A DNA stretch of 64,000 nt, from contig NZ_AP023239.1 of NCBI RefSeq assembly GCF_013393385.1, positions 4,402,001-4,466,000 on the forward strand. Direction: 5' to 3'. Below, one piece after another: positions 1-64,000 of the stretch. This DNA comes from Paenibacillus sp. URB8-2. Its GTDB lineage: Bacteria > Bacillota > Bacilli > Paenibacillales > Paenibacillaceae. The translations under genes were made by a program, and so were the position numbers. The notes below the pieces were generated by a model, which worked only from the letters and a program-made list of their open reading frames with translations, was not told the origin of the DNA and did not search any database. Each line of letters begins with the position of its first letter. Positions within the stretch are counted from its first letter, which is position 1.

Positions 1-147
1 CAGCAGTTCGTCGGGTTTTACAAAATCAATAATATCCGGGGCATCCATCATATTGACGGAGCGGACAACCCGGTTCAGTCCCTGAAACCCGCATATGACT
101 TTGGATTCGAGCAAAAATGGAATTTTCAAGAGCTCTGCTAATTTCAT
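1..147 (-). CDS. PucR-family transcriptional regulator, N-terminal fragment (runs off window)
   Basis: The complement of bases 147 to 1 reads MKLAELLKIPFLLESKVICG and continues with G-L-N-R-x-V-R-S-V-N-M-M-D-A-P-D to the window edge. This is the conserved opening of the PucR N-terminal domain found in regulators of purine, GABA and amino-acid catabolism. The ATG at 147 is preceded by GGAAGG about 8 bases away. Only the first 49 codons are present, so the C-terminal helix-turn-helix cannot be seen. It is transcribed divergently from the symporter gene that starts at 454, an arrangement common for a regulator and its target transporter, but that link is inference. Confidence 0.8.
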   Translation of the reverse strand, partial: MKLAELLKIPFLLESKVICGFQGLNRVVRSVNMMDAPDIIDFVKPDELL

Positions 148-358
148 AGAAACCCATCCTTCCGTTTTCTCATGGCAGATTAATTAACCTCATCATTTAC
201 AAGTGAATTGCGAATCCCTAACACGTCATGTCTTAATTATACAACATAAACAAAAATTGCGGTCGTTTTTGTTCATGTTGGATAATGCCTTATGGATACC
301 AATCGATTATAATGTGTTCACAAAGAACAAAACAAGTTACAAAAAATAACATGAAAGG

Positions 359-368
359 TTAGCGCTAA
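359..368. promoter_or_regulatory. Candidate operator palindrome between the PucR-type gene and the symporter gene
   Basis: The 306-base divergent gap 148-453 contains the perfect palindrome TTAGCGCTAA, about 85 bases before the symporter start. A TATAAT at 308-313 lies upstream on the plus strand, with no good -35 at normal spacing. A second TATAAT is readable on the minus strand at 241-236 in front of the PucR-type gene. GTTC-N5-GAAC at 316-328 is another small inverted repeat. No known operator is clearly matched; the palindrome only loosely resembles a cre site. Confidence 0.3.
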
Positions 369-453
369 TGGAGAGCCGGCATAGAAATATTGAGCAGGAT
401 AAAATATTGAACAGGTTTGAATCTATGAAAAAAACATTGGGAGGATGACAAAC

Positions 454-1776
454 GTGAACAAGACAGCAGCTAAGGTCCGCCAGCCTTTTTATAAAGGCCT
501 GTTCTTTCAAATCATGATGTCCATTGTACTGGGTATCGCGGTTGGATATGTATGGCCGACATTCGGAATCGCTTTGAAACCGCTCGGAGACGGGTTCATA
601 AAACTCATCAAGATGATTATTTCTCCGCTTGTCTTTGTTGTCGTAGTGCTTGGTATTGCTAAAGTGGGCAACATTAAGACGGTCGGACGGATAGGCGGCA
701 AAGCGCTGCTCTACTTTGAGATTGTAACGACAATCGCCCTGATTATCGGCATGTTTGTCGCAAATGTAATGAACCCGGGATCGGGGATGAATGTGAATCC
801 CGCTTCGTTGTCTGTCGACGATGTAAGCAAAGCGACCAAAAACTCCGAACTCCCTCACGGAACTGAGTTCTTTATGAACATTATTCCGGACAGTGTGGTT
901 TCGGCATTCGCCACGAACACGATGCTGCAAGTGCTGCTTGTGTCCTGTCTCTTCGGTTTCGCTCTCGTACGGGTAGGGGGCAAGACCTCAGAGGTCATTA
1001 TCGACCTACTGGAGCACCTAAGCCATGTTATTTTTCAAATTATGGGATTCATTATGAAGCTGACGACAATCGCGACCTTTGGCGCGATGGCGTTCACGGT
1101 GAGCCAGTACGGTATGCAGACGCTGATCGCCTTTGGCAAGCTGTTCCTCGCCATGACGGTGGCTTGTCTGCTCTTCCTGCTCATTCTTGAGGTGGTTATG
1201 CGGGTGTTTGTCGGCATCGGCCTGTGGAAAGCCATTATGCTTGTGCGCGAGGAAATTGTATTTGCCTTCGCAACCGGCTCGACAGAAGCCGTTATGCCGC
1301 AAATTATAAGCAAGCTGGAGAAGGCGGGCTGCCATCGTTCGGTTGTCGGACTCGTCGTTCCGACCGGCTATTCTTTTAACCTGGATGGCGCCTCCATCTA
1401 CTTATCGCTGGCGCTCGTCTTCCTGGCCCAAGCAACCGGTGTTGAACTCAGCATATATGAACAACTCATACTTCTTGCCGTACTGCTGCTTACTTCCAAA
1501 GGGATGGCGGGAATTCCGGGATCGGCGTTCGTCGCCTTGTCGGCTACCGCAGCAAGCACAGGCTCTATCCCCATCGCAGCCGTTGCGCTGATGCTAGCCC
1601 CCGACCGAATTATGGGCAACTTCCGTACGACGGTCAACATTATCGGCTACACAGTGGCCACATTCGTTGTCGCCCGTTGGGAAGGGTTGTTCAACAAGGA
1701 GCAAGCTTTGCTTGCCATGCAGAGCAAACCGCATGATTCTTCCGGCATGCCGGTAACCGTTCAGGCTAATGACTAA
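454..1776 (+). CDS. Dicarboxylate/amino acid:cation symporter (DctA/GltP family)
   Basis: This is a multi-pass membrane carrier of about 440 residues, the usual DAACS length, importing C4-dicarboxylates or acidic amino acids with protons or sodium. It shows eight or more hydrophobic segments, the serine-motif-like stretch F-A-T-G-S-T-E-A-V-M-P, the substrate-site motif F-N-L-D-G-A-S-I-Y and the hairpin motif K-G-M-A-G-I-P-G-S-A-F. The GTG at 454 is chosen because GGGAGG ends 9 bases before it; the in-frame ATG at 445 directly abuts that site and would leave no spacing. It is divergent from the PucR-type gene and ends in a strong terminator. Substrate cannot be fixed from sequence. Confidence 0.88.
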   Translation: MNKTAAKVRQPFYKGLFFQIMMSIVLGIAVGYVWPTFGIALKPLGDGFIKLIKMIISPLVFVVVVLGIAKVGNIKTVGRIGGKALLYFEIVTTIALIIGMFVANVMNPGSGMNVNPASLSVDDVSKATKNSELPHGTEFFMNIIPDSVVSAFATNTMLQVLLVSCLFGFALVRVGGKTSEVIIDLLEHLSHVIFQIMGFIMKLTTIATFGAMAFTVSQYGMQTLIAFGKLFLAMTVACLLFLLILEVVMRVFVGIGLWKAIMLVREEIVFAFATGSTEAVMPQIISKLEKAGCHRSVVGLVVPTGYSFNLDGASIYLSLALVFLAQATGVELSIYEQLILLAVLLLTSKGMAGIPGSAFVALSATAASTGSIPIAAVALMLAPDRIMGNFRTTVNIIGYTVATFVVARWEGLFNKEQALLAMQSKPHDSSGMPVTVQAND

Positions 1777-1832
1777 TAATCGCACATTCTAAAAATCTAT
1801 TGATACGTTAACGCCTAAAAATATATTTATGA

Positions 1833-1883
1833 GGCGGCAGCCATCCGGTTAGGAAACAATCGGTTGTGCTGCCGCCCTTTTTT
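1833..1883 (+). terminator. Rho-independent terminator after the symporter gene
   Basis: GGCGGCAG (1833-1840) pairs with CTGCCGCC (1869-1876) across a 28-base loop, followed by a C-T run ending in six T residues. It lies 57 bases past the stop codon. Confidence 0.75.
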
Positions 1884-1987
1884 GCTGTCCTCAAGCCCAA
1901 ATTCCGCCCTGTTCATACGTTTGCATACCACTCAAACGGCTGGGTGCATTCCCTTATTCTGCGGTCAGCATACAATCACCCAAACAT

Positions 1988-2017
1988 TACCATATTTCTA
2001 TTCATATACATAGACTA
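1988..2017 (+). promoter_or_regulatory. Candidate sigma-K-type promoter for the GDP-fucose operon
   Basis: CATAGACTA at 2009-2017 matches the sporulation sigma-K -10 pattern CATANNNTA. An ACC lies at 1989-1991, 17 bases upstream, in the place of the short sigma-K -35. The predicted transcript would start near 2024 and give a very short leader before the site AAAGGGG. Mother-cell expression would suit a spore-surface sugar operon. The match is short and untested. Confidence 0.4.
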
Positions 2018-2042
2018 TACCATGAAAGGGGATGAATCTTAC

Positions 2043-3065
2043 TTGAAAAAAGCCTTAATTACCGGCGTGACAGGTCAGGACGGTTCTTATCTGGCAGAAC
2101 TGTTACTGGACAAAGGTTACGAAGTCCACGGGATGGTCCGCAGAAGCAGCTCAATCAATACGGAAAGAATTGATCATCTCCTGGACAATCAATCCGGAGA
2201 CCGGCCGGATTTCATTTTACATTATGGTGATCTTTCGGACCCCGGAGGATTAAGCAGGTTAATCAGCAAAATCGAGCCTTCCGAAGTCTACAATCTGGGC
2301 GCGCAGAGCCACGTCAGAGTGTCTTTCGATATTCCGGAATTCACGGGAGATGTAGACGCTCTCGGTTCGATGCGCCTTCTGGAGAGCATTCGTGATATAA
2401 ACCCCGGCATCCGGTTTTATCAGGCCTCATCCAGCGAATTGTACGGCCTCGTCCAAGAAGTTCCGCAAAGTGAGCAGACCCCTTTTTATCCCCGCAGCCC
2501 TTATGCCGTAGCTAAGCTGTACGCTTACTGGATAACCGTTAACTACCGCGAAGCCTACAATCTGTATGCTTGCAACGGCATCCTGTTCAACCATGAATCG
2601 CCGCGCCGGGGCAAGACTTTCGTCACTCGTAAAATTACAACCGGCCTCGCTAACATCTTAAAAGGCAAACAGGAGCGTCTTGTGCTCGGCAATTTGGACG
2701 CCAAACGGGATTGGGGCTTTGCCGGCGATTATGTGGAAGCGATGTGGCTGCTGCTCCAGCAGGATCACCCGGAAGACTATGTAATAGCCACAGGCGAAAC
2801 CCATACGGTAAGGGAATTCTGCGAGCTTGCCTTCCAGCATGCCGGGATTACGCTTGCCTGGACAGGGGAAGGCCTGGACGAAAAAGGAATTGATGCCGAC
2901 ACGGGACGCGTGCTGATCACGGTAGGTGAACAGTATTTTCGGCCAAGCGAGGTCGATCTGCTCCTTGGCGACCCGACCAAAGCAAAAACGAAGCTGGGCT
3001 GGGAGCCAAAAGTGTCTTTCAAGGAGCTTGTCGAAATGATGGTCAAGAGCGATCAGGGTTCCTGA
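2043..3065 (+). CDS. gmd: GDP-mannose 4,6-dehydratase
   Basis: Converts GDP-D-mannose to GDP-4-keto-6-deoxymannose, the first committed step to GDP-L-fucose or GDP-rhamnose, in the cytoplasm. Extended SDR fold with the NADP motif G8-x-x-G11-x-x-G14, the Gmd block around residue 34 (R-R-S-S-S-I-N-T), the Y-G-D-L-S-D motif, active-site Glu132 in S-S-S-E-L-Y-G and the Y154-x-x-x-K158 pair. Length of 340 residues is normal. The TTG at 2043 is chosen because AAAGGGG precedes it by about 10 bases and it gives the typical L-K-K-A-L-I-T-G opening; the in-frame ATG at 2022 lacks a site. First gene of a six-gene run. A 10-bp hairpin without a T run (3048-3070) covers the stop codon. Confidence 0.95.
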
Positions 3066-3145
3066 TCGCTTCCATCCCTGCATTTATGTAGCTTCACATC
3101 AATTATTGGCACTTAAACATCAGGTGAGAAGGGAGTCGCTTTAGC

Positions 3146-4075
3146 TTGGAAAAGAACAGTCTGATTTATGTAGCCGGACATAAAGGTCTTGTCGGCTCCG
3201 CTCTTGTCAGAAACCTGCTGGGCAAAGGATACAAGAATATTATCGGCAAGACGCAGCAGGAGCTTGATCTGACAAACCAGGCGGCAGTAGAACGTTTCTT
3301 TGAAGAGTCGAACATCGACTATGTATTTTTGGCGGCCGCCAAGGTCGGAGGGATCGGGGCAAACAACACATTCCCCGCAGATTATATTATGGAAAATGAG
3401 CTTATCCAGTGCAACATCATACGCAGTTCTTTTAAGAACGGGGTCAAAAAGCTTATTTTTCTGGGCAGCTCCTGCATCTATCCCAAACTTTGCCCCCAGC
3501 CTATTAAGGAGGAGTACCTCCTTACGGGGCCGCTTGAACCGACGAATGAAGCCTACGCGCTGGCTAAAATATCAGGACTCAAAATGTGCCAGTACTATAA
3601 TCGCCAGTATGGAACCAATTATATCAGCGTGATGCCCACCAACCTGTATGGGCCAAATGACAACTTCGATATCAACAACTCCCACGTCATTCCTGCCATG
3701 ATCGCCAAAATAGATGCAGCCAAAACGTTAAATCAGCCCAGCGTGACTCTGTGGGGTACGGGCAAGCCGCGACGGGAGTTTCTGTATGTCGACGACATGG
3801 CGGACGCCTGCGTGTTCCTGATGGAGCATTACGACGGAACAGAGTACCTGAATGTCGGTACAGGAGAGGATCTGTCCATCCGCGAACTCGCGGAAATGGT
3901 GAAAACTGTTGTCGGTTACAATGGCGAGCTGCTGTTTGATGCCGGCAAACCGGATGGAACACCGCGCAAGCTGCTGGATGTGTCCAAATTGGAGAAGCTG
4001 GGCTGGAAGGCAAAGACCGGTTTGAAAGAAGGACTTGATACAGCCTACCGCTACTATCTAGACCACGTCAAATGA
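3146..4075 (+). CDS. fcl: GDP-L-fucose synthase (epimerase/reductase)
   Basis: Carries out the 3,5-epimerisation and 4-reduction of GDP-4-keto-6-deoxymannose to GDP-L-fucose using NADPH. The 309-residue SDR has the nucleotide motif G-H-x-G-L-V-G-S (residues 11-18), A-A-A-K-V-G-G-I near 63-70, Ser108 in L-G-S-S-C-I-Y-P, and the catalytic Y137-x-x-x-K141. It matches the GDP-fucose synthase family in length and motifs. The start is a TTG with GAAGGGAG about 11 bases upstream. It follows gmd by 80 bases and precedes manC by 57, so the three enzymes lead from mannose-1-phosphate to GDP-fucose. Confidence 0.95.
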
Positions 4076-4132
4076 CTTGCTGAAGCGGCAGCCTTTGCTT
4101 TCTTAGATCTCGACTATAGGGAAGGTGAATAA

Positions 4133-5212
4133 ATGGATAAATATGCGGTTATCATGGCCGGCGGCGCCGGACTGCGGCTGTGGCCCCTCTCCAGGGAACA
4201 CAAGCCCAAGCAGTTTATCAGCGTCGAAGGAACGAGCAGCATGCTTAAGCAGACCCTTGAGCGCATTACCGAGCTGATAACGCCGGACAAATGCTATGTC
4301 ATTACTAATAAAAATTATGCGGAGATAACCCGGGAAGTGCTTAAGGACATCATTCCCCTGCAAAATATTATACTCGAGCCTCTCCGAAAAAATACCGGGG
4401 CCTGCATATCGTATGCGGCCTTATTGCTGGAACGCCGATTTCATGACAGCCCGGTCTGTTTCATTCCGGCAGACAGCTATGTCAACAATAAGCATGAGTA
4501 CCTTAAAGCGATCCACCAAGCGTATAGGGAGAGCTTCAACAGCTCCGCTCTGACCGTTATCGGCGTAAATCCGACATATCCGGCCACCGGCTACGGTTAT
4601 ATCAAAATTGATCCGAGCGAGGATACCGATCCCAGACCCCAGGTATCCCATGTTCAGCAGTTTAAGGAAAAACCCGACACCGCCACTGCCCGCACCTACG
4701 TGGAATCCGGGCATTATCTGTGGAACAGCGGTATGGTCGCAGGCAATCTGCAGGCCTTCAAGAGCGGAATTCAGCAGCATATGCCGGAACACTTCAATAT
4801 CCTGTCAGCAGCGCTGGACCAGATAGATTCCCCCGGCTTCGATTCAGTGATAGAGCAGGCTTTCAGCCAGCTGCCCGATATATCTTTCGATAACGGTGTG
4901 CTTGAGAACAGCAGCAGCCTTACGGCCATTAAGGGCTACTTCGACTGGGATGATATCGGCAGTCTGGACGCACTGGGAAAATTGATGGGCCACGACAGCA
5001 GCGGTAATTCCGTCAGCGGCAGTTACGTCGGAATGGATACTCAAGATTCGATTATATTCAGCAACGATATACTTGTCACTTCCATTGGTCTCTCGAATAT
5101 GATGATTATTAAGACGCAAGACGTATTACTGGTCTGTCCCAAGGAGCGGGCTCAGGATGTCAAAGCGTTCGTCCAATTGTTGAAACGTACCGGATACGGG
5201 GAGCGGACATAG
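4133..5212 (+). CDS. manC: Mannose-1-phosphate guanylyltransferase
   Basis: Forms GDP-mannose from GTP and mannose-1-phosphate, feeding Gmd. The pyrophosphorylase signature M-A-G-G-A-G-L-R-L-W-P-L-S-R (residues 9-22) with K-P-K-Q-F is clear, followed by E-P-L-R-K-N-T-G-A, F-I-P-A-D-S and the F-K-E-K-P-D block. The 359-residue length fits the short type-II form without the C-terminal phosphomannose isomerase domain. GGAAGGTG precedes the ATG. Phosphomannomutase and isomerase genes are not in the window and must be elsewhere. Confidence 0.93.
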   Translation: MDKYAVIMAGGAGLRLWPLSREHKPKQFISVEGTSSMLKQTLERITELITPDKCYVITNKNYAEITREVLKDIIPLQNIILEPLRKNTGACISYAALLLERRFHDSPVCFIPADSYVNNKHEYLKAIHQAYRESFNSSALTVIGVNPTYPATGYGYIKIDPSEDTDPRPQVSHVQQFKEKPDTATARTYVESGHYLWNSGMVAGNLQAFKSGIQQHMPEHFNILSAALDQIDSPGFDSVIEQAFSQLPDISFDNGVLENSSSLTAIKGYFDWDDIGSLDALGKLMGHDSSGNSVSGSYVGMDTQDSIIFSNDILVTSIGLSNMMIIKTQDVLLVCPKERAQDVKAFVQLLKRTGYGERT

Positions 5213-5263
5213 AGGACCGCTTTATCCCGCCTGACGTAAAGGATACACGGAGGTGATTAGGAA

Positions 5264-6442
5264 ATGAACCGGGTACGTTTTATGCTGATCAGAGGTTACA
5301 GTCATAGTATTTGGATGGATATACGCCAGCTGCTGGAGCAGCTTCTTGTCGCAGAACTCAGCGGCAGAATTCCTGTGGTGCATTGGGGCAGCAACAGCTT
5401 TTATAACGGAAAGGTATATACTAATGCTATTGATATGTATTTTGAACCGTTGTCTAATTATGTGATCGAAGACCTAATGAAACCAGGCTACAGCTTTTTT
5501 CCATCCGTATGGCAGTATGACAACCTGCTGATGCCTGACCCCGGGCAGGTCTCGCTGACCGAGCGGAGCATCGGGGAAATGCTGGAGAGCGATGCTGATG
5601 TCGTGGTATGCGACACGTATCCGAACAAATTGTCCGCCCTCTCTTTTATTGGGGAGGATCACCCTTTGTACGGGATGGATACGATGCATGCGTACCGCTT
5701 TTTAATGCGCAAATATTTGAAACTCAAACCGGATCTGACAAACAAGATCATGAAGTTTTTTTATACCAATTCCCTGCATGAAGGACCTATTCTAGCTGTT
5801 CATGTCCGCGAAAACTTTAGCATTAATGCATTTGAGAAGAACAGTTTAAACGAACGCTATCACGGTAACGTGTATAAGATGAAAAAACAGCCGGAGCAGA
5901 ATACCAACGATGCAATTAAGCTTCACCAGATTTACCGGATTCATAAAGTGAACAAACTTAAAACGTCAAACAAGGTCTATCATAAGGAAATCCAGTATAT
6001 GGTTGGCAAATTCAACATTAAAAAGATTTTCCTGCTCACGGACTGCACGGAAATTCTGGATGAATACCGGGAACGATACGGATCGATGCTTGTGTATACG
6101 GATGCGCTGCGGCATTCCTCTAATGACGTCGAAATTCCTTATCTGGAAACGCATATGCACCGCCGTCAAAACGGAATAGACGCCATACTGGACGCTTATA
6201 TTGCCGCGAACTGCAGCTTCTTCATCGGCAATGGCTATTCGAATATGTCTCAGGCAGTCACGTATCTTAAAGACTGGGCCGATACCAATATCAAATTGAT
6301 GTACTGGGTGCCTGAAAATTCGGGTCTAGCCAATTATGCGGTGACCGACTCCATCGTTTATCCCGACAATAAATTCGTAGGAAAATTCAAGCAGATCGCT
6401 TATAGCACGTCCCGTACATGGAAGAGGCTGAAGGATCGTTAA
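5264..6442 (+). CDS. Fucosyltransferase-like glycosyltransferase, paralogue 1 of 3
   Basis: First of three tandem paralogues that directly follow the GDP-fucose genes, so transfer of L-fucose is the likely role (inference from context plus weak motif likeness to the NodZ/O-fucosyltransferase superfamily). The copy has the shared N-terminal block L-L-V-A-E-L-x-x-R-I-P-V-V near residue 28, and the C-terminal F-F-I-G-N-G-Y-S-N-M-S. The donor-site region reads H-V-R-E-N, losing the Asp-Lys seen in paralogue 2. It also has about 50 extra residues after that motif, rich in Lys, Asn and His. No signal peptide or membrane segment, so cytoplasmic. Start ATG with GGAGGTGAT upstream. Confidence 0.6.
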   Translation: MNRVRFMLIRGYSHSIWMDIRQLLEQLLVAELSGRIPVVHWGSNSFYNGKVYTNAIDMYFEPLSNYVIEDLMKPGYSFFPSVWQYDNLLMPDPGQVSLTERSIGEMLESDADVVVCDTYPNKLSALSFIGEDHPLYGMDTMHAYRFLMRKYLKLKPDLTNKIMKFFYTNSLHEGPILAVHVRENFSINAFEKNSLNERYHGNVYKMKKQPEQNTNDAIKLHQIYRIHKVNKLKTSNKVYHKEIQYMVGKFNIKKIFLLTDCTEILDEYRERYGSMLVYTDALRHSSNDVEIPYLETHMHRRQNGIDAILDAYIAANCSFFIGNGYSNMSQAVTYLKDWADTNIKLMYWVPENSGLANYAVTDSIVYPDNKFVGKFKQIAYSTSRTWKRLKDR

Positions 6443-6480
6443 TTCATTATAAACCACTGGATTGGAGGTGCTCCGAACGG

Positions 6481-7560
6481 ATGCACCAGCAAAAGTTCTT
6501 GCTTATTAAGACGTGGGGGTGGGGCTTTTGGTCGGATATGGACCACCTGACCGGGCAACTGCTTGTAGCCGAGCTGACGAAACGGATACCGGTGGTGTAT
6601 TGGGGGCCGCACAGCTTATACAGTGAATATATCGATACGAATGCCTTTGAATTGTATTATGAACCTGTCTCCTCATACACCATCGATGACGTGCTGCAGC
6701 CTGAACACACCTTTTTCCCGCCGATCTGGAATGCAAGCAACGCGTTGGTAGAGGATCTGGATAAGACGGCGCGGCTTCACCGCGGCATTGGCGAACTAAT
6801 GGCCAGCAAGGCAGATGTGGCTGTCAGCGACGTCCATTTCTTCTCCAAGCCCCTGCTCAGGTATATTCCGAAGAGTCATTGGGCGTACGGGATGACCGGA
6901 GTACAGATCTACCGGCAGCTGATCCGGAAGTATTTGCGATTAAAGCCCGATATTGAAGCGGAAATCAACGAATTTTACAATGCGCATCTGAAGGATCATC
7001 ACCCGATTCTCGGCGTTCATATCCGGGCCAGTGACAAAGTGCGCGAGGTGGAGAACCTTCAGCAGCTTAACAAGAAGTATGATGGAGAAATCCGAAAAGT
7101 ATTGAAGGAAGGGAACATCGGCAAGTTATTCCTGATCACTGACTGCGATGATGCGATCGATGACTTCAACAAGCGCTATGGTTCTATAGTCGTATACACC
7201 GACTGCGTGAGAGCTCCCCGCAACTCCGTTAACGAGGCTCCCCATCTGCAGAACTTTGTCGTAAAAAAAAGAAAAGGTATCGAAATCATCAAGGATACGT
7301 ATCTTGCCACCAAATGCGACTATTTTATCGGCAACGGCTATTCCAACGTCTCTTTTTTCGTCAACCGGCTGAAGGATTGGCCGGACAGCCACATTAAGCT
7401 GTTCTACAGAACTTTGAAGCAGGATAGAATAAATACCCGCAAACGGGCAAGAGCCGAATTGGCCACCAAATATTATCGGGCCAAGCAGCGCCGGGCTCAT
7501 TATCCAAGTCTGTACGGAGGTGATAACCAGCATGAGCATAAACCGATTTCTCCTGATTAA
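6481..7560 (+). CDS. Fucosyltransferase-like glycosyltransferase, paralogue 2 of 3
   Basis: Soluble 359-residue protein with the same architecture as its neighbours: N-terminal L-L-V-A-E-L-T-K-R-I-P-V-V-Y-W-G, middle motif G-V-H-I-R-A-S-D-K, and C-terminal C-D-Y-F-I-G-N-G-Y-S-N-V-S. Of the three copies this one best keeps the R-x-x-D-K pattern of NodZ/FUT8-type alpha-fucosyltransferases, so it is the best candidate for full activity. The ATG at 6481 is chosen because GGAGGTG lies 10 bases upstream; an open frame continues back to 6418 inside the previous gene without a convincing site. The C-terminus is basic (R-K-R-A-R-A-E and K-Q-R-R-A-H). Confidence 0.62.
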   Translation: MHQQKFLLIKTWGWGFWSDMDHLTGQLLVAELTKRIPVVYWGPHSLYSEYIDTNAFELYYEPVSSYTIDDVLQPEHTFFPPIWNASNALVEDLDKTARLHRGIGELMASKADVAVSDVHFFSKPLLRYIPKSHWAYGMTGVQIYRQLIRKYLRLKPDIEAEINEFYNAHLKDHHPILGVHIRASDKVREVENLQQLNKKYDGEIRKVLKEGNIGKLFLITDCDDAIDDFNKRYGSIVVYTDCVRAPRNSVNEAPHLQNFVVKKRKGIEIIKDTYLATKCDYFIGNGYSNVSFFVNRLKDWPDSHIKLFYRTLKQDRINTRKRARAELATKYYRAKQRRAHYPSLYGGDNQHEHKPISPD

Positions 7561-8491
7561 ACCTTGGGGGTACAGCATTTGGGCAGATGTGGATCATGTG
7601 GTTGGCCAGCTGCTCATTGCAGAGATCACAGACCGGACCCCGATTGTGTACTGGGGCATGGACAGTCTGTATTCGGAGTCAGTGACGAAAAATTCGTTCG
7701 AGTTATTTTTCGAGCCAATCAATGAACATATGCCTCATGAAGCCGTCCGGTCCGATTATTCGTATTATCCGCCCATCTGGACCAGTCATACTGTTCTGAT
7801 GGAGGACCCGGACAAATTGAAATGGGAGCTGCGGGATTTACAGGACATGATCGCTAGTGACGCCAACGTGCTTGTCAGCGATGTGTATTACCATATCGGC
7901 GCTATCGCACCCTGGATTCCCGAGCGGCACCCTTTATTCGGCAAAACACCACATCAGTTATACCGGTATCTGTTCGATAAATACATTAAAATCCAACCTA
8001 GCATCATTGACGAAGCCAAGCAGTTTGTCTATGCGAATCCGCAGTTCCGTGATGAGAAACCGATCTTGGGCGTTCATATCCGGGCCAACGGCCTCGTCAG
8101 TGAAATTGGGCAGATTTATAATATCAATGATTATTACCACCCCAATATATGGAGCTTTATGAGCAATTTCGAATGCCGTCATCTGTTTCTAATTACCGAC
8201 CATTACAAGTTCGTCCGCCAATTCCAAAAAATTTATGATAAGTACGAAACATTAATTGTAAGTGACAGCAGAAAAGCCTTCTTCAGAGGCAGAGTCCATC
8301 CGAACCGGTCCAATTATCCCAACAAGCGTCATAAAGGAATTGAACTCATAAAAGATACCTCGGACATTATTAAAGACACGTATCTTGCCGTTCAATGCGA
8401 CTATTTTATTGGCAATGGCTATTCCAGTTTGTCGAATACGGTTCTGCGGATGAAAGACTGGCCGGAGAAAAATATCAAGCTGCTGTATTAG
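7532..8491 (+). CDS. Fucosyltransferase-like glycosyltransferase, paralogue 3 of 3
   Basis: Third tandem paralogue, 319 residues, overlapping the end of copy 2 by 29 bases. The ATG at 7532 follows GGAGGTGAT by 7 bases. Shared blocks are Q-L-L-I-A-E-I-T-D-R-T-P-I-V-Y-W-G, G-V-H-I-R-A-N-G (the Asp-Lys of paralogue 2 is replaced) and C-D-Y-F-I-G-N-G-Y-S-S-L-S. It lacks the basic tail of copy 2. The operon ends here with a terminator. Divergence of the motif between copies suggests different acceptors or linkages, or loss of function in some copies. Confidence 0.6.
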   Translation: MSINRFLLIKPWGYSIWADVDHVVGQLLIAEITDRTPIVYWGMDSLYSESVTKNSFELFFEPINEHMPHEAVRSDYSYYPPIWTSHTVLMEDPDKLKWELRDLQDMIASDANVLVSDVYYHIGAIAPWIPERHPLFGKTPHQLYRYLFDKYIKIQPSIIDEAKQFVYANPQFRDEKPILGVHIRANGLVSEIGQIYNINDYYHPNIWSFMSNFECRHLFLITDHYKFVRQFQKIYDKYETLIVSDSRKAFFRGRVHPNRSNYPNKRHKGIELIKDTSDIIKDTYLAVQCDYFIGNGYSSLSNTVLRMKDWPEKNIKLLY

Positions 8492-8520
8492 GCGCGACGT
8501 GAATTAAAAAATATCTTACA

Positions 8521-8563
8521 GCGGCCGTTTACCGGTATTCAACCGGAAAGCGGTCGTTTTGTT
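8521..8563 (+). terminator. Terminator of the GDP-fucose/fucosyltransferase operon
   Basis: GCGGCCGTTTACCGG and CCGGAAAGCGGTCG form a stem with a few wobbles around the loop TATTCAA, then TTTTGTT. It lies 30 bases after the stop of paralogue 3. Confidence 0.7.
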
Positions 8564-8612
8564 CTGAAAAGCCCCTCTTGCATCTCGCAAGCTTTTCCTT
8601 TATTCTATTCAT

Positions 8613-8660
8613 GAAAATAATTTTCTTTATTTGATGCATAATAACAAAAATAATTTCAAT
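8613..8660. promoter_or_regulatory. Candidate operators of the MurR/RpiR-type regulator
   Basis: GAAAATAATTTTC (8613-8625) is a perfect palindrome around a central A. AAAAATAATTTCAAT (8646-8660) repeats its core 33 bases later. Both resemble the TGAAA-(A/T)n-TTTCA sites used by MurR/RpiR-family regulators in Firmicutes. They sit directly before the regulator gene, so autoregulation of the nag operon is plausible. Based on pattern only. Confidence 0.35.
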
Positions 8661-8686
8661 AATCGTATTGGAATATGAGGTGGCCT

Positions 8687-9565
8687 ATGACTCCAATCCT
8701 GCATGCACTGGAGCACGAGAAGTCCAAGCTCTCCCAAATGGAGCGCAGGCTGGCGGAGCGGATTCTTGCCTCTCCCGGCGAGATTGTCCATATGGGCATC
8801 ACAGAGCTGGCGGAGCAATGCGGCATCAGCGCCGCAACAATCACACGCTTTTGCAAAGTGTTTCACTTTAAAGGCTTCCCTGATTTCAAGGTGAAGCTGG
8901 CGGCCGAAATCGCCCACGGCGATGGAGCGCCTCAGGACGGCCGTTCCTCTTACCAGGATATTATGGCGGGTAATCCGCTTTCCGTCATCGTGGAAGCGAT
9001 GCAGGCAAATCACCTTGCTTCCATCCGCGACACAACGTCGCTGCTGGACATCGGGCGGCTTGAACAGACGGTGGATTTGCTCTGCCGCGCCCGGCGGGTG
9101 GATCTGTACGGCATGGCCACCTCGTCCATTATCGCGCAGGATTTCTACCAGAAGCTGATCCGGATCGGTGTGAACTGCACCGCCTTTGCCGATTCGCACA
9201 TGCAGATCACCTCGGCCTCCTCCCTTTCGGAAGGGGATGTAGCTTTTGCCATTTCGTATTCCGGGGAAACGCCTGAGACGATCGACGCTCTCATCTGCGC
9301 GAAGAACAGCGGCGCATCTACGATCTCGCTTACTTCATATGGCAGCAGCTCGCTTGCCTCGCTCAGCGGGATTTCACTTTTTTCCTCCTCCCTTGAAAAG
9401 GGAATGCGCAGAGGAGACATGGCTTCGCGGATCGCCCAGCTTCACGTTATTGATATTTTATTTACCGGGATGGTCAGCAGACGGTTCGGCGATTATATTC
9501 CAAAGCTGGAACAATCGTATCGGAATGTCCGGCAATTCCGTCACAAACGGGGAGGTACAGAATAG
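8687..9565 (+). CDS. MurR/RpiR-family transcriptional regulator of amino-sugar use
   Basis: About 292 residues with an N-terminal RpiR helix-turn-helix (roughly residues 1-77, core I-T-E-L-A-E-Q-C-G-I-S-A-A-T-I-T-R-F-C) and a C-terminal SIS sugar-phosphate domain (about 120-260, with S-Y-S-G-E-T-P-E-T and A-K-N-S-G-A). It probably senses a phosphorylated amino sugar and controls nagB and nagA, which follow without a gap. The ATG at 8687 has GAGG six bases upstream; the in-frame ATG at 8675 overlaps that site. Candidate operators lie just upstream. Confidence 0.87.
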   Translation: MTPILHALEHEKSKLSQMERRLAERILASPGEIVHMGITELAEQCGISAATITRFCKVFHFKGFPDFKVKLAAEIAHGDGAPQDGRSSYQDIMAGNPLSVIVEAMQANHLASIRDTTSLLDIGRLEQTVDLLCRARRVDLYGMATSSIIAQDFYQKLIRIGVNCTAFADSHMQITSASSLSEGDVAFAISYSGETPETIDALICAKNSGASTISLTSYGSSSLASLSGISLFSSSLEKGMRRGDMASRIAQLHVIDILFTGMVSRRFGDYIPKLEQSYRNVRQFRHKRGGTE

Positions 9566-10294
9566 ATGAATATTATGAAGATTCATAACGACGAAGACTT
9601 CGTGCAGACAGGGGCCAATCTGGTCGCCGGCCTGCTGCAGAGCAATCCGAAAGCTGTCCTCGGACTCGCCACCGGAAGTTCGCCCATCGGCGTCTACGAA
9701 CGGCTGGTTAAGATGTACCGGGGTGGTCTTGTGAGCTTTGCAAAAGCATCGTCCTACAATCTTGACGAATACGTAGGACTTCCGGTAGATCACCCGGAAA
9801 GCTACCGCAGCTTCATGAACAAGCATCTGTTCAGTCAGGTTGACATCGACCTGTCCCGGACACATGTGCCAAACGGCAATGCCGGAGATCTGGCAGCTGA
9901 GTGCCTGGCCTATGATCAAATGCTGGAAAATGAAGGTCCTGTCGATTTGCAAATTCTCGGCATCGGAAGCAACGGGCATATCGGCTTTAACGAACCGGAC
10001 GCCGGTCTGAACAGCGGAACGCATGTCGTTGATTTGCTGCCTGATACGAGGGAGGCCAATGCCCGCTTCTTCCCTTCGCTTGCGGATGTTCCCCGGCAAG
10101 CGATTACGATGGGCGTCGGCAGTATCCTGAAGGCGCGGCAAATTCTGCTGCTCGTGCGCGGCGCGGAAAAGGCCGAAGCGATCCGAAACGCAGTGCAAGG
10201 ACCGATTACGACCCAGTGTCCTGCCTCTTTGCTTCAGATCCATCCGAATGTCGTCGTGCTGGTTGATGAAGGAGCGGGACAATGGCTGAAGTAA
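9566..10294 (+). CDS. nagB: Glucosamine-6-phosphate deaminase
   Basis: Converts glucosamine-6-phosphate to fructose-6-phosphate and ammonia. The 242-residue protein keeps the phosphate-binding L-G-L-A-T-G-S-S-P (32-40), Asp67 in Y-N-L-D-E-Y, and the active-site block G-I-G-S-N-G-H-I-G-F-N-E-P (132-144) with His138 and Glu143. The short Firmicute form lacks the allosteric C-terminal extension of the enterobacterial enzyme. The ATG directly follows the regulator's stop codon, with GGGGAGG 10 bases upstream inside that gene, so the two are translationally linked. Confidence 0.95.
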   Translation: MNIMKIHNDEDFVQTGANLVAGLLQSNPKAVLGLATGSSPIGVYERLVKMYRGGLVSFAKASSYNLDEYVGLPVDHPESYRSFMNKHLFSQVDIDLSRTHVPNGNAGDLAAECLAYDQMLENEGPVDLQILGIGSNGHIGFNEPDAGLNSGTHVVDLLPDTREANARFFPSLADVPRQAITMGVGSILKARQILLLVRGAEKAEAIRNAVQGPITTQCPASLLQIHPNVVVLVDEGAGQWLK

Positions 10295-11469
10295 ATCAGG
10301 AACCGGGACATTTACTGTATGGCATCGTGCTGACTCCCGAAGGAATAGTCAAATCCGGCGTCATCGCGGTGCAGGACGGCATAATTGTATATGCAGGAGC
10401 AGCGCGGTGGCTGCCAGAAGCCTTCTCCGGTTGGCCGGAAAGCGAACGCGTGCTGGACGGCCTGCTCATTCCGGGCTTTGTCGATGTGCATGTTCACGGC
10501 GGCGCGGGCCATGATTTCATGTATGCCGACGCCCAGGGCGTTTCGGAGGCTGCCGCCTTCCATGCTTCGAACGGAACGACGACGATGCTGGCAACGACGA
10601 TGACAGCATCCAAGGAAGCGATTGACCGCGTACTCGCCGTCGTCGACGCCTACCGCTCCGAAGATATGCCATATGCGCAGGTGGCGGGAGTCCATCTGGA
10701 AGGGCCGTTCATTAGCCCGAAATGGCCGGGCGCGCAGAACCCTGAGCATATTGTTCCTCCAAACGTCGAATGGCTGGAGGAATGGGAGCGCAGCTACCCC
10801 GGTCTGATCCGGCAGGTTACCCTGGCCCCTGAGCGGGAAGGTGCGGAAGCCACGATTACCTGGCTGCGCAGACGCGGGATTACGGCCGCCCTCGGCCATA
10901 CCGACGCCGCTTACGAGCAGGTTATCGCCGCGGCGGACGCGGGTCTTAATCAGGCGGTGCATACGTTTAACCAGATGACTCCGCTGCATCACCGCAAGCC
11001 CGGAACGGCAGGCGCGGTCCTGTCCGACGAACGGATACGCGCGGAGGTTATCGCGGACGGCATTCACGTTCATCCAGCGGCTATCTCCATTTTGGCGCGG
11101 CTTAAAGGGCCGGAAGGTCTGATTCTGATTACCGACGCGATGTCGGCTGCCGGCCTCAGCGACGGGGAGTATGCCATCGGGGACCTGCCGGTTAAAGTTC
11201 AGGATGGTGTCGCCCGTCTTCGGGACAATCCTGATGCTCTTGCCGGAAGCACGCTTACCATGATCAAGGGCTTCCGCTATCTTATACAAGAGGCCGGCCT
11301 GACTCTTGAGGATGCGTCACGGGCAGCGAGTCTGAACCCGGCCATATCGCTTGGCATGGAGCGCAGCATCGGCACGCTGGAAGCCGGCAAGCGGGCGGAT
11401 ATTCTGCTGCTGGACGGCGCTCTTAACCTGCGCGGCGTATGGATTGGCGGACGCCTTCAGCAGTTCTAG
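10282..11469 (+). CDS. nagA: N-acetylglucosamine-6-phosphate deacetylase
   Basis: Deacetylates GlcNAc-6-phosphate to GlcN-6-phosphate, the substrate of NagB. It is a TIM-barrel amidohydrolase of 395 residues with the metal and catalytic motifs H-V-H-G-G-A-G-H near 73, H-L-E-G-P-F, L-G-H-T-D-A, A-V-H-T-F-N-Q-M, D-G-I-H-V-H-P and the catalytic Asp in I-T-D-A-M. It overlaps nagB by 13 bases, with GGAG eight bases before its ATG. The pair lets the cell recycle wall or chitin amino sugars. Confidence 0.95.
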   Translation: MAEVNQEPGHLLYGIVLTPEGIVKSGVIAVQDGIIVYAGAARWLPEAFSGWPESERVLDGLLIPGFVDVHVHGGAGHDFMYADAQGVSEAAAFHASNGTTTMLATTMTASKEAIDRVLAVVDAYRSEDMPYAQVAGVHLEGPFISPKWPGAQNPEHIVPPNVEWLEEWERSYPGLIRQVTLAPEREGAEATITWLRRRGITAALGHTDAAYEQVIAAADAGLNQAVHTFNQMTPLHHRKPGTAGAVLSDERIRAEVIADGIHVHPAAISILARLKGPEGLILITDAMSAAGLSDGEYAIGDLPVKVQDGVARLRDNPDALAGSTLTMIKGFRYLIQEAGLTLEDASRAASLNPAISLGMERSIGTLEAGKRADILLLDGALNLRGVWIGGRLQQF

Positions 11470-11481
11470 TTTATTATGTAT

Positions 11482-11535
11482 ACGGCATTAACGCAGAAGT
11501 TCATTCCCAAAGGAAGAATCTCTGCGTACTGCCGT
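11482..11535. terminator. Large hairpin between convergent nagA and spore lipoprotein genes
   Basis: ACGGCA/TGCCGT and the inner ACGCAG/CTGCGT arms form a nested stem in the 91-base convergent gap. No strong T run follows on either strand, so it may be a weak bidirectional terminator. Confidence 0.4.
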
Positions 11536-11560
11536 TTCGCACTTTATAGGGATAAGCTGC

Positions 11561-12409
11561 TTATCTGTTCATTCCGTCCCCACTGGGTGTCGGAAAGATG
11601 CGTTCTACCATCGTGCGGAATTCATTGACAAAGCCTTTCAGCGGATGACCGCTTTGCGCCTGAACGGCATAGCTGTTGACACGCTGAACGAAATCGGGAT
11701 TGGCCGAGACGTACACCCGGTCGATACCCGATTCATTTTTTTTGACGACATCAGCGATCTTGGCCTTCACTTCTTTGGAAAGCATATCTTGAACGCTGGT
11801 CGCCGCGGTTCCCGTGGTCACCCCTTTGTTTGTGAAAAGCCCTCCGCGGACGGACGGAGCGGGTATCGCTGTGCCTGTTCCCGTTACACCTGTTCCCGTC
11901 AAGCTTCGGTTATTATTGGCAACAGCTCCCGGCATGCTGGTTCCCCGTGTCGGGTAATGGGTACCGACTCCGGTTCCGTAACCGGTACCGTATCCTGTTC
12001 CGTATCCAGTGCTGCCCGGCATCATGTTCGCACCCAAACCATCGACGCCTTTTGCGCGCATTCCGCCCGTCATATTATTGTCCAGCGTTACAGCTACATA
12101 AGCGCTTCGGCCAGCGGTAAGCACATTGGCAGTGCGCACCTCCTTCATAGCGGCCACGCGGTCGGCAAGCTTCTGATTCATATCCAGCCTGTCGATCATA
12201 TGTCCTCCACGCGCCGAATTGACATTCAGGCGGCCATCCTGTCCATGCCGCATACCATCATTCATACGGCCATCATTCATACGGCCATCCTGTACGTTCT
12301 TCACGCCATAATTCCCAGCCGCCCCCTGGTTGGTTCCGCAGCCCGCGATTCCGACCATCCCCAACAGCAGGGCGGCGGAGACGGACAAGCCGATTCTTGA
12401 TCGCAACAT
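11561..12409 (-). CDS. YhcN/YlaJ-type sporulation lipoprotein
   Basis: 282-residue exported lipoprotein: basic N-terminus, hydrophobic segment and the lipobox V-G-I-A-G-C with Cys24. The mature part has Gly/Asn/Asp-rich repeats (N-D-G-R-M, G-Y-G-T repeated three times) and a C-terminal domain with V-Y-V-S-A-N-P-D-F-V-Q-R that fits spore lipoproteins of the YhcN/YlaJ family, which sit at the inner spore membrane. The ATG at 12409 is preceded by GGAGGGTGA; an open frame upstream to 12448 lacks a signal-peptide start. Neighbouring CgeB genes support a sporulation context. Confidence 0.75.
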   Translation of the reverse strand: MLRSRIGLSVSAALLLGMVGIAGCGTNQGAAGNYGVKNVQDGRMNDGRMNDGMRHGQDGRLNVNSARGGHMIDRLDMNQKLADRVAAMKEVRTANVLTAGRSAYVAVTLDNNMTGGMRAKGVDGLGANMMPGSTGYGTGYGTGYGTGVGTHYPTRGTSMPGAVANNNRSLTGTGVTGTGTAIPAPSVRGGLFTNKGVTTGTAATSVQDMLSKEVKAKIADVVKKNESGIDRVYVSANPDFVQRVNSYAVQAQSGHPLKGFVNEFRTMVERIFPTPSGDGMNR

Positions 12410-12510
12410 GCATTCACCCTCCACTCTGTTATGATTGCTGTGTAACAATCGTTAGGATGGCTCCCCTGAGGGCGGGCTATGCTGAAAGGATTTGGCATGC
12501 TGCAGCTCTA

Positions 12511-13233
12511 TTATCCTCCCAAAGACGTGATGAGACTGCGCAGCGGCGGGCTGTATCGCTCTTTTAACGCCGACACTTCAGCCATAATCCGGTCATAATG
12601 CCTGATCGTGCCCATGCCTTCATGACGCCGGTACCCGGTTAAGGATTGGTTCAGCATCACCGGAGGATATCCGTTCAGAACCGCCCGGAACCATAAATCA
12701 TAATCATGAGTAAAAGGAAGCGATTCATCGAACAAGCCGATGGCGCCGAACAGTTCCTTTTTGATCATGACCGTACAGCCGTTTACAGGATTGCCTTGCA
12801 GAAAGCAGCGCAGGAAATCAAGCTTGTTATCAAAAACCGCTCCGGCATTAAGCTGAACAAGCTGGGATGCGGCATTGATATAATTGAAGTTGGTGTAGGA
12901 AATCAGCAGTCCGTTCTGTTCCATGAACAGCGCCTGGTTTCTAATTTTATCGTGGTAAAAGATATCGTCGGAGCTGAGCCAGGCGACATAGTCGCCAGCG
13001 GCATGGAGAATACCGTGATTCAGTGCGGACGCGGTACCTCCATTGGCTTTGCCCAAATAATGAACATGCAGATGGGCAAGGAACGGAGCAATTCTGTCAC
13101 TGTACTGGGTGGAGCCGTCATCGATGACAATGATCTCATAAGGAGTCAGGGATTGTAACAGCGCACTCTGTAGCGCCTGCTCAATATACGGACAATTATA
13201 AAAAGGAATAATGACCGACACTTTCGGATTCAT
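12511..13233 (-). CDS. Family 2 glycosyltransferase
   Basis: Small 240-residue GT2: K-V-S-V-I-I-P-F-Y-N (4-13), the nucleotide-binding V-I-D-D-G-S-T, W-L-S-S-D-D as the DxD-type metal motif near 95, and F-T-H-D-Y-D-L-W-F-R as the acceptor/base region. No membrane segment. The ATG at 13233 overlaps the stop of the upstream SDR gene by four bases (ATGA) and is preceded by AAAGGAG, so it is the last gene of a coupled minus-strand run. Open frame further upstream in the SDR gene is not used. Confidence 0.85.
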   Translation of the reverse strand: MNPKVSVIIPFYNCPYIEQALQSALLQSLTPYEIIVIDDGSTQYSDRIAPFLAHLHVHYLGKANGGTASALNHGILHAAGDYVAWLSSDDIFYHDKIRNQALFMEQNGLLISYTNFNYINAASQLVQLNAGAVFDNKLDFLRCFLQGNPVNGCTVMIKKELFGAIGLFDESLPFTHDYDLWFRAVLNGYPPVMLNQSLTGYRRHEGMGTIRHYDRIMAEVSALKERYSPPLRSLITSLGG

Positions 13234-14237
13234 GGCGATGCTCCTTTCCGGTTGCTGCTGCGGTAATATTCCAGAATTCCGGCAAGCGAACGCTCCAGCG
13301 GCACTTCGGGAAGCCAGTTTAAGGCGGAAGCATGCACAGTAAAAGAGCTTGCCTCTGCTTGATTTTGCGGTGCCCCCCGATCCGGGGCGTTCACTGGTTT
13401 CTGCGGGGCGTCCGAAATGGGGGCATTTACCGGCTCTTGGCCGGACTCTGTTCCCCATTCCATTGGCACATTCGCCCGGGTCAGGCTCAGCATCCCCCCC
13501 GCAACCTCACCCAGGCTGCGGGGTTTCCCCGAATCGACCCGATATACAGTACCAGGCTCCCCCTCCTTCAAGATGCAATCGTACGCCCTTACAGCATCCC
13601 GCACATCAAGAAAATCCCGCTGCGCAAGCCGGGAAGACAGCTGAAACGGCGGCTGGACAATCCCCTGTTCGCTGCGGGAGATATGTCCGGCCAGCAGCGA
13701 GCAGAAGCCGGTGGAAGGTCCGGGGCCAATCAAGTTGCAGCACTCCGCCATCAGCACCTGCTGCCCGAACAGCGTTGCCCAGGACAGCGACATAAGTTCT
13801 TCCAGCGTCTTGCTGAGGCTGTACGGATGCGCCGCCCGCTCTCCGGCTCCCGGGTTGAACTTCAGCCGCGATCCTGCCACCAGCAGACGGACCTCAGTAC
13901 GGGAACGCAGCGCGTCAAGCAGATATACAGCCGCCATCACATTCGTTTCCATATATTGAACCGGGCTTTGCCACGACTCCGGTACAGAATTTTTGCCGGC
14001 TAAATGCAGCACCTCGCCCGGAACGATATCCTCTATCATCTTCTTCACGGCTTCGCCGTCGTTCAAATCGCAAATATATATTCTAACATTTTCCGGAAAT
14101 AAGCGTTCCCGGTCTTCGTCCGGGATCGCCTTCCGCAGCACGGCGGTAACCTCCGCGCCTTCCGCCGCAAAATAGGCAACGGCATGACGGCCCGTAAATC
14201 CTGCGGCGCCGGTAATCAGCAGCTTTCTGCCGGTCAT
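13230..14237 (-). CDS. NAD-dependent epimerase/dehydratase (extended SDR)
   Basis: 335-residue SDR with G-A-A-G-F-T-G-R-H near residue 9, L-H-L-A-G-K, S-W-Q-S-P and the catalytic Y-S-L-S-K. It resembles GDP-4-keto-6-deoxymannose reductases and related nucleotide-sugar dehydratases, but the exact reaction is unclear. The ATG at 14237 overlaps the stop of the reductase upstream (ATGA) with GGAG eight bases before; an earlier in-frame ATG at 14264 is less likely. Near residue 280 it holds a low-complexity stretch with two copies of P-V-N-A-P, unusual inside an SDR. Confidence 0.8.
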   Translation of the reverse strand: MTGRKLLITGAAGFTGRHAVAYFAAEGAEVTAVLRKAIPDEDRERLFPENVRIYICDLNDGEAVKKMIEDIVPGEVLHLAGKNSVPESWQSPVQYMETNVMAAVYLLDALRSRTEVRLLVAGSRLKFNPGAGERAAHPYSLSKTLEELMSLSWATLFGQQVLMAECCNLIGPGPSTGFCSLLAGHISRSEQGIVQPPFQLSSRLAQRDFLDVRDAVRAYDCILKEGEPGTVYRVDSGKPRSLGEVAGGMLSLTRANVPMEWGTESGQEPVNAPISDAPQKPVNAPDRGAPQNQAEASSFTVHASALNWLPEVPLERSLAGILEYYRSSNRKGASP

Positions 14238-15073
14238 GAATATCTCCGGCTTTGCTGCATCCATTTCGCAAGCTCGGCAAGCATATCAGGGTAGGAAGGC
14301 AGGATAAAGGCTACGTCCGAACGCGTGCTGACCAGAGTCCGGTCCTGTACATGAACGTCATCGGGAACAATCTCGGCGTCAGTCTTGTGAAAGGCGTCCT
14401 GAATCATTCCGAGCAGCTCGTATTTGCTGACTGGCCGAGGGTGGGCCAGGTGAATCAGACCCGACACCTCAGATTCCAGCATGGTATCGATGGCTTTGGC
14501 CAGCTCCAGCGTCGTCACCCCGTTCCACATGACGCGGCGGTAGCCGGGAACCTTGCCGGACTGCGCCAGGAACCATCCCATGAGGCCGATGCCATCTTTA
14601 CGAATTTCCGGCCCGATAATCGACGTGCGGATCGTCAGATGGCCGAAATCGCGAACCTCGCCGAGCGCCTTCGTAACCGCGTAAACGGAGGTTCCGTCCG
14701 GCGCATCCTCCTCCGTGTAGCCGCCGCGCGTTCCCTCGAACACGCAGTCGGTGCTGATGTGGATCAGCCGGGCGGATACAGCGTCGGCTGCACGCCGCAG
14801 ACGATGGGGAAGGAAACCGTTGATGTGATAGGCTGCGATTTTATGGTCTTCCGCGGCTTGGTTAAGTACGCCCAGCGCGTTAATGATGCAGTGAGGCGAG
14901 ACGATACTCACCGTTCTTTCCACAGCGGCAATATCGTCCGCATCCAGTACGAGTCCCTTGTGATCGCTTTTGTCCCGGGTGGTGTGAAAAACCTCATGCT
15001 TTCCCTGAAGGCGGAAGTAATCTGCCAGCATATGCCCCGCCATGCCGTTTCCGCCGAGGATCAGCAGCTTCAT
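14234..15073 (-). CDS. RmlD-like nucleotide-sugar 4-reductase
   Basis: 279-residue SDR of the dTDP-4-dehydrorhamnose reductase type: L-I-L-G-G-N-G-M-A-G-H (4-14), I-N-A-L-G-V-L-N, H-I-S-T-D-C-V-F-E-G and the catalytic Y-A-V-T-K. Between a CapE/WbjB-type dehydratase upstream and this cluster's other enzymes, the likely substrate is a UDP-4-keto-hexosamine rather than dTDP-rhamnose, as for WbvR or WbjC. It lacks the extra cupin domain of CapF. It overlaps genes on both sides by four bases. Confidence 0.8.
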   Translation of the reverse strand: MKLLILGGNGMAGHMLADYFRLQGKHEVFHTTRDKSDHKGLVLDADDIAAVERTVSIVSPHCIINALGVLNQAAEDHKIAAYHINGFLPHRLRRAADAVSARLIHISTDCVFEGTRGGYTEEDAPDGTSVYAVTKALGEVRDFGHLTIRTSIIGPEIRKDGIGLMGWFLAQSGKVPGYRRVMWNGVTTLELAKAIDTMLESEVSGLIHLAHPRPVSKYELLGMIQDAFHKTDAEIVPDDVHVQDRTLVSTRSDVAFILPSYPDMLAELAKWMQQSRRYS

Positions 15074-16056
15074 TGGAGGAAACCTCCCCGGATCAGGATA
15101 TCCTTGATCTCTTGTTTGGACATCAGATTGTTCGCGGAGCTGAAACTGCTGAAGGATACCGGCTCGCAGTCTTGATACCGCGACTTCAGATAAGGCATAT
15201 CAAGCGTAGGCAGTATGACAAGATATTGCTCGTCGTATACTACGGTCGTCATGCTTTCGAAATCGCTCATCAGGATTTCATTGATTTTCTCTCCGGGACG
15301 GATGCCCGTCTCGATGATTTTTACATGCTGTCTGTCAGATGCCTCGATGAGCACTTCGGCCAAATCGACAATCCGGCAGGTCGGCATGGTGATCACGAAT
15401 ATTTCGCCGCCCACGCTGACCTCGGAAGCTTTGAACAGCAGGGAAATTGCATCGCTAAGCGTCAGGAAGAACCGGGTCATGTTGAAATCGGTAATCCGCA
15501 CCTCGCCTTTTTCCCGAATCTGCTTCATGAACAAATGGACGACGCTGCCGTTCGTTCCGAGCACATTTCCGCCCCGCACCGTGACGAACTTTGTGCTGGA
15601 GCCGAGCAGGTTCGCGTAGACGATCAGCTTCTCGCCGATGGCTTTGGTCATGCCATAGAAGTTGGACGGATTGGCCGCCTTGTCGGTCGAGATATAGATC
15701 ACTTTTTTCACCTTGTTCGCTATGGCCGCTTCTATGACGTTCTGCGTACCGATGACGTTCGTCTTGAGCGCCTCGTAGGGCTGATCCTCACAGACGGGAA
15801 CATGCTTCAGCGCCGCCAGATGGTACAAGTAATCCACACCTCGGCATGCCGCAATTAGAGCTTCCTTATCGCGGATATCACCGATGACGAAGCTTAAACG
15901 TCTGTCCTCGAATTCCCTACTCATGGCTACCTGGGCGGATTCGCTGCGAGAGAAAATGATAATTTCTTTCGGATTCTGCGGCAGAAGCTGCCGGATCAGC
16001 TCATGTCCCCAGGAACCGGTACCGCCGATAACCGCAATCCGTTGATTATTGAACAT
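15070..16056 (-). CDS. UDP-GlcNAc 4,6-dehydratase/5-epimerase (CapE/WbjB/FnlA type)
   Basis: Polysaccharide biosynthesis SDR that inverts C5 of UDP-GlcNAc while forming the 4-keto-6-deoxy product. Visible: G-G-T-G-S-W-G near residue 13, F-S-R-S-E-S-A-Q (family-specific), A-A-L-K-H-V-P, S-T-D-K-A-A-N-P and G-M-T-K-A-I-G-E-K, then R-G-G-N-V-L-G-T-N-G-S-V. The ATG at 16056 is preceded by GGAGGG; it overlaps the wecB stop by 11 bases. With the RmlD-like reductase and the WecB-type 2-epimerase it makes the three-enzyme set known from S. aureus capsule and P. aeruginosa O11, giving UDP-L-FucNAc, or UDP-L-QuiNAc as in V. cholerae O37. Confidence 0.87.
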   Translation of the reverse strand: MFNNQRIAVIGGTGSWGHELIRQLLPQNPKEIIIFSRSESAQVAMSREFEDRRLSFVIGDIRDKEALIAACRGVDYLYHLAALKHVPVCEDQPYEALKTNVIGTQNVIEAAIANKVKKVIYISTDKAANPSNFYGMTKAIGEKLIVYANLLGSSTKFVTVRGGNVLGTNGSVVHLFMKQIREKGEVRITDFNMTRFFLTLSDAISLLFKASEVSVGGEIFVITMPTCRIVDLAEVLIEASDRQHVKIIETGIRPGEKINEILMSDFESMTTVVYDEQYLVILPTLDMPYLKSRYQDCEPVSFSSFSSANNLMSKQEIKDILIRGGFLQ

Positions 16057-17140
16057 ACAGGTTCCCTCCAAGTAAAAATTTAACTACCTTATATGAAACA
16101 TCCGGAACCAGATAGCCGTCCGGAACTTCCCACTCGCGGTTCATTGAAGTCATCAGCCGGGCGCACCGCAAAATACTTTCGCTGTCCACTCCGGATACGA
16201 CATTGCTTCCACAGTCCACCGTCTCCGGGCGTTCGGTCGTCCGGCGAATCGTGACGGTCGGCACATCCATCAGGCAGCATTCCTCCTGAACGGTGCCGCT
16301 GTCGGTGACGGCACAGCGCGCGTTCTTCTCCAAAGCGACAAAGTCGAAAAAACCAAACGGCTCGTAAAATTCGACGAGGCTGTGCATCTGCAGCGGAAAG
16401 GAGTCCGAAAGCTTCGACCGGGTACGGGGATGGATGCTGCAAATCAGACGGACGCCGAAGTGCTCGGCGATCAAGTTTAAGCCTTTCATGATCTCCATCA
16501 GCGGCTCCGGACGGTCAACGTTCTCGGCGCGGTGCGCAGTGACGAGAAAATATTGCCCCGGCGTAAGGTTCAACCGGTTCAAAACATCGCTGGCCGCAAT
16601 TTGCGGAGCGTAATGCGTCATAACCTCATGAATCGGGTTGCCGGTGAGCATGATCCGGGCGTTCGGAATCCCCTCGGCTGCCAGATGCCGCTTGCTCTGC
16701 GGCGTATAGGGCATGTTGACGGTTGAAACGGCGTCGATGACGCGCCGGTTCTTCTCCTCCGGCACTCCGAGATCGTAGCACCGGTTGCCCGCTTCCATAT
16801 GAATCACCGGAATGCCCATCCGCTCGGCCAGAATGGCGCAGAGCGCGCTGTTCGTATCGCCGAGCAGCAGGACGCGGTCCGGCCGTTCCTTGAGCAGGAT
16901 CGGCTCCAGCCCGCCGAACATGGCGGCCAGTTGTCCACCAAGTCCCGCCTGCTTCTCCTGCAGCACGTAATCCGGCGCCCGCAGTCCAAGCTCCTCAAAG
17001 AAAACGCCGCTTAGACTGGCGGTAAAATTCTGGCCCGTATGCACCAGCACATGGCGGTCAGCATACTGGTCCAGAAGCGGAATAATTACGCTTAGGCGAA
17101 TGATTTCGGGGCGCGTGCCCAGAATGGTCATGATTTTCAT
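16046..17140 (-). CDS. wecB: UDP-N-acetylglucosamine 2-epimerase family (non-hydrolysing)
   Basis: 364-residue GT-B-like epimerase: I-L-G-T-R-P-E-I-I (6-14), H-T-G-Q-N-F, G-D-T-N-S-A, H-M-E-A-G-N-R, T-A-H-R-A-E-N, and S-D-S-G-T-V-Q-E-E-C. In a neighbourhood with a C5-inverting dehydratase and a 4-reductase it most likely epimerises C2 of a UDP-deoxy-L-hexosamine (CapG/WbjD/WbvD role) rather than making UDP-ManNAc for teichoic-acid linkage. Start ATG with GGGAG eight bases before. Confidence 0.88.
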   Translation of the reverse strand: MKIMTILGTRPEIIRLSVIIPLLDQYADRHVLVHTGQNFTASLSGVFFEELGLRAPDYVLQEKQAGLGGQLAAMFGGLEPILLKERPDRVLLLGDTNSALCAILAERMGIPVIHMEAGNRCYDLGVPEEKNRRVIDAVSTVNMPYTPQSKRHLAAEGIPNARIMLTGNPIHEVMTHYAPQIAASDVLNRLNLTPGQYFLVTAHRAENVDRPEPLMEIMKGLNLIAEHFGVRLICSIHPRTRSKLSDSFPLQMHSLVEFYEPFGFFDFVALEKNARCAVTDSGTVQEECCLMDVPTVTIRRTTERPETVDCGSNVVSGVDSESILRCARLMTSMNREWEVPDGYLVPDVSYKVVKFLLGGNLYVQ

Positions 17141-17203
17141 TCGTTCACTCCCCTGCTCGAATCTTGATGATGATTTAGTTTCAGGACCGGCAGCCCGGCG
17201 CAG

Positions 17204-18643
17204 CTACCGGCGCCGCGCCGCAGCGCTTCGGCGCTTGCGGGATGTCCGCCTCCGCCGGGACGCGCGGCGGGGGCGTTTCACCCGCCGCGCGCTCCGGGGC
17301 GGTACGGCGCGGCGGGCCAGCTTGCGCCGGAGCCGGCCGCGCCGCTTCGCTGCGCGGCGCCCCCGCGGCGAGCGCTGCGGCGCTTGCTCGGGCACCGCGC
17401 TTTCGCCCGCGGCCTTGCCGGCGGGCGGCTCCGCCGGGACCGCCTCCGCGGCCGGTCCGGTCCAGCGGAGGAGCCACGCCTCCGCCAGCCCGCGCAGGCG
17501 CTCGCGGTAGGCCGCCGGGCCGTAGAGGGCGATCACCCGGCCGCGTGACCTGGCGCCGATGGTTGCCGCCAGCACCGGCTGCGCGAGCAGAGCTTCGACG
17601 CGTTCCGCGAGCGCTTCGCTGTTCTCCGGCGGAACCAGGTCTTCACTGCAATCTACGGCCCGCATGATCTCGCCCAATCCGCCAGAATCATAAGCGACGA
17701 CCGGCGTGCCGAAAGAGAGTCCTTCCATGGCGGTCATGCCAAAGCCCTCGCGGACGAGGCTCGGAACGACCAGCACATCCATGGCGCAGTAGGCCTCCGA
17801 AAGAGATTCCTCATAGCCCTCAAACCGGAAGCGGGAAGACAAACCCTCCAGCTTCACCCTGCGTTTGCAGCGGTTGTAGTATTCCTTGTCGCGAGGCTCG
17901 CCGATAACGAGGAAACGGACGTCCGGACGCTGCTGTGCCACGAGTATGGCCATATGAATAAAATGCTCCAGCCCTTTTTGCCAGATAATAAATGAAGAGA
18001 TGTAGCCAACGAGCGGATTTCCGGGCTTTAAGCGCAGCTCGCGCCGACGTTCACCTCTCAGCTTGCTCCACGCTCCCGTCATCATCCCTTTGTCGTCCCA
18101 GGTAGGCGGAAGCAGTGCGATTTTACTTGCCCGCATTTCCTCCGTAAAAGAAAGAGCCGCCGTTTGCGATATGCAGATAATCTGATCGCTGAACCGGTCG
18201 ATCACATTTATGCTCAGCTGAGTATTCTCGTTCTCGGTAATGATCTCGCTGATCTTCCATACCACCGGTATGCCCAGCGATTTGGCGGCAACAGCCGGCA
18301 GTACGTGCACACAGGTGCTTGTTACGATGAAGGCGGGGCGGCGTTGTTCCAGCCATACCTTCATCTCCTTGAATTCCCTGGCTTCCTGAAACGATCGGAT
18401 GTCCTCCTCTAGTCCCGCATAGGGAGTATACATGCCGTACACAAGCGGAATCGGCAGCAGCTCCACCGATATTCCATGGTGGCGGGCCTGACGCGTCAGC
18501 TTACCTTCCTGAGGAGCGACAAGCAGGCAGTCAAAGTAGGAGGACAGTTCCCGGGCGAAGAACAGCAGCAGCTTTTCGGCGCCGGTTATGCTGTTGTCAT
18601 TGGATACATGGGAAAAAAGGACAACGGCAGCTTTATCAGCCAT
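17204..18643 (-). CDS. Family 4 glycosyltransferase with a polybasic C-terminal tail
   Basis: Residues 1-390 form a normal GT4 enzyme: S-N-D-N-S-I-T-G-A-E-K for the acceptor side, I-W-Q-K-G-L-E-H, and the E-x7-E motif in R-E-G-F-G-M-T-A-M-E-G. Then comes an Ala/Pro/Glu-rich linker and a last stretch of about 55 residues that is roughly half Arg and Lys, ending in triple Arg. The DNA coding for the tail is far richer in GC than the rest. Not membrane-bound. The tail could bind anionic polymer, nucleic acid or the spore coat. The ATG has only a weak GGAAG upstream. It lies between the UDP-sugar genes and two CgeB genes. Confidence 0.85.
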   Translation of the reverse strand: MADKAAVVLFSHVSNDNSITGAEKLLLFFARELSSYFDCLLVAPQEGKLTRQARHHGISVELLPIPLVYGMYTPYAGLEEDIRSFQEAREFKEMKVWLEQRRPAFIVTSTCVHVLPAVAAKSLGIPVVWKISEIITENENTQLSINVIDRFSDQIICISQTAALSFTEEMRASKIALLPPTWDDKGMMTGAWSKLRGERRRELRLKPGNPLVGYISSFIIWQKGLEHFIHMAILVAQQRPDVRFLVIGEPRDKEYYNRCKRRVKLEGLSSRFRFEGYEESLSEAYCAMDVLVVPSLVREGFGMTAMEGLSFGTPVVAYDSGGLGEIMRAVDCSEDLVPPENSEALAERVEALLAQPVLAATIGARSRGRVIALYGPAAYRERLRGLAEAWLLRWTGPAAEAVPAEPPAGKAAGESAVPEQAPQRSPRGRRAAKRRGRLRRKLARRAVPPRSARRVKRPRRASRRRRTSRKRRSAAARRR

Positions 18644-18924
18644 TGGCGTATTGGCGCTTCCGATAGATGACCTCGGAGCAGCCGCTCACCTCCCTGTTAG
18701 GTATGGGTGCCCGGACGGTGCGGGAACCTCCTGCCGGTTCCGCCGCCCGAATAGAAAGAATCCCTTGCCGCTTTCCAAAGTTCCGTACCGGAAAGAAGTT
18801 CCCGCATGGTCCGGCGTTTATACCGGTTTCGTCTTGGCTTATCGTATGAAAGCGGCCGAGGAAGCGGATGTGACAACTGCCCGCGGCAGGAGCACAAATC
18901 GGCAGATTGGAGCCGGGCGGATGT

Positions 18925-20058
18925 TCATCCGAATATAGTGGTTAACAGCTGATTGACCCGCTTCGGATACGTATGATCCCGGAGTGTCCGCTCCAGCCCC
19001 TTCAGTGCAATGGCTTGACGTTCCTCCTCATGCGTCAGGTAATAATGGACTTTGTCGATCATCTCCAGCGGGGTACTGAATGTTACAATCTCTTCTCCCG
19101 GCTTGTAGAAGGTGGCTAAATCATCCCGGACATCGCTCAGCTGAAGCGTACCGCTGGCCGCAATCTCGAAGGTCCGCGGATTCGGCGAAGCCGCCGAAAT
19201 TGCCAGCGTATTATTGTTGGCTACATCATCAACATGGGAACGGTGCAGATTGATTACAATTTTCGAACCGCTGTAAGCGACCGACGTTTCCTGCGGAGAC
19301 ATCCACTTTCCGATCTCGATCCGGTCGCCGTAAAGCGGAGCCTCCGGAAGCCGGTCCCACCAGATTCCGTTAATCACCGTATTGAATTCCATCAGCTGCG
19401 GCATAATTTCCCGGAAGAAATTGACCCGGTTCCAATACGCGGAGCCGATGAAGCTTACCTCGCGTGTTATCGACGTTCGGGAAATGGTGGGACGATAATG
19501 CGGCCGGTAAGCCGCAAACGGCAGATAATGGACCTCCGCACAGCCAAGCTGCCGGTAATATTCGATGCAATTTCGTTCCAGCGTGAATACATAATCGTAG
19601 TGATTTACGAGGCCCAACGTAAAATCGGTATAGTAGGGATCATCCGTAAGCCAGATGGCCGTACGTATGCCTATTCCCCGAATCCGGTCGATTTGTTCCA
19701 GCGGCAGATCCATTCCGTCCAGCACAAGGACCAAGTCCGGCTTGTTGGCGCAAGCCAGTTCTAACAAGTTCTGACGGACATCCGTCACCGTCACTGCCGC
19801 CGTTAGGCTTTGCAGCGATGACAGTACAGCTTCGTCCAGCGGGGAATAGGGGTAGCCTTTGCCGGAAGCGACGTACATGACATGAATATCGCGTACGGGC
19901 AGCGGCTCTTCTGGACGGCCGTCCAGAATGGCCAAACGACCGCGGAAATAACCTTCATCATAGCCGCTCTTAAAACCGTTCAGCCTCCCCTGCAGCTTCG
20001 CTTGCTCAGCCTGCGTGAGGGGAAGCGGCGGGACCGGAAGAATGAAATCCTTGCTCAT
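18925..20058 (-). CDS. CgeB-family spore-surface glycosyltransferase, copy 1
   Basis: 377 residues with a DUF3880-like N-terminal half and a glycosyltransferase-1-like C-terminal half, as in CgeB, the spore-crust maturation protein of Bacillus. Near residue 30 it carries S-G-Y-D-E-G-Y-F-R-G-R, a four-residue Gly-aromatic repeat shared with its neighbour. Other blocks shared with copy 2 are I-W-L-T-D-D-P-Y-Y, H-Y-D-Y-V-F-T and V-H-Y-L-P-F, and C-terminal R-T-F-E-I-A-A-S-G. Start ATG with AAGGAG about 10 bases upstream. Likely acts in the mother cell on spore-surface polysaccharide or protein. Confidence 0.85.
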   Translation of the reverse strand: MSKDFILPVPPLPLTQAEQAKLQGRLNGFKSGYDEGYFRGRLAILDGRPEEPLPVRDIHVMYVASGKGYPYSPLDEAVLSSLQSLTAAVTVTDVRQNLLELACANKPDLVLVLDGMDLPLEQIDRIRGIGIRTAIWLTDDPYYTDFTLGLVNHYDYVFTLERNCIEYYRQLGCAEVHYLPFAAYRPHYRPTISRTSITREVSFIGSAYWNRVNFFREIMPQLMEFNTVINGIWWDRLPEAPLYGDRIEIGKWMSPQETSVAYSGSKIVINLHRSHVDDVANNNTLAISAASPNPRTFEIAASGTLQLSDVRDDLATFYKPGEEIVTFSTPLEMIDKVHYYLTHEEERQAIALKGLERTLRDHTYPKRVNQLLTTIFG

Positions 20059-20080
20059 CGTACACTCGCTCCTTTAATAA

Positions 20081-21178
20081 TTAATTTCTCGCTCTCGCCT
20101 CGTCGATCACATCAAGCAGCCTTGGCAGCCGGGCCGCAAAGGTATGGTTCTGAATTGTCGTGCGAAGAGCTCTCAAGGCGAATTTCCGCCGGGCTTTTTC
20201 GTGCTTCAAATAGTATTCAATTTTAGATTCCAGTTCCTCAGGCGAGCCGAAGGTCTCCATGTCATAACCCGGCCGGTAATGTTTCGCCAAATCCTCCCGT
20301 ACATCCGTAATCTGCATCGCGCCGCAAGCGCTGATCTCATAGGTTCGCGGGTTGATGGACCTTCCGGGAATTTGATACGAATTGCGGTTATCCTGTCCCG
20401 CTTCCCAGGGACGGTGAATATTGATGACGAGCTTCGAGCCGCTGTAATAATTCGCCGTTTCCTCCGGGGGAATAAAGCCTTTGTGGATGAACGGAGACAG
20501 AGTTTCGAACGTCTTAAGCCGCTCCCAGAATCCGCCGACGATAAGTGTCCGGTGCCGGATTAACATAGGGGCTAGACGGTCGAAAAGCTCGGTCCGGTTA
20601 AAAAAGGCATTGCCTATAAAAACGATGTCATAGCAATACTCCGGCCCGGTACGGCGTGGATTGAACATTCCCGGATTGACGCACAGCGGCAAATAATGCA
20701 CCGATCCCGCTCCATGTGACCGGTAAAACTCCACACATCCCAGCTCGTGCGTAAACACATGATCGTAATGCCGGCAAAGAACAGCCGTATCCTGCGTAAA
20801 ATAAGGGTCATCGACAAACCAGATGGCGGTGGAAATACCCCGGCTTCGGATTTCTGCGATCTGCTCCAAATGGTCATCCGGAAATACATGCAGCCCGTTC
20901 ATGACCAGCACCACTTCCGGAGATTCCCGGACGGCAGTCTCCAGCATGGCCTGCGCCGGGCATACGATCAGCTCGGTAACGAGACCGGTCAGCGCCTCCG
21001 ATACCCCGGCGTCGATCGCATCGAATCCCTGCGGGACATACATCAGTCTTAAGGGACGCCGGAGACCGGCAGTAACCGGATTCAACCGTTTCACAGCTTC
21101 GCACAGACCAAGATGGTAGCCCTGCCCGTAGCCGTCACGGTAGCCCTGTTTGCGCTCCTGCAATATTTTCGCTTTCAC
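20081..21178 (-). CDS. CgeB-family spore-surface glycosyltransferase, copy 2
   Basis: 365-residue paralogue of the next gene downstream, 22 bases away and presumably cotranscribed. The N-terminus reads Q-G-Y-R-D-G-Y-G-Q-G-Y-H-L-G-L, three Gly-Tyr units spaced by four, then the DUF3880-like domain (I-W-F-V-D-D-P-Y-F, H-Y-D-H-V-F-T-H-E) and the C-terminal domain with N-I-H-R-P-W-E and R-T-Y-E-I-S-A-C-G-A-M-Q. The GTG at 21178 follows GGGTGAGG. The two copies are clearly homologous but well diverged, suggesting different sugar or acceptor use. Confidence 0.85.
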   Translation of the reverse strand: MKAKILQERKQGYRDGYGQGYHLGLCEAVKRLNPVTAGLRRPLRLMYVPQGFDAIDAGVSEALTGLVTELIVCPAQAMLETAVRESPEVVLVMNGLHVFPDDHLEQIAEIRSRGISTAIWFVDDPYFTQDTAVLCRHYDHVFTHELGCVEFYRSHGAGSVHYLPLCVNPGMFNPRRTGPEYCYDIVFIGNAFFNRTELFDRLAPMLIRHRTLIVGGFWERLKTFETLSPFIHKGFIPPEETANYYSGSKLVINIHRPWEAGQDNRNSYQIPGRSINPRTYEISACGAMQITDVREDLAKHYRPGYDMETFGSPEELESKIEYYLKHEKARRKFALRALRTTIQNHTFAARLPRLLDVIDEARARN

Positions 21179-21321
21179 AGCCTCACCCTACCCTGTCGTA
21201 ATCTGATGACAGTATAGTTATATGCTTCGGAGATATCCGCCTCATGGACAGCTGTCCGTAATGGCGATAAATTGGCAGATGCCCTCTGGCAACCGTACAA
21301 ACTGGACATGTAGGCCTGGAC

Positions 21322-21846
21322 TTGGATTTGGATTGTTCTTCGCACTCCACCCTCTATGAATATCTCCGGCTCGCCAGAGGGATCAAGCGGCCTAAAGACG
21401 GGTTCTTTTTGCGTGCGGAAAGCTACTATAATGTAGCCTCTTATATCGACGAGCTGGATGAGGAGCCTTCTCCCGGTCCAAGGATCAAAGATTCATACGG
21501 GGGGAAGTCATTGCATGAGCAGTCGCATGGCGAATCCTTCTTCGCCGCTTTCATGCACCGGTTCGGCAGCCGCGGCTTGTACATTCTGGACGAGCCCGAA
21601 GCAGCGTTGTCGCCTCTCCGGCAGATGTCGCTGCTGGTCCGCATGCATGAGCTGGTGCGAAGTGAGTCCCAGTTTGTCATCGCCACCCACTCGCCGATCC
21701 TGATGTCCTATCCGGGCGCGGATATTTGGCTGCTGGAAGAGGAAGGCATCCGGGAAGCAGCCTTGGAGGAAACGGAACATTACGCAATAACCAAGGCGTT
21801 CATGAATAACCGCGAGGGAATGCTCCGCGAGCTGCTGGGGGAATGA
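21322..21846 (+). pseudogene. N-terminally truncated AAA-family ATPase (predicted RecF/SMC-like ATPase)
   Basis: The readable frame matches the C-terminal two-thirds of a common predicted ATPase of about 240-250 residues: R-P-K-D-G-F-F-L-R-A-E-S, signature-like E-Q-S-H-G-E-S-F, Walker B G-L-Y-I-L-D-E-P-E-A-A-L-S-P and the H-loop I-A-T-H-S-P. The P-loop and first roughly 70 residues are missing; bases 21180-21321 show no Walker A in any frame. Without a P-loop it should not hydrolyse ATP, so it is read as a remnant. A TTG at 21322 could nominally start it. Confidence 0.75.
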
Positions 21847-22052
21847 AGGCTTATGCGAGAGTGCCCTATAAGCTATGGAAATGGCTGCTGGGCGGCCAAT
21901 GTTTTTGTGCTGGAATTGGGCAGGTGGACGGGGCTACTCAAATGGAAGTGGGGATAATGCAGAATACCTGAAATTGCGGCTAGGCCCCCTAAATCCAGAG
22001 TCATGCCCTACAATTAACAAGCGTTCGTAAAATAACTCTTTATTTCAAGGTG

Positions 22053-22955
22053 TTACATGGCTTTATGAAATTTCGAGGAGTCCTCCAGTGTTTTGACCCA
22101 TTCGGAAAACTTCGTTGGAGGCATTAACTTCAAGCTGCCATGCATCTTACGGTTGTTGTAGAAGTCCATGTATTGATCGAGGGCCTCGTAGGCTTCGTCG
22201 AAAGTCATGAACTCTCTATTTCTGAATAGATCGCGTTCCAGCAAGCTATGGAATGACTCAATGTATGCATTCATATTCGGTGTCCGCGGCGGGATGCGTT
22301 CGTGAATCATGTCCAGGCTTTCACAGGTATCTCCAAATAACTTACTGACGAATTGCGGCCCGTTGTCTGTTCGAATCACGGGCAGGGCTTCTCTGGATTG
22401 GAGACGACTCTGTAGCGCCCGCCATAGCGTTTGAACCGCATGTTTGGCCTCACATACGGGTCCTCTGTACTGCTGGACCACGACACGGTCAAACACATCA
22501 ATGATGCTAAGTACAAAAAAGAAACGCTCCTGGCCGATGATATAGCCGTACTTAATGTCCATTTGCCACAACTGGTTGGACCCGGTGACGACCCGGTTCT
22601 TGGGGAGCCGGCGTGGATGTGAGGGGAGGCGCTTATGGGGTTGTTTCAGAATCCCTAGCTCCTTACACAAGCGATACGCTTTTTTCTTGTTGAGCTTCAC
22701 GCTGTACCGGTCACGAATACATTGCGCGAGAAGCTTGTAGCCATAGACATGCTCTTCGCCTTCGAGGAGCTCAAGCAGCCACTCCTTGATTTGTTCGTCA
22801 CTGACTCTCTTTCCCGTAACCGTGAAGGAGTAACCTGGTACCGGACGGCCCATTTGGCCTTCTGGTGGGCGTTTTGTTGCCGGACGGGCAGCCCGTTTTT
22901 TGCGGTCGTAGTACGTCGATTCGGATAATCCAAGGATGCGCAGAACCCATGCCAC
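22053..22955 (-). CDS. IS3-family transposase OrfB (DDE integrase)
   Basis: 300-residue catalytic half of the IS3 transposase. The helix-turn-helix-21-like N-terminal part is followed by the integrase core with the D-D-E triad: Asp in L-W-Q-M-D-I-K, Asp in I-R-T-D-N-G-P-Q-F and Glu in N-A-Y-I-E-S-F-H, with the usual 35 residues between the last two. The frame is open upstream into orfA, so the working product is probably an OrfAB fusion made by -1 frameshifting. It looks full length and undamaged. Confidence 0.92.
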   Translation of the reverse strand: MAWVLRILGLSESTYYDRKKRAARPATKRPPEGQMGRPVPGYSFTVTGKRVSDEQIKEWLLELLEGEEHVYGYKLLAQCIRDRYSVKLNKKKAYRLCKELGILKQPHKRLPSHPRRLPKNRVVTGSNQLWQMDIKYGYIIGQERFFFVLSIIDVFDRVVVQQYRGPVCEAKHAVQTLWRALQSRLQSREALPVIRTDNGPQFVSKLFGDTCESLDMIHERIPPRTPNMNAYIESFHSLLERDLFRNREFMTFDEAYEALDQYMDFYNNRKMHGSLKLMPPTKFSEWVKTLEDSSKFHKAM

Positions 22956-22984
22956 CGGTTCCCCCCGCTTAATAAATAGGTCTG

Positions 22985-23314
22985 CTACTTCGAATTTTTC
23001 GGATAAGCGGGGTTTTTCTTTTTTAGCAGTTCTCGCAGAATCTCAAGCTCAAGCTCTTTTTCTCCGAGCACCTTCATGGCCTTTTCGTAGCGTTGCTCCA
23101 CATCCTGCAGTCGCTGAAGTTCTTGCAGATGCTCGTCTGCAACCGGAATTTCTTCTGGTGGAATGGAGTCACGATGATCCCTAATCCACCCGCGTATGGT
23201 TTCTGGATGAATGTCATATATGCGGGATAACACCCCCACCTTAACTCCAGCCAACGCTTCCTTTACGATTTTAAGCCGTGCTTCCTCTTTCAACCTCTTT
23301 CCCATCCTCGTCAT
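22985..23314 (-). CDS. IS3-family transposase OrfA (DNA-binding)
   Basis: 109 residues: an N-terminal helix-turn-helix (V-L-S-R-I-Y-D-I-H-P-E-T-I-R-G-W) that binds the element's ends, then a long Leu/Glu/Lys coiled coil (residues about 60-100) typical of IS3 OrfA dimerisation. The slippery A-AAA-AAG codes for the Lys run near its end and would shift ribosomes into orfB. GGGGGAGATG precedes the ATG. Confidence 0.88.
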   Translation of the reverse strand: MTRMGKRLKEEARLKIVKEALAGVKVGVLSRIYDIHPETIRGWIRDHRDSIPPEEIPVADEHLQELQRLQDVEQRYEKAMKVLGEKELELEILRELLKKKNPAYPKNSK

Positions 23315-23380
23315 CTCCCCCTTATCTCCAGTTTAAATTATTGGGTGGGATGACTCCAGTTTAGTTAGGGGGCCTAGGAG

Positions 23381-23574
23381 ATTGTGCATCTTTTGGTCGT
23401 GTAGGAATGCAAGTTCTATAACATGCCTGTGAAAATACAGGTTTTTTCCGGCTCACCCTCAGATTCAGTCAGCACAGCCTCAAATTCCTGTATAGTAGCA
23501 GGATTTCAATGTGAATAAGCGTTTTGGGTTTAAAAAAACTGCAGTTTAACCGTTTTGAAAGACACTGCACCAAA
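23381..23574 (-). repeat. Dispersed hairpin repeat, copy A (split by the IS3 element; remainder at 21954-21976)
   Basis: Read on the minus strand, 23574 to 23381 and then 21976 to 21954 align along their whole length with plus-strand 28853-29067. Shared blocks include ACAGGAATTTGAGGCTGT, CAGGCATGTTAT and AAAAGATGCACAAT, and on the far side of the IS, GCAATTTCAGGT-TTCTGCATTAT. Inside, CCTGT-ATTTTC-ACAGG in this copy matches CCTGC-ATTTT-GCAGG in copy B, so both sides of the stem changed together. No protein is encoded in this stretch. Confidence 0.8.
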
Positions 23575-23575
23575 T

Positions 23576-23946
23576 TTACAGCCAACCAGACCTCGTTACT
23601 AGATAATGTAGCGTCAATCCGCCTCTCCTAAGCCTGCAGCAATACATATTGATGTCGGGCCACCCCAAATGCTCTATTTCGAACCATTTCCGATCATAGA
23701 ACAACAGGAGCCAGCAAATCTTTTTTCTATTACCGAAAGACTTGGTCAGTATGACCGTTCCAAATGTTTCATTAACTTCTCTGATCCACGCCGTTTCTTG
23801 AACATGATCGCCTACAGATAGGGTACGGGGAGGGTTTCTGTTGATGATGACGCTCAAGGTTCCCCGATTGACACCGGCCTGCTCCGCAAAGCTCTGCATG
23901 GTAAGCCCCTACTCCCGAATATAAGTTTCCATTTCACATCGGATCA
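23576..23946 (-). pseudogene. Decayed XRE-type regulator gene
   Basis: The minus frame from 23946 reads M-I-R-C-E-M-E-T-Y-I-R-E, hits TAG, then continues G-L-T-M-Q-S-F-A-E-Q-A-G-V-N-R-G-T-L-S-V-I and I-N-R-N-P-P-R-T-L-S-V-G. This is the N-terminal helix-turn-helix of a family common in Paenibacillus. After L-S-V-G the homology stops and an unrelated Trp/Tyr-rich tail follows. Both the internal stop and the truncated end mark it as a remnant. It borders the dispersed repeat directly. Confidence 0.65.
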
Positions 23947-24162
23947 TAGCCACTGCTGATCAATCGAGGCAATCCCAACAAAACATTTACTATAAATCCA
24001 AATATTGGTATACAGCAATACTAATCTATTACTCTCCAGCGATCAATTAATAAACCTTTAATTTATCGGGAGTCCGAACAGGGAGACAGGCGCCGTTCCG
24101 GTATACGAATGCAATCTATATACTGCAGTATTCGGATACCAGAATAAGGAGGATGAACCATT

Positions 24163-25152
24163 TTGATTATCGGTACTGTAGTTAATGCGTCCGGATTAGC
24201 CCAAGCAAGACTTATGGCAAATTCAGTCAAACGGCAAATGCCTTTCGCCAAAGTTTTAGTCTGCCTGGTTGAAGAGATTCAGGCGGGAACCTTGCCGGAC
24301 GTTGACTGGATTTTTACGGCCAGAGAAATTTCCGCTTACCTCGGATTTGAGGATTTTGACAACTATATATTCAAGTTTAATTCCCTCCAATGCGGCACGG
24401 CGATGAAGGGGCTGCTGTTAACCTATCTTCTTGAAGCCTTCCCGGGTGAAGAGCATATTGTCTATCTGGATCCGGAAATGTATGTGTTTAAGCCGTTTAA
24501 CGAAATCGAACAAATGCTCAGTTACTATGATGTTGTATTAACCCCCCACCATTTGGAACCCTCGGTTCCTTGGGATTGTTCCCGTGAAATCGGCACGCTG
24601 CAGGACGGTACCTTTCACAGCGGTCTTGTGGCCGTGAAGAACTCCTGGGAAGGACGCAATTTCGCAAAATGGTGGATGAAGATCATTGCAGGCGATTTCA
24701 GCGGACAGCCAAGCGGAATTTTTACCGATCAGCCTTATCTGAATTTCGTACCCGCTTTTTTCAATGCGGGCGTACTGCGCCATCCGGGGTATAATCTGGC
24801 ATTCTGGAATCTGCATGAGAACGGCAGAAAGCTCTATCGCGTCGGCGATGAATACTGTCTGACCAACCACACCCCTCTTTGCTGCGCGAACTTCAGCAAC
24901 TTTTTGGGACTGCTGAACAGCTGCATAGACACCTATACTCCCCATGACGGGACTTATAGACAAATGTGGAACGAATATCAGCTAAATTGGGCTTGGCTAT
25001 CTCTCCAGCATCCTGCCCAGCCTTGGGCCTATGACTACTTTTACAGCGGGGAGAAAATTGCAGATGAGACCAAATTACGCTATAGAGCGGCAAAAACAGA
25101 CCATTATGTAGAGGCAAATCCCTTCACTCTTTCAAACCACAGTGATTTCTAA
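24163..25152 (+). CDS. GT8-like glycosyltransferase, copy 1
   Basis: 329-residue soluble GT-A enzyme. The N-terminal I-I-G-T-V-V-N-A-S-G-L-A-Q-A-R fits a nucleotide-sugar fold; V-Y-L-D-P-E-M-Y-V-F near residue 108 is the DxD-type metal site (here D-P-E); later H-S-G-L-V-A-V, D-Q-P-Y-L-N-F-V-P and H-P-G-Y-N-L-A-F-W-N-L-H-E are shared with the next gene. The start is TTG with AAGGAGG 10 bases upstream; the ATG inside that site is out of frame. First gene of a five-gene plus-strand operon. Donor sugar unknown. Confidence 0.75.
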   Translation: MIIGTVVNASGLAQARLMANSVKRQMPFAKVLVCLVEEIQAGTLPDVDWIFTAREISAYLGFEDFDNYIFKFNSLQCGTAMKGLLLTYLLEAFPGEEHIVYLDPEMYVFKPFNEIEQMLSYYDVVLTPHHLEPSVPWDCSREIGTLQDGTFHSGLVAVKNSWEGRNFAKWWMKIIAGDFSGQPSGIFTDQPYLNFVPAFFNAGVLRHPGYNLAFWNLHENGRKLYRVGDEYCLTNHTPLCCANFSNFLGLLNSCIDTYTPHDGTYRQMWNEYQLNWAWLSLQHPAQPWAYDYFYSGEKIADETKLRYRAAKTDHYVEANPFTLSNHSDF

Positions 25153-25178
25153 TCCCGATTATGACAAGGAGGAACTCC

Positions 25179-26159
25179 ATGATTATTTGTTCAGTGACCT
25201 GTGCCGACAACCTGCATGAGGCAAAAATGATGGCAAGAGCAGCCAAATATCATATGCCTTATGCCCGGGTTGTCATCTGTCTGATGGAACGGGAGATTCA
25301 TCCGGCGGCACTTGACGTACCGTGGTTTGATGAGGTTATTGTTGCCAAAGATCTGGGGATTCCCCGGTTTGAAGGAAGCATCTTTAAATACAGTCTGCTT
25401 GAGGGGGTAACCTCCATCAAACCGGCGTTTCTTCGTTTATTATTCGACCGGCATCCTGAGGAGATGAATGTCGTATTCATGGATACCGATATCATCGCCT
25501 ATGCTCCTTTCGACGATCTGCTGGCCGCCCTGGAACATCATGATATCCTGTTATGCCCTCACCGCATCGAACCAAACGGGGAGCCTCTCGGTTATCTGCA
25601 GCATGGTATTTTTAATACCGGTTTTCTGGCGCTTCGGAGATCGGAGGAAACGATGCGCTTTCTGGAATGGTGGGGACAGCGGCTGTACAGCTATTGCCAT
25701 TATCACGCCCCTTTTTTTGTGGATCAGAAATGGGTGGATCTGGCGCCGGGATTGTTCAATGTTAAGGTATGGAAGCATCCAGGGTATAATGTCGCCGCTT
25801 GGAACCTGCATGAGCCCTGCCGGAAGATTGTCCGGGAAGAGAATGGACGCTATTGGCTTGAAAACAATGTTCCGTTCGTATGCTATCACTATTCCGGACT
25901 GCACGGGATGCTGCAGTATTGTATGAACGAGTGGATTCCCGACCGCGGAAACCCGTTGTACCGGCTGCTGCAGCTCTATTTGGAGGAGATTGATGCTATG
26001 GGCAAAGAGGAACTTTCCCAGGTCCCCTGGAGTTATGACTATTATCTGGACGGCAGTCCGATAACTGTCCAAGAAAGGAAAGCATACGGCAGCGATATTC
26101 AGGCATTTGAGTCAGGCCGCGATCCTTTCGGCTCCCGCGAGGGAGACGGAGGAATATGA
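25179..26159 (+). CDS. GT8-like glycosyltransferase, copy 2
   Basis: 326-residue paralogue of the preceding gene: M-I-I-C-S-V-T-C-A-D-N, V-F-M-D-T-D-I-I-A (canonical D-x-D), N-T-G-F-L-A-L, D-Q-K-W-V-D-L-A-P and H-P-G-Y-N-V-A-A-W-N-L-H-E. The ATG at 25179 follows AAGGAGG by six bases; the upstream ATG at 25161 overlaps that site. Unlike copy 1 it keeps a full D-x-D, so the two may differ in metal or donor use. Its stop overlaps the next start (ATGA). Confidence 0.75.
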   Translation: MIICSVTCADNLHEAKMMARAAKYHMPYARVVICLMEREIHPAALDVPWFDEVIVAKDLGIPRFEGSIFKYSLLEGVTSIKPAFLRLLFDRHPEEMNVVFMDTDIIAYAPFDDLLAALEHHDILLCPHRIEPNGEPLGYLQHGIFNTGFLALRRSEETMRFLEWWGQRLYSYCHYHAPFFVDQKWVDLAPGLFNVKVWKHPGYNVAAWNLHEPCRKIVREENGRYWLENNVPFVCYHYSGLHGMLQYCMNEWIPDRGNPLYRLLQLYLEEIDAMGKEELSQVPWSYDYYLDGSPITVQERKAYGSDIQAFESGRDPFGSREGDGGI

Positions 26160-27163
26160 AGGGGCTGATCGTCTGCGCCGGAAAAGGCTCCCGCCTAAGA
26201 CCGTTTACGCTTACCCAACCGAAGACGCTGCTTCCTGTCGCCAATAAACCGATTCTATTCTATGCGATTGAAAAGCTGGCCGATGAAGGCATTCATGACA
26301 TCGGTATCGTGATCCATCCATCCCAGGAAAAGATGATTTGCGGCGCCGCGGGCAGCGGAGAAAAATTCGGGGTATCCCTGACTTATATGTACCAGCAAGA
26401 GCCGCGGGGCATTGCGGATGCGGTCGCCGCAGCCGAGGACTTTATCGGTCAAAGTGATTTCATCCTGCTTCTCGGCGACAATTTGATCAAAGAACCGCTC
26501 AAGACGCTGGTCGACCGTCTGGAGCACTCGGCTGCCTGCATCCTGCTCACTCACGTGAACAATCCGCAGCATTTAGGTGTTGCTGAAATCAAGGGAACCC
26601 AAATTATCAAACTGGTAGAGAAGCCGCGATTCCCCAAAAGCAATCTTGCGGTGGTCGGCAGCTATGCCTTTAAACCCGGAATCTTTGATTATATTCGAGC
26701 CTTGACGCTTTCTGACCGGGGAGAGCTGGAAATAACGGACGCCATACAACGGTTGATCGACAGCGGAGAAAGGGCAGCCTATGCGATAACCTCACAGTAT
26801 TGCACCGACGTAGGGACCTCAGAGCGGTGGCTTGCGGCCAACAACTGGATGATGAATGAGGTTTACGGAGAGAAGAACGACATTTCCGAGGATTCCACTT
26901 TAGTCAACTGCACGGTTCACGCTCCAGTGGTTATCGGTTCCGACTGTGTATTAAAAAACTGCACGATCGGCCCCTACGTTTCGGTCATGTCCGGAGCCCA
27001 TTTGGAGGAATGCCATCTTGCGCACAGTATTCTGCTGCGGGATGTCACAATCAGCGGCACAGGCAAGGAAGTTCTTGCCGGCATTTTCGGTGATGAGGCT
27101 AGTATTATAGGCTCCTCCGCCAAAGGACCAATCGCCCCTAAGATCGGAGGAGATCAAGGATGA
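26156..27163 (+). CDS. Sugar-1-phosphate nucleotidyltransferase (RmlA-long/GlmU-like, with beta-helix tail)
   Basis: 335 residues: the pyrophosphorylase motif V-C-A-G-K-G-S-R-L-R-P-F-T (6-18), K-T-L-L-P-V-A-N-K-P, L-L-G-D-N-L near 104, V-E-K-P, G-E-L-E-I-T-D-A-I-Q and W-L-A-A-N-N, followed by hexapeptide-like repeats from about 245 (V-V-I-G-S-D-C-V-L, I-G-P-Y-V-S-V). This architecture fits long-form glucose-1-phosphate thymidylyltransferases and related enzymes. It probably supplies the NDP-sugar used by the RmlC-like and SDR genes that follow. Overlaps both neighbours by four bases. Confidence 0.82.
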   Translation: MKGLIVCAGKGSRLRPFTLTQPKTLLPVANKPILFYAIEKLADEGIHDIGIVIHPSQEKMICGAAGSGEKFGVSLTYMYQQEPRGIADAVAAAEDFIGQSDFILLLGDNLIKEPLKTLVDRLEHSAACILLTHVNNPQHLGVAEIKGTQIIKLVEKPRFPKSNLAVVGSYAFKPGIFDYIRALTLSDRGELEITDAIQRLIDSGERAAYAITSQYCTDVGTSERWLAANNWMMNEVYGEKNDISEDSTLVNCTVHAPVVIGSDCVLKNCTIGPYVSVMSGAHLEECHLAHSILLRDVTISGTGKEVLAGIFGDEASIIGSSAKGPIAPKIGGDQG

Positions 27164-27723
27164 AGATTATTCCAAGAAGGCTGGAAGGCGTGTTTGAAAT
27201 CCGGCTGTCTCCGTTTAGCGATCACCGAGGACTGTTTATGAGAACATACGACGAATCTATCTTCTCCGCTTACGATATTCATCGCCATTGGGTTCAAGAG
27301 AATCAATCGGTGACGATCCGCAAGGGAACGATCCGTGGATTGCATTTCCAATATCCCCCCAGTTCTGAGACCAAACTCGTAAGAGTCACTACCGGTGCCG
27401 TTCTTGACGTTTTTGTAGATCTGCGGAAAGACTCCCCGACCTTCGGAGAATGGGACAGTATTGAACTGTCCGAAGACAACCGGGCGATGATCTATATTCC
27501 GCGCGGCTTCGCTCACGGTTTCTGCACGCTGTGCGATCATTGCACCGTACAGTATAAAGTAGACCGGAAATTCTCTTCTGCAGAAGATGGCGGTATCCGC
27601 TGGAATGATCCATCAGTCGCTGTGAAGTGGCCTACGGAAACTCCGATTCTCTCTGAAAAAGACCAGAATCTGCCTACGCTGGATATGTTCATTTCGCAAA
27701 ATAAAAGGATGGATTCGGTATGA
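27160..27723 (+). CDS. rfbC: dTDP-4-dehydrorhamnose 3,5-epimerase family protein
   Basis: 187-residue cupin of the RmlC family: F-S-D-H-R-G-L-F-M-R, I-R-G-L-H-F-Q-Y with the catalytic His, L-V-R-V-T-T-G-A-V-L-D-V-F-V-D-L-R and V-Q-Y-K-V-D with the Tyr acid. Family members act on dTDP- or CDP-4-keto-6-deoxyhexoses. With rfbF and rfbG close by, the CDP sugar is a real alternative to dTDP. No RmlB-type dTDP-glucose dehydratase is in the window. Coupled by ATGA overlaps on both sides. Confidence 0.85.
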   Translation: MKIIPRRLEGVFEIRLSPFSDHRGLFMRTYDESIFSAYDIHRHWVQENQSVTIRKGTIRGLHFQYPPSSETKLVRVTTGAVLDVFVDLRKDSPTFGEWDSIELSEDNRAMIYIPRGFAHGFCTLCDHCTVQYKVDRKFSSAEDGGIRWNDPSVAVKWPTETPILSEKDQNLPTLDMFISQNKRMDSV

Positions 27724-28661
27724 GGTATATAGTCACCGGAGCGGGAGGATTTATCGGAAGCTCTTTGTGCGAGCAGCTTCGCCGGGAAGGCCATGAGGTG
27801 GTACGGATTTTCCGCAGCCTGCCGGAGCATGCAGCCGATTCGGCGGGAGCCTATGAGGATATTGCGGCGGATGTGCTCTCGGACAGCTTTCCGGGACTCC
27901 GCATTTGCGGGGATGCCGTGATTCATTTGGCAGCCGCCAACGATATCGTTTCCAAAGATGGCCGGGAAGGCATAAAGCTCTCTTTGATCGGGACCAAAAA
28001 TGTGCTGGATTTTGCCGTAAACAACGGAATACCGCAAATGATTTTCTTTTCGACCATACAGGTGCTCGGATCGGAACTGCAAGGGTTGATCACGGAGACA
28101 TCGGCTGTCCGCCCCGAGAATGATTACGCCGCCAATCATGCGGTGGCTGAACTGTATACGGAAATGTACGCAAGAAAAGGGCTGCTGCGGGCCGTCAGCA
28201 TCAGGCCGACGAATGTGTACGGCCACTTTGCGTCTCCGACCATAAACCGCTGGAGTCTGGTTCCGGCCTGCTTTTGCCGGGAAGCGTTCTTCAACAAGAC
28301 CATTACGATTCGCTCTTCGGGAAAACAAAGAAGAAATTTTATCAGTGTTGAAAGTGTGGCCAAGGCGACAAGCACCGTGCTGGCGAACTTCCCGGCTTCC
28401 TACGATACGCTGAATCTCGGCTCCCCATTCCATATGACCATTCTGGAAGCTGCGCAATGCGTGAAGCAGGTTCATGATGAAATGTATCCCGAGCCGGTAG
28501 AGCTGCTCGTTCAAGGGGAGGAGCCGCAGCAGGAGAACCGGTTTGAAATATCCCTGCGGAAAATGGAAGACCGGTACGGATTCAAGGAACACCTGGGAGC
28601 CGAGGATTTCCGAAAGGAGATCCGCCTCATCTTCCTCAGCCTGGACCGATTGGCTCACTGA
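27720..28661 (+). CDS. NAD-dependent epimerase/reductase (SDR) with altered catalytic Lys
   Basis: 313-residue extended SDR: V-T-G-A-G-G-F-I-G-S-S (5-15), V-I-H-L-A-A-A, F-F-S-T-I-Q-V-L-G, I-R-P-T-N-V-Y-G-H. Where the family has Y-x-x-x-K this protein reads Y-A-A-N-H, so the Lys that lowers the Tyr pKa is replaced by His. It may be a reductase with an unusual site or a non-catalytic member. It follows the RmlC-like gene with an ATGA overlap, so reduction of a 4-keto-6-deoxy sugar is the likely job. Last gene of the operon, before a strong terminator. Confidence 0.75.
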   Translation: MRYIVTGAGGFIGSSLCEQLRREGHEVVRIFRSLPEHAADSAGAYEDIAADVLSDSFPGLRICGDAVIHLAAANDIVSKDGREGIKLSLIGTKNVLDFAVNNGIPQMIFFSTIQVLGSELQGLITETSAVRPENDYAANHAVAELYTEMYARKGLLRAVSIRPTNVYGHFASPTINRWSLVPACFCREAFFNKTITIRSSGKQRRNFISVESVAKATSTVLANFPASYDTLNLGSPFHMTILEAAQCVKQVHDEMYPEPVELLVQGEEPQQENRFEISLRKMEDRYGFKEHLGAEDFRKEIRLIFLSLDRLAH

Positions 28662-28718
28662 GCATAAAAGGTCCGGGCCCCCCATATGTGAATCATTTTA
28701 AAATGCAAAGAGGAATTA

Positions 28719-28770
28719 AGAAGCCGGTAAGTCTTTCCGTTATTGGAAGACTTGCCGGCTTCTGTTGTTC
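28719..28770 (+). terminator. Strong terminator of the 24.2-28.7 kb operon
   Basis: AGAAGCCGGTAAGTC and GACTTGCCGGCTTCT pair in a stem of nearly 20 bp with the loop GTTATT, then TGTTGTTC. It is also near symmetric for the minus strand. Confidence 0.8.
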
Positions 28771-28852
28771 TATTCGTCAACTCCCTTATCGATCCAGGTT
28801 AGGAAACGGTGCAATCGCTCTAACAGGAAGGGACGAGGCCAGGTTGGATGTG

Positions 28853-29067
28853 ATTTTAGTTGAGCGTAATTGCAAAACAGCTAAAATGCAGCTTTTTTCG
28901 ATCATAAACGTTTATTCACAGAGAAAACCTACGATTTTACAGGAATTTGAGGCTGTTCTGACTGAATTTGCGGCTGAACGGTAACAAACCTGCATTTTGC
29001 AGGCATGTTATACAACAGGTGTTCTCAGGCGAACAAAAGATGCACAATTTCAGGTTTTCTGCATTAT
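28853..29067 (+). repeat. Dispersed hairpin repeat, copy B (uninterrupted)
   Basis: Homologue of the split copy at 23574-23381/21976-21954, in inverted orientation. Contains small hairpins with CCTG/CAGG arms, including CCTGCATTTTGCAGG at about 28989-29003. It lies in the 594-base gap between the SDR gene and the convergent rfbG. Otherwise that gap holds only the two terminators and no convincing gene. Confidence 0.8.
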
Positions 29068-29195
29068 TGCTTCATCATCCCCCTCTGGATGGAAATATTT
29101 TACTCCCGATAACGTTAATGAAGTTCTGCCGTAATATGTCTTTCTCTAGATATACAGAGCGGCTCGCCCCGTATCCCTACCTTAATCCCCATCTC

Positions 29196-29242
29196 AAATA
29201 AGGGCATCCCGGCAGCCATTTCCATGGCTTGCGGGACACCCC
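29196..29242 (-). terminator. Terminator of rfbF-rfbG (minus strand)
   Basis: On the minus strand GGGTGTCCCGCAAGCCAT pairs with ATGGCTGCCGGGATGCCC around a GGAA loop, then TTATTT. It lies just past the rfbG stop. Confidence 0.75.
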
Positions 29243-29255
29243 AATCTCTCTCGAA

Positions 29256-30344
29256 TCAGCCCTTTACCTGCTCAAACACCCTAATCTGTGCGCGGCAGAG
29301 CTCAAGCATGTCTTCCCCATTCAAATAAGCTTTATACCAGGAAGCGGTCTGAGCCAGGGCGATATCCAGATTCCATCTGGGCCGCCAGCCCAGCCGAGCC
29401 TTTGCCTTGGAGCAGTCGAGCTTCAGCGCGGCGGCTTCATGGAGCTTACCATCAGGTACAACCTCATAAGCTGCTCCCTCTCCCCATAAACGGCAAAAAC
29501 GGCTGACCACCGATTCTACGCTCTGCGCATCCTGCTCCTCCGGTCCGAAATTCCAGGCTTCCGCATATTGCACTCCGTCTTCATACAACCGCTGAGCCAG
29601 CAGGAGATAACCGCCAAGCGGCTCCAATACATGCTGCCAGGGGCGTACCGAACGCGGACTTCGAATGACCAAGGGAACTTGATTGCGAATGGCTCGGAAG
29701 CTGTCCGGGATAAGCCGTTCACCGGCCCAATCTCCGCCCCCGATTACATTGCCGGCTCTTGCGGACGCGATGGCCACTCCATGCTCCTCATACCGACCGG
29801 GGTTAAAAAAGGAATCCCGATACGAAGCGGTGACGAGTTCGGAGCAGGCTTTGCTGTTGGAATAAGGATCAAAGCCGCCAAGTTCTTCATTTTCCCTGTA
29901 TCCCCAATACCATTCCTTGTTGCTGTAGCATTTATCTGTCGTAACGTTAACAACCGCCTTAATCCTTCCACCTTGGGAGTTGTTCTGGCGTACCGCTTCT
30001 AGCACATGTACCGTTCCCAGTACATTAACCGCATACGTATCCACCGGCCGCTGATAGGACTCCCTGACAAGCGGCTGTGCGGCGAGATGAAGCACGATAT
30101 CGGGATCGGCATTCCGCATTGCTGTCTGAAGGCGGGCGGCATCCCGGACATCTCCCGTGATTGAAGTCAGAAGCTGACTGGCCTTGCTGCATTCGTACAG
30201 GCTGGGATCAGTCGGAGGCGCATCGGAGTAGCCGGTGACTTCCGCTCCGAGCTGATGCAGCCAAATGGACAGCCATGAACCCTTAAAGCCCGTGTGGCCG
30301 GTAAGAAACACCTTTTTACCCTTCCAGAAGTTTACTTTTTCCAC
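29256..30344 (-). CDS. rfbG: CDP-glucose 4,6-dehydratase
   Basis: Converts CDP-glucose to CDP-4-keto-6-deoxyglucose, the branch point for CDP-linked dideoxy and deoxy sugars. Clear family blocks: F-W-K-G-K-K-V-F-L-T-G-H-T-G-F-K-G-S-W-L, L-A-A-Q-P-L-V-R-E-S-Y, T-T-D-K-C-Y, catalytic Y-S-N-S-K, and the family-specific S-A-R-A-G-N-V-I-G-G-G-D-W and R-P-W-Q-H-V-L-E-P-L-G-G-Y. About 362 residues. Start is ambiguous: GTG at 30344 has GGGGAA about seven bases before it; an in-frame ATG lies at 30365. Either way it overlaps rfbF. Confidence 0.93.
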   Translation of the reverse strand: MEKVNFWKGKKVFLTGHTGFKGSWLSIWLHQLGAEVTGYSDAPPTDPSLYECSKASQLLTSITGDVRDAARLQTAMRNADPDIVLHLAAQPLVRESYQRPVDTYAVNVLGTVHVLEAVRQNNSQGGRIKAVVNVTTDKCYSNKEWYWGYRENEELGGFDPYSNSKACSELVTASYRDSFFNPGRYEEHGVAIASARAGNVIGGGDWAGERLIPDSFRAIRNQVPLVIRSPRSVRPWQHVLEPLGGYLLLAQRLYEDGVQYAEAWNFGPEEQDAQSVESVVSRFCRLWGEGAAYEVVPDGKLHEAAALKLDCSKAKARLGWRPRWNLDIALAQTASWYKAYLNGEDMLELCRAQIRVFEQVKG

Positions 30345-31102
30345 GGAGCATTCCCCGATTTCCATAATTGGTCCAAATAATTCTTATCTCGTAGCGTATC
30401 CATCGGATGCCAAAAGTCTTCGAATGGATAACCCATTAAGTGGCCTTCACTGGCAAGACGCTCCAGCGGCTCCTGCTCAAATACCGTTCGGTCTCCCTCG
30501 ATATATTGAAATACTTGCGGCTCGAGCACAAAAAAGCCCGCATTAATCCAAGAGTTGTCGCCTTTGGGCTTCTCCCGGAAAGCCTCAACCCGCTGTTGGT
30601 CATTAAGCTGCATCGAACCGAATCTTCCCGGAGGCTGGGTTACAGTTACCGTGGCAAGTTTGCCATGGCTGCGGTGGAATTTCAGCAGGGCGTTAAGATC
30701 AATCGAAGAGAGTCCGTCACCGTAGGTCATCATAAACGTTTCGTCTCCGATGAACTCGGCAATCCTTTTTAGTCTCCCGCCGGTCAGCGTTTCCAGCCCC
30801 GTATCCACCAGAGTGACCTTCCAGGGCTCCGCCTTCTGCTGATGGATCAACATTTCATTGTGATTGGTGTAATCGAACGTGACATCGGAATTATAGAGAT
30901 AATAGTTGGAGAAATATTCTTTGATTACATTGCCTTTATAGCCCAGACAAATTACAAAGTCGTTAAATCCATAATGGGAATACAATTTCATGATGTGCCA
31001 CAGAATGGGTTTTTCTCCAATTTCGATCATCGGCTTCGGCTTCAGGTGCGATTCTTCACTGATGCGCGTACCGTAGCCGCCTGCCAGAATTACTGCTTTC
31101 AT
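30332..31102 (-). CDS. rfbF: Glucose-1-phosphate cytidylyltransferase
   Basis: Makes CDP-glucose for RfbG. 256 residues with A-G-G-Y-G-T-R-I-S-E-E (7-17), K-P-K-P-M-I-E-I-G-E-K-P-I-L-W-H, L-G-Y-K-G, the family-specific V-D-T-G-L-E-T-L-T-G-G-R, T-Y-G-D-G-L and F-W-H-P-M-D-T-L-R-D near the end. Start ATG with AAGGGGAT upstream. First gene of the two-gene unit. Downstream modifying enzymes for dideoxy sugars (such as RfbH) are absent; the convergent RmlC-like and SDR genes could act on the product. Confidence 0.93.
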   Translation of the reverse strand: MKAVILAGGYGTRISEESHLKPKPMIEIGEKPILWHIMKLYSHYGFNDFVICLGYKGNVIKEYFSNYYLYNSDVTFDYTNHNEMLIHQQKAEPWKVTLVDTGLETLTGGRLKRIAEFIGDETFMMTYGDGLSSIDLNALLKFHRSHGKLATVTVTQPPGRFGSMQLNDQQRVEAFREKPKGDNSWINAGFFVLEPQVFQYIEGDRTVFEQEPLERLASEGHLMGYPFEDFWHPMDTLRDKNYLDQLWKSGNAPWKK

Positions 31103-31388
31103 CAGGATATCCCCTTTCAGGATTCACTTAAAATTATCGTTGAATTTCGCTGTTCAACACATCCATCCATTCGATTTGATCATGGTTCTCCCTCCACATC
31201 TCCTCCACTTACAATAGATTCCTGCGGAAGGATTATAGCTATGGACAATTGAACCGGGGAATCCGCATATTTTGGCCAGGTTGGGCAGAAGGATTATTCA
31301 GATTATAGGCGGACTCCGTATGCAGTTGCGAAACGGAATTCATATGATGTCTTAGTCCATATACAACGCTTAGTTAGGAGGGTTCTCC

Positions 31389-32339
31389 ATGAGAATTCTG
31401 CAAGTTGCGCCAAATCATGAAACAGTCCCTCCCCTCAGAGATGGAGGAACGGAACGCATAATCTATGAACTTTCCCAAGAGTTGGCCCGGAGGGGACATG
31501 AAGTCATTCTCTTTGCTCCATCCGGAAGCCATATTTGGGGAACCGTAATCAACTACCCGTTTTACGGAGATGATGCCATCGGCTCTTATATAAGAGAAAA
31601 TCTGCCGCAAGACATCGACATTATCCATGACCATACCTTTGATTCTGCGATTAGCCGTGTTGGAGTCAATGTTCCGTTAGTGCATACCATTCATCTGCCT
31701 GTCTACAACCCCGTTTATTTTCCAATCTATGTAAGCCGAAACGCCAGGGAATCGATAGGCGGCGGATACGGATTTGATGTGCACAACGGTATTGTTCCTG
31801 AAGAGTATGAGTTCAGCTATGACAAAGATGATTATCTGCTCTTTATGGGCAGAGTGGTCCGGGAAAAAGGAATTCTCGAAGCGATGGATCTTGCGGAAAT
31901 GACCGGACAGCGGCTCATCATAGCAGGACCGATCCATGATGAAGAACTGTTTTACCAGGAGATTTCTCCCCGATTGAACTGCAATCCCCTGCTCCAATAT
32001 GTCGGCCCGGTCGGCGGAAGAATTCGCCAGGATTTGTTAAAGCACGCCAAATGCCTTCTCTTTCCCATTCAGTGGGCGGAACCGTTCGGGCTTGTACTGA
32101 TTGAGGCGATGGCCTGCGGGACTCCAGTACTTGCGCTCTCGAAGGGCGCCGTTCCGGAAATACTGGAGCCCTTCCCCGAGATGATGTGTGACTCAATCGA
32201 ACAAATGGCAGAAAAACTTTATTATTATCAAGCCCCCTATCACCCCGATCAATTAAGATACCATGTCGAGGTAAGTTTTTCGGTATCCAAAATGGTCGAC
32301 AGCTATCTCTATCTGTATCAATTAGCCATCTCAGAGTAA
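31389..32339 (+). CDS. Family 4 glycosyltransferase
   Basis: 316-residue GT4, a little short for the family. N-terminal R-I-L-Q-V-A-P and R-D-G-G-T-E-R-I-I-Y-E-L (acceptor domain), D-I-I-H-D-H-T, then L-L-F-M-G-R-V-V-R-E-K-G-I and the donor motif W-A-E-P-F-G-L-V-L-I-E-A-M-A-C-G-T-P-V. The ATG is preceded by TTAGGAGGG. It is divergent from rfbF across a 286-base gap in which I see only a weak CATATACAA that partly resembles a sigma-K -10. It is cotranscribed with the LamG-GT2 gene 24 bases downstream. Confidence 0.85.
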   Translation: MRILQVAPNHETVPPLRDGGTERIIYELSQELARRGHEVILFAPSGSHIWGTVINYPFYGDDAIGSYIRENLPQDIDIIHDHTFDSAISRVGVNVPLVHTIHLPVYNPVYFPIYVSRNARESIGGGYGFDVHNGIVPEEYEFSYDKDDYLLFMGRVVREKGILEAMDLAEMTGQRLIIAGPIHDEELFYQEISPRLNCNPLLQYVGPVGGRIRQDLLKHAKCLLFPIQWAEPFGLVLIEAMACGTPVLALSKGAVPEILEPFPEMMCDSIEQMAEKLYYYQAPYHPDQLRYHVEVSFSVSKMVDSYLYLYQLAISE

Positions 32340-32363
32340 TGGTGAAAATAGGAGGAATTGTTC

Positions 32364-34166
32364 ATGTATGAAGGAAGTACACTGCATTTTGATGGCAGCG
32401 AATGGATTAAGTTTCAGAGAACCTGCGAAATCAGCAATACCTTTACTTATGAATTCTGGGTAAAAGCGGAAGAGGAACAAATTCTGGATGAAGAACGGAA
32501 TACAGGGACGGACGGCATAGGCGGAAGAAAGTTTTTGGTGGGACCGGATTTCCACCCGGTGGGAGCTGCGGGCTGCGGAATCTCCGTGGGTACGAACGGA
32601 ATCTCGGTGTTCGAACATTGCGTAAATCATCTTCCCGCAAGGCTCGTCTTTGCGCATGATTTCTCGGAATGGCAGCACGTTGCCGTCGTTTGCGACAACA
32701 AGAAGCTGCGGCTGTATATTAACGGAATCGGATTAAAGGGAGAAAGCAAGGCCACCAATGTCGAACGGATTATTCCCTCTCTCGGCCTCGGAGGACATAT
32801 GTACGGCACTTTTAAGGGTCAGGTCAGGGAGTTTCGCTTATGGTCGACGGCCCGGAGCGAGAAAGAGATTCGAGCTTGCATGTTCTCGAAGCTGGACGGA
32901 GAAGAGGCCGGCCTCTATTTCTACCGCGATCCGAGCAGAGGCATTTCGGTTATCAGCGGGATCAAAAGAACCTTTGCAGCCAGCGTAATTATGCCTTCCT
33001 ATAACCGCTGCCCTTTGAACTACTTCTCCCTGCTGAGTCTGGAGCGGCAGCAATTCCCGCTTCAGCAGCTGGAGGTTATTTTTCTGGATGATGGCTCTAC
33101 CGATCAAACGCCTGTCGTTTATTACTCGGTGTATCCGGAATACTCGTTCATTTATGTGCAGCAGCTTAAGAGCAGAGGAAGATCCAAAATCCGCAACATC
33201 GGCACCAGCATTGCCGTTGGCCATACCCTGCTCTTTGTGGATGCCGAGATGATATGCGGGCCCGACTTTGTGATGAACCATGTCAACCACCATCAAAGCG
33301 GAGAAAACAAGGTTGTATCCGGGGCCATGCGTTCAAGACTCCTGTATACGATGACCGGTCCCGGTTATTCTTCCGGACAGAAGGCGGCAATAAGCTCATT
33401 GTATGCCGCTCACCCGATCGCCGCGCCGATCGTAGAGCGGCTGATACAGGGAGACGAGACGCCGGTGCAGCTGCTCCCCTTTGAAATGATGTTTGATCCC
33501 GGGCACCTTAACCAGTGGAGCAATCAGAATGAATTCTTTGAGAACATCCTGCAAACCTATGGCAGCAGATTTAAACTATTTCAATACGCCTGGATAAATC
33601 TGATCACGAATAATGTCTCGATGACCAAACGTTTCTATGATGAGCTAGGCGGATTCGACGAATATTTAGAGGGATTCGGTTGGGAGGACTGGGAGCTCGG
33701 ATACCGCGCTGCCCGAAATGGAGCGATATTTATCCATGATGACGCGTTGGTTAACTACCACCAGGAGCATCCGGTTTCTTCAAATAACCACATCGATGCC
33801 CGCTGGAATTTCATTAAACTTTGTGAAAAGTATCCTCATGAGATAGAGATCAAATTATTCGTTCTAACCATGGTGCCAGATTTTGTGACCCTGCCTGGCC
33901 TTAACGATTATTTGTTGGATTACAACAATATCCGGGCGATATACAAGAACCGGTTCCAGTCTTTGCATCATTACCTGAACCAGACGTTTGACCTGATGAT
34001 CGCAAGCCTTCGGTACAATAATTCAGTCGCGCTGCCCCTTGCCCGCCCGGCATCCTGGTATGAAGAAGAGAAAGCGGTCAACGAAGATATCGCCGCGGTC
34101 AAAGAGCTGGGCGTATTTCCAAAGCTGGTAGAGCTGTATGAGCGAGTATCCAAATACTATTATTGA
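32364..34166 (+). CDS. LamG/concanavalin-like domain fused to a family 2 glycosyltransferase
   Basis: 600-residue two-domain protein without signal peptide. Residues about 5-195 look like a LamG/concanavalin-like beta-sandwich (L-H-F-D-G-S-E-W-I, F-T-Y-E-F-W-V-K-A, W-Q-H-V-A-V-V-C-D, L-R-L-Y-I-N-G, F-K-G-Q-V-R-E-F-R-L-W). From about 210 a GT2 domain follows: A-S-V-I-M-P-S-Y-N-R, F-L-D-D-G-S-T-D, L-L-F-V-D-A-E-M (DxD variant) and G-W-E-D-W-E-L-G-Y. LamG domains are usually extracellular carbohydrate binders, so the fusion to a cytoplasmic-type transferase is unusual and suggests glycan-primer recognition. ATG with GGAGG eight bases upstream. Confidence 0.82.
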   Translation: MYEGSTLHFDGSEWIKFQRTCEISNTFTYEFWVKAEEEQILDEERNTGTDGIGGRKFLVGPDFHPVGAAGCGISVGTNGISVFEHCVNHLPARLVFAHDFSEWQHVAVVCDNKKLRLYINGIGLKGESKATNVERIIPSLGLGGHMYGTFKGQVREFRLWSTARSEKEIRACMFSKLDGEEAGLYFYRDPSRGISVISGIKRTFAASVIMPSYNRCPLNYFSLLSLERQQFPLQQLEVIFLDDGSTDQTPVVYYSVYPEYSFIYVQQLKSRGRSKIRNIGTSIAVGHTLLFVDAEMICGPDFVMNHVNHHQSGENKVVSGAMRSRLLYTMTGPGYSSGQKAAISSLYAAHPIAAPIVERLIQGDETPVQLLPFEMMFDPGHLNQWSNQNEFFENILQTYGSRFKLFQYAWINLITNNVSMTKRFYDELGGFDEYLEGFGWEDWELGYRAARNGAIFIHDDALVNYHQEHPVSSNNHIDARWNFIKLCEKYPHEIEIKLFVLTMVPDFVTLPGLNDYLLDYNNIRAIYKNRFQSLHHYLNQTFDLMIASLRYNNSVALPLARPASWYEEEKAVNEDIAAVKELGVFPKLVELYERVSKYYY

Positions 34167-34203
34167 CCCGGTTCTTTTACATGGTGCATATCAGATGTCG
34201 GTG

Positions 34204-34240
34204 AAAAAAAGCCGTGACGCACAGCCGTCACGGCTTTTGG
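34204..34240. terminator. Bidirectional terminator between convergent genes
   Basis: GCCGTGACG (34211-34219) pairs with CGTCACGGC (34226-34234); TTTT follows on the plus strand and seven T on the minus strand. It serves the LamG-GT2 gene and the convergent membrane protein gene. Confidence 0.85.
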
Positions 34241-34251
34241 AGTTGTACGCG

Positions 34252-35682
34252 TCAATTATAATTGACGCGCCGGAAGCTAAGTCCAGTCAGCTTCCGGACT
34301 ACCCAGACGAGCATCGTGACGGCCATCATGTCGAAGCAGACATTGAACAGAAACAAATGCTTCCCGATATCCGCGCGGCCATCGCCGAGGATCGGCACGA
34401 GGAACGCAAAGATGCCAAGTAGTCCGAGCAGCATCATCAGCTCGCAAGCCACCCGCTGCCGCCGGTCCGCGCTTCGCAGGTACTCATACAACGCCCCGGC
34501 GTAGTAAACAGCGTAGAACAAGGCAAGGAATCCCAGACTATGCGGCAGCACATTACTTTTAAGCTGGCTCCATGCACTGTAGGTATAGGCGAGAGCGCCC
34601 GGCGGCTTATTGTCCGCTTTCTCGAAATTCCCGAGATACGAAGGGCGAATCGTCATACTGTTCGCTGCCGCGTAACGCATGTTATTCAGCAGACGGCCGG
34701 GATGCTTCAGATAGAACAGCAGCACATCCTTGTGGGAAATCCGGCTGTAAAAATCGGGGACGAGCGAAGGGTCATCCTGTTTAATCGCCGTGCCGCTCTC
34801 GAAATAGTTAGTGCCCGCCAGCACCTCCAATCTTTCAGGCAGCCCCAGCTCCTTAAGGTCCCCTTTCACATCCGGCGAACCGTTCAGAATACCGTAAAAT
34901 ACCGTCTGATACAGGTTGATATGCTTCAAATCCTTGGGAGCGGCGGCGTACATGATGACGGAAATAAGAAAGATTGCGATAGAGAAGCGTATCGCCGCTT
35001 TGCGGAAGCCCGTAGCCCCCTGTAGCGACGCGAACCGCAGAAAGATCAACGCGAAGGCGACGCCGGTGGGCGCATTCTGGATTTTGGAGCAGGTCAGGAA
35101 GAAGATTGCCACAAAGAAGAGCCACAAGTCCTTGACCTCCCGATTCTCCTTGAAAGCAAGCCTGAGTCCCAGCGCGAAAGTCAGCAGCATGAATACGAGC
35201 GAGACCGGCTCACCGAACAGCGAATTGAAATACGCGAGATAGCCGATATCGTAAAAGACGAACAGCAGCGCTCCCGCCAGCAGCAGCCCCGTGATATAAG
35301 AGCCGCGGGCGTTATGTTTGACCAGCAGCCAGGTCGCCGCGAGCAGCAGAATACCATACACCGCAGCCAGCAGCCGGATGTCGAACCAGCTTCCATGGAA
35401 CAGGCCGCCAAGCAGCCTCGGCACCAGCACGAGGAAAATCTGCGATGAGGGGTAGAACCCCCTGAACAGATTCTCGTACGCAAACCGGGAATGGCTGTAG
35501 CTGAAAAAGCGGTCTTGATAAGTTTCCGATGCGTTGTAATAATTCAATCCGATCGTGTTCATCATTCGCAGAAAGTCGCCGTTGTCGGCCACTCCAATAA
35601 ATGGCCCGAGGAACAGCAGGCCGAGCAGCAGGCCGAAGCCCGCCGCCGTCGCCAGAACATGCGGTTTAAACCATCGTTTCAT
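34252..35682 (-). CDS. GT-C-like multi-pass membrane glycosyltransferase (WsfD-like)
   Basis: 476 residues with about ten to eleven hydrophobic segments. The first extracytoplasmic loop has G-V-A-D-N-G-D-F-L-R-M, an acidic motif typical of GT-C enzymes that use lipid-linked sugars, followed by Y-F-S-Y-S-H-S-R-F. It resembles the integral-membrane hexose transferases of S-layer and wall glycan clusters. It probably adds a sugar to a surface polymer outside the membrane. It follows the LtaS-family gene by 52 bases on the same strand, suggesting a joint role. Start ATG with GGGAGAG upstream. Family assignment is by topology and the loop motif only. Confidence 0.65.
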   Translation of the reverse strand: MKRWFKPHVLATAAGFGLLLGLLFLGPFIGVADNGDFLRMMNTIGLNYYNASETYQDRFFSYSHSRFAYENLFRGFYPSSQIFLVLVPRLLGGLFHGSWFDIRLLAAVYGILLLAATWLLVKHNARGSYITGLLLAGALLFVFYDIGYLAYFNSLFGEPVSLVFMLLTFALGLRLAFKENREVKDLWLFFVAIFFLTCSKIQNAPTGVAFALIFLRFASLQGATGFRKAAIRFSIAIFLISVIMYAAAPKDLKHINLYQTVFYGILNGSPDVKGDLKELGLPERLEVLAGTNYFESGTAIKQDDPSLVPDFYSRISHKDVLLFYLKHPGRLLNNMRYAAANSMTIRPSYLGNFEKADNKPPGALAYTYSAWSQLKSNVLPHSLGFLALFYAVYYAGALYEYLRSADRRQRVACELMMLLGLLGIFAFLVPILGDGRADIGKHLFLFNVCFDMMAVTMLVWVVRKLTGLSFRRVNYN

Positions 35683-35734
35683 TATAATTTCTCTCCCAGC
35701 TTCTTCTTCATCGTTCAGCCTCTTTGCCGGACTG

Positions 35735-37633
35735 CTAACGTTTCGGCAGCAGCTTCACATATTCGTCGGACAGACTCATCCATTGCAAAATATACTTGTA
35801 GTCTTGTTCATACTTGGCAAAATCGGCGACCGGCCGGAGCGTCTTCAGCGAAACGGCCTCGCCGTCCTGAAAGCTCTTGCCCGGAACGAACATTATATCG
35901 TCGTTGAAAAAAGAACCTGACGGCAAATAGTACCTCATCCCAAGCACATTGCGGCGGATATTCAGCAGGTCGTGTCCGAACGGCGTAACCCCTTCCCTTT
36001 TCAGCGATATGCCCAGCAGATTGGCCAGGGTCGGCATAATATCAAGCTGCCCCCCCGTCCGTTCGACCGTCTTCCCCCGCTCCGAGCCGGGCATGTGAAT
36101 AATAAGCGGAATATTGAACCGGCTGATCCGGGAATCGTATTTGACTCCAAGCGCGCCTTCCACCTGCTCCGGCGGGACGTCCTGCGGCTGAAGGCCGAAA
36201 TGGTCGCCGTAGAACACCAGCAGCGTGCTGTCCCACAGTCCGTTTTGCTTCAATCCGTCAATCAGCGTGCCGATGGCATAATCGGTATAGTTAATCGCGG
36301 TCAGATAATCGCCGAGCATCGTTCCCTTGAGATTATCCGGTACGGTTATCTTCTTGAACGCATCCGGAACCTGAAAAGGGTGATGGCTTGAGGCAGTGAC
36401 GAACTGGGCGTAAAAAGGCGTCCCTTTCCTCTTCAGCTCGGCCAGCTTCTGCACTCCCGTAATGTACAATTGTTCATCCGAAGCGCCGAAAGCGTTGAAA
36501 AGATCATTCTTATAATACGGCTTGTCATAATAACCGTTGAATCCTATGGCCGCATAAAGCTCCTTCCGGTTCCAGAAGCCCACCTTGTTGACATGGAAGG
36601 TATAGGATTCGTATCCTTTGTTCTCCAGCACGCGTGGAAGGCTAGGCAGCGTCCGGTCCCCGAAACCTGTGGACATGGCCAGCGTTCCGATGGGATAGAT
36701 GGACGTATTGCTCATAAATTCGGCATCCGATGTGTTGCCCGGACCAATCTGCTGAAAGATATGGGGAAAATAAAGCCCTTCATCCGCCAGCTTATTCAGA
36801 TTCGGCGTAAGCTCCTGCCCATTCAGCGACTGATGCAGCGGGAAGTTCTGAAAAGCCTCCATCTGCACGACAATGACATTCTTGCCCTTCATGGAACCAT
36901 AGTAGTCGGCGGAAGGCGTGCCGGACGGCGCTCCTCCATAGTTGTAGGAGGCCTCAAGCGCGCCAACCTTGGCGATCGTATCCTTGATATTGCCGGTGCC
37001 GACCAGTTCGCTGTTCTGCCGCTCCCGGATGGCGGCGACGACTTCGTAATTCAGGAAGCCCGCACTTTCCGCCTGCACCAGTTCGTTCGTGATTCCCGCC
37101 GAAGCATGAATCGTATAGGCGGACAACGAAGCGCCTCCGATTATGGAGACCAGAAGCACGACCAAATACACGCCTCGATGTTTCGGCGGAGCGTAGGCCG
37201 AGCGCATGTCTCTCGGGGCCGGCTTCCATCTGCGGAACAAGCGGTAAATCACGTACACCGCAATGTCCGCAAAGAACAAATAATCGACAAGCTGAATCGT
37301 CGACTTGACACTGTCCCTGATCTCAAATACCTGGTTCAGCTCATACAGAGCCAGATAAGTCGGCACCGAGCCGAAATGATTGAAATATACGCTTGCGGCG
37401 AACAGCAGCAGCGACAGCAAGCCGTTGAAAATCCAGAATGCGGCGTTCTTCGCCATGGAAGGCACCACCACGGCCAAGATTCCCATCAGCAGCAGCACCG
37501 GCGCGGCATCGGCCAGGACCCACTCCCAAGCGATCCGGTCGAAGAACAGCATCCGCAGCAGCAGCAGCTTCAGCACGAGCAGCGCGGACACGGTATAGAA
37601 CCGGCCGGCAGCCCCTTTATTTTTTTCGTTCAT
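35735..37633 (-). CDS. LTA synthase family protein (sulfatase-fold glycerol- or polyol-phosphate transferase)
   Basis: 632 residues: five N-terminal membrane helices (to about residue 180) and a large extracellular sulfatase domain. Metal and nucleophile positions are visible: Glu in V-V-Q-M-E-A-F-Q-N, the Thr nucleophile in G-P-G-N-T-S-D-A-E-F, S-S-H-H-P-F, and Asp-His in F-Y-G-D-H-F-G. These match LtaS/YfnI/YqgS enzymes that polymerise glycerol-phosphate from phosphatidylglycerol. The ATG at 37633 has GAGGGG six bases upstream; a longer open frame to 37732 would precede the first helix with no site. Neighbour GT-C gene suggests decoration of a teichoic-type polymer. Confidence 0.88.
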   Translation of the reverse strand: MNEKNKGAAGRFYTVSALLVLKLLLLRMLFFDRIAWEWVLADAAPVLLLMGILAVVVPSMAKNAAFWIFNGLLSLLLFAASVYFNHFGSVPTYLALYELNQVFEIRDSVKSTIQLVDYLFFADIAVYVIYRLFRRWKPAPRDMRSAYAPPKHRGVYLVVLLVSIIGGASLSAYTIHASAGITNELVQAESAGFLNYEVVAAIRERQNSELVGTGNIKDTIAKVGALEASYNYGGAPSGTPSADYYGSMKGKNVIVVQMEAFQNFPLHQSLNGQELTPNLNKLADEGLYFPHIFQQIGPGNTSDAEFMSNTSIYPIGTLAMSTGFGDRTLPSLPRVLENKGYESYTFHVNKVGFWNRKELYAAIGFNGYYDKPYYKNDLFNAFGASDEQLYITGVQKLAELKRKGTPFYAQFVTASSHHPFQVPDAFKKITVPDNLKGTMLGDYLTAINYTDYAIGTLIDGLKQNGLWDSTLLVFYGDHFGLQPQDVPPEQVEGALGVKYDSRISRFNIPLIIHMPGSERGKTVERTGGQLDIMPTLANLLGISLKREGVTPFGHDLLNIRRNVLGMRYYLPSGSFFNDDIMFVPGKSFQDGEAVSLKTLRPVADFAKYEQDYKYILQWMSLSDEYVKLLPKR

Positions 37634-37772
37634 GCTTACCCCTCTTATTTGTAAAATTCGTTTAATACCCATTATAGTCAAAATATAGCGAACCTCAAAG
37701 GCGGTTCGTATATCCGCTTGGATTTGACGCATTGCGCAGCCAAACGTTTAAAATTAAACATGGGGTGAGAAG

Positions 37773-38915
37773 ATGAGCGAGAAAACATTTGTGCTGGCGC
37801 CGGATTCCTTTAAAGAGAGTATGACGGCCAAAGAAGTATGTATCGCAATGGAAAAAGGGCTGCGGAAGGTCTATCCGGCGGCTAATTATATTCATGTCCC
37901 GATGGCGGATGGCGGTGAAGGAACGGTACAGTCGCTTGTGGATGCCTCGGGCGGACAAATCCATTATGTAGAAGTTACGGGACCGCTCGGACAGCCGGTC
38001 ACAGCCAAGTATGGCATTCTAGGCGACGGGACAACCGCGGCAATTGAGATGGCGTCCGCAAGCGGAATTCATCTGGTGACCAAGGAAACCAAAAATCCTT
38101 TGACCACAACAACTTATGGAACGGGCGAGCTGATTCGAGAATGTCTGGATCAAGGAATCCGGAAAATTATCATCGGCATCGGGGGAAGCGCGACGAACGA
38201 CGGCGGCACAGGCATGGCTGAAGCGCTTGGAGCCAAATTTCTGGACGAGAAAGGGAATCTTCTTCCCCGAGGGGGAGGCGATCTGGACAGGCTGGCAAGC
38301 ATTGATATTTCTTCGCCTGATGAACGGCTTCGCCATACGGAGCTGATTGTGGCCTGCGATGTTACGAATCCGCTCTGCGGGGAACATGGCGCCTCTTATG
38401 TGTTTGGCCCGCAAAAAGGAGCCACGCCCGAGATGGTGCGCAGGCTTGATGCCAACCTTGCCCATTATGCAGAGGTCGTGAAACAGCAGCTCCATAAAGA
38501 TGTGCGGGATATCCCGGGAGCTGGCGCGGCCGGCGGTTTGGGCGCGGGCCTGCTGATTTTTACACAGGCGGAGCTGCGGAAAGGCATCGAGATTGTCATC
38601 GAGTATACCGGTTTAAGACAAAAGCTGGCTGATGCGGATCTTGTGTTCACAGGGGAAGGCGGCATTGATTTTCAGACCAAGTTCGGCAAAACCCCTTATG
38701 GGGTAGCCCGGACAGCCAAAGAAAGCGGCAAGAAGGTGATTGCCATTGCCGGATATGTTGGAGAAGGAATCGATACCCTGTATGCGGAAGGCATTGATGC
38801 GGTATTCGGTATCGTTCCGGGCGCATCCGGCCTGGAGAAGCTGCTGGCGGAGGGTTCGCAAAACGTCGAACGAACCTGCGAGAATATCGCCAGGGTACTT
38901 AAATTAAACGATTAA
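37773..38915 (+). CDS. glxK: Glycerate kinase (GarK/GlxK type)
   Basis: 380-residue ATP-dependent glycerate kinase forming 2-phosphoglycerate (or 3-phosphoglycerate) from D-glycerate. Family blocks: A-P-D-S-F-K-E-S-M-T-A (9-19), M-A-D-G-G-E-G-T-V, I-E-M-A-S-A-S-G, G-I-G-G-S-A-T-N-D-G-G-T-G-M, D-V-T-N-P-L-C-G, P-G-A-G-A-A-G-G-L-G-A-G and T-G-E-G-G-I-D-F-Q-T. ATG with GGGGTGAG upstream. Divergent from the LtaS-family gene and followed 27 bases later by a broken SDR gene. Confidence 0.93.
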   Translation: MSEKTFVLAPDSFKESMTAKEVCIAMEKGLRKVYPAANYIHVPMADGGEGTVQSLVDASGGQIHYVEVTGPLGQPVTAKYGILGDGTTAAIEMASASGIHLVTKETKNPLTTTTYGTGELIRECLDQGIRKIIIGIGGSATNDGGTGMAEALGAKFLDEKGNLLPRGGGDLDRLASIDISSPDERLRHTELIVACDVTNPLCGEHGASYVFGPQKGATPEMVRRLDANLAHYAEVVKQQLHKDVRDIPGAGAAGGLGAGLLIFTQAELRKGIEIVIEYTGLRQKLADADLVFTGEGGIDFQTKFGKTPYGVARTAKESGKKVIAIAGYVGEGIDTLYAEGIDAVFGIVPGASGLEKLLAEGSQNVERTCENIARVLKLND

Positions 38916-38942
38916 CAGAAACGTCAAAGGAGCGGAATACTC

Positions 38943-39636
38943 ATGGAAAATAGGAAAGCGCCTGCCGTTACCCCGATCAAGGTGATCGTTACTGGCGCCA
39001 CGGGCATGGTCGGGGAAGGCGTCCTGCATGAATGCCTGCTGCATCCCGAGGTGGAAGAGGGTGCTTGCGGTCAACCGCAGACCCTCCGGCATGTCCCATC
39101 CCAAGCTGAAGGAAATCATCCATACCGATTGGTTCGACTTTACGCCCATTCAGGAACGGCTTGCGGGCTATGACGCCTGTTTCTTTTGCCTGGGTGTGTC
39201 TTCTGTCGGAAAAAGCGAGGCAGAATACACTCGGCTTACCTACGACTTGACGCTTCATGCGGCGGAGCTGCTCGCCGGATTGAATCCGGGAATGGTGTTC
39301 TGCTACGTTTCGGGGGAAGGCACTGACAGCTCCGAACGGGGCCGGAGCATGTGGGCCCGGGTGAAGGGCAAGACCGAGAACCAACTGCTGAGCCTGCCCT
39401 TCAAATCGGCCTACATGTATCGCCCGGGCTATATTCATCCGACCAAAGGCTTGAAGAACACCCATCGCTATTACTACGCTTTAACTTGGCTATACCCGGC
39501 GCTGCGTGTCCTCCTCCCCGGCCATGTTGTCACATTAAAGGAGCTGGGGCAGGCGATGATCCGGTCCGCCGTCCACGGCGCGGACAGTTCCATCCTGAAC
39601 AGCCGGGAGATTGCGGCTTTGGCGAAGCGGCGGTGA
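38943..39636 (+). pseudogene. SDR-type NAD(P)-binding protein gene with a frameshift
   Basis: The first frame gives M-E-N-R-K-A and I-V-T-G-A-T-G-M-V-G-E-G-V-L-H-E-C-L to H-P-E-V-E. From about 39055 the homologous protein continues in the next frame: R-V-L-A-V-N-R-R-P-S-G, C-F-F-C-L-G-V-S-S-V-G and Y-V-S-G-E-G-T. One extra G in GGAAGAGGGTG joins the two frames. Without the insertion it would be a normal protein of about 230 residues, an atypical SDR often annotated as epimerase. Sequencing error cannot be excluded. Confidence 0.8.
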
Positions 39637-39723
39637 GCGGGGGACTTGCGTCTAAGGCTAGTTAACCCGTTAATACGGTATGCGGACGGATGCAGCTACT
39701 GGCCTTTGGGTAGCCGCGAAATA

Positions 39724-40881
39724 TTATTTTAGAGTATCAACCAAAAAACTCCATATCTCTCCTGAGATGTTGTAGGAAATCGTGATAGCCGGAACTCCCG
39801 GCTTGGTAAATGTGGCGATACCGGGAGCTTTCGGATTTTTCTTGAATTGATAATCCTCAAGCGCAAGATTTAAGTCGTAGGCCGAAGCCAGAGTTTCTAC
39901 CTCCAACCGCAGCTTCTGCTCACTTACAGCCAGCAGTTGTTTGTCCCGCTCGGCCTGTACCGAAGCGGAGCCTGCCTTCCCGTCGAACAGAGCATGATCG
40001 CTCGCCCCGTAGATAACCCGGACCCTGTTGTCCATCGTAACGGATGCCTCGCCGCTGAAACGCAGCGTCAGCAAATCCTCTGTTCCTTTAACCACGAGGG
40101 AGGCTCCGGTCAGAGAAGGATTTTTACTGTTTTTGTTCATGATCTGTAGCGCTTTAATCCCCGCTTCCACCACTTCAGGGTCTAGGGTTCCGACGTCTAT
40201 TTCGCAACTAAATTCCGCAATCTTTCCGTTAATAAGGCCGACCGTAGCATCTTTTGCTGATAAAGTGGTATGAATAGCCACCGACTTGTCTCGGGCAGCA
40301 TCATAATCGACATAACGGGAGGCGGAATAAGCGAAGCTTCCTTTATACCCCAAACTCGCCAGCGCAACTCTGGCTCCATCACTTAATTTCTTATCGATCT
40401 CCCCGGGTTTAAGCGAACTGTTCACCTGCGCCTGTACCATTTCCCCCGTTTCCGTACTGATCCAAATTTTGGCGGTGTTGTATCCGCTTCGGTACGAATA
40501 GAGCATCTGCTTCTTTTTCGATAGGTGGTCAGCGTATTCCAGAGGAAAAGAGGTGCCCAGCATATCCCGCATCGCCTTATCGGCCGTATTCCTCATGTCC
40601 GCTTCCTTGACCACTCCCGAAGCAGTTGAAGAAACGTTATCCGTTCCCCGGTAGCCCGAGAATGGGCCATCCCCCACCGTCCAGCCCAGTCCGGCGATGG
40701 TCAGCGCAATGCATGCCGCAGCAGCAACCCCCGCATACCGGCGTCTGACGCGTTCCCGGGCCGCTTGAGGCTGGCCCTCGCGGATGGTGCGAATCACATT
40801 CTCCGCATGCTCCGCCGTAAATCCGTTCTTTTCAAAAGGGCCTCGTCCCGCCTGTTCATACCATTTCGGCTTGTTGTCCAT
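39724..40881 (-). CDS. Putative anti-sigma factor, single-pass membrane protein
   Basis: 385 residues: a cytoplasmic N-terminal part (to about 48), one membrane helix (A-A-A-A-C-I-A-L-T-I-A-G-L) and a large extracytoplasmic domain with repeated beta-rich segments (A-K-I-W-I-S-T-E-T-G-E-M-V). The start codon overlaps the stop of the ECF sigma gene (ATGA), the classical layout of a sigma/anti-sigma pair. No zinc-binding H-x3-C-x2-C motif is seen, so it is not a ZAS-type factor. The outer domain presumably senses an envelope signal. Function inferred from topology and context. Confidence 0.65.
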   Translation of the reverse strand: MDNKPKWYEQAGRGPFEKNGFTAEHAENVIRTIREGQPQAARERVRRRYAGVAAAACIALTIAGLGWTVGDGPFSGYRGTDNVSSTASGVVKEADMRNTADKAMRDMLGTSFPLEYADHLSKKKQMLYSYRSGYNTAKIWISTETGEMVQAQVNSSLKPGEIDKKLSDGARVALASLGYKGSFAYSASRYVDYDAARDKSVAIHTTLSAKDATVGLINGKIAEFSCEIDVGTLDPEVVEAGIKALQIMNKNSKNPSLTGASLVVKGTEDLLTLRFSGEASVTMDNRVRVIYGASDHALFDGKAGSASVQAERDKQLLAVSEQKLRLEVETLASAYDLNLALEDYQFKKNPKAPGIATFTKPGVPAITISYNISGEIWSFLVDTLK

Positions 40882-41453
40882 TATTCCATCTCCTTCAGCT
40901 TGGATTGAACCTTGCGGCGGGCACGGTGAAGCCTCGATTTGACAGTTCCCTGCGACCAGCCGGTGAGTTCCGCGATATCTTTTGCCGACATTCCATATTT
41001 CAAATCGAGCACAAGCGCTTCACGAAAGCCTGCAGGCAGTTTCATAATCACATCCCAGATTTCATTGACATGCATGCTGCTAAAATATTGCATCTCCGCC
41101 GAAGCGGCAACTACCATTCCTCCGCCTGCGTTCACCCCGATCTTTTCCGTTCGATCCGGCAGCGCAGTGAAATCTCCCCACAGACTTGCTTTGAAAAAAC
41201 GGGATTTTCGGTAGGAGAACACGGCGTTGCGGGCAATAGAGAACAGCCAGGTTTGAAAGGAAGACCCTCCCCGGTACGTTTCGATGCGGTAATAGCATTT
41301 CACAAACACTTCCTGCGCCAGCCCATCCGCCTGCTCGCAGCTTGACGTCAAATAGTAGATATAATTCCAGACGTCGCCGCCGAAACGCTCCATTACAGCC
41401 CGAAGCGTATCTTCGTCCATATGGTCTGCATCTTTCAGTTCATCGAAATTCAA
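40881..41453 (-). CDS. ECF-type RNA polymerase sigma factor
   Basis: 190 residues with sigma region 2 (about 15-85: Y-Y-L-T-S-S-x5-G-L-A-Q-E-V-F-V-K-C-Y-Y, T-W-L-F-S-I-A-R-N) and region 4 (about 130-185: L-P-A-G-F-R-E-A-L-V-L and the helix-turn-helix I-A-E-L-T-G-W-S-Q-G-T-V-K-S-R-L-H-R-A-R). TTG at 41453 is preferred since GAGGTG lies six bases upstream; GTG at 41462 overlaps that site. Its natural upstream promoter region has been displaced: an ISL3-type fragment now begins at about 41514 and the old upstream sequence sits at 47.6 kb. Confidence 0.88.
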   Translation of the reverse strand: MNFDELKDADHMDEDTLRAVMERFGGDVWNYIYYLTSSCEQADGLAQEVFVKCYYRIETYRGGSSFQTWLFSIARNAVFSYRKSRFFKASLWGDFTALPDRTEKIGVNAGGGMVVAASAEMQYFSSMHVNEIWDVIMKLPAGFREALVLDLKYGMSAKDIAELTGWSQGTVKSRLHRARRKVQSKLKEME

Positions 41454-41516
41454 TGTGTTCACCTCACTGGATTAGACGAAGTCACAGCCGCCTCGGTTCC
41501 CGTTCCCGGAAAATAA
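41062..41516 (-). repeat. Direct repeat copy 1: 5' part of the sigma gene plus its leader
   Basis: About 455 bases covering the sigma gene from codon 131 back through its start and 54 bases of leader. They recur at 47169-47624 in the same orientation with only a handful of base differences (for example Thr to Ala in the word D-F-T-A-L). Sequence identity stops abruptly at both ends. Confidence 0.9.
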
Positions 41517-42242
41517 GGACATACGTACAATACCGGCATTCAAAATCTTCGGGGCGAAACCCTGCTGGATGTACTGGCTGGACGCAAATTGGAGGATTTG
41601 CGTGCTTATGCTCGTACGCACCCCGACTTTCTTTCGCTGAAGCCCAAAGCCATCGTCATGGATTTGGCCCAGATGCACCACACGTGGATCAGCGAATGTT
41701 TTCCGGATACGATTCGCATTGCAGACCGTTTCCACGTTCACGGCTATGTTATTGAAAGTATCCAGGTTGTCCGGAAGTCGGTCCAGCACAGGCTTGCTCC
41801 TCAGGCTAAGGCAATCTTGAAAAGGGACCAACCGGCTACTCACAATCCTCCAGGTGACAGTCTTTCTGAAAAGAGCAAGATCCGGCTAAACGCCCTGTTT
41901 GCCTTCTCTACTCTGCTACGCAAGGTTTGGGAGTGGAAAGAAGCGTTTTCCCACTGGTACGAGTACTCCCCGAATGTTCAGGTAGCCATTGCTAGCTTTC
42001 ACCTTTGGCTTCAGCAAGGCGAGAACATGGATCATGAATCCGCTCAGAGTACCTTGAAGACCATGCGTAATTGGCAGAATGACATCATCAAATACCATCT
42101 TTGCCGCTGGACGAATGCTACGGTAGAAGGGCGGCATAATCGTATTAAAGCCTATCAGCGGAGACACTACTTTATATGTAATCGTGAATGCTACAAAGCC
42201 GGTGTTTTAGTCGAATGTAATTGGCATCGCTTATCTGGCTGA
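41514..42242 (+). pseudogene. ISL3-family transposase, C-terminal remnant
   Basis: The frame is already open at the repeat junction (H-T-Y-N-T-G-I-Q-N-L-R-G-E-T-L-L-D-V-L-A) and runs to 42242 through I-V-M-D-L-A-Q-M-H, F-P-D-T-I-R-I-A-D-R-F-H-V, and N-A-T-V-E-G-R-H-N-R-I-K, the ISL3/IS204 DDE core and conserved tail. The N-terminal zinc-binding half is missing, replaced by the sigma-gene repeat, so it should not be active by itself. The likely right end of the element is near 42271, just before the 42274 repeat module. Confidence 0.8.
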
Positions 42243-42273
42243 AAATATCAACCACTGATTTTTCGATTGAGCC

Positions 42274-42400
42274 ACTTAAATCATACTTTTTTCGAAGCGG
42301 GGTTAGCTAAAAAAGCAAAAACTCATACCAAAGAGATTCAGAGGAGCTGCCTGATCGGTTGCTCCATTTTATTGTCTTGAAAGAAGGTGGGAACTTGAAG
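42274..42400 (+). repeat. Island module copy 1 with hairpin and 15-codon reading frame
   Basis: Begins ACTTAAATCATACTTTTTTC, contains GCGGGGTTAGC and a hairpin GGAGC...GCTCC, and leads to a 15-codon frame M-N-T-K-G-N-W-S-R-Y-L-P-L-D-S at about 42406. It aligns with 46624-46749, which leads to a related 38-codon frame. The 354-base gap 42243-42596 otherwise holds only AT-rich upstream sequence. Confidence 0.65.
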
Positions 42401-42596
42401 AAATCATGAACACAAAAGGGAATTGGTCACGGTACTTACCGTTAGATTCATAATCTATCTCGCAATATAATGAAAAATTTACATTTTATTTACAAAAAAA
42501 AGATAATTGGCGTGATTTGCAATATGTAATTTATGGTAGAAGGATAGATTTTTTATAACTAAATCTATTCTATCTTATGAAGAAAGCGGTGTTCAG

Positions 42597-43058
42597 ATGC
42601 GTAAAGGAATAGCAATGGCTTTAACTGCGTTTATGGTTATTTCAATGTTACCGGTCACCCAAGCTTTTGCAAAAGAAAAATCACAATTGAATTATTCCGT
42701 ACCTCAAGAACCAGGTGAAATCCACACTGAGGTTGCAAATCAACCAGGTAATGGTGGGTTATGTACTATTGATTTGGTTCCCATTGGTTCAAAGTTAGCT
42801 GATTTGGATTGGGGTTATGATGCATACTTTCCTATAAACTCTGTTAGTGTCAATGTTGAATGGGATGACGGTTCATCGTCGTCAGATACAACTACTTATG
42901 GTCTAGTAAATGCCACCTATCATCCTACAGGTTCTTTACAACATCAATATTCTTCCACTGGTCCCAAGGAAGTTTGGTACGATGCCAGTGGTTATATGGA
43001 ATTCTACACACTTAATTGGTGGACAAATCCGTTTGCAGATTCAGACGTAATCCGTTAA
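42597..43058 (+). CDS. Small secreted protein of unknown function
   Basis: 153 residues with a classical signal peptide: M-R-K, hydrophobic core A-M-A-L-T-A-F-M-V-I-S-M-L-P-V and a probable cut after A-F-A (residue about 25). The mature part of about 128 residues is acidic and rich in Asp, Ser, Tyr, Trp and Thr, with one Cys. No family recognised. An 8-bp inverted repeat ATAGATTT/AAATCTAT (42544-42568) lies upstream and GAAAGCGGTG serves as ribosome site. The gene is AT-richer than the flanking chromosome. Beside a permease gene it could be an effector or bacteriocin-like product, but that is a guess. Confidence 0.65.
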   Translation: MRKGIAMALTAFMVISMLPVTQAFAKEKSQLNYSVPQEPGEIHTEVANQPGNGGLCTIDLVPIGSKLADLDWGYDAYFPINSVSVNVEWDDGSSSSDTTTYGLVNATYHPTGSLQHQYSSTGPKEVWYDASGYMEFYTLNWWTNPFADSDVIR

Positions 43059-43066
43059 TATCCGCG

Positions 43067-43108
43067 AGGCAGGCGAGTTTTTTGAAGAACGCCTGTCTCT
43101 TCTTTTAT
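43067..43108 (+). terminator. Terminator after the small secreted protein gene
   Basis: AGGCAGGCG pairs with CGCCTGTCT (one wobble) around a 14-base loop, followed by CTTCTTTT. Confidence 0.7.
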
Positions 43109-43343
43109 CTAGTGACTGTTTGTCAATCCCAGTGAAACATTTCTTCCATGAAGACTTCTTAGGCGGATTGTAAGCTTTGACACTTCCACGGACGCTGATT
43201 AGATGAGATGGATGACTTTTGCCAGTTTCAGAAAGGCCTTGCTTTTTCCTTGGCCTCTGATAGCCAAGCGTGTTTCGTATCCGAATCTCGGGCGGCCTTT
43301 AACCAATTAGAGTCTATATAAGTAGAATAAAGAAGGTGTTATC

Positions 43344-44129
43344 TTGAATCAATTTATCCATAATCGAAAAAAAGTATATATAAGCATAATTTTTGCTATA
43401 TTAAGTATATGTATGTTTTTCTTGATTTACAAAGACGCAAAAATTGCTGGACGTCTGAATGAAAATGTTAATTATTTATATTGGTTATCACCTAATCTCG
43501 TGATTATTCAAACAGTAAATCATATGTTGATTTTTTTAAGTATTTTATCATTTGTCATCGGTATTATTATTACAGACGTAAAAATAAAATTCAGAAATAA
43601 TTTAAAGGAAATATTTATAAATTCATTCTACAACTTAGTGATAATTATTTTTGTTACTTTCTTATCTGAACTTATTATGGGGCTAAAAGTGGAAGAGTAT
43701 ACACCTTTTAATATGTTTCTGCATAGTATGACTATGTTTATATTTGCGATTTTTTTTATGAATTTTTGGGCCCTAATAGGATACGGTCTAAAATTATTAC
43801 TGAAGAGTCAAGTATCAGCATTGATTCTTGGAATTACATATCAAATTTACGAATATTTATACCTCACGAAAATGTTCCCACATATCTCCAAATTTCTTCC
43901 ATTATCATTAAGTAGAGAACTTGTAGTTAGACAATTTCCTTATTGGCACCCTCAAAATACTTGGTTAAGTGAATTGAACTCTATTGCATATTTTGCAAAT
44001 GCTACATCTATTCGTGATGGCGTTGTACCAATGGTGCGGGTAATCATTTCGTTACTTATTTATATAATTTTAATTTTTGCGGCTTCCTTAATAAATTACT
44101 CAACTTTCGCACCTGGAATATCAGCTTAA
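43344..44129 (+). CDS. Six-helix membrane protein, permease-like; 3' end altered by IS insertion
   Basis: 261 residues, very AT-rich, with about six hydrophobic helices spread over the length, reminiscent of ABC-2-type or bacteriocin-immunity permeases; no named family recognised. TTG start with AGAAGGTG upstream. The IS4-type element enters at 44099, so the last ten or so codons come from the IS. Removing the IS and one copy of TAAATTA restores a frame that continues ...I-N-Y-F-K-K-R-I-R-Q and overlaps the start of the 45649 gene. The two were thus once coupled. Confidence 0.7.
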   Translation: MNQFIHNRKKVYISIIFAILSICMFFLIYKDAKIAGRLNENVNYLYWLSPNLVIIQTVNHMLIFLSILSFVIGIIITDVKIKFRNNLKEIFINSFYNLVIIIFVTFLSELIMGLKVEEYTPFNMFLHSMTMFIFAIFFMNFWALIGYGLKLLLKSQVSALILGITYQIYEYLYLTKMFPHISKFLPLSLSRELVVRQFPYWHPQNTWLSELNSIAYFANATSIRDGVVPMVRVIISLLIYIILIFAASLINYSTFAPGISA

Positions 44130-45603
44130 TCCCTTGAGGCAGTAAGAAGAAATCCAATAAATTTGTCCGTATTGACAAAAAACACCTTGCTTGTTTGGTA
44201 TCATGGAAGTGTCGAATCAACCATGCAAACAAGAAAGGTGCGTAACTCCATGTTACAACAACATTCCAGGTCTGAACAGTCTCGCTTTTCCAAACTTTTT
44301 GTTACCCTCCAAATCGGGAAATCCTTACGAAATGCGGGGATTTCCAAGTCGTTTGGCCTTTCCAGTCTCGTAGTTTTCCAAATGGTCTTCTCCCTGGTTT
44401 TTGAAGGGAAGAACTGGTTTCGCTTGCTCGAAAGCCCTCGTGGAGCCGATCTCCCTGGAAAAGATGTCGTCTATCGTTTTTTGAATCAAGCTTCCTTTGC
44501 TTGGCGACGATTTTTGCATACCTTAAGTCTTCGAATTGTGCTCTATTTCGAGTCGCTCATTTCACCGACTCGTGTGAGAGTGTTCATCATCGACGATTCC
44601 GTGCTGAGCCGAAACCGGAGTAAAAAAGCGGAATTACTAGCACGGGTATTTGACCATTCGACGGGTACATTCACGAAAGGCTACACCATGCTGACGCTCG
44701 GCTGGTCGGACGGCTTCAGCTTCGCTCCGCTTGACTTTGTGATGCTTTCTTCGGCCAAACTGGCCAATCGAATTTGCGAAATGACTTCAAAGATTTCCAA
44801 ACGCAGCGCAGGGTACAAACGTCGGATGGAGGCCTTCTCTCGAAAGCCAGATGCCGTCGTCGCCTTGCTGGAACAGGCGTTAACGGCGGGATTCACCGCC
44901 GATTACGTGCTCATGGATAGCTGGTTTACTCAAGCTCCACTCCTTCGTCAGTTGACCGCCAAAGGCCTTTCTGTGATTGGCATGGTGAAGGAAATGAAAC
45001 AGCGGTACCTCGTTCAAGGACAGCGATTGACGCTGCGTGAAGTCTTTCAAGGCCTTCCGAAGTCGAGTTCGAAAGACATGAAAGGTTCCGTGATCGTCCA
45101 CACGACCTGCGGTCTGCCAGTGAAGCTCGTTTTTGTGCGTAATCGCAATAAACGACGGGAATGGCTTGCGATTTTAAGTACGGACGTCACCTTGGATTCT
45201 GCCGAAATCGTGCGAATTTACGGAATGCGTTGGAGCATAGAGACCTTTTTTAAAGTAACGAAAAGCTATTTAAAACTGGGAACGGAGTTTCAAGGCCGTT
45301 CATTTGACCAACTGATTAGCCATACGACCGTTGTGTTCAGCCGTTATTTGGCGATGGAATACGAACGTCGTCAAGCGAGTGATGATCGAACACTCGGAGG
45401 ACTCTTTTTTCTCTTTGCAGACGAAGTCCGCGATCTGGACTTTCAGTCGGCTCTCCGGCAACTCATGGCTTTATTTCTCGAAATGGCTCAAGCAAAGAGC
45501 CAGAAGAACAAAACGTCTGTTTTTTGTCAACTGCAGGATTGGATCTCTAGTTTACCCCGCTATATCAAGGGTTTGTTTAAAGATTTGAGCTGCGAAAGTT
45601 GAG
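44099..45603 (+). mobile_element. IS4-type insertion sequence, 1.5 kb, intact
   Basis: Perfect 13-bp terminal inverted repeats CTCAACTTTCGCA / TGCGAAAGTTGAG, flanked by the direct repeat TAAATTA (44092-44098 and 45604-45610). It contains one full transposase gene. The perfect ends and duplication suggest recent arrival. It sits inside the permease gene. Confidence 0.9.
44250..45602 (+). CDS. IS4-family transposase
   Basis: 450-residue DDE transposase: F-I-I-D-D-S-V-L-S-R with the first Asp near 120, Y-V-L-M-D-S-W-F-T-Q with the second Asp, and the IS4 Y-(2)-R-(3)-E-(6)-K signature in Y-G-M-R-W-S-I-E-T-F-F-K-V-T-K. ATG at 44250 is chosen because AAAGGTG lies 10 bases upstream. The open frame reaches back to 44163 without a site. 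The stop codon lies within the right inverted repeat. Appears intact. Confidence 0.92.
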   Translation: MLQQHSRSEQSRFSKLFVTLQIGKSLRNAGISKSFGLSSLVVFQMVFSLVFEGKNWFRLLESPRGADLPGKDVVYRFLNQASFAWRRFLHTLSLRIVLYFESLISPTRVRVFIIDDSVLSRNRSKKAELLARVFDHSTGTFTKGYTMLTLGWSDGFSFAPLDFVMLSSAKLANRICEMTSKISKRSAGYKRRMEAFSRKPDAVVALLEQALTAGFTADYVLMDSWFTQAPLLRQLTAKGLSVIGMVKEMKQRYLVQGQRLTLREVFQGLPKSSSKDMKGSVIVHTTCGLPVKLVFVRNRNKRREWLAILSTDVTLDSAEIVRIYGMRWSIETFFKVTKSYLKLGTEFQGRSFDQLISHTTVVFSRYLAMEYERRQASDDRTLGGLFFLFADEVRDLDFQSALRQLMALFLEMAQAKSQKNKTSVFCQLQDWISSLPRYIKGLFKDLSCES

Positions 45604-45648
45604 TAAATTACTTTAAAAAAAGAATTCGACAAAAAAAAGGAGGAAATT

Positions 45649-46356
45649 ATGATACTGAAAAAAATAGATTTCTCGGAAATACCAAAACCTATAAAACATA
45701 ATATTACTAAGTTAGAACGCATATCTCTTGATGAAATCAATGTTAGCCACGAAGTTCTAATTAATTTTTTATTAAAGGAACCTCAACTTCAAATAGCTGT
45801 ATTATCATTACTGAAAAATAACAACCGATGGTTTGAAATAATATTACCTAAAGAAATGAAATTTAACGATCTCATGCTAACACCGACTTATCGAATATTA
45901 CAATGTATATTTAATGAGATAAGAGGTAGAAAAATAGAGGATTATTATCATTCTCTTTTATTGAGAACAGTAAAAGTCGATATTAGTTCTTTATTGAATA
46001 ATCTGATTATTGAGAATAAAGTGAGCTTTGATATTATCGATTTAATAAAAATGGATTTTATTCAAGAAATGTCTCCTGAGAATATAAAAGTTTACAAATT
46101 AGTTATTAATGAAAAAATGCATAAGGATAAATTGGTAAGCTATAAAGAAAATATGCTTATCAAAATAATTTACCAACAATCTAGTAGAAATAATAATATG
46201 TATTCGTTCTATATTAATGCCTTTTCAGAAAAGAGAATAGTCCAAAATGAATTACTACTGGCACTGTGTCATCTATACCAGGATGTATATGTATCGGGCT
46301 CAGGTGATCCCTGGAGAAGTCTTGAGATTTTAGTTTCTAATTATATTGGCATCTAA
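45649..46356 (+). CDS. Unknown AT-rich island protein
   Basis: 235 residues, no signal peptide or membrane helix, rich in Ile, Asn and Lys, probably all-helical. The C-terminus has a distinct S-G-S-G-D-P-W-R-S-L-E motif. No family recognised. AAAGGAGG is directly upstream of the ATG. Before the IS4 element arrived it overlapped the 3' end of the permease frame, so it was probably made together with the permease. It may be a cytoplasmic partner, processing or immunity factor of the secreted protein/permease set. Confidence 0.6.
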   Translation: MILKKIDFSEIPKPIKHNITKLERISLDEINVSHEVLINFLLKEPQLQIAVLSLLKNNNRWFEIILPKEMKFNDLMLTPTYRILQCIFNEIRGRKIEDYYHSLLLRTVKVDISSLLNNLIIENKVSFDIIDLIKMDFIQEMSPENIKVYKLVINEKMHKDKLVSYKENMLIKIIYQQSSRNNNMYSFYINAFSEKRIVQNELLLALCHLYQDVYVSGSGDPWRSLEILVSNYIGI

Positions 46357-46393
46357 TATGTAATAGCCTTTATGAAAACAATAACACAATAAT

Positions 46394-46657
46394 ATGACGA
46401 AACGAAAAATGTCATCCTCATTGAAAAGAGATAAAGGATCTACTACTGCAATATGAAATCCTAAAAAAGGGAAGAAGAAGGAGAGCATTGGGCAGACTGT
46501 TTCTATGGCAGTGGAGTGGTATCGGCTGCAGCAGAAGAGCTTGAGCGACCTGGAACACCTTCGAATCGATTTCAAGTTGGTTGAGGTGTCGAGAAATAGA
46601 ATAGAGGCTATACAAATAGTCATACTTAAATCATACTTTTTTCGAACGCGGGGTTAG
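46394..46657 (+). pseudogene. Small gene interrupted by an in-frame TGA
   Basis: From ATG 46394 the frame reads M-T-K-R-K-M-S-S-S-L-K-R-D-K-G-S-T-T-A-I, TGA (46454), then about 66 further codons including M-A-V-E-W-Y-R-L-Q-Q-K-S-L and L-E-H-L-R-I-D-F-K-L-V-E-V-S, ending at TAG 46655-46657. Codon use looks protein-like on both sides. The product would be a helical protein of 87 residues. Unknown family; the end lies within the repeat module that starts at 46624. Confidence 0.4.
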
Positions 46658-46749
46658 CGAAATAAGCCTATACTCAAAACATAGCTATTCCGAGGAGCTG
46701 CCAGATGGGCCGCTCCTTTTTTATTGCCCGAAAGGAGGCGGGTGTGAAG
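46624..46749 (+). repeat. Island module copy 2
   Basis: Homologue of 42274-42400. Here the hairpin is better formed, AGGAGC...GCTCCT followed by TTTTTTA (terminator-like), then GAAAGGAGGCGGG. It precedes a 38-codon reading frame. Confidence 0.65.
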
Positions 46750-46777
46750 TAACTATATGAGGTTTGGAGGAAAAAAG

Positions 46778-46894
46778 ATGAACAACCTATCAAAGTGGGA
46801 CACGGTTTTCACTCATCGCAGCATTGACATTCAGTCTCTATCACCGGCAAAGCCGGATCAGCTTGGATATGTAATCAAGTATCCGAAAATTTAA
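46778..46894 (+). CDS. 38-residue small protein or gene fragment
   Basis: TTTGGAGGAAAAAAG precedes the ATG, an ideal ribosome site. The product begins M-N-N-L-S-K-W-D-T-V-F and ends Y-V-I-K-Y-P-K-I. The first codons resemble the 15-codon frame of module copy 1. Unknown function; it could be the start of a once longer gene. Confidence 0.35.
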   Translation: MNNLSKWDTVFTHRSIDIQSLSPAKPDQLGYVIKYPKI

Positions 46895-46910
46895 GGGAGA
46901 GAGTTCAATT

Positions 46911-47168
46911 TTGTATAACAAGCGGGGACGAAACAGTTTACTTCTTTTGCTGGAGTGGCGCTGTTCACGGGGGATTCCCCTGATTACCCAGGCAACAGGA
47001 GCGGCGATGGAAGCCTTGCCTAATTATACCGATGATAAAGAAAAAATTACGGTGATCGATCTCAAGCTAGAAACACAGCCAGCTTTGGGATCTCCGAATG
47101 TGCCGGTCAAAATGGTCGAGTTTGGAAACCTCAAATGCCCGGCCTGCCGGAAATGGGAAAGCGAGTCG
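46911..47168 (+). pseudogene. BdbD/DsbA-like thiol-disulfide oxidoreductase fragment
   Basis: The readable part has V-P-V-K-M-V-E-F-G-N-L-K-C-P-A-C-R-K-W-E-S, a thioredoxin-fold C-P-A-C site as in BdbD. It is cut off right after this motif where the sigma-gene repeat begins at 47169. In the N-terminal membrane segment the alternative frame reads F-A-G-V-A-L-F-T-G, showing two compensating frameshifts. It is therefore a dead 5' fragment, and the open frame continuing to 47453 is antisense to the sigma copy. Confidence 0.75.
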
Positions 47169-47561
47169 TTCATTGACATGCATGCTGCTGAAATACTGCA
47201 TTTCCGCCGAAGCGGCAACTACCATTCCTCCGCCTGCGTTCACCCCGATCTTTTCCGTTCGATCCGGCAGCGCAGCGAAATCTCCCCACAAACTTGCTTT
47301 GAAAAAACGGGATTTTCGGTAGGAGAACACGGCGTTGCGGGCAATAGAGAACAGCCAGGTTTGAAAGGAAGACCCTCCCCGGTACGTTTCGATGCGGTAA
47401 TAGCATTTCACAAACACTTCCTGCGCCAGCCCATCCGCCTGCTCGCAGCTTGACGTCAAATAGTAGATATAATTCCAGACGTCGCCGCCGAAACGCTCCA
47501 TTACAGCCCGAAGCGTATCTTCGTCCATATGGTCTGCATCTTTCAGTTCATCGAAATTCAA
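47169..47561 (-). pseudogene. Truncated second copy of the ECF sigma gene (region 2 only)
   Basis: The first 131 codons of the sigma gene at 40881-41453 are repeated nearly identically, then the frame runs 34 codons into the complement of the bdbD fragment (R-L-A-F-P-F-P-A-G) to a stop at 47067. Region 4, needed for -35 recognition, is lost. The copy keeps the original start, leader and upstream region, so it may still be transcribed and could compete for core enzyme or anti-sigma factor. Confidence 0.85.
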
Positions 47562-47624
47562 AGTGTTCACCTCACTGGATTAGACGAAGTCACAGCCGCC
47601 GCGGTTCCCGTTCCCGGAAAATAA
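47169..47624 (-). repeat. Direct repeat copy 2 (sigma gene 5' part)
   Basis: Same-orientation copy of 41062-41516, separated from it by about 5.65 kb. Right of 47624 lies unique chromosomal sequence leading to the DUF1003 gene, so this copy probably retains the original left flank of the locus. Confidence 0.9.
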
Positions 47625-47709
47625 AAGCACACCCTATTCATACCATATACAAATGGAAAAGGATGGAGTAAGATGATGGCATTCTTTTTTCACCCAAGGA
47701 GGACAATCA

Positions 47710-48252
47710 ATGGCGCAGGAGAACGCAAAAACGGTCCCGCCGGAGGACGTGACCATTAATGGTTTCGATATTGAACTGAACGACAAACATAAAGGGCGCA
47801 TTGACAAGTATGTGGAGCTTTATGAAAAACGCATCGTCGCTCATCTGGAAGAGGAATACAGCAAACAGACGGGCGTCGGCGGAAAATTGGCCGACCGCAT
47901 TGCCGCTTTCGGCGGAAGCTGGAAGTTTATCACCTATTTCACTTGCTTTTTGGCGCTGTGGATTGTTTGGAACGTGCTCAGCTTTACCCGGCATTTTGAT
48001 TCGCCGCCGTTTATTCTGCTGAATCTATGCCTGTCCTTTCTGTCCGCGTTCCAGGCGCCGGTCATCATGATGAGCCAGAACCGGCAGGCTGCGCGGGACA
48101 AACATGAGGCGATCATTGACTTCGCGATCAACTACAAGGCGGAGCAGGAGATCGACGACATGCAGGGCCATCTGCACCGGATTGAAGCGGAGCTTCAGGA
48201 GCTTAAGGCCTTCCTTATGGCCGGTCAGAAGGAAAATAAAGCGTCTGAATAA
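47710..48252 (+). CDS. DUF1003 membrane protein
   Basis: 180 residues with the DUF1003 layout: soluble N-terminus, D-R-I-A-A-F-G-G-S-W-K-F-I near 58, two membrane helices (about 70-90 and 105-122), P-F-I-L-L-N-L-C-L-S and the conserved A-P-V-I-M-M-S-Q-N-R-Q-A-A-R-D, then a C-terminal coiled coil (I-D-D-M-Q-G-H-L-H-R-I-E-A-E-L). AAGGAGG precedes the ATG. Function of the family is not established. Convergent with the fabF-like gene. Confidence 0.9.
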   Translation: MAQENAKTVPPEDVTINGFDIELNDKHKGRIDKYVELYEKRIVAHLEEEYSKQTGVGGKLADRIAAFGGSWKFITYFTCFLALWIVWNVLSFTRHFDSPPFILLNLCLSFLSAFQAPVIMMSQNRQAARDKHEAIIDFAINYKAEQEIDDMQGHLHRIEAELQELKAFLMAGQKENKASE

Positions 48253-48289
48253 ACATAGCAGCATCGCTGTACTGTTGAAACGGTCTTTC

Positions 48290-49531
48290 TTATTCAGTGT
48301 ATTTGCGAATAACAATCACCGCATTATGCCCGCCGAATCCGAACGAATTGGACATTCCGATGTGGAGCTCCTGGATTCGGGCTGTCTTTGGGACATAGTC
48401 CAAATCACAGTCCGGATCGGGCCGCTCCAGATTGATCGTGGGAGGAATGACGTTGTTCTCCAAACTCTTGACCAGGGCAATCGCTTCGGCTCCGCCGGAC
48501 GCGCCGAGCATATGACCAGTCATCGACTTGTTAGCCGTAACCGGAATACGGTAAGCGTCAGCTCCAAACAGGGTCTTGATCGCTTTCGTTTCGGAGAGGT
48601 CTCCCATCTCCGTGCTGGTCGCGTGGGCGCTGATCACATCGATGTCCGCCGGTGAAAGACCGGCGGCTTGTAGCGCCAGCCTCATCGCCTGATAGGCTCC
48701 TCTTCCTTCCGGATGGGTCGCCACCATGTGATAGGCGTCGGAGCTGGCTCCGTAGCCTATCACCTCCGCGTAGATCCGCGCATCCCGGCGACGCGCATGG
48801 GTGAGTGATTCCAGGACGAGAATGCCCGCCCCCTCGCCGATCACGAATCCGTCTCTCTCCGCGTCAAACGGACGGCTGGCCCGCCGGATGTCATCATTAC
48901 GGACAGTTAGAGCATGGGCGTTGCCGAAGCTTGCGAGCGAGATTCCATTGATCGCCGCTTCTGCTCCCCCGGCCAGGATAACGTCGGCCTCGCCGAACCG
49001 GATAGTCCGAAAGGCTTCGCCGATGGCCGTATTACCGATGGAGCAAGCCGTAACCGGCGAAAGCACAGGACCCATGGCGCCATAACGAATACTGATTGAG
49101 GCTGCGGCCATATTGGAAATCATCATCGGCACCAAGGTCGGGCTCACCCGGTCCGGTCCCCGCTCCAGCAACACTTGATGTTGATCCAGCAGCGACCCGA
49201 TGCCGCCGATTCCCGACCCTACGTATACGCCAAACCGTTCCCGGTCCATACTTTCCACCTTCAATCCCGAATCGGCCAGGGCCTGATCGGCGGCTGCGAG
49301 CGCGAATTGGGTGAAGCGGTCCATACGCCGCGCTTCTTTGCGCCCGAACAAAGCTTCCGCGTCAAAATTCCGCACAACCCCGCCAAATTTAGTCTTATAG
49401 GCGGACGTATCAAAAGCATCAATTTCGGATATCCCGGATTGTCCGTTCCTCAGGTTATTCCAAAAATCCTCCACCTCGTTGCTGAGAGGCGAAACGACCC
49501 CCATCCCGCTTATGACGACTCTCTCCATCAT
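48290..49531 (-). CDS. fabF: Beta-ketoacyl-ACP synthase II-type enzyme
   Basis: 413-residue thiolase-fold condensing enzyme: V-V-I-S-G-M-G-V-V-S-P-L (5-16), Cys near 166 in V-T-A-C-S-I-G-N-T-A, His in H-A-T-S-T-E-M-G-D and His in K-S-M-T-G-H-M-L-G-A-S-G, and the C-terminal S-N-S-F-G-F-G-G-H-N. The C-H-H triad is complete. The Cys context (A-C-S-I-G) and H-A-T-S-T-E differ from housekeeping FabF, and the gene is not in a fab operon but divergent from a regulator, so it may be a specialised synthase. ATG 49531 or 49528, both after GAGGGGG. Confidence 0.85.
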   Translation of the reverse strand: MMERVVISGMGVVSPLSNEVEDFWNNLRNGQSGISEIDAFDTSAYKTKFGGVVRNFDAEALFGRKEARRMDRFTQFALAAADQALADSGLKVESMDRERFGVYVGSGIGGIGSLLDQHQVLLERGPDRVSPTLVPMMISNMAAASISIRYGAMGPVLSPVTACSIGNTAIGEAFRTIRFGEADVILAGGAEAAINGISLASFGNAHALTVRNDDIRRASRPFDAERDGFVIGEGAGILVLESLTHARRRDARIYAEVIGYGASSDAYHMVATHPEGRGAYQAMRLALQAAGLSPADIDVISAHATSTEMGDLSETKAIKTLFGADAYRIPVTANKSMTGHMLGASGGAEAIALVKSLENNVIPPTINLERPDPDCDLDYVPKTARIQELHIGMSNSFGFGGHNAVIVIRKYTE

Positions 49532-49587
49532 GAATCCCCCTCATGAATCCTCCATTTTTAAAATTCACCGTTATCATGTCATGGAAT

Positions 49588-49638
49588 TTATCCTATTACA
49601 AGTTGTTGTTTAAACTAGTATAATGAGTGCTAGGATAA
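49588..49638 (+). promoter_or_regulatory. Sigma-A promoter framed by an inverted repeat (regulator gene)
   Basis: TTACAA (49596-49601), 17 bases, TATAAT (49619-49624) form a good vegetative promoter for the MmyB-type gene. TTATCCTA (49588-49595) and TAGGATAA (49631-49638) form a perfect 8-bp inverted repeat bracketing it, a plausible autoregulatory operator in the divergent gap with fabF. Confidence 0.55.
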
Positions 49639-49659
49639 CAAATATTGGAGGGATGATTC

Positions 49660-50496
49660 ATGAATGCTGAGGCCCGGCTGGAAGCGCTGTCCGTCTTTCT
49701 GAAATCGCAGCGCGCCAAAATTTCGTCCCTGTCGGCAGGCTTGCCCGGCGGCACCCGCAGAAGAACGCCGGGGCTTAGACGCGAAGAAGTCGCTCAGCTG
49801 GCGGGGGTCAGCACAACCTGGTACACTTGGCTGGAACAGGGCCGCGATATCAAGGTATCCGTATCCGTCCTGGACAATATCTCCAAGGCTCTCCGGCTTA
49901 CCGCCGATGAGCGAAACTACTTGTACTCGCTCGCGCTGGATACGCATACCGGACCCGGGTTTCCTCCCGAGACTCATTCGGAAATCCGGCCTTCACTGCT
50001 TAAAATCATTCAGGAGCTTCAATACGCTCCGACAATTGTAACGGACCGCCGGTGCCAGATCGTGGGCTGGAATGAAGCCGCAAGACATGTGTTTCTTGAT
50101 TTCGAGCAGGTTCCCGCCGCGCAGCGCAATTTGATCCGTCTGCTGTTTTCCCGCAAAGAGCTGCAAAGGCTTGCCGTGAACTGGGAGGATTTTGTCGGAG
50201 GCTTTCTCGCCATTTTCAGAACCTATTACGGACAATACGTCGATGATGAATGGTACACTGAATTTTTGCGCGACATGAACGGAAACTACGAGGATTTCGA
50301 CCGTCTCTGGCAGCGGAGCACAGTGAACAACGCCCCAGACGTGTTAATCGAGTTTCGGCATGCCAAAGCCGGAAAAATGCTGTTCGAGCTGACCTCGATG
50401 CACGTTCACGGCAGCGCCGATTTGCGGTGCATTATCTATACTCCGGCGGCCGACGAGACCGAGAGAAAACTCATGAAGATGATGAAGAAGCTTTGA
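49660..50496 (+). CDS. XRE-type regulator with MmyB-like ligand-binding domain
   Basis: 278 residues: N-terminal helix-turn-helix (about 10-75) with the hallmark R-R-R-T-P-G-L-R-R-E-E-V-A-Q-L-A-G-V-S-T and W-L-E-Q-G-R-D, then a PAS-like MmyB/MLTR ligand-binding domain (about 105-270; A-P-T-I-V-T-D-R-R-C-Q-I-V-G-W-N-E-A-A). Family members often bind fatty-acid-like ligands and control a divergent enzyme gene. Here that would be the FabF-like synthase. GGAGGGATG upstream of the ATG. Confidence 0.9.
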   Translation: MNAEARLEALSVFLKSQRAKISSLSAGLPGGTRRRTPGLRREEVAQLAGVSTTWYTWLEQGRDIKVSVSVLDNISKALRLTADERNYLYSLALDTHTGPGFPPETHSEIRPSLLKIIQELQYAPTIVTDRRCQIVGWNEAARHVFLDFEQVPAAQRNLIRLLFSRKELQRLAVNWEDFVGGFLAIFRTYYGQYVDDEWYTEFLRDMNGNYEDFDRLWQRSTVNNAPDVLIEFRHAKAGKMLFELTSMHVHGSADLRCIIYTPAADETERKLMKMMKKL

Positions 50497-50538
50497 ATCC
50501 TAGCTTTGAATCTATATTTTGGAGGGAATGAAGTCAAT

Positions 50539-50955
50539 ATGGATTACAAGATCATCTCAGCGTTAAATGAACGTCAATTCGCTGATCTCTGCGAGCTGTA
50601 CCGTCAGGAATGGTGGACCAACACCCGAAATCCGGAAGATATAGCGGCAATGCTGGAGCATTCGGATATCGTCATTGGCATATGTGAGGACCAAACAGAT
50701 AGACTTATAGGCTTCATCCGTGTTCTTACCGATTTTGTCTATAAAGCTTTAATATTTGACGTAATTATTCATGAAGCGTATCAAGGAAAAGGCTTGGGGC
50801 GAATATTGCTGGATCAAGTGACAGCCCACCCCAAACTTCAGTCCGTACGGCACATTGAACTATATTGCAAATCGGATAAGATATCTTTTTACGAAAAATG
50901 GGGATTTACCAATCAAATCGGCGACATCCACTTCATGAGAAGAACCGCCCAATAG
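50539..50955 (+). CDS. GNAT-family N-acetyltransferase
   Basis: 138 residues with the acetyl-CoA loop Q-G-K-G-L-G-R-I-L-L (about 86-95), preceded by the beta-4 strand A-L-I-F-D-V-I-I-H and followed by I-E-L-Y-C-K and the C-terminal F-Y-E-K-W-G-F. The ATG at 50539 begins at M-D-Y-K-I-I; GGAGGG is somewhat far (12 bases). A longer frame starts at 50506 but overlaps that site. Substrate unknown. Confidence 0.82.
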   Translation: MDYKIISALNERQFADLCELYRQEWWTNTRNPEDIAAMLEHSDIVIGICEDQTDRLIGFIRVLTDFVYKALIFDVIIHEAYQGKGLGRILLDQVTAHPKLQSVRHIELYCKSDKISFYEKWGFTNQIGDIHFMRRTAQ

Positions 50956-50976
50956 ACAAGTTACACTTCCGTTAAC

Positions 50977-51000
50977 AGAAAAAAAGCCCGCGCAGCGGGC
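50977..51000 (-). terminator. Terminator of the amidohydrolase gene
   Basis: On the minus strand GCCCGC-TGC-GCGGGC is followed by seven T. It lies 12 bases past the stop at 51012. Confidence 0.85.
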
Positions 51001-51011
51001 GAATCGGCTCG

Positions 51012-52349
51012 TTATCCCAGCGGCGTGCGGGCCAGCAGTCTTTGAATCGACCGGTCCGCTTCGCGCAGCACCGTGTCTTTATCGACCGTCTTCAGTATGC
51101 CTCTGTCCATCAAGATTTTGCCGTTAATAATCGTGGTCTCCACATCCGCGCGCGTAGCGGAATACACAATCCGGGAGATCGGGTCCACATCAAAGGAAGG
51201 GAACGTATGGAAATTATACAGGTTCAGGATTGCCAGGTCCGCTTTCTTGCCGACCTCGATGCTGCCGATTTCATTTTCCATCCCGACCGCCTTGGCTCCT
51301 CCGATCGTCGCCATCCGGAACACGGATTTAGCGTCCATTGCCGTCGGTCCGTGCAGCGGCTTTTGGATCAGCGCGGCCAGCCGCATTTCATTGAACATAT
51401 CGAGGTTGTTGTTGCACGGGGCGCCGTCCGCGCCAAGGCTTACCGAGACATGCTCGTGAATCAGCCCCGGCGTGTCGGCGATGCCGGACGACAGCTTCAG
51501 ATTGGAGCCAGGACAATGGCTGACATGCACGCCCCGTTCCCGCAAAATGCGCCGCTCTTCCTCATCCAGCCAAATACAGTGGGCGAGAATGAGCCGCTCG
51601 TTCGCCAGTCCAATATGATCCAGATAGACGATGTTGCGCATGCCGGTCATTGCCTGCACGATCTCGATCTCCCCCTGATTCTCGGAAGCATGGGTGTGCA
51701 CCTTAACCCCATAACGGGCGGAAAGGTCGCGCACTTCCGTCAGCAGCGGCTCGGTACAGGAAATCACGAACCTCGGGGAAAAAGCGTACCGGATTCGCCC
51801 GCCGTCATATCCGTTCCATTTCTCCAGCAGATCCACGCTCTCCTGAAGCGAAGCCGCCGTATCCTCCTGAAGCGCCTCGGGCACATCCCCGCCCTTCTGG
51901 TCCATCATGACCTTGCCTGAGAGGGCGCGGATACCGCTCTTCGCGATGGCCTGGAAGGCGTAATCCGCGTGATGCACCGTCTCCATATCGACAATCGTCG
52001 TCGTCCCGCTGGAGATCAGTTCCCCGATGCCGAGCATCGCGGAGTAGTAGAGCGACTCCCCGTCGTGCGCCGCTTCGAGCGGCCATATACGCTTGCGCAG
52101 CCAATCCATCAGCTCCAGATCGTCCGCCTTGCCCCGAAAGAGCGTCTGGCACAAATGGATATGCGTCTGCACAAAGCCCGGAATGACGGTCCGTCCCGTG
52201 GCGTCGATCACCGTTTCTCCCTCAAGCGGCGCAAGGCCGCTGCCGATTTCCGCAATCAGGTCGTCCTTGATCCGGATGTCGCCGCGCAGGATTTCCTCCC
52301 GCTTGTTCATCGTGATGAGTTCCGCATTTTTTATCAGTATACCGCCCAT
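51012..52349 (-). CDS. Amidohydrolase, adenosine-derivative/guanine-type deaminase (MtaD/DadD-like)
   Basis: 445-residue metal-dependent deaminase: P-G-F-V-Q-T-H-I-H-L-C-Q-T (metal His pair near 65), V-H-T-H-A-S-E, L-A-H-C-I-W-L and the metal Asp in G-A-D-G-A-P-C-N-N-N. Family members deaminate 5'-deoxyadenosine, methylthioadenosine, S-adenosylhomocysteine, guanine or 8-oxoguanine. Sequence alone favours the 5'-deoxyadenosine/MTA/SAH group. However a guanine-type riboswitch lies directly upstream, which would suit a guanine-linked substrate. Start ATG with GGGGGAGAG upstream. Single-gene unit with its own terminator. Confidence 0.82.
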   Translation of the reverse strand: MGGILIKNAELITMNKREEILRGDIRIKDDLIAEIGSGLAPLEGETVIDATGRTVIPGFVQTHIHLCQTLFRGKADDLELMDWLRKRIWPLEAAHDGESLYYSAMLGIGELISSGTTTIVDMETVHHADYAFQAIAKSGIRALSGKVMMDQKGGDVPEALQEDTAASLQESVDLLEKWNGYDGGRIRYAFSPRFVISCTEPLLTEVRDLSARYGVKVHTHASENQGEIEIVQAMTGMRNIVYLDHIGLANERLILAHCIWLDEEERRILRERGVHVSHCPGSNLKLSSGIADTPGLIHEHVSVSLGADGAPCNNNLDMFNEMRLAALIQKPLHGPTAMDAKSVFRMATIGGAKAVGMENEIGSIEVGKKADLAILNLYNFHTFPSFDVDPISRIVYSATRADVETTIINGKILMDRGILKTVDKDTVLREADRSIQRLLARTPLG

Positions 52350-52384
52350 GATTCTCTCCCCCTAAATTAAGTAAAAATAAAAGC

Positions 52385-52482
52385 AAAAAGGCCACAAAAA
52401 CATGCCGGGGCATATTTTCGTAGCCAGAAATTTACGGTTTCCGGTAGAGACCCTTAATCCGATCATTAAGGATATACGAAAA
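52385..52482 (-). promoter_or_regulatory. Purine (guanine-type, C74) riboswitch with overlapping terminator
   Basis: Read on the minus strand: P1 TTTTCGTA/TACGAAAA (52482-52475 and 52422-52415); P2 CCTTAAT/ATTAAGG with loop GATCGGA; the core GTCTCTACC; P3 with loop ACCGTAA; and CTGGC before P1. These match the xpt-family aptamer. The base before P1 is C (complement of 52423), as in guanine sensors; adenine sensors have U. A terminator pairs GGCTACGAAAA (52425-52415) with TTTTTGTGGCC (52400-52390) plus ATGC/GCAT inside and a T run after. It uses the 3' strand of P1, so ligand binding should block termination (ON switch). It lies 36 bases before the deaminase gene. Confidence 0.85.
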
Positions 52483-52659
52483 GATCAAATTTTTATGAAT
52501 TAACTTCATCTTAATTCAGAGACAGATTCTTTGTCAATAGAAGTAAATAAAGTTTACATATCAAACATAACCGACACAGAGATGCTATAAAATTGACTAT
52601 TCATCCCGGCGTATTAGGTTTAAAATAACAATGATGTCCTTGAAAAGGAGTGTATACCA

Positions 52660-53535
52660 TTGACAAAAATCGCATGGATCGGAACAGGGCATATGGGACT
52701 GCCAATGGCCCGCAATCTGATAAAGGCGGGCAACGGCCTGCATGTCTATAATCGGACAGCGGAAAGAGCGCAGCCGCTCGCCAAGGATGGAGCGGTTATT
52801 CGCCGGACGCCGGCCGAAGCCGCCGAGGGAGCAGATTTCATCTTCCTTATGCTGACCAAGGGAGCTTCGGTGAAGGCGATCCTGACCGGGGAAGACGGCG
52901 TTCTGGCGCATCTTAAGCCTAATGCTTATGTTGTGAACATGAGCACGATTGGCCCGGAGGAAGCCAAGGAATTCGCCCGGCTTACCAGCGAAGCCGGAGG
53001 AATTTATGTGGATGCGCCCGTATCCGGCTCGGTCGGCCCTGCGGAGCAAGCGCAGCTGGTCATCCTGGCCGGCGGAGACCGCGATGCGGTTGACGCGTGC
53101 CGGCCTTATTTGGACAAGCTCGGCAAGGCGACTCTTCATTTCGGGGATGTTGGAGCGGGCAGCTCCGCCAAGCTGGCGATCAACCTGCTGCTCGGCGTAA
53201 CCGCGCAGGGCGTAGGCGAGGCTCTGCTGTTTGCGGAGAAGTCCGGACTTGACCGTGAACAGGTGCTTCGGATGATCAGCGAATCGGCTGTATCCACGAA
53301 GCTGTTCGAGGGCAAAAAACCGATGTATGTAAAAGATGAGTACCCTGCTGCCTTCATGATCAGCCTCGTCGCCAAAGATTTGGGGCTGCTTGCTGATGAA
53401 GCCCGCCGCGTCGGCCTTAAGCTTCCGCTGGCCGAAGCCGCCGGAAAAACGTACGCGGACGCGGAACAAAGCGGCAAGGGAGAACTGGATATGGCGGCCG
53501 TGTGGCTGCAATTGAAGGAATCCGGACGCGGCTGA
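52660..53535 (+). CDS. NAD(P)-dependent oxidoreductase, 3-hydroxyisobutyrate dehydrogenase family
   Basis: 291 residues: Rossmann motif I-G-T-G-H-M-G-L-P-M-A (7-17), N-R-T near 31, M-S-T-I-G-P, D-A-P-V-S-G-S-V (substrate-binding block), G-A-G-S-S-A-K-L-A-I-N with the catalytic Lys near 171, and K-D-L-G-L in the C-terminal helical domain. Typical of HIBADH, tartronate semialdehyde reductase and glyoxylate/succinate-semialdehyde reductases. Start TTG with AAAGGAG 10 bases upstream. Monocistronic with a strong terminator; substrate not fixed. A glyoxylate-type reductase would pair with the glycerate kinase gene 14 kb away. Confidence 0.87.
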   Translation: MTKIAWIGTGHMGLPMARNLIKAGNGLHVYNRTAERAQPLAKDGAVIRRTPAEAAEGADFIFLMLTKGASVKAILTGEDGVLAHLKPNAYVVNMSTIGPEEAKEFARLTSEAGGIYVDAPVSGSVGPAEQAQLVILAGGDRDAVDACRPYLDKLGKATLHFGDVGAGSSAKLAINLLLGVTAQGVGEALLFAEKSGLDREQVLRMISESAVSTKLFEGKKPMYVKDEYPAAFMISLVAKDLGLLADEARRVGLKLPLAEAAGKTYADAEQSGKGELDMAAVWLQLKESGRG

Positions 53536-53557
53536 TTCCGGTCAAACAGCATGAAAC

Positions 53558-53603
53558 ACTTAAAACCCCGTTTACCTTCTTTACGGTAACGGGGTTTTAA
53601 GTC
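53558..53603. terminator. Strong terminator after the oxidoreductase gene
   Basis: TTAAAACCCCGTTTACC and GGTAACGGGGTTTTAA form a long stem with T-rich and A-rich flanks on both sides. Confidence 0.9.
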
Positions 53604-53639
53604 TCCTCTTGGCTACGCAATTTAATTCATATCCTCCTG

Positions 53640-54230
53640 CAACAATCCATACCCTTGACATGGTATACATATTTCGATGATTCCATGTTGCCCGATTTCC
53701 ATTCGGTATTTAGCCGCTTTGGACAATCGTCAGATTGTTTTCAAATTTTCCTTGCTTTTTCATACCCCGATACTCTTCCCGGAGTATTACACCGAAAGCT
53801 CCATGTCTTGCATACGGGTGTTCTTCGGTTCCCGCGTACACGATTCTCGCAAAAAACGTTGTCACTTCCGTTTTCCTTGTGTGCGATTATCGTACATTGT
53901 ACGCTTCGCTAACCTTTTCCAATGGAATCCCGCCCCTTTCTCACAAGACTTTCGTCTTGCTTTGAAACAGCTTCTTCCTTCTTCAATGGTTCGCTTGAAT
54001 CTCCGATAACATACCTTCTTAAGTGTGCTAAATCGGCTTATCATTTCCGCCCTTCAGCTTCGCTTAAATGGGGTATGCACCGCTTGCCTAGCCCATTGGA
54101 GTTCTCTCCCTTCCTTAGTAATAAGGAATTTGGGATCATCACCTTCCGCTTCTGTAAGAAAAATGCTTAGCCGCTGAACTATTCAAACATTCGCTTCAGA
54201 GCGTTATCCATCCGGCTCTTTTTTTCTTCC
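53640..54230 (+). other. Unexplained region ending in a terminator-like hairpin
   Basis: Between the terminator at 53603 and the GNAT gene ending at 54456 there is about 850 bases without a recognisable gene. Short frames on the plus strand (53655-54170, up to 110 codons) are rich in Ser, Phe, Leu and Cys and overlap each other, unlike real genes. AGAGC (54198-54202) and GCTCT (54215-54219) followed by seven T look like a plus-strand terminator. It could be a decayed gene, an untranslated RNA, or spacer. Confidence 0.3.
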
Positions 54231-54455
54231 AGTTCTTCTGGTGATGTCTATATTATAGCCTACTTATTTTAAATTTTAAAACTTCATATTGCGGACTATA
54301 GCTTCTTATTTCCCGGTATTGGAGCAAAAATAGAGATTACCCGGATAATGCTTACGCTTTCAAAAGATAGATGGGTTTTTCGCCCATTTTCTATGTAAAT
54401 GCTTTCATTGGCAAAAACAGCTTTATTTCCGTGCCGCCACCGGCCAAAAAACGGG

Positions 54456-54974
54456 CTAGTCGCCCCGCACCAAAATCTTCTCCAGCACCGGAAAATGGGC
54501 CGTCTTGCCAGGCAAGCGGAATTCCCCTCTGATTTCGTATCCGAGACGGCGGTACAGCTCAAGCGCCTTGGCATTTTTCGCGTATGTATCCATTCGGATG
54601 CTCTTATACCCGTGATCCGCGGCAAAATTCTCGGCAAATGAGATCAATATGCGCGCAATCCCCTTGCCTTGAACCTGCGGATGAACCGCCAGACGATGCA
54701 TCACCAAATTGGGACCTTCCTTTTGCACCCAATCGATTTCCGCGTACGGTTCCGCCTGATTTTCATCCAGTACCATAATGCCGGCAGCCGCGCCGTTGTC
54801 TTCGCAAACATACAGCGTCCCCCGCTCAAGGTCCTCTTTAATGACTTCCGCGTTCGGGTAAGTCTCGTCCCACTGGTCGCTGCCGCCCTCCCGCATCACG
54901 CGCACGCATTCGGCAATCAAGGCCATAATCTGCTCCAGTTCTTCCACACTTCCCTGTCTGATATTGCGCCTCAT
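54456..54974 (-). CDS. GNAT-family N-acetyltransferase
   Basis: 172 residues. Acetyl-CoA motif Q-V-Q-G-K-G-I-A-R-I-L-I near 112, preceded by V-M-H-R-L-A-V-H-P, with D-T-Y-A-K-N-A-K-A-L-E-L-Y-R-R-L-G-Y-E at the C-terminal part. The N-terminal D-Q-W-D-E-T-Y-P block is common in acetyltransferases acting on small metabolites. ATG at 54974 is chosen because the protein family starts near M-R-R-N-I-R; a TTG at 55016 would add 14 basic residues. Function unspecified. Confidence 0.82.
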   Translation of the reverse strand: MRRNIRQGSVEELEQIMALIAECVRVMREGGSDQWDETYPNAEVIKEDLERGTLYVCEDNGAAAGIMVLDENQAEPYAEIDWVQKEGPNLVMHRLAVHPQVQGKGIARILISFAENFAADHGYKSIRMDTYAKNAKALELYRRLGYEIRGEFRLPGKTAHFPVLEKILVRGD

Positions 54975-55141
54975 AATCCTGCGCACCCGCCTTTCTGTCT
55001 GTATCCGAGTCGACAAGACTCTGCCTTTGACAGTCTACCACAGATGACGGGAAGAACTGAAATCATAATATTTTCATAGTAAAAGACGGCGGAAATATTC
55101 GCGGCCCGTACGCATTCCAGCATCATCGTGGGGTATGGCCG

Positions 55142-55175
55142 TGCGGCGGCGAAGGAAGACTCTTTCACCGCCGCA
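55142..55175 (-). terminator. GC-rich hairpin downstream of the polybasic protein gene
   Basis: TGCGGCGG pairs with CCGCCGCA just past the stop at 55181, on the minus strand. No T run follows, so it may be a weak or factor-aided terminator. Confidence 0.4.
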
Positions 55176-55180
55176 TGGCT

Positions 55181-55594
55181 TCAGCTGAACTCCAGCTTAT
55201 GTCCGTCCTCGAAGCCCTTGGCGAATCCGGTATCAAAACCGACGTCATAAGCTTCGTTGTAGCCCTGCTGATAGGCGTCTGGCGGCGGCGTTTCCGGAGC
55301 GACGCCCGGTTCCGCGGGCAGCGGTACTACTACCTGTTCAGCCTTGGCCGAAGGCTCGGCGGGAGTGTGCTCCGGTGCCGGTAGAACGGCGGGCCGGCTT
55401 AACCGTTTCTTTCTGCGAAGCTTGACGCCACTTTTCCGAAGCCGGGAACGAAGAGGCCGGCCGGCCCGTTTTTTGCGTCCCTTTAACGAGGTTCCCTTGC
55501 GGATTTTGCGGACCTTTGTCTTCCGCGACAGCAGTACCTTGCGTCTGCGGGCCGTTCTTGCCGTATGCGACGGCTTGCGGCTTGCTTTCTTCAT
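55181..55594 (-). CDS. Polybasic protein with C-terminal G-[YF]-x-x repeats
   Basis: 137 residues in three zones. 1-72: extremely Arg/Lys-rich with Ser and Thr (M-K-K-A-S-R-K-P-S, T-A-R-R-R-K, R-K-K-R-L-S-R). 73-110: Pro/Ala/Glu linker. 111-137: Y-Q-Q-G-Y-N-E-A-Y-D-V-G-F-D-T-G-F-A-K-G-F-E-D-G-H, a Gly-aromatic repeat every four residues. The repeat resembles those at the N-termini of the two CgeB proteins in this window, and the basic zone resembles the tail of the GT4 at 17204. No enzyme domain. GGAGTGACAGGAG precedes the ATG. Last gene of a four-gene unit. Possible scaffold or spore-coat anchor (inference). Confidence 0.7.
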   Translation of the reverse strand: MKKASRKPSHTARTARRRKVLLSRKTKVRKIRKGTSLKGRKKRAGRPLRSRLRKSGVKLRRKKRLSRPAVLPAPEHTPAEPSAKAEQVVVPLPAEPGVAPETPPPDAYQQGYNEAYDVGFDTGFAKGFEDGHKLEFS

Positions 55595-55600
55595 CTCCTG

Positions 55601-55903
55601 TCACTCCTTCGGTACTTCTTGAGCGCCGCGTTTTCCCAAACCACAAGCCGAAGCCAGCCATGGCTTTGAGGGAATCCCTTCCTTGTGCCGATGCAGCGAA
55701 ATTCCTGACATCATCCGGCACATGGCGCTCTGGTATTCGCTGAGCACTCTAACATTCTCGCACAGCTTGCGGGCTGCATGCTCCGAATGGCCGGTCACTT
55801 CGGCAATGTTCTCCAGAATCGCGGCCAGCGCGGCTTGGCTGCGGGCGATGGAGCGGATCATTTCGAGCTTGACGGCGCGTTCCGAGAGCTGCAGCCCGCT
55901 CAT
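55601..55903 (-). CDS. Small helical protein A
   Basis: 100 residues, no known domain recognised. Amphipathic helices over residues 8-68 (M-I-R-S-I-A-R-S-Q-A-A-L-A-A-I-L-E-N-I-A-E-V, H-A-A-R-K-L-C-E-N-V-R), with a basic C-terminal tail. The ATG at 55903 overlaps the stop of the upstream gene (ATGA), so the larger open frame to 56008 is not used. The pattern A-x-x-x-x-x-A-x-I-L-E-x resembles proteins B and C of this operon, suggesting ancient duplication. Confidence 0.65.
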   Translation of the reverse strand: MSGLQLSERAVKLEMIRSIARSQAALAAILENIAEVTGHSEHAARKLCENVRVLSEYQSAMCRMMSGISLHRHKEGIPSKPWLASACGLGKRGAQEVPKE

Positions 55904-56244
55904 TTCTCGTCTTCCCCGAAACTGAAACCGCCCTCCGTCAGAGCGCCTAAACCACCCCCGGCTTCTTCCTCTTCCCCTGTGTATAGAACGGCTTTTAAAT
56001 TGCTGCACAAACCGTTTTCCAGCTTGGTCAGTCCCTCCACCAGCTCCACAATTGCGTCATGAATGGAGAGCGTTTCCTTTAACTGATCTTCGTGCGTATC
56101 GAATGCACGGGGATGAATATGATGATGCGTCCACTGTTTTACCTTTTCCGCCTCCACCGCCTTGGCTTCCAGAATCATCGAGATGTTCCACTGGATGGCG
56201 GCGGTGGATTCCAGCATTTTCAGATAGGCTTCTTCTCTGCTCAT
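55900..56244 (-). CDS. Small helical protein B
   Basis: 114 residues; two or three long helices (M-L-E-S-T-A-A-I-Q-W-N-I-S-M-I-L-E-A-K-A near 10-29; I-H-D-A-I-V-E-L-V-E-G-L-T-K-L-E-N-G-L near 62-80) with H-H-H-I-H-P between and an acidic Gly-rich tail. No family recognised. GGAGGCGGAAG precedes the ATG; 13 bases after gene C. Translationally coupled to gene A. Confidence 0.65.
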   Translation of the reverse strand: MSREEAYLKMLESTAAIQWNISMILEAKAVEAEKVKQWTHHHIHPRAFDTHEDQLKETLSIHDAIVELVEGLTKLENGLCSNLKAVLYTGEEEEAGGGLGALTEGGFSFGEDEK

Positions 56245-56257
56245 CTTCCGCCTCCCT

Positions 56258-56545
56258 CTACTCTTCTTCCTGGCCGATCAGTTCCTTGATAACTTTGCCC
56301 ACCTGCTCGGCTATCGCCTCCTGAAGATCTGCGAATGCATTCAGGTAGGAGATAATATTCTTGTTCACCTGGCCCGCGCTTTCAATGATGCCGGAAGTTC
56401 CTCCGAAGTCGGGCTCCGCATCCGGCAGATCATGGACGATTTGCGCCATGCGGACAGCTACGTGGCGCTCGGCGTCCAGAATGCGCGCCATCTGTTCATG
56501 CGAATGGGCCATGTGCTGCAGAATATTGGTTATCTGATTTTGCAT
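56258..56545 (-). CDS. Small helical protein C
   Basis: 95 residues, first gene of the unit. Helices at 3-35 (I-L-Q-H-M-A-H-S-H-E-Q-M-A-R-I-L-D-A-E-R) and 58-90 (Q-V-N-K-N-I-I-S-Y-L-N-A-F-A-D-L-Q-E-A-I), acidic C-terminus. The ATG at 56545 has AAAGGAG nine bases before; the ATG at 56551 would be only three away. No domain recognised; looks like a coiled-coil or bundle-forming structural protein. Confidence 0.65.
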   Translation of the reverse strand: MQNQITNILQHMAHSHEQMARILDAERHVAVRMAQIVHDLPDAEPDFGGTSGIIESAGQVNKNIISYLNAFADLQEAIAEQVGKVIKELIGQEEE

Positions 56546-56660
56546 GGTCATGTCTCCTTTGCTTAGGCGCCCTGCTACAACATATGCAGCGGGGGCCCGG
56601 AGGGTTACGGGAGAAGCGGCGGATAACGGAAACGGGTCCTGAGGCTGCGCGGGCCATAAG

Positions 56661-56699
56661 AAAAAGCGTGTACCCCGGAAACCGGCGGCACACGCTTAT
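56661..56699 (-). terminator. Terminator of the aldo/keto reductase gene
   Basis: On the minus strand AAGCGTGTGCCGCCGG and CCGGGGTACACGCTT form a stem with a short TTT loop, then TTTCTT. It separates the reductase from the small-protein operon. Confidence 0.75.
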
Positions 56700-56776
56700 T
56701 AACGCTTATTTATGAATCTTTCGAATAAACACAGAGAGGGCTGGATCCAGCCGAATTCTATCTGATGAGTGACACT

Positions 56777-57742
56777 TCAGCCCTGCTCCAGATATTTGAC
56801 CTGTGACGGAGTTAATCTAACCTCAAGACTCTCAAGTGTCTCCTCAATCTGCGAGAACGAGCTGGTGCCGACAACCGGTATCACCGTGAAGGGCTGGCTG
56901 ATCAAATAGCCGAGTACGATCGACGAGACGGTAACATTCAATTGACCGGACAGCTCCGCTACGCGATTCATACGTCCAAGATTAATCTCATTGTAGAAAA
57001 TTTTTCTTACCGTGTCTTTGAGCGTATCCGGGCCGCCGGTATGCAGCTTCTGAAAAAATCCCTTAGCCTGGGGAGTAAATGCGAACAGGCTGAGTCCGGT
57101 TTGTGTATGAAGCTCATATGCTTCCTTATCGAGTTCGACGGTTGTTGTATCCTCAATGGAGCCTTCATTGATATCCGCAAGGCTCCACTGGATCTGACTG
57201 GCTGAAAAAGCCTGCACTCCGTGGGCCGCGGCCGCCTCCGCCGCTTCCCTGATCCGGTAAGGCCGCCAATTGGAGCAGCCGAAATATCGGATTTTGCCTT
57301 CCTCGACGAGACGGCCCAGCGGACCTAGAACTTCCATAACCGGTATACTCTCGTCATCACGGTGCAGCCAGTACATATCAATGGTATCCACACCAAGGCT
57401 GCGCAGGCTCTCCTCCGCATCCGAACGAATTTCAGCCTCGGACAGCCGTGACACCTTCATCGTCTCCAATCTCGGATGCCCGCCCTTCGTGGAAATCAGC
57501 ACCTGATTCCGCAAGCCGCTCTTCTTCAACCATTTTCCTACCGTATGTTCGCTTTTTCCATGACCGCCTGGCAGCCAGTCCGCATATACTCTGGCCGTGT
57601 CTATCCAAGTGCCGCCGGCTTCCACAAAACGGTCGATAATCCGGAAGGACTCTTCATCGGAAACGGCGCTGCCAAATTCAGCTGTACCCAGAGCCAGAGG
57701 CTTAAATGTCAAATCCGTACCCGGCATTTCTGTCAGCTTCAT
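56777..57742 (-). CDS. Aldo/keto reductase
   Basis: 321-residue TIM-barrel NADPH oxidoreductase with the tetrad Asp in W-I-D-T-A-R-V-Y, Tyr in the same block, Lys in I-S-T-K-G-G-H and His in Y-W-L-H-R-D-D, and the NADPH site V-I-P-V-V-G-T-S-S-F-S-Q-I near 280. Similar to IolS/YdhF-like reductases. It reduces unknown aldehydes or ketones. ATG with AGGCGGTT upstream. The MFS gene lies 49 bases upstream on the same strand. Confidence 0.9.
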   Translation of the reverse strand: MKLTEMPGTDLTFKPLALGTAEFGSAVSDEESFRIIDRFVEAGGTWIDTARVYADWLPGGHGKSEHTVGKWLKKSGLRNQVLISTKGGHPRLETMKVSRLSEAEIRSDAEESLRSLGVDTIDMYWLHRDDESIPVMEVLGPLGRLVEEGKIRYFGCSNWRPYRIREAAEAAAAHGVQAFSASQIQWSLADINEGSIEDTTTVELDKEAYELHTQTGLSLFAFTPQAKGFFQKLHTGGPDTLKDTVRKIFYNEINLGRMNRVAELSGQLNVTVSSIVLGYLISQPFTVIPVVGTSSFSQIEETLESLEVRLTPSQVKYLEQG

Positions 57743-57791
57743 AGTTGTAACCGCCTATTCTTTAGATTGTTATTGCAACCGTAGCTTGCTG

Positions 57792-58724
57792 TCACAGCTG
57801 CCTGCGCGTTCCCCGGCCGAATACGGCTAACAGGGGCAGCAGCAGGACGCTTGCCGCCAGCAGGGATGCCCTGATCGAGAACCGGCTGCCGATCCAGCCG
57901 ACCACCGGCCCACCGGCCGTCTGGCCGAGCGCATCGGACTGGCTGACCATCGACAGGACGGTCGCCCGGGTCCGGCCCTCCAGATTCCGGTTCAGCCAGG
58001 AGGCGTACACCGGCTCACCGACCGAAGAAACCGAGCCGATGACCAGCACGGAGAACAGCGCAAGACCAAATGAGGGCGACAGCGCCAAAACGGCAATGCA
58101 AGCGATGCGGACAGCCGTCAGCAGTAGCATAACCGCGGACAGCTTCCGTTCGCTGCCCATATCGATTCTCCGCTCGGCGAAATGCACGCCGAGCAGCCCC
58201 AGTAGGGTTGACGCCGCACTGATGAGGCCGAACCATGCCGCCATCGGCAGCGGCAGACCGGGAAAGCCTATGCCGTTAATTAAATGCACCTGCCACAGGC
58301 GGTCATAGCCCTCGGAGGCCGCGCCGCCAAACAGCGTCACACAGACGATTGTAATCAGCAGCGGGCTTCGGCGCACCACGGCCGCCCCCTCCTGCGCGAC
58401 CAGCACCAGGGCAAAAGCGGAGAACAGAGGCGTGTCGCCCGCAAGCCAAACCACGCTTCCCTCCAGTGTAAAGCCGCTGCCCAGAATAAACATGCCGATG
58501 ATGACCGACATCCGCCGGCCGTATGTATCGGCGACTACCCCTGTGATTCCCTCAAACACGAGTACCGTCAGCTCCAGCACCGTTCCGATCAGCATCAGCT
58601 GAAGCGGACTAAATCCCAGCTTCGCCACATAGTAGACGCTGTACGTCGTAAAAATGGTGCTGCTTGCGAGAGCCGTCATAAATTTCATCCTTAAATACAC
58701 TTGCGATGCCTGACAACAATTCAA
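57792..58724 (-). CDS. MFS transporter with an internal deletion
   Basis: 310 residues, versus about 400 for intact relatives. The start (TTG with AAAGGCGG upstream; Q-A-S-Q-V-Y-L-x-M-K-F-M-T-A-L) and helices 1-3 with the D-T-Y-G-R-R motif are normal. Then A-L-V-L-V-A-Q joins directly to E-G-A-A-V-V-R-R-S-P-L-L, skipping the section that normally holds about four helices of the N-terminal half. The frame is kept. The result has about eight or nine helices, so transport is doubtful. It may be a functionless in-frame deletion derivative. Confidence 0.7.
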   Translation of the reverse strand: MNCCQASQVYLRMKFMTALASSTIFTTYSVYYVAKLGFSPLQLMLIGTVLELTVLVFEGITGVVADTYGRRMSVIIGMFILGSGFTLEGSVVWLAGDTPLFSAFALVLVAQEGAAVVRRSPLLITIVCVTLFGGAASEGYDRLWQVHLINGIGFPGLPLPMAAWFGLISAASTLLGLLGVHFAERRIDMGSERKLSAVMLLLTAVRIACIAVLALSPSFGLALFSVLVIGSVSSVGEPVYASWLNRNLEGRTRATVLSMVSQSDALGQTAGGPVVGWIGSRFSIRASLLAASVLLLPLLAVFGRGTRRQL

Positions 58725-58800
58725 AATATGTTCCGCCTTTCAGGCAGGCGGACCTTTCATGCCATGACTTTTAGGCGGAGGACTAATCCTCCGCTGCCGC

Positions 58801-58905
58801 CTAGCCGCTCAGCCCGCGCTGCCGCTTCGATTGAGATTTGTGTAAATCGGGGGCAGATTTGTACAGATGGCCAATTGTTCGTTCATACTGTCGGCTTTGT
58901 GACAT
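58801..58905 (-). CDS. Possible 34-residue small basic protein
   Basis: CGGAGGTGCTTCAAC precedes the ATG at 58905, an excellent ribosome site, with ACTATAATC about 25 bases further up as a possible -10. The product starts M-S-Q-S-R-Q-Y-E-R-T-I-G-H-L-Y-K and ends K-R-Q-R-G-L-S-G. A hairpin GGAGGA/TCCTCC follows the stop. No family recognised. It lies in the otherwise empty 369-base gap upstream of the MFS gene. Confidence 0.4.
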   Translation of the reverse strand: MSQSRQYERTIGHLYKSAPDLHKSQSKRQRGLSG

Positions 58906-59050
58906 GTTGAAGCACCTCCGTTAATGAATTCTCTTGATTATAGTTTATATGCCTCGATTACAATAGGAAAATTTTTACATTATATTTATCTTTGCGGCTG
59001 ACTCGTAATGTGAAAGTCATCCGGCGCCGGAAAGCTGCGTTCAAGCCATA

Positions 59051-59079
59051 GAAAAACCGCCGGCAGGTGTGCCGGCGGC
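59051..59079 (-). terminator. Terminator of the DUF1858-DUF438 operon
   Basis: On the minus strand CCGCCGGCA-CACC-TGCCGGCGG is a perfect 9-bp stem followed by TTTTTC, 15 bases past the stop. Confidence 0.9.
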
Positions 59080-59093
59080 CGAAAATCCTACTA

Positions 59094-60353
59094 TTATTGA
59101 GACAAAATACGCTTCTGCCCTTCCAGGGCGCGGATCGGAGCGATGTTTTGCGTAAATTCAAGTGTTCCCAGATAGCGCCCTTCTTCGTCGCGGACGGCAA
59201 AGTAGCGGATATAAATAAATTTGTCTTTGATTTGAATCCAGAAATCCTCGGCGTCTTTACGGCCGGACTTGAAATCCTCCAGCAGCTTCTCCACGACATG
59301 CACGCTTTGCGGCGGATGGCAGTTCTGCACGGTGCGGCCGATCACGGCCTTGGTGCGGGGAAAGATGCGTTCTTTGCCGTGGGAGAAATATCGGACCACA
59401 TCGTTCTCATCGATAAATGTCAGATCCACCGGCAGATGATTCATGATCAGTTCAAGCTGCTGTACCGACAGAATTCCGGTCTCAAAGCGGATGAAGCCTT
59501 GCGGGGTTCCGGCGCTTTCCTCTTCCTTCGCCTCTGCGTCCACGGGCTCAGGATTGCGCTCCGGCACCCATTCTTTCTCTGGCGCGGCCAGACAAAAGCC
59601 GATCGTGCCGCTCTCCCGGGCAATCTTTACCCACTCGTCCTCGGTCAGTTTGTCCAGCGCCATCGGCAGTAAAATGTTCTCTTCCTTAAAGACCATCTCA
59701 TTCACTTCTTTGATGATAAGCTCAAGCGCCGATACTACTTCCTCTTGATTTCCGGTATAGCCGGACAGCAGGACTTTGGCCTCCTTAATCATGCCGCGGA
59801 TACCGTCGTCCACGCCCCACATGACCTGAGTCGGGCCGTATATCCCGTACTTCTCCAGGTAAGGGAACAGCAAATTCTCCTTGCGGCTGAAGTGTTTGTC
59901 GATGTCCAGCAGAAGACTCAGGTCCTCCAGCAGCTTGAAGATGATCCCTTCATCATCGTTCTTGCGGAATTTATCCTTATGCAGCTCCAGCCGGAAATTG
60001 ACCAGCTTCTCAATCTCACGGTTCTCCAGCTTGAACGTATGCACCGGATGACCGGCCTGCTCCTCCGGCTTGGAAGGCCGATGAATCTCCTCAATCGAGC
60101 CTTTGAAGATGGCCGTATGCACGGAGCATAGACGCTGGACTTCCGATACCGGAATCCCCTCCTCCGTCATCAGGGAATGCTCCATCGCGGAAATCTCCGC
60201 CACCGTAACATCTCCGACAGCTTCCTCAAAGCGGGCTTTCACTTCTTCGACGCTTTTGCCGGCGTGCAGTTCCTTGATGATTTCTTTGAGCATGTTCTGC
60301 CGACGGGTTTGCTCCGGCCCGTGCACTTCCCGGTTATTGATTAATTCACTCAT
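59094..60353 (-). CDS. DUF438/hemerythrin/PAS domain protein
   Basis: 419 residues in order: DUF438 (about 20-90, L-K-E-I-I-K-E-L-H-A-G), a hemerythrin HHE domain (about 100-235 with H-P-V-H-T-F, E-L-H-K-D, K-H-F-S-R-K-E-N-L-L-F-P and F-K-E-E-N-I-L-L-P-M) and a C-terminal PAS domain (about 300-410, F-I-D-E-N-D-V-V-R-Y-F and I-R-Y-F-A-V-R-D). Members of this family probably bind a di-iron centre and sense or handle oxygen or nitric oxide. GGAGCGG precedes the ATG. Second gene after the DUF1858 protein, under a candidate Fnr-type promoter. Confidence 0.9.
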   Translation of the reverse strand: MSELINNREVHGPEQTRRQNMLKEIIKELHAGKSVEEVKARFEEAVGDVTVAEISAMEHSLMTEEGIPVSEVQRLCSVHTAIFKGSIEEIHRPSKPEEQAGHPVHTFKLENREIEKLVNFRLELHKDKFRKNDDEGIIFKLLEDLSLLLDIDKHFSRKENLLFPYLEKYGIYGPTQVMWGVDDGIRGMIKEAKVLLSGYTGNQEEVVSALELIIKEVNEMVFKEENILLPMALDKLTEDEWVKIARESGTIGFCLAAPEKEWVPERNPEPVDAEAKEEESAGTPQGFIRFETGILSVQQLELIMNHLPVDLTFIDENDVVRYFSHGKERIFPRTKAVIGRTVQNCHPPQSVHVVEKLLEDFKSGRKDAEDFWIQIKDKFIYIRYFAVRDEEGRYLGTLEFTQNIAPIRALEGQKRILSQ

Positions 60354-60367
60354 ATTGATCCGCTCCT

Positions 60368-60595
60368 CTATTCCTGAATGATGAATCCGTGACGCCGAAA
60401 CGTCTGCTTGACGGTGTCTATATCCATTTTTTTAAGCTTGATTCCTTTGGTCAATGTCATGAAACGTCCGGCCGTTTGCAGCATTCCCGGCTTGGCGATA
60501 TCCCGGAAGCCCAGTTCGATCATAATGTCCATCACTTCGGGATCACGGCTGACCAGATCGAATATCGATTCATTTATACTCAACGTTTTATGCAC
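60368..60595 (-). CDS. DUF1858 domain protein
   Basis: About 75 residues: L-S-I-N-E-S-I-F-D-L-V-S-R-D-P-E-V-M-D-I-M-I-E-L-G-F and a C-terminal V-K-Q-T-F-R-R-H-G-F, the DUF1858/hybrid-cluster-associated fold. Often found next to DUF438 or hemerythrin proteins and linked to anaerobic or nitric-oxide physiology. GTG at 60595 is chosen since AAGGGGAG lies eight bases upstream; an open frame to 60700 would cross the promoter. Spaced 14 bases from the DUF438 gene. Confidence 0.8.
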   Translation of the reverse strand: MHKTLSINESIFDLVSRDPEVMDIMIELGFRDIAKPGMLQTAGRFMTLTKGIKLKKMDIDTVKQTFRRHGFIIQE

Positions 60596-60641
60596 ACGGC
60601 TGCTCCCCTTACCGGCTTCTTGGTGAATAGGTCTGATATAA

Positions 60642-60705
60642 TTGAGAATTCTTCTCAAAAACAGATTAGCATGGGCAATATAGGTGGATAGTGATTTCAA
60701 TCACA
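60642..60705 (-). promoter_or_regulatory. Candidate Fnr-dependent promoter with second palindrome
   Basis: AGTGATTTCAATCACA (60690-60705) matches the Fnr/Crp box TGTGA-N6-TCACA at all but one base. On the minus strand TGC-TAATCT (60671-60663) is an extended -10; the predicted start near 60656 puts the box centre at -41.5, the class II activator position. TTGAGAAGAATTCTCAA (60658-60642), two 7-bp arms around GAA, covers the start site and may be a second operator. Confidence 0.6.
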
Positions 60706-60787
60706 AAGTATGAAAATCTGCGGATGCCACGGTTTATCCAGCATATAGAGGAATGGTTAAGCGAATAGCTTGTCTATTTTTACATGA

Positions 60788-60814
60788 TAAAAAAACGCCG
60801 CCGTTACGGCAGCG
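60788..60814 (-). terminator. Terminator overlapping the stop of the nucleotidyltransferase gene
   Basis: On the minus strand CGCTGCCG-TAA-CGGCGGCG then seven T: the stop codon TAA forms the loop. Confidence 0.85.
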
Positions 60815-61535
60815 CATCCTTCAGCTTCTCCCCCGCTTCGCGCAGGGAATCGAACGTTCCCGCATCGCTCCACCAGCCTTTGAGCACATCGTAGCTCAGC
60901 TTGCGGTCCGCCGCGTACAGGTTGTTCACATCGGTAATCTCAAGCTCCCCGCGCCGGGACGGAGAAATCCGCCGGATGATATCAAACACGGCTTTGTCGT
61001 ACATATATATCCCCGTTACGCAGTAGCTCGTCTTCGGCTGTTTCGGTTTTTCTTCAATATGGGCAATCCAGGCCGAGTCTGTGCTGTCGAAGACGGGAAC
61101 ACCATACCGCCGCGCATCCTCTACCGGTTTGAGCAGCACCTTGGCGGTTCCCTCCGGCAGCCGGAGATAGCCGTCCACATAAGGAGTAAGATCCTCCGTG
61201 AATAAATTGTCTCCAAGCAGCACGACAAACCGCTCTCCAGCGGGAATAAAATCTTTGGCAAGTTCCAGCGCCTCGGCGATTCCGCCGGCGGCTTCCTGAA
61301 TTTTATACGTCAGGGACACGCCGAACTCGGCGCCGCTTCCTAGGAAATCCACATACATTCCGGCAGACTGTCTGCTGATTACAAGAAGAATGTCGGTGAT
61401 GCCCGCCTTTCGCAGCCGGTCGACGCCGTAACAGATCATCGGATATTTGCCTACCGGAAGCAAATGCTTGTTCATCATCCGGGTCAGCGGATAGAGTCTC
61501 GTTCCCGTTCCGCCTGCCAGTATGACTCCTTTCAA
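60804..61535 (-). CDS. Glucose-1-phosphate thymidylyltransferase-type enzyme (RmlA/SpsI-like)
   Basis: 243 residues: L-A-G-G-T-G-T-R-L-Y-P-L-T (6-18), N-K-H-L-L-P-V-G-K-Y-P-M, L-G-D-N-L-F near 110, H-I-E-E-K-P-K-Q-P-K-T-S and G-E-L-E-I-T-D-V-N, W-S-D-A-G-T-F. Short-form RmlA enzymes make dTDP-glucose; B. subtilis SpsI plays this part for spore-coat polysaccharide. TTG start with GAGGAGG upstream. First of the enzymes before three GT2 genes upstream on the same strand. No RmlB follows here. Confidence 0.87.
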   Translation of the reverse strand: MKGVILAGGTGTRLYPLTRMMNKHLLPVGKYPMICYGVDRLRKAGITDILLVISRQSAGMYVDFLGSGAEFGVSLTYKIQEAAGGIAEALELAKDFIPAGERFVVLLGDNLFTEDLTPYVDGYLRLPEGTAKVLLKPVEDARRYGVPVFDSTDSAWIAHIEEKPKQPKTSYCVTGIYMYDKAVFDIIRRISPSRRGELEITDVNNLYAADRKLSYDVLKGWWSDAGTFDSLREAGEKLKDALP

Positions 61536-61559
61536 AGCCCATTCCTCCTCACATGTAAC

Positions 61560-62297
61560 CTAAATAAATTGCCTGGGGTCGACTCCCCACTTTTGAATAT
61601 ACAATCCGCGATTTCGTTCAATCAGCTCATTCCATCCGGAGCGATAGACCTCCTTGAAGCTCGCGCTTCCCTCATGATGCACCAGACAGTCGCCGGCGAT
61701 CAGCAGTCGGTAGCCCTGAAGACGGGTTCGCATGCAATAATCGTCGTCCTCGTAATGCCCCGGAGAAAATCTTTCATCAAACAGACCTACCCTTGTGAGC
61801 ACATCCCTTTTGAATAAAAAACATAAACCGACCAGCCGGGTCGTCTCGCTCCATTTGGAGGGATCGGAGATATTCGCTGTTTCCGCCAACGCGTGAAACC
61901 CGGCAATGTCCGCATACAAGGTGACGATCTGCTGCCGTCCGCTTGCATAATTTGTCACGGGACCGACTATGCCGATATCCGGCGCGCTGTACAAGGCCGC
62001 CTTCAGATTGGCCAGCCATCCCTTTGAGACAATGACATCATTGTTGAGGAGCAGCAGTTCATCCCCGGATGCCAACTGAAGACCGTGATTGCAGGCGGCC
62101 GGGAAGCCGGCGTTGGCGGGCAGGGAAATGAATGTAATCTTCTCTCTGCGGCAGTATTCCGCCGTCCCGTCGCTTGAAGCATTATCTACAACGATCAGTT
62201 CATAAGGCTCCGGCGTGAGCTGGCGAATTGCATCCACACAGCTCCGCAAGAGTCCCAGTCCGTTGAAGGTCGGAATAATAATACTGGTCCGCGTCAT
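61560..62297 (-). CDS. Family 2 glycosyltransferase
   Basis: 245 residues: S-I-I-I-P-T-F-N-G-L (5-14), V-V-D-N-A-S-S-D-G-T, N-A-G-F-P-A-A-C-N-H-G, L-L-L-N-N-D-V-I-V as the DxD-type site (here N-N-D), and H-Y-E-D-D-D-Y-C-M-R as the acceptor region. Typical of rhamnosyl- and related transferases. The ATG overlaps the stop of the upstream GT2 (ATGA) and follows GGAGGAACGGAG; the open frame inside the neighbour gene is ignored. Confidence 0.88.
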   Translation of the reverse strand: MTRTSIIIPTFNGLGLLRSCVDAIRQLTPEPYELIVVDNASSDGTAEYCRREKITFISLPANAGFPAACNHGLQLASGDELLLLNNDVIVSKGWLANLKAALYSAPDIGIVGPVTNYASGRQQIVTLYADIAGFHALAETANISDPSKWSETTRLVGLCFLFKRDVLTRVGLFDERFSPGHYEDDDYCMRTRLQGYRLLIAGDCLVHHEGSASFKEVYRSGWNELIERNRGLYIQKWGVDPRQFI

Positions 62298-63259
62298 ACT
62301 CCGTTCCTCCATGCCGCAAGCATCCGGCGGCTGTCCGTTCCGTTCTCTTCCCAGGGCAGCCCTGCCGCACCGTGGGCGAACAATTCCGCAAACGCCTCGG
62401 CATGATCGCCGATGATCAATTGTTCCACGCCGTTTCCCGCCCCCGTATTCCCTTTTCGTATCCTGTTCCGCTTGATTACATTGACCGTTCCCGCATTCTC
62501 TACGCACAGCTTCTTCAGAACGGCGGCGGCCTGAGCCTTGGGCGGCACCGACAGCGCCTGGGGCCCGACAACATCCAAGATCCTTCGGGACAGGGCATGA
62601 GGCACGGCGGTCATGGAACCTGCTCCCAAGTCTTCCCGGCCAAGCGCCATGTTCAGAAACATTTTGCAGCGGGTCACATCGTCGCATTCCCCGAACACCG
62701 GAAGCAGCGGATTCAGATTATTTAGCGCCACATCCGTTCCTCCGTCGACGGCGGCGGCGAACGGAAACAGCTCCTTAGCGGGGATGGCCATGTCCCCATC
62801 AAGAAACAGCAGGATATCTCCCCGGCTGAGCTTGGCGCCGATCGCCCGCCCCACATCATGCCCTGCCGCATCCGGACAATGGACGACAATGGCCTTCCCG
62901 CACTGCCGCGCCCGCCGAAAGCTGTTATCGACACAGCCGTTGAGCACAACGATGATCTCCTCCGGCTTCAGCCGTTCCGCCTCTTTCAGCACGGACCCCA
63001 GAGTCGATTCCTCATTGCAGGCGGTAATAATGACCGATAACTTTCCGCGCAGTACCGGCGGACGCCATGCCGCTTTCCCGGAGCTTCGTCCTGCGGTTCT
63101 GCCGGAGGGGCGCACCGATCCTGGCGTTCTGACGCCATTAGGGCCTTTTCGGATACGAATCTTTTGCGGCTTCGCAGGTCCCTGCAAGACGCTTTTCCGG
63201 CGGGAAGCGGAGGAGGCTTTGGACCTGCCGGCAAGCTTCAGATGCATTCCAATTCTCAT
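62294..63259 (-). CDS. Family 2 glycosyltransferase with polybasic N-terminus
   Basis: 321 residues. The first 70 are rich in Arg, Lys, Ser, Pro and Gly (S-R-R-K-S-V, K-I-R-I-R-K-G, R-P-S-G-R-T-A-G-R), then a GT2 domain: L-S-V-I-I-T-A-C-N-E-E (74-84), V-V-L-N-G-C-V-D, G-H-D-V-G-R-A-I-G-A, L-F-L-D-G-D-M and G-S-M-T-A-V-P-H-A-L-S-R-R. It is a clear paralogue of the next gene, sharing G-H-D-V-G-R and M-T-A-V-P-H-A-L-S-R. GAGGTGAT precedes the ATG. The basic arm recalls the tails of the GT4 at 17204 and the 55181 protein. Confidence 0.85.
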   Translation of the reverse strand: MRIGMHLKLAGRSKASSASRRKSVLQGPAKPQKIRIRKGPNGVRTPGSVRPSGRTAGRSSGKAAWRPPVLRGKLSVIITACNEESTLGSVLKEAERLKPEEIIVVLNGCVDNSFRRARQCGKAIVVHCPDAAGHDVGRAIGAKLSRGDILLFLDGDMAIPAKELFPFAAAVDGGTDVALNNLNPLLPVFGECDDVTRCKMFLNMALGREDLGAGSMTAVPHALSRRILDVVGPQALSVPPKAQAAAVLKKLCVENAGTVNVIKRNRIRKGNTGAGNGVEQLIIGDHAEAFAELFAHGAAGLPWEENGTDSRRMLAAWRNGV

Positions 63260-63266
63260 GAGTCTA

Positions 63267-64000
63267 TCACCTCACCATTTCCCGCTGCCGTGTCCCGTCG
63301 CTGAATCCGGCTCTCTCGCCCCTTCTCTCCAGCACCAGAGTAATCGCTCGGAGATGATCCGCGACAATAATCTGCTGCAAGGGATCTGTTCCGTTCGCCT
63401 TGGGGCGGATGACGTTCATTCGGCCGACGGGTACCTTATGCACCGCTTCTATCCTGAGCCCTTCCAGAACAGCCATGGCCTGCGCCACTGGCGGAGAAGA
63501 TAATATCCCGTTGCCAAGTGTGTTCAGCGCCTTCCGGCTCAGCGCGTGCGGAACTGCTGTCATCGAGCAGCCCTTAAGATCCGGGCGACCCAGCAGAATA
63601 TTGAAAGCGTGCTTGGAGAGCACAACCGGATGGGGACGGGAACGGTGAACCGGTCCAGAATAATCGTTCAAGGCGATGTCTGCTCCTCCTCTTACAGCCG
63701 CCTTGAAAGGGCGAAGCTGTTTCGCTGGAATAACAAGATCGCCGTCCGTAAACAAAAGAATTTCACCCTTCGCCGACTCCGCCCCGACGCTGCGGCCAAC
63801 ATCATGTCCCAGAGGCTCCGCATAGGAAATCACACGCGCTCCGCAGGACGCGGCAATCTCTGCGGTACCATCCGAGGAACCGTTGACCACAACGATGACT
63901 TCACATCGCGAATCGACTTTTCTCGCTTCCTTAATGGCTGCTGCAATCGTTCCGGCTTCATTCATTGCCGGAATGATGACGGACACGAGCGGCTCGGGAT
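63267..64000 (-). CDS. Family 2 glycosyltransferase, partial (5' end outside window)
   Basis: At least 244 codons are in the window. Frame is open to the edge (P-E-P-L-V-S-V-I-I-P-A-M-N-E), so a GTG at 63986 is probably not the true start and an N-terminal arm may exist, as in its paralogue. Motifs: V-V-N-G-S-S-D-G-T, G-H-D-V-G-R-S-V-G-A, L-F-T-D-G-D-L and M-T-A-V-P-H-A-L-S-R-K. Ends eight bases before the next GT2 gene, so the run is one operon. Confidence 0.85.
   Translation of the reverse strand, partial: PEPLVSVIIPAMNEAGTIAAAIKEARKVDSRCEVIVVVNGSSDGTAEIAASCGARVISYAEPLGHDVGRSVGAESAKGEILLFTDGDLVIPAKQLRPFKAAVRGGADIALNDYSGPVHRSRPHPVVLSKHAFNILLGRPDLKGCSMTAVPHALSRKALNTLGNGILSSPPVAQAMAVLEGLRIEAVHKVPVGRMNVIRPKANGTDPLQQIIVADHLRAITLVLERRGERAGFSDGTRQREMVR

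Follow-up and report, generated by a model that had tools for sequence, protein, structure and literature searches.

Why would a guanine-type riboswitch stand in front of a gene whose product probably degrades guanine, and in which direction would it switch that gene? The best-known guanine riboswitches turn genes for purine synthesis or import off. The leader that raises this question lies on the minus strand of a 64,000-nt stretch of Paenibacillus sp. URB8-2 DNA, which in its full length is called the window here; window coordinates below refer to the minus strand unless stated otherwise. The first-pass annotation had placed at 52385-52482 a guanine-type riboswitch wired as an ON switch for a purine-type deaminase and had suggested a covariance search with the Rfam purine model. 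We ran this search and obtained a purine riboswitch match at 52499-52401 (RF00167, 68.5 bits vs. a gathering score of 37, E 6.4e-10), with zero non-standard pairs flagged in the alignment. It was the sole Rfam match within the window, even with E <= 0.1. The annotated coordinates fit the positions of the RF00167 aptamer and of the terminator that follows it.

Read off the RF00167 alignment, the guanine-type aptamer extends from P1 to P1 over 52415..52482. It consists of P1 (52482-52475/52422-52415), J1/2 (52474-52472), P2 (52471-52465/52458-52452), J2/3 (52451-52444), P3 (52443-52438/52430-52425) closed by L3 (52437-52431), and J3/1 (52423..52424), formed by G73 and the ligand-pairing C74 at 52423. 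Aptamer nucleotides are given in the xpt numbering. Upstream of the aptamer, a promoter-like TTGACA-18-TAAGAT (52508..52537) is a weak candidate, no better than chance (1 found vs. 1.6 expected in shuffles). Between the terminator and the start codon lies a Shine-Dalgarno-like AGGGGGAG (52356..52363).

By sequence the aptamer is of the guanine-I type, with U22, U47, U51, and C74 and without junction insertions. U22, U51, and C74 are named as guanine contacts in the excerpted text of PMC9295807, where guanine-II and xanthine-II aptamers are marked by junction insertions and xanthine-II also by U51G. The window aptamer carries C74 instead of the U of adenine riboswitches, and U51 without the J2/3 and J3/1 insertions of xanthine-II; the one-base J2/3 insertion of guanine-II, which keeps U51 but has the other xanthine-II-like variations, was not found in its junction either. 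A pattern match over 77 leaders (the window and 76 from the best 80 of 375 relatives of the downstream gene) showed U22, U47, U51, and C74 in 77/77, so that the guanine-type pocket first recognized from the C at the ligand-pairing position holds for the whole set. The neighboring positions were less uniform: nt 24 was U in 48 and A in 29 leaders, nt 48 was C in 74 and U in 3, and nt 73 was G in 75 and A in 2. Since the pocket bases are kept and the marks of guanine-II and xanthine-II are missing, we expect guanine or hypoxanthine as the ligand. G73 was also considered as a specificity change, an idea that we dropped since several further switch groups of the genus have G73 too.

The direction of the switch is suggested by what follows the aptamer. 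Terminator scanning and folding detected an intrinsic terminator hairpin (52390..52425) that shares nt 72-82 with the aptamer. From 52425 to 52390 it comprises 16 pairs and a 4-nt loop, then TTTTTGCTTT; its U-rich tail occupies 52373..52389. This was the one terminator found in 401 scanned bases, vs. 0.2 (sd 0.5) expected from shuffles. The 5′ arm of the hairpin starts at nt 72, the last P3 base, and takes in G73, C74, and the whole P1 3′ strand. As J3/1 and the P1 3′ strand are both contained in this arm, the bound aptamer and the terminator exclude each other. The earlier view that the terminator consumes the P1 3′ strand was correct but understated, because one base of P3 and J3/1, including C74, are taken as well. 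Folded apart, the aptamer stretch gave -19.8 and the terminator stretch -23.0 kcal/mol. When folding was followed in a growing transcript, the aptamer formed once about 85 nt had been made, and from about 110 nt P1 was displaced by the terminator. With the terminator being thermodynamically stronger than the aptamer, the switch must work kinetically.

This arrangement, with the P1 3′ strand inside the terminator 5′ arm, is that of the Bacillus subtilis pbuE adenine riboswitch. As described in the excerpted text of PMC7707468, the pbuE terminator is formed at the expense of P1: its strand invades P1 before moving into J3/1, an exchange that junction-bound ligand prevents, which makes pbuE an ON switch. 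In pbuE the strand exchange continues through P3, and adenine is the ligand, whereas here the exchange ends at the last P3 base and C74 indicates guanine. The leader is best explained as a transcriptional ON switch wired like pbuE, and from its anatomy and conservation we infer both the mechanism and the way in which the gene would respond in cells. The polymerase would first make the guanine-type aptamer. With guanine or hypoxanthine bound, P1 and the junction would be locked and the polymerase would pass the U-tract; with no ligand, the next RNA would invade P1 and then J3/1, the 16-bp terminator with its U-rich tail would form, and the gene would be off.

The conservation of this wiring was followed in the relatives of the downstream gene. 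A genome scan gave 375 confirmed relatives, and among the best 80 of these a purine aptamer lay upstream in 76 (20/20, 17/20, 20/20, and 19/20 in successive batches), in records of genera including Paenibacillus, Niallia, Domibacillus, Metabacillus, Lysinibacillus, and Bacillus. It was absent upstream of the remaining four of the best 80 (L035, L038, L039, and L082), and phage records gave no match. With the window included, the overlapping terminator was found in 76/77 leaders, which bears out the proposed pbuE-like wiring. These terminators start at nt 72 in 71 leaders and at nt 73 in 5, and have 15-21 pairs with a mean energy of -21.7 kcal/mol (range -26.8 to -14.8). Base 72 covaries with its partners in both competing folds, above permutations. 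Among 72 distinct leaders, it forms a standard pair with nt 54 of P3 in 65 (51.6 on average and at most 60 in permutations) and with the terminator 3′ arm in 68 (56.2 on average and at most 63), and pairs properly in both folds in 63. In this set one distinct leader without terminator is left out, the opposing base lies outside the predicted stem in 5 leaders, and the permutation keeps the column make-up, not ancestry. The single exception among the 77 leaders, L026 (2773-2871), has an aptamer without the standard terminator. This leader is from Paenibacillus sp. NFR01 and apparently is the same locus as L193; its start codon is 150 nt away vs. the usual distance of about 80 nt, and a different long hairpin (-42.1 kcal/mol) overlaps P1.

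We also asked how common this wiring is among purine aptamers of the genus, using 108 aptamers from 17 genomes (that of the window and 16 of a set of 61); this set overlaps the 80-locus set (e.g., L026/L193, L033/L171, L025/L159), so that the two are not independent. The genome of the window has six purine aptamers. The gene family of the downstream enzyme, NF005557, is present in 13 of the 17 genomes, with an aptamer before the gene in 13/13. A terminator including the P1 3′ strand was detected before 12/13 NF005557-gene copies, 9/9 8-oxoguanine deaminase genes, and 8/13 genes for an FAD-dependent oxidoreductase, vs. 1/16 for purE, 1/12 for xpt, and 0/15 for NCS2 permease genes; of the other 30 aptamers, L160, L182, and L227 had one as well. 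The guanine-I aptamers before purE, xpt, and permease genes thus share the scaffold and U22, U47, U51, and C74 with the window leader, yet almost none has the overlapping terminator. A looser scan gave 13/13, 9/9, and 13/14 for the first three groups and 1/17, 1/13, and 0/15 for the others, with 8 loci relabelled by hand and the L168 junction mis-registered in both scans. The ON logic had been called uncommon; this is true before purE, xpt, and NCS2 permease genes, while before NF005557, 8-oxoguanine deaminase, and FAD-dependent oxidoreductase genes it is regular. A scan demanding a T-rich run directly at the stem had suggested that ON wiring is confined to the NF005557 gene, which we gave up when looser scans showed it before the other two groups. 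According to the excerpted text of PMC9295807, guanine-I riboswitches in Paenibacillus are predicted to be OFF, whereas guanine-II and xanthine-II of this genus are predicted to be ON, as proposed here, with xanthine-II before purine degradation genes; unlike the window aptamer, both carry junction insertions, and xanthine-II has U51G. Both of these terminator scans flagged 0/8 guanine-II-like and 0/5 xanthine-II-like aptamers, and given the predicted ON direction of these aptamers the scanning must miss some ON designs. The aptamers before the FAD-dependent oxidoreductase are guanine-type and ON-like, and occur in the genome of the window (L006 1501-1600; G000:C1 378943-379042) and in 13 further genomes of the 16; the oxidoreductase shows PF21688 and weak Rossmann-type matches.

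The gene behind the leader (51012..52349, start codon at 52349) encodes a 445-aa amidohydrolase. Family models assign it to NF005557, named 5′-deoxyadenosine deaminase (720.3 bits vs. a cut-off of 522). Guanine deaminase TIGR02967 gave 256.2 vs. a cut-off of 375.4, and other deaminase models, including 8-oxoguanine deaminase NF006055 (291 vs. 532 bits), outscored TIGR02967, with all except NF005557 below their cut-offs. At the same time, the enzyme is the best TIGR02967 match of its own genome (253.5; next 164.2). It is 30% identical to Escherichia coli GuaD and shares 32% identity with the 8-oxoguanine deaminase of its own genome, and thus overall similarity does not decide its function. Clearer indications came from single residues. 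Q68, GKVMMD at 145-150, P192-R193-F194, E223, H257, and D308 were invariant in 81/81 family members (the window and the best 80 of 375), which therefore all hold the residues expected of a guanine deaminase by mechanism, i.e., the catalytic Gln, Glu, His, and Asp together with GKVMMD and PRF. These are the features that the enzyme shares with canonical GuaD (TIGR02967), as distinct from its low identity and sub-threshold score. The catalytic four are given in the excerpted text of PMC13054789, and are present also in related deaminases. GKVMMD and PRF are common to the family and E. coli GuaD, and other residues occupy both places in SsnA, in the own-genome 8-oxoguanine deaminase (L005), and in the paralogues L119, L120, and L122. 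Human guanine deaminase 2uz9 has TPRF at the PRF place; chain 3e0l, which is listed under guanine deaminase as well, differs in this segment, presumably through an engineered specificity change. From the alignment, we take the R of PRF to be the Arg213 discussed in the literature. Guanine binding is tied to Arg213 and Gln87 in the excerpt of PMC3360617. Computation thus yields the family and the signature residues, and these residues point to the substrate: the enzyme probably deaminates guanine to xanthine, which makes its current name doubtful. If so, excess guanine would induce its own deaminase and be removed as xanthine.

We hold with considerable confidence that the leader is a guanine/hypoxanthine-responsive transcriptional ON switch for a probable guanine deaminase. 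The aptamer could instead be a relic, with the hairpin terminating constitutively or regulation being independent of ligand, as might be suspected from the greater stability of the terminator fold and from the loss of the standard terminator form in L026. We give this very little credence, because pocket, overlap, hairpin, and U-rich tail are kept together in 76/77 leaders and base 72 covaries in both folds. Our first suspicion was an 8-oxoguanine riboswitch controlling an 8-oxoguanine deaminase, a reading that would fit the genus, the ON wiring, the deaminase gene downstream, and the 291 bits of the enzyme with the 8-oxoguanine deaminase model. A 2023 paper on the 8-oxoguanine riboswitch reportedly describes the distribution of the class, its gene association, and its ON direction. 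The class is also mentioned in the closing section of PMC9295807, as excerpted. The suspicion was dropped once another aptamer of the same genome, L005 (1501-1598; G000:C1 1772878-1772975), was found before a 470-aa protein that exceeds the 8-oxoguanine deaminase cut-off (597 vs. 532). Close relatives of this protein occur in 10/61 genus genomes. The 9 corresponding aptamers that were read (L005 and eight others) are similar to the window aptamer in scaffold, in the overlapping terminator (9/9), and in preceding a deaminase gene, but all have a shortened J2/3 and A73, whereas the window has a full J2/3 and G73; this type is defined here by our own loci before 8-oxoguanine deaminase genes. The enzymes differ as well: that of the window is far below the cut-off, belongs to another amidohydrolase family, and has PRF where the L005 protein has PCS. 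An 8-oxoguanine switch at this locus is thus very unlikely. L005 itself, with its shortened J2/3 and ON-like terminator before an 8-oxoguanine deaminase gene, probably belongs to the 8-oxoguanine riboswitch class as published.

The substrate leaves somewhat more room for doubt. The switch may sense guanine while the enzyme acts on something else, either 5′-deoxyadenosine, as the name of the clearly passed NF005557 model implies, or a modified guanine, since the relatives of guanine deaminase have recently turned out to include N2,N2-dimethylguanine hydrolases (PMC13054789, as excerpted). We consider this unlikely in view of the guanine-contact segments, which are invariant in the 81 family members and differ in the MTA/SAH-like paralogues of the same genome (L120 and L122). 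A possible precedent may also argue against the family name. According to the excerpted text of PMC8360030, a rice amidohydrolase resembling SAH deaminases and chlorohydrolase is a guanine deaminase, inactive on 5′-deoxyadenosine, MTA, and SAH and with some activity on 2′-deoxyadenosine. The boldest version, in which ligand and substrate would both be a modified guanine, e.g., N2-methylated guanine from RNA turnover, instead of guanine, is distinctly improbable.

The preferred assignment to guanine is in line with the distribution of the two enzyme families. Over 61 genus genomes, two of them only 71-72% complete, NF005557 exceeded its cut-off in 44 and canonical GuaD in 20; 37 had NF005557 only, 13 GuaD only, 7 both, and 4 neither (Fisher p = 1.5e-5, uncorrected for ancestry). 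The NF005557 enzyme thus tends to replace canonical GuaD in this set; the 7 genomes with both families (of the 44 with NF005557) and the 4 with neither count against the guanine assignment. Together with the signature residues, this complementarity supports the annotated purine-type catabolic deaminase and narrows it to a probable guanine deaminase. We think it likely that NF005557 is a second, riboswitch-induced bacterial guanine deaminase family that carries the wrong name in databases and takes the place of GuaD in much of Paenibacillus. One of the 44 matches, G016:C1 4459482-4460801, is the sole one with an in-frame stop codon. For the product xanthine, the genome of the window holds xanthine dehydrogenase genes (pucD-like over the cut-off, pucC-like below). 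It also encodes a 155-aa CDA-type deaminase, and as the top TIGR02967 match is below the cut-off, another enzyme, such as this deaminase, could be the guanine deaminase. The divergent neighbor of the leader (52660-53535, plus strand) is of a 3-hydroxyisobutyrate dehydrogenase-like family (PF03446, PF14833); no NCBIfam model exceeded its cut-off for this protein, and no purine link was seen.

The RNA class and the ON logic are already known. What is new is that they are combined with a probable guanine deaminase, that this combination is so broad, and that the enzyme family may carry the wrong name. Searches of open-licence papers did not turn up a guanine riboswitch-guanine deaminase pairing, and the excerpted texts of PMC2258182 and PMC11477304 do not describe it. 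In several Bacillales genera, the same sensor appears to be wired the opposite way before a probable catabolic gene, which offers a testable functional reassignment of a family now called 5′-deoxyadenosine deaminase and, potentially, a natural guanine-inducible ON part. Within one genome, a single scaffold serves guanine switches without overlapping terminator, the present putative ON switch, and an 8-oxoguanine-type ON switch. Further variation may exist in the genus. Three Paenibacillus genomes contain low-scoring purine aptamers (L226, L227, and L228; 37-40 bits) with guanine-like junctions, an enlarged P2/L2, and an altered L3 without the usual CCGUAAA, which possibly form a variant class; the gene next to L228 encodes a transporter-like membrane protein.
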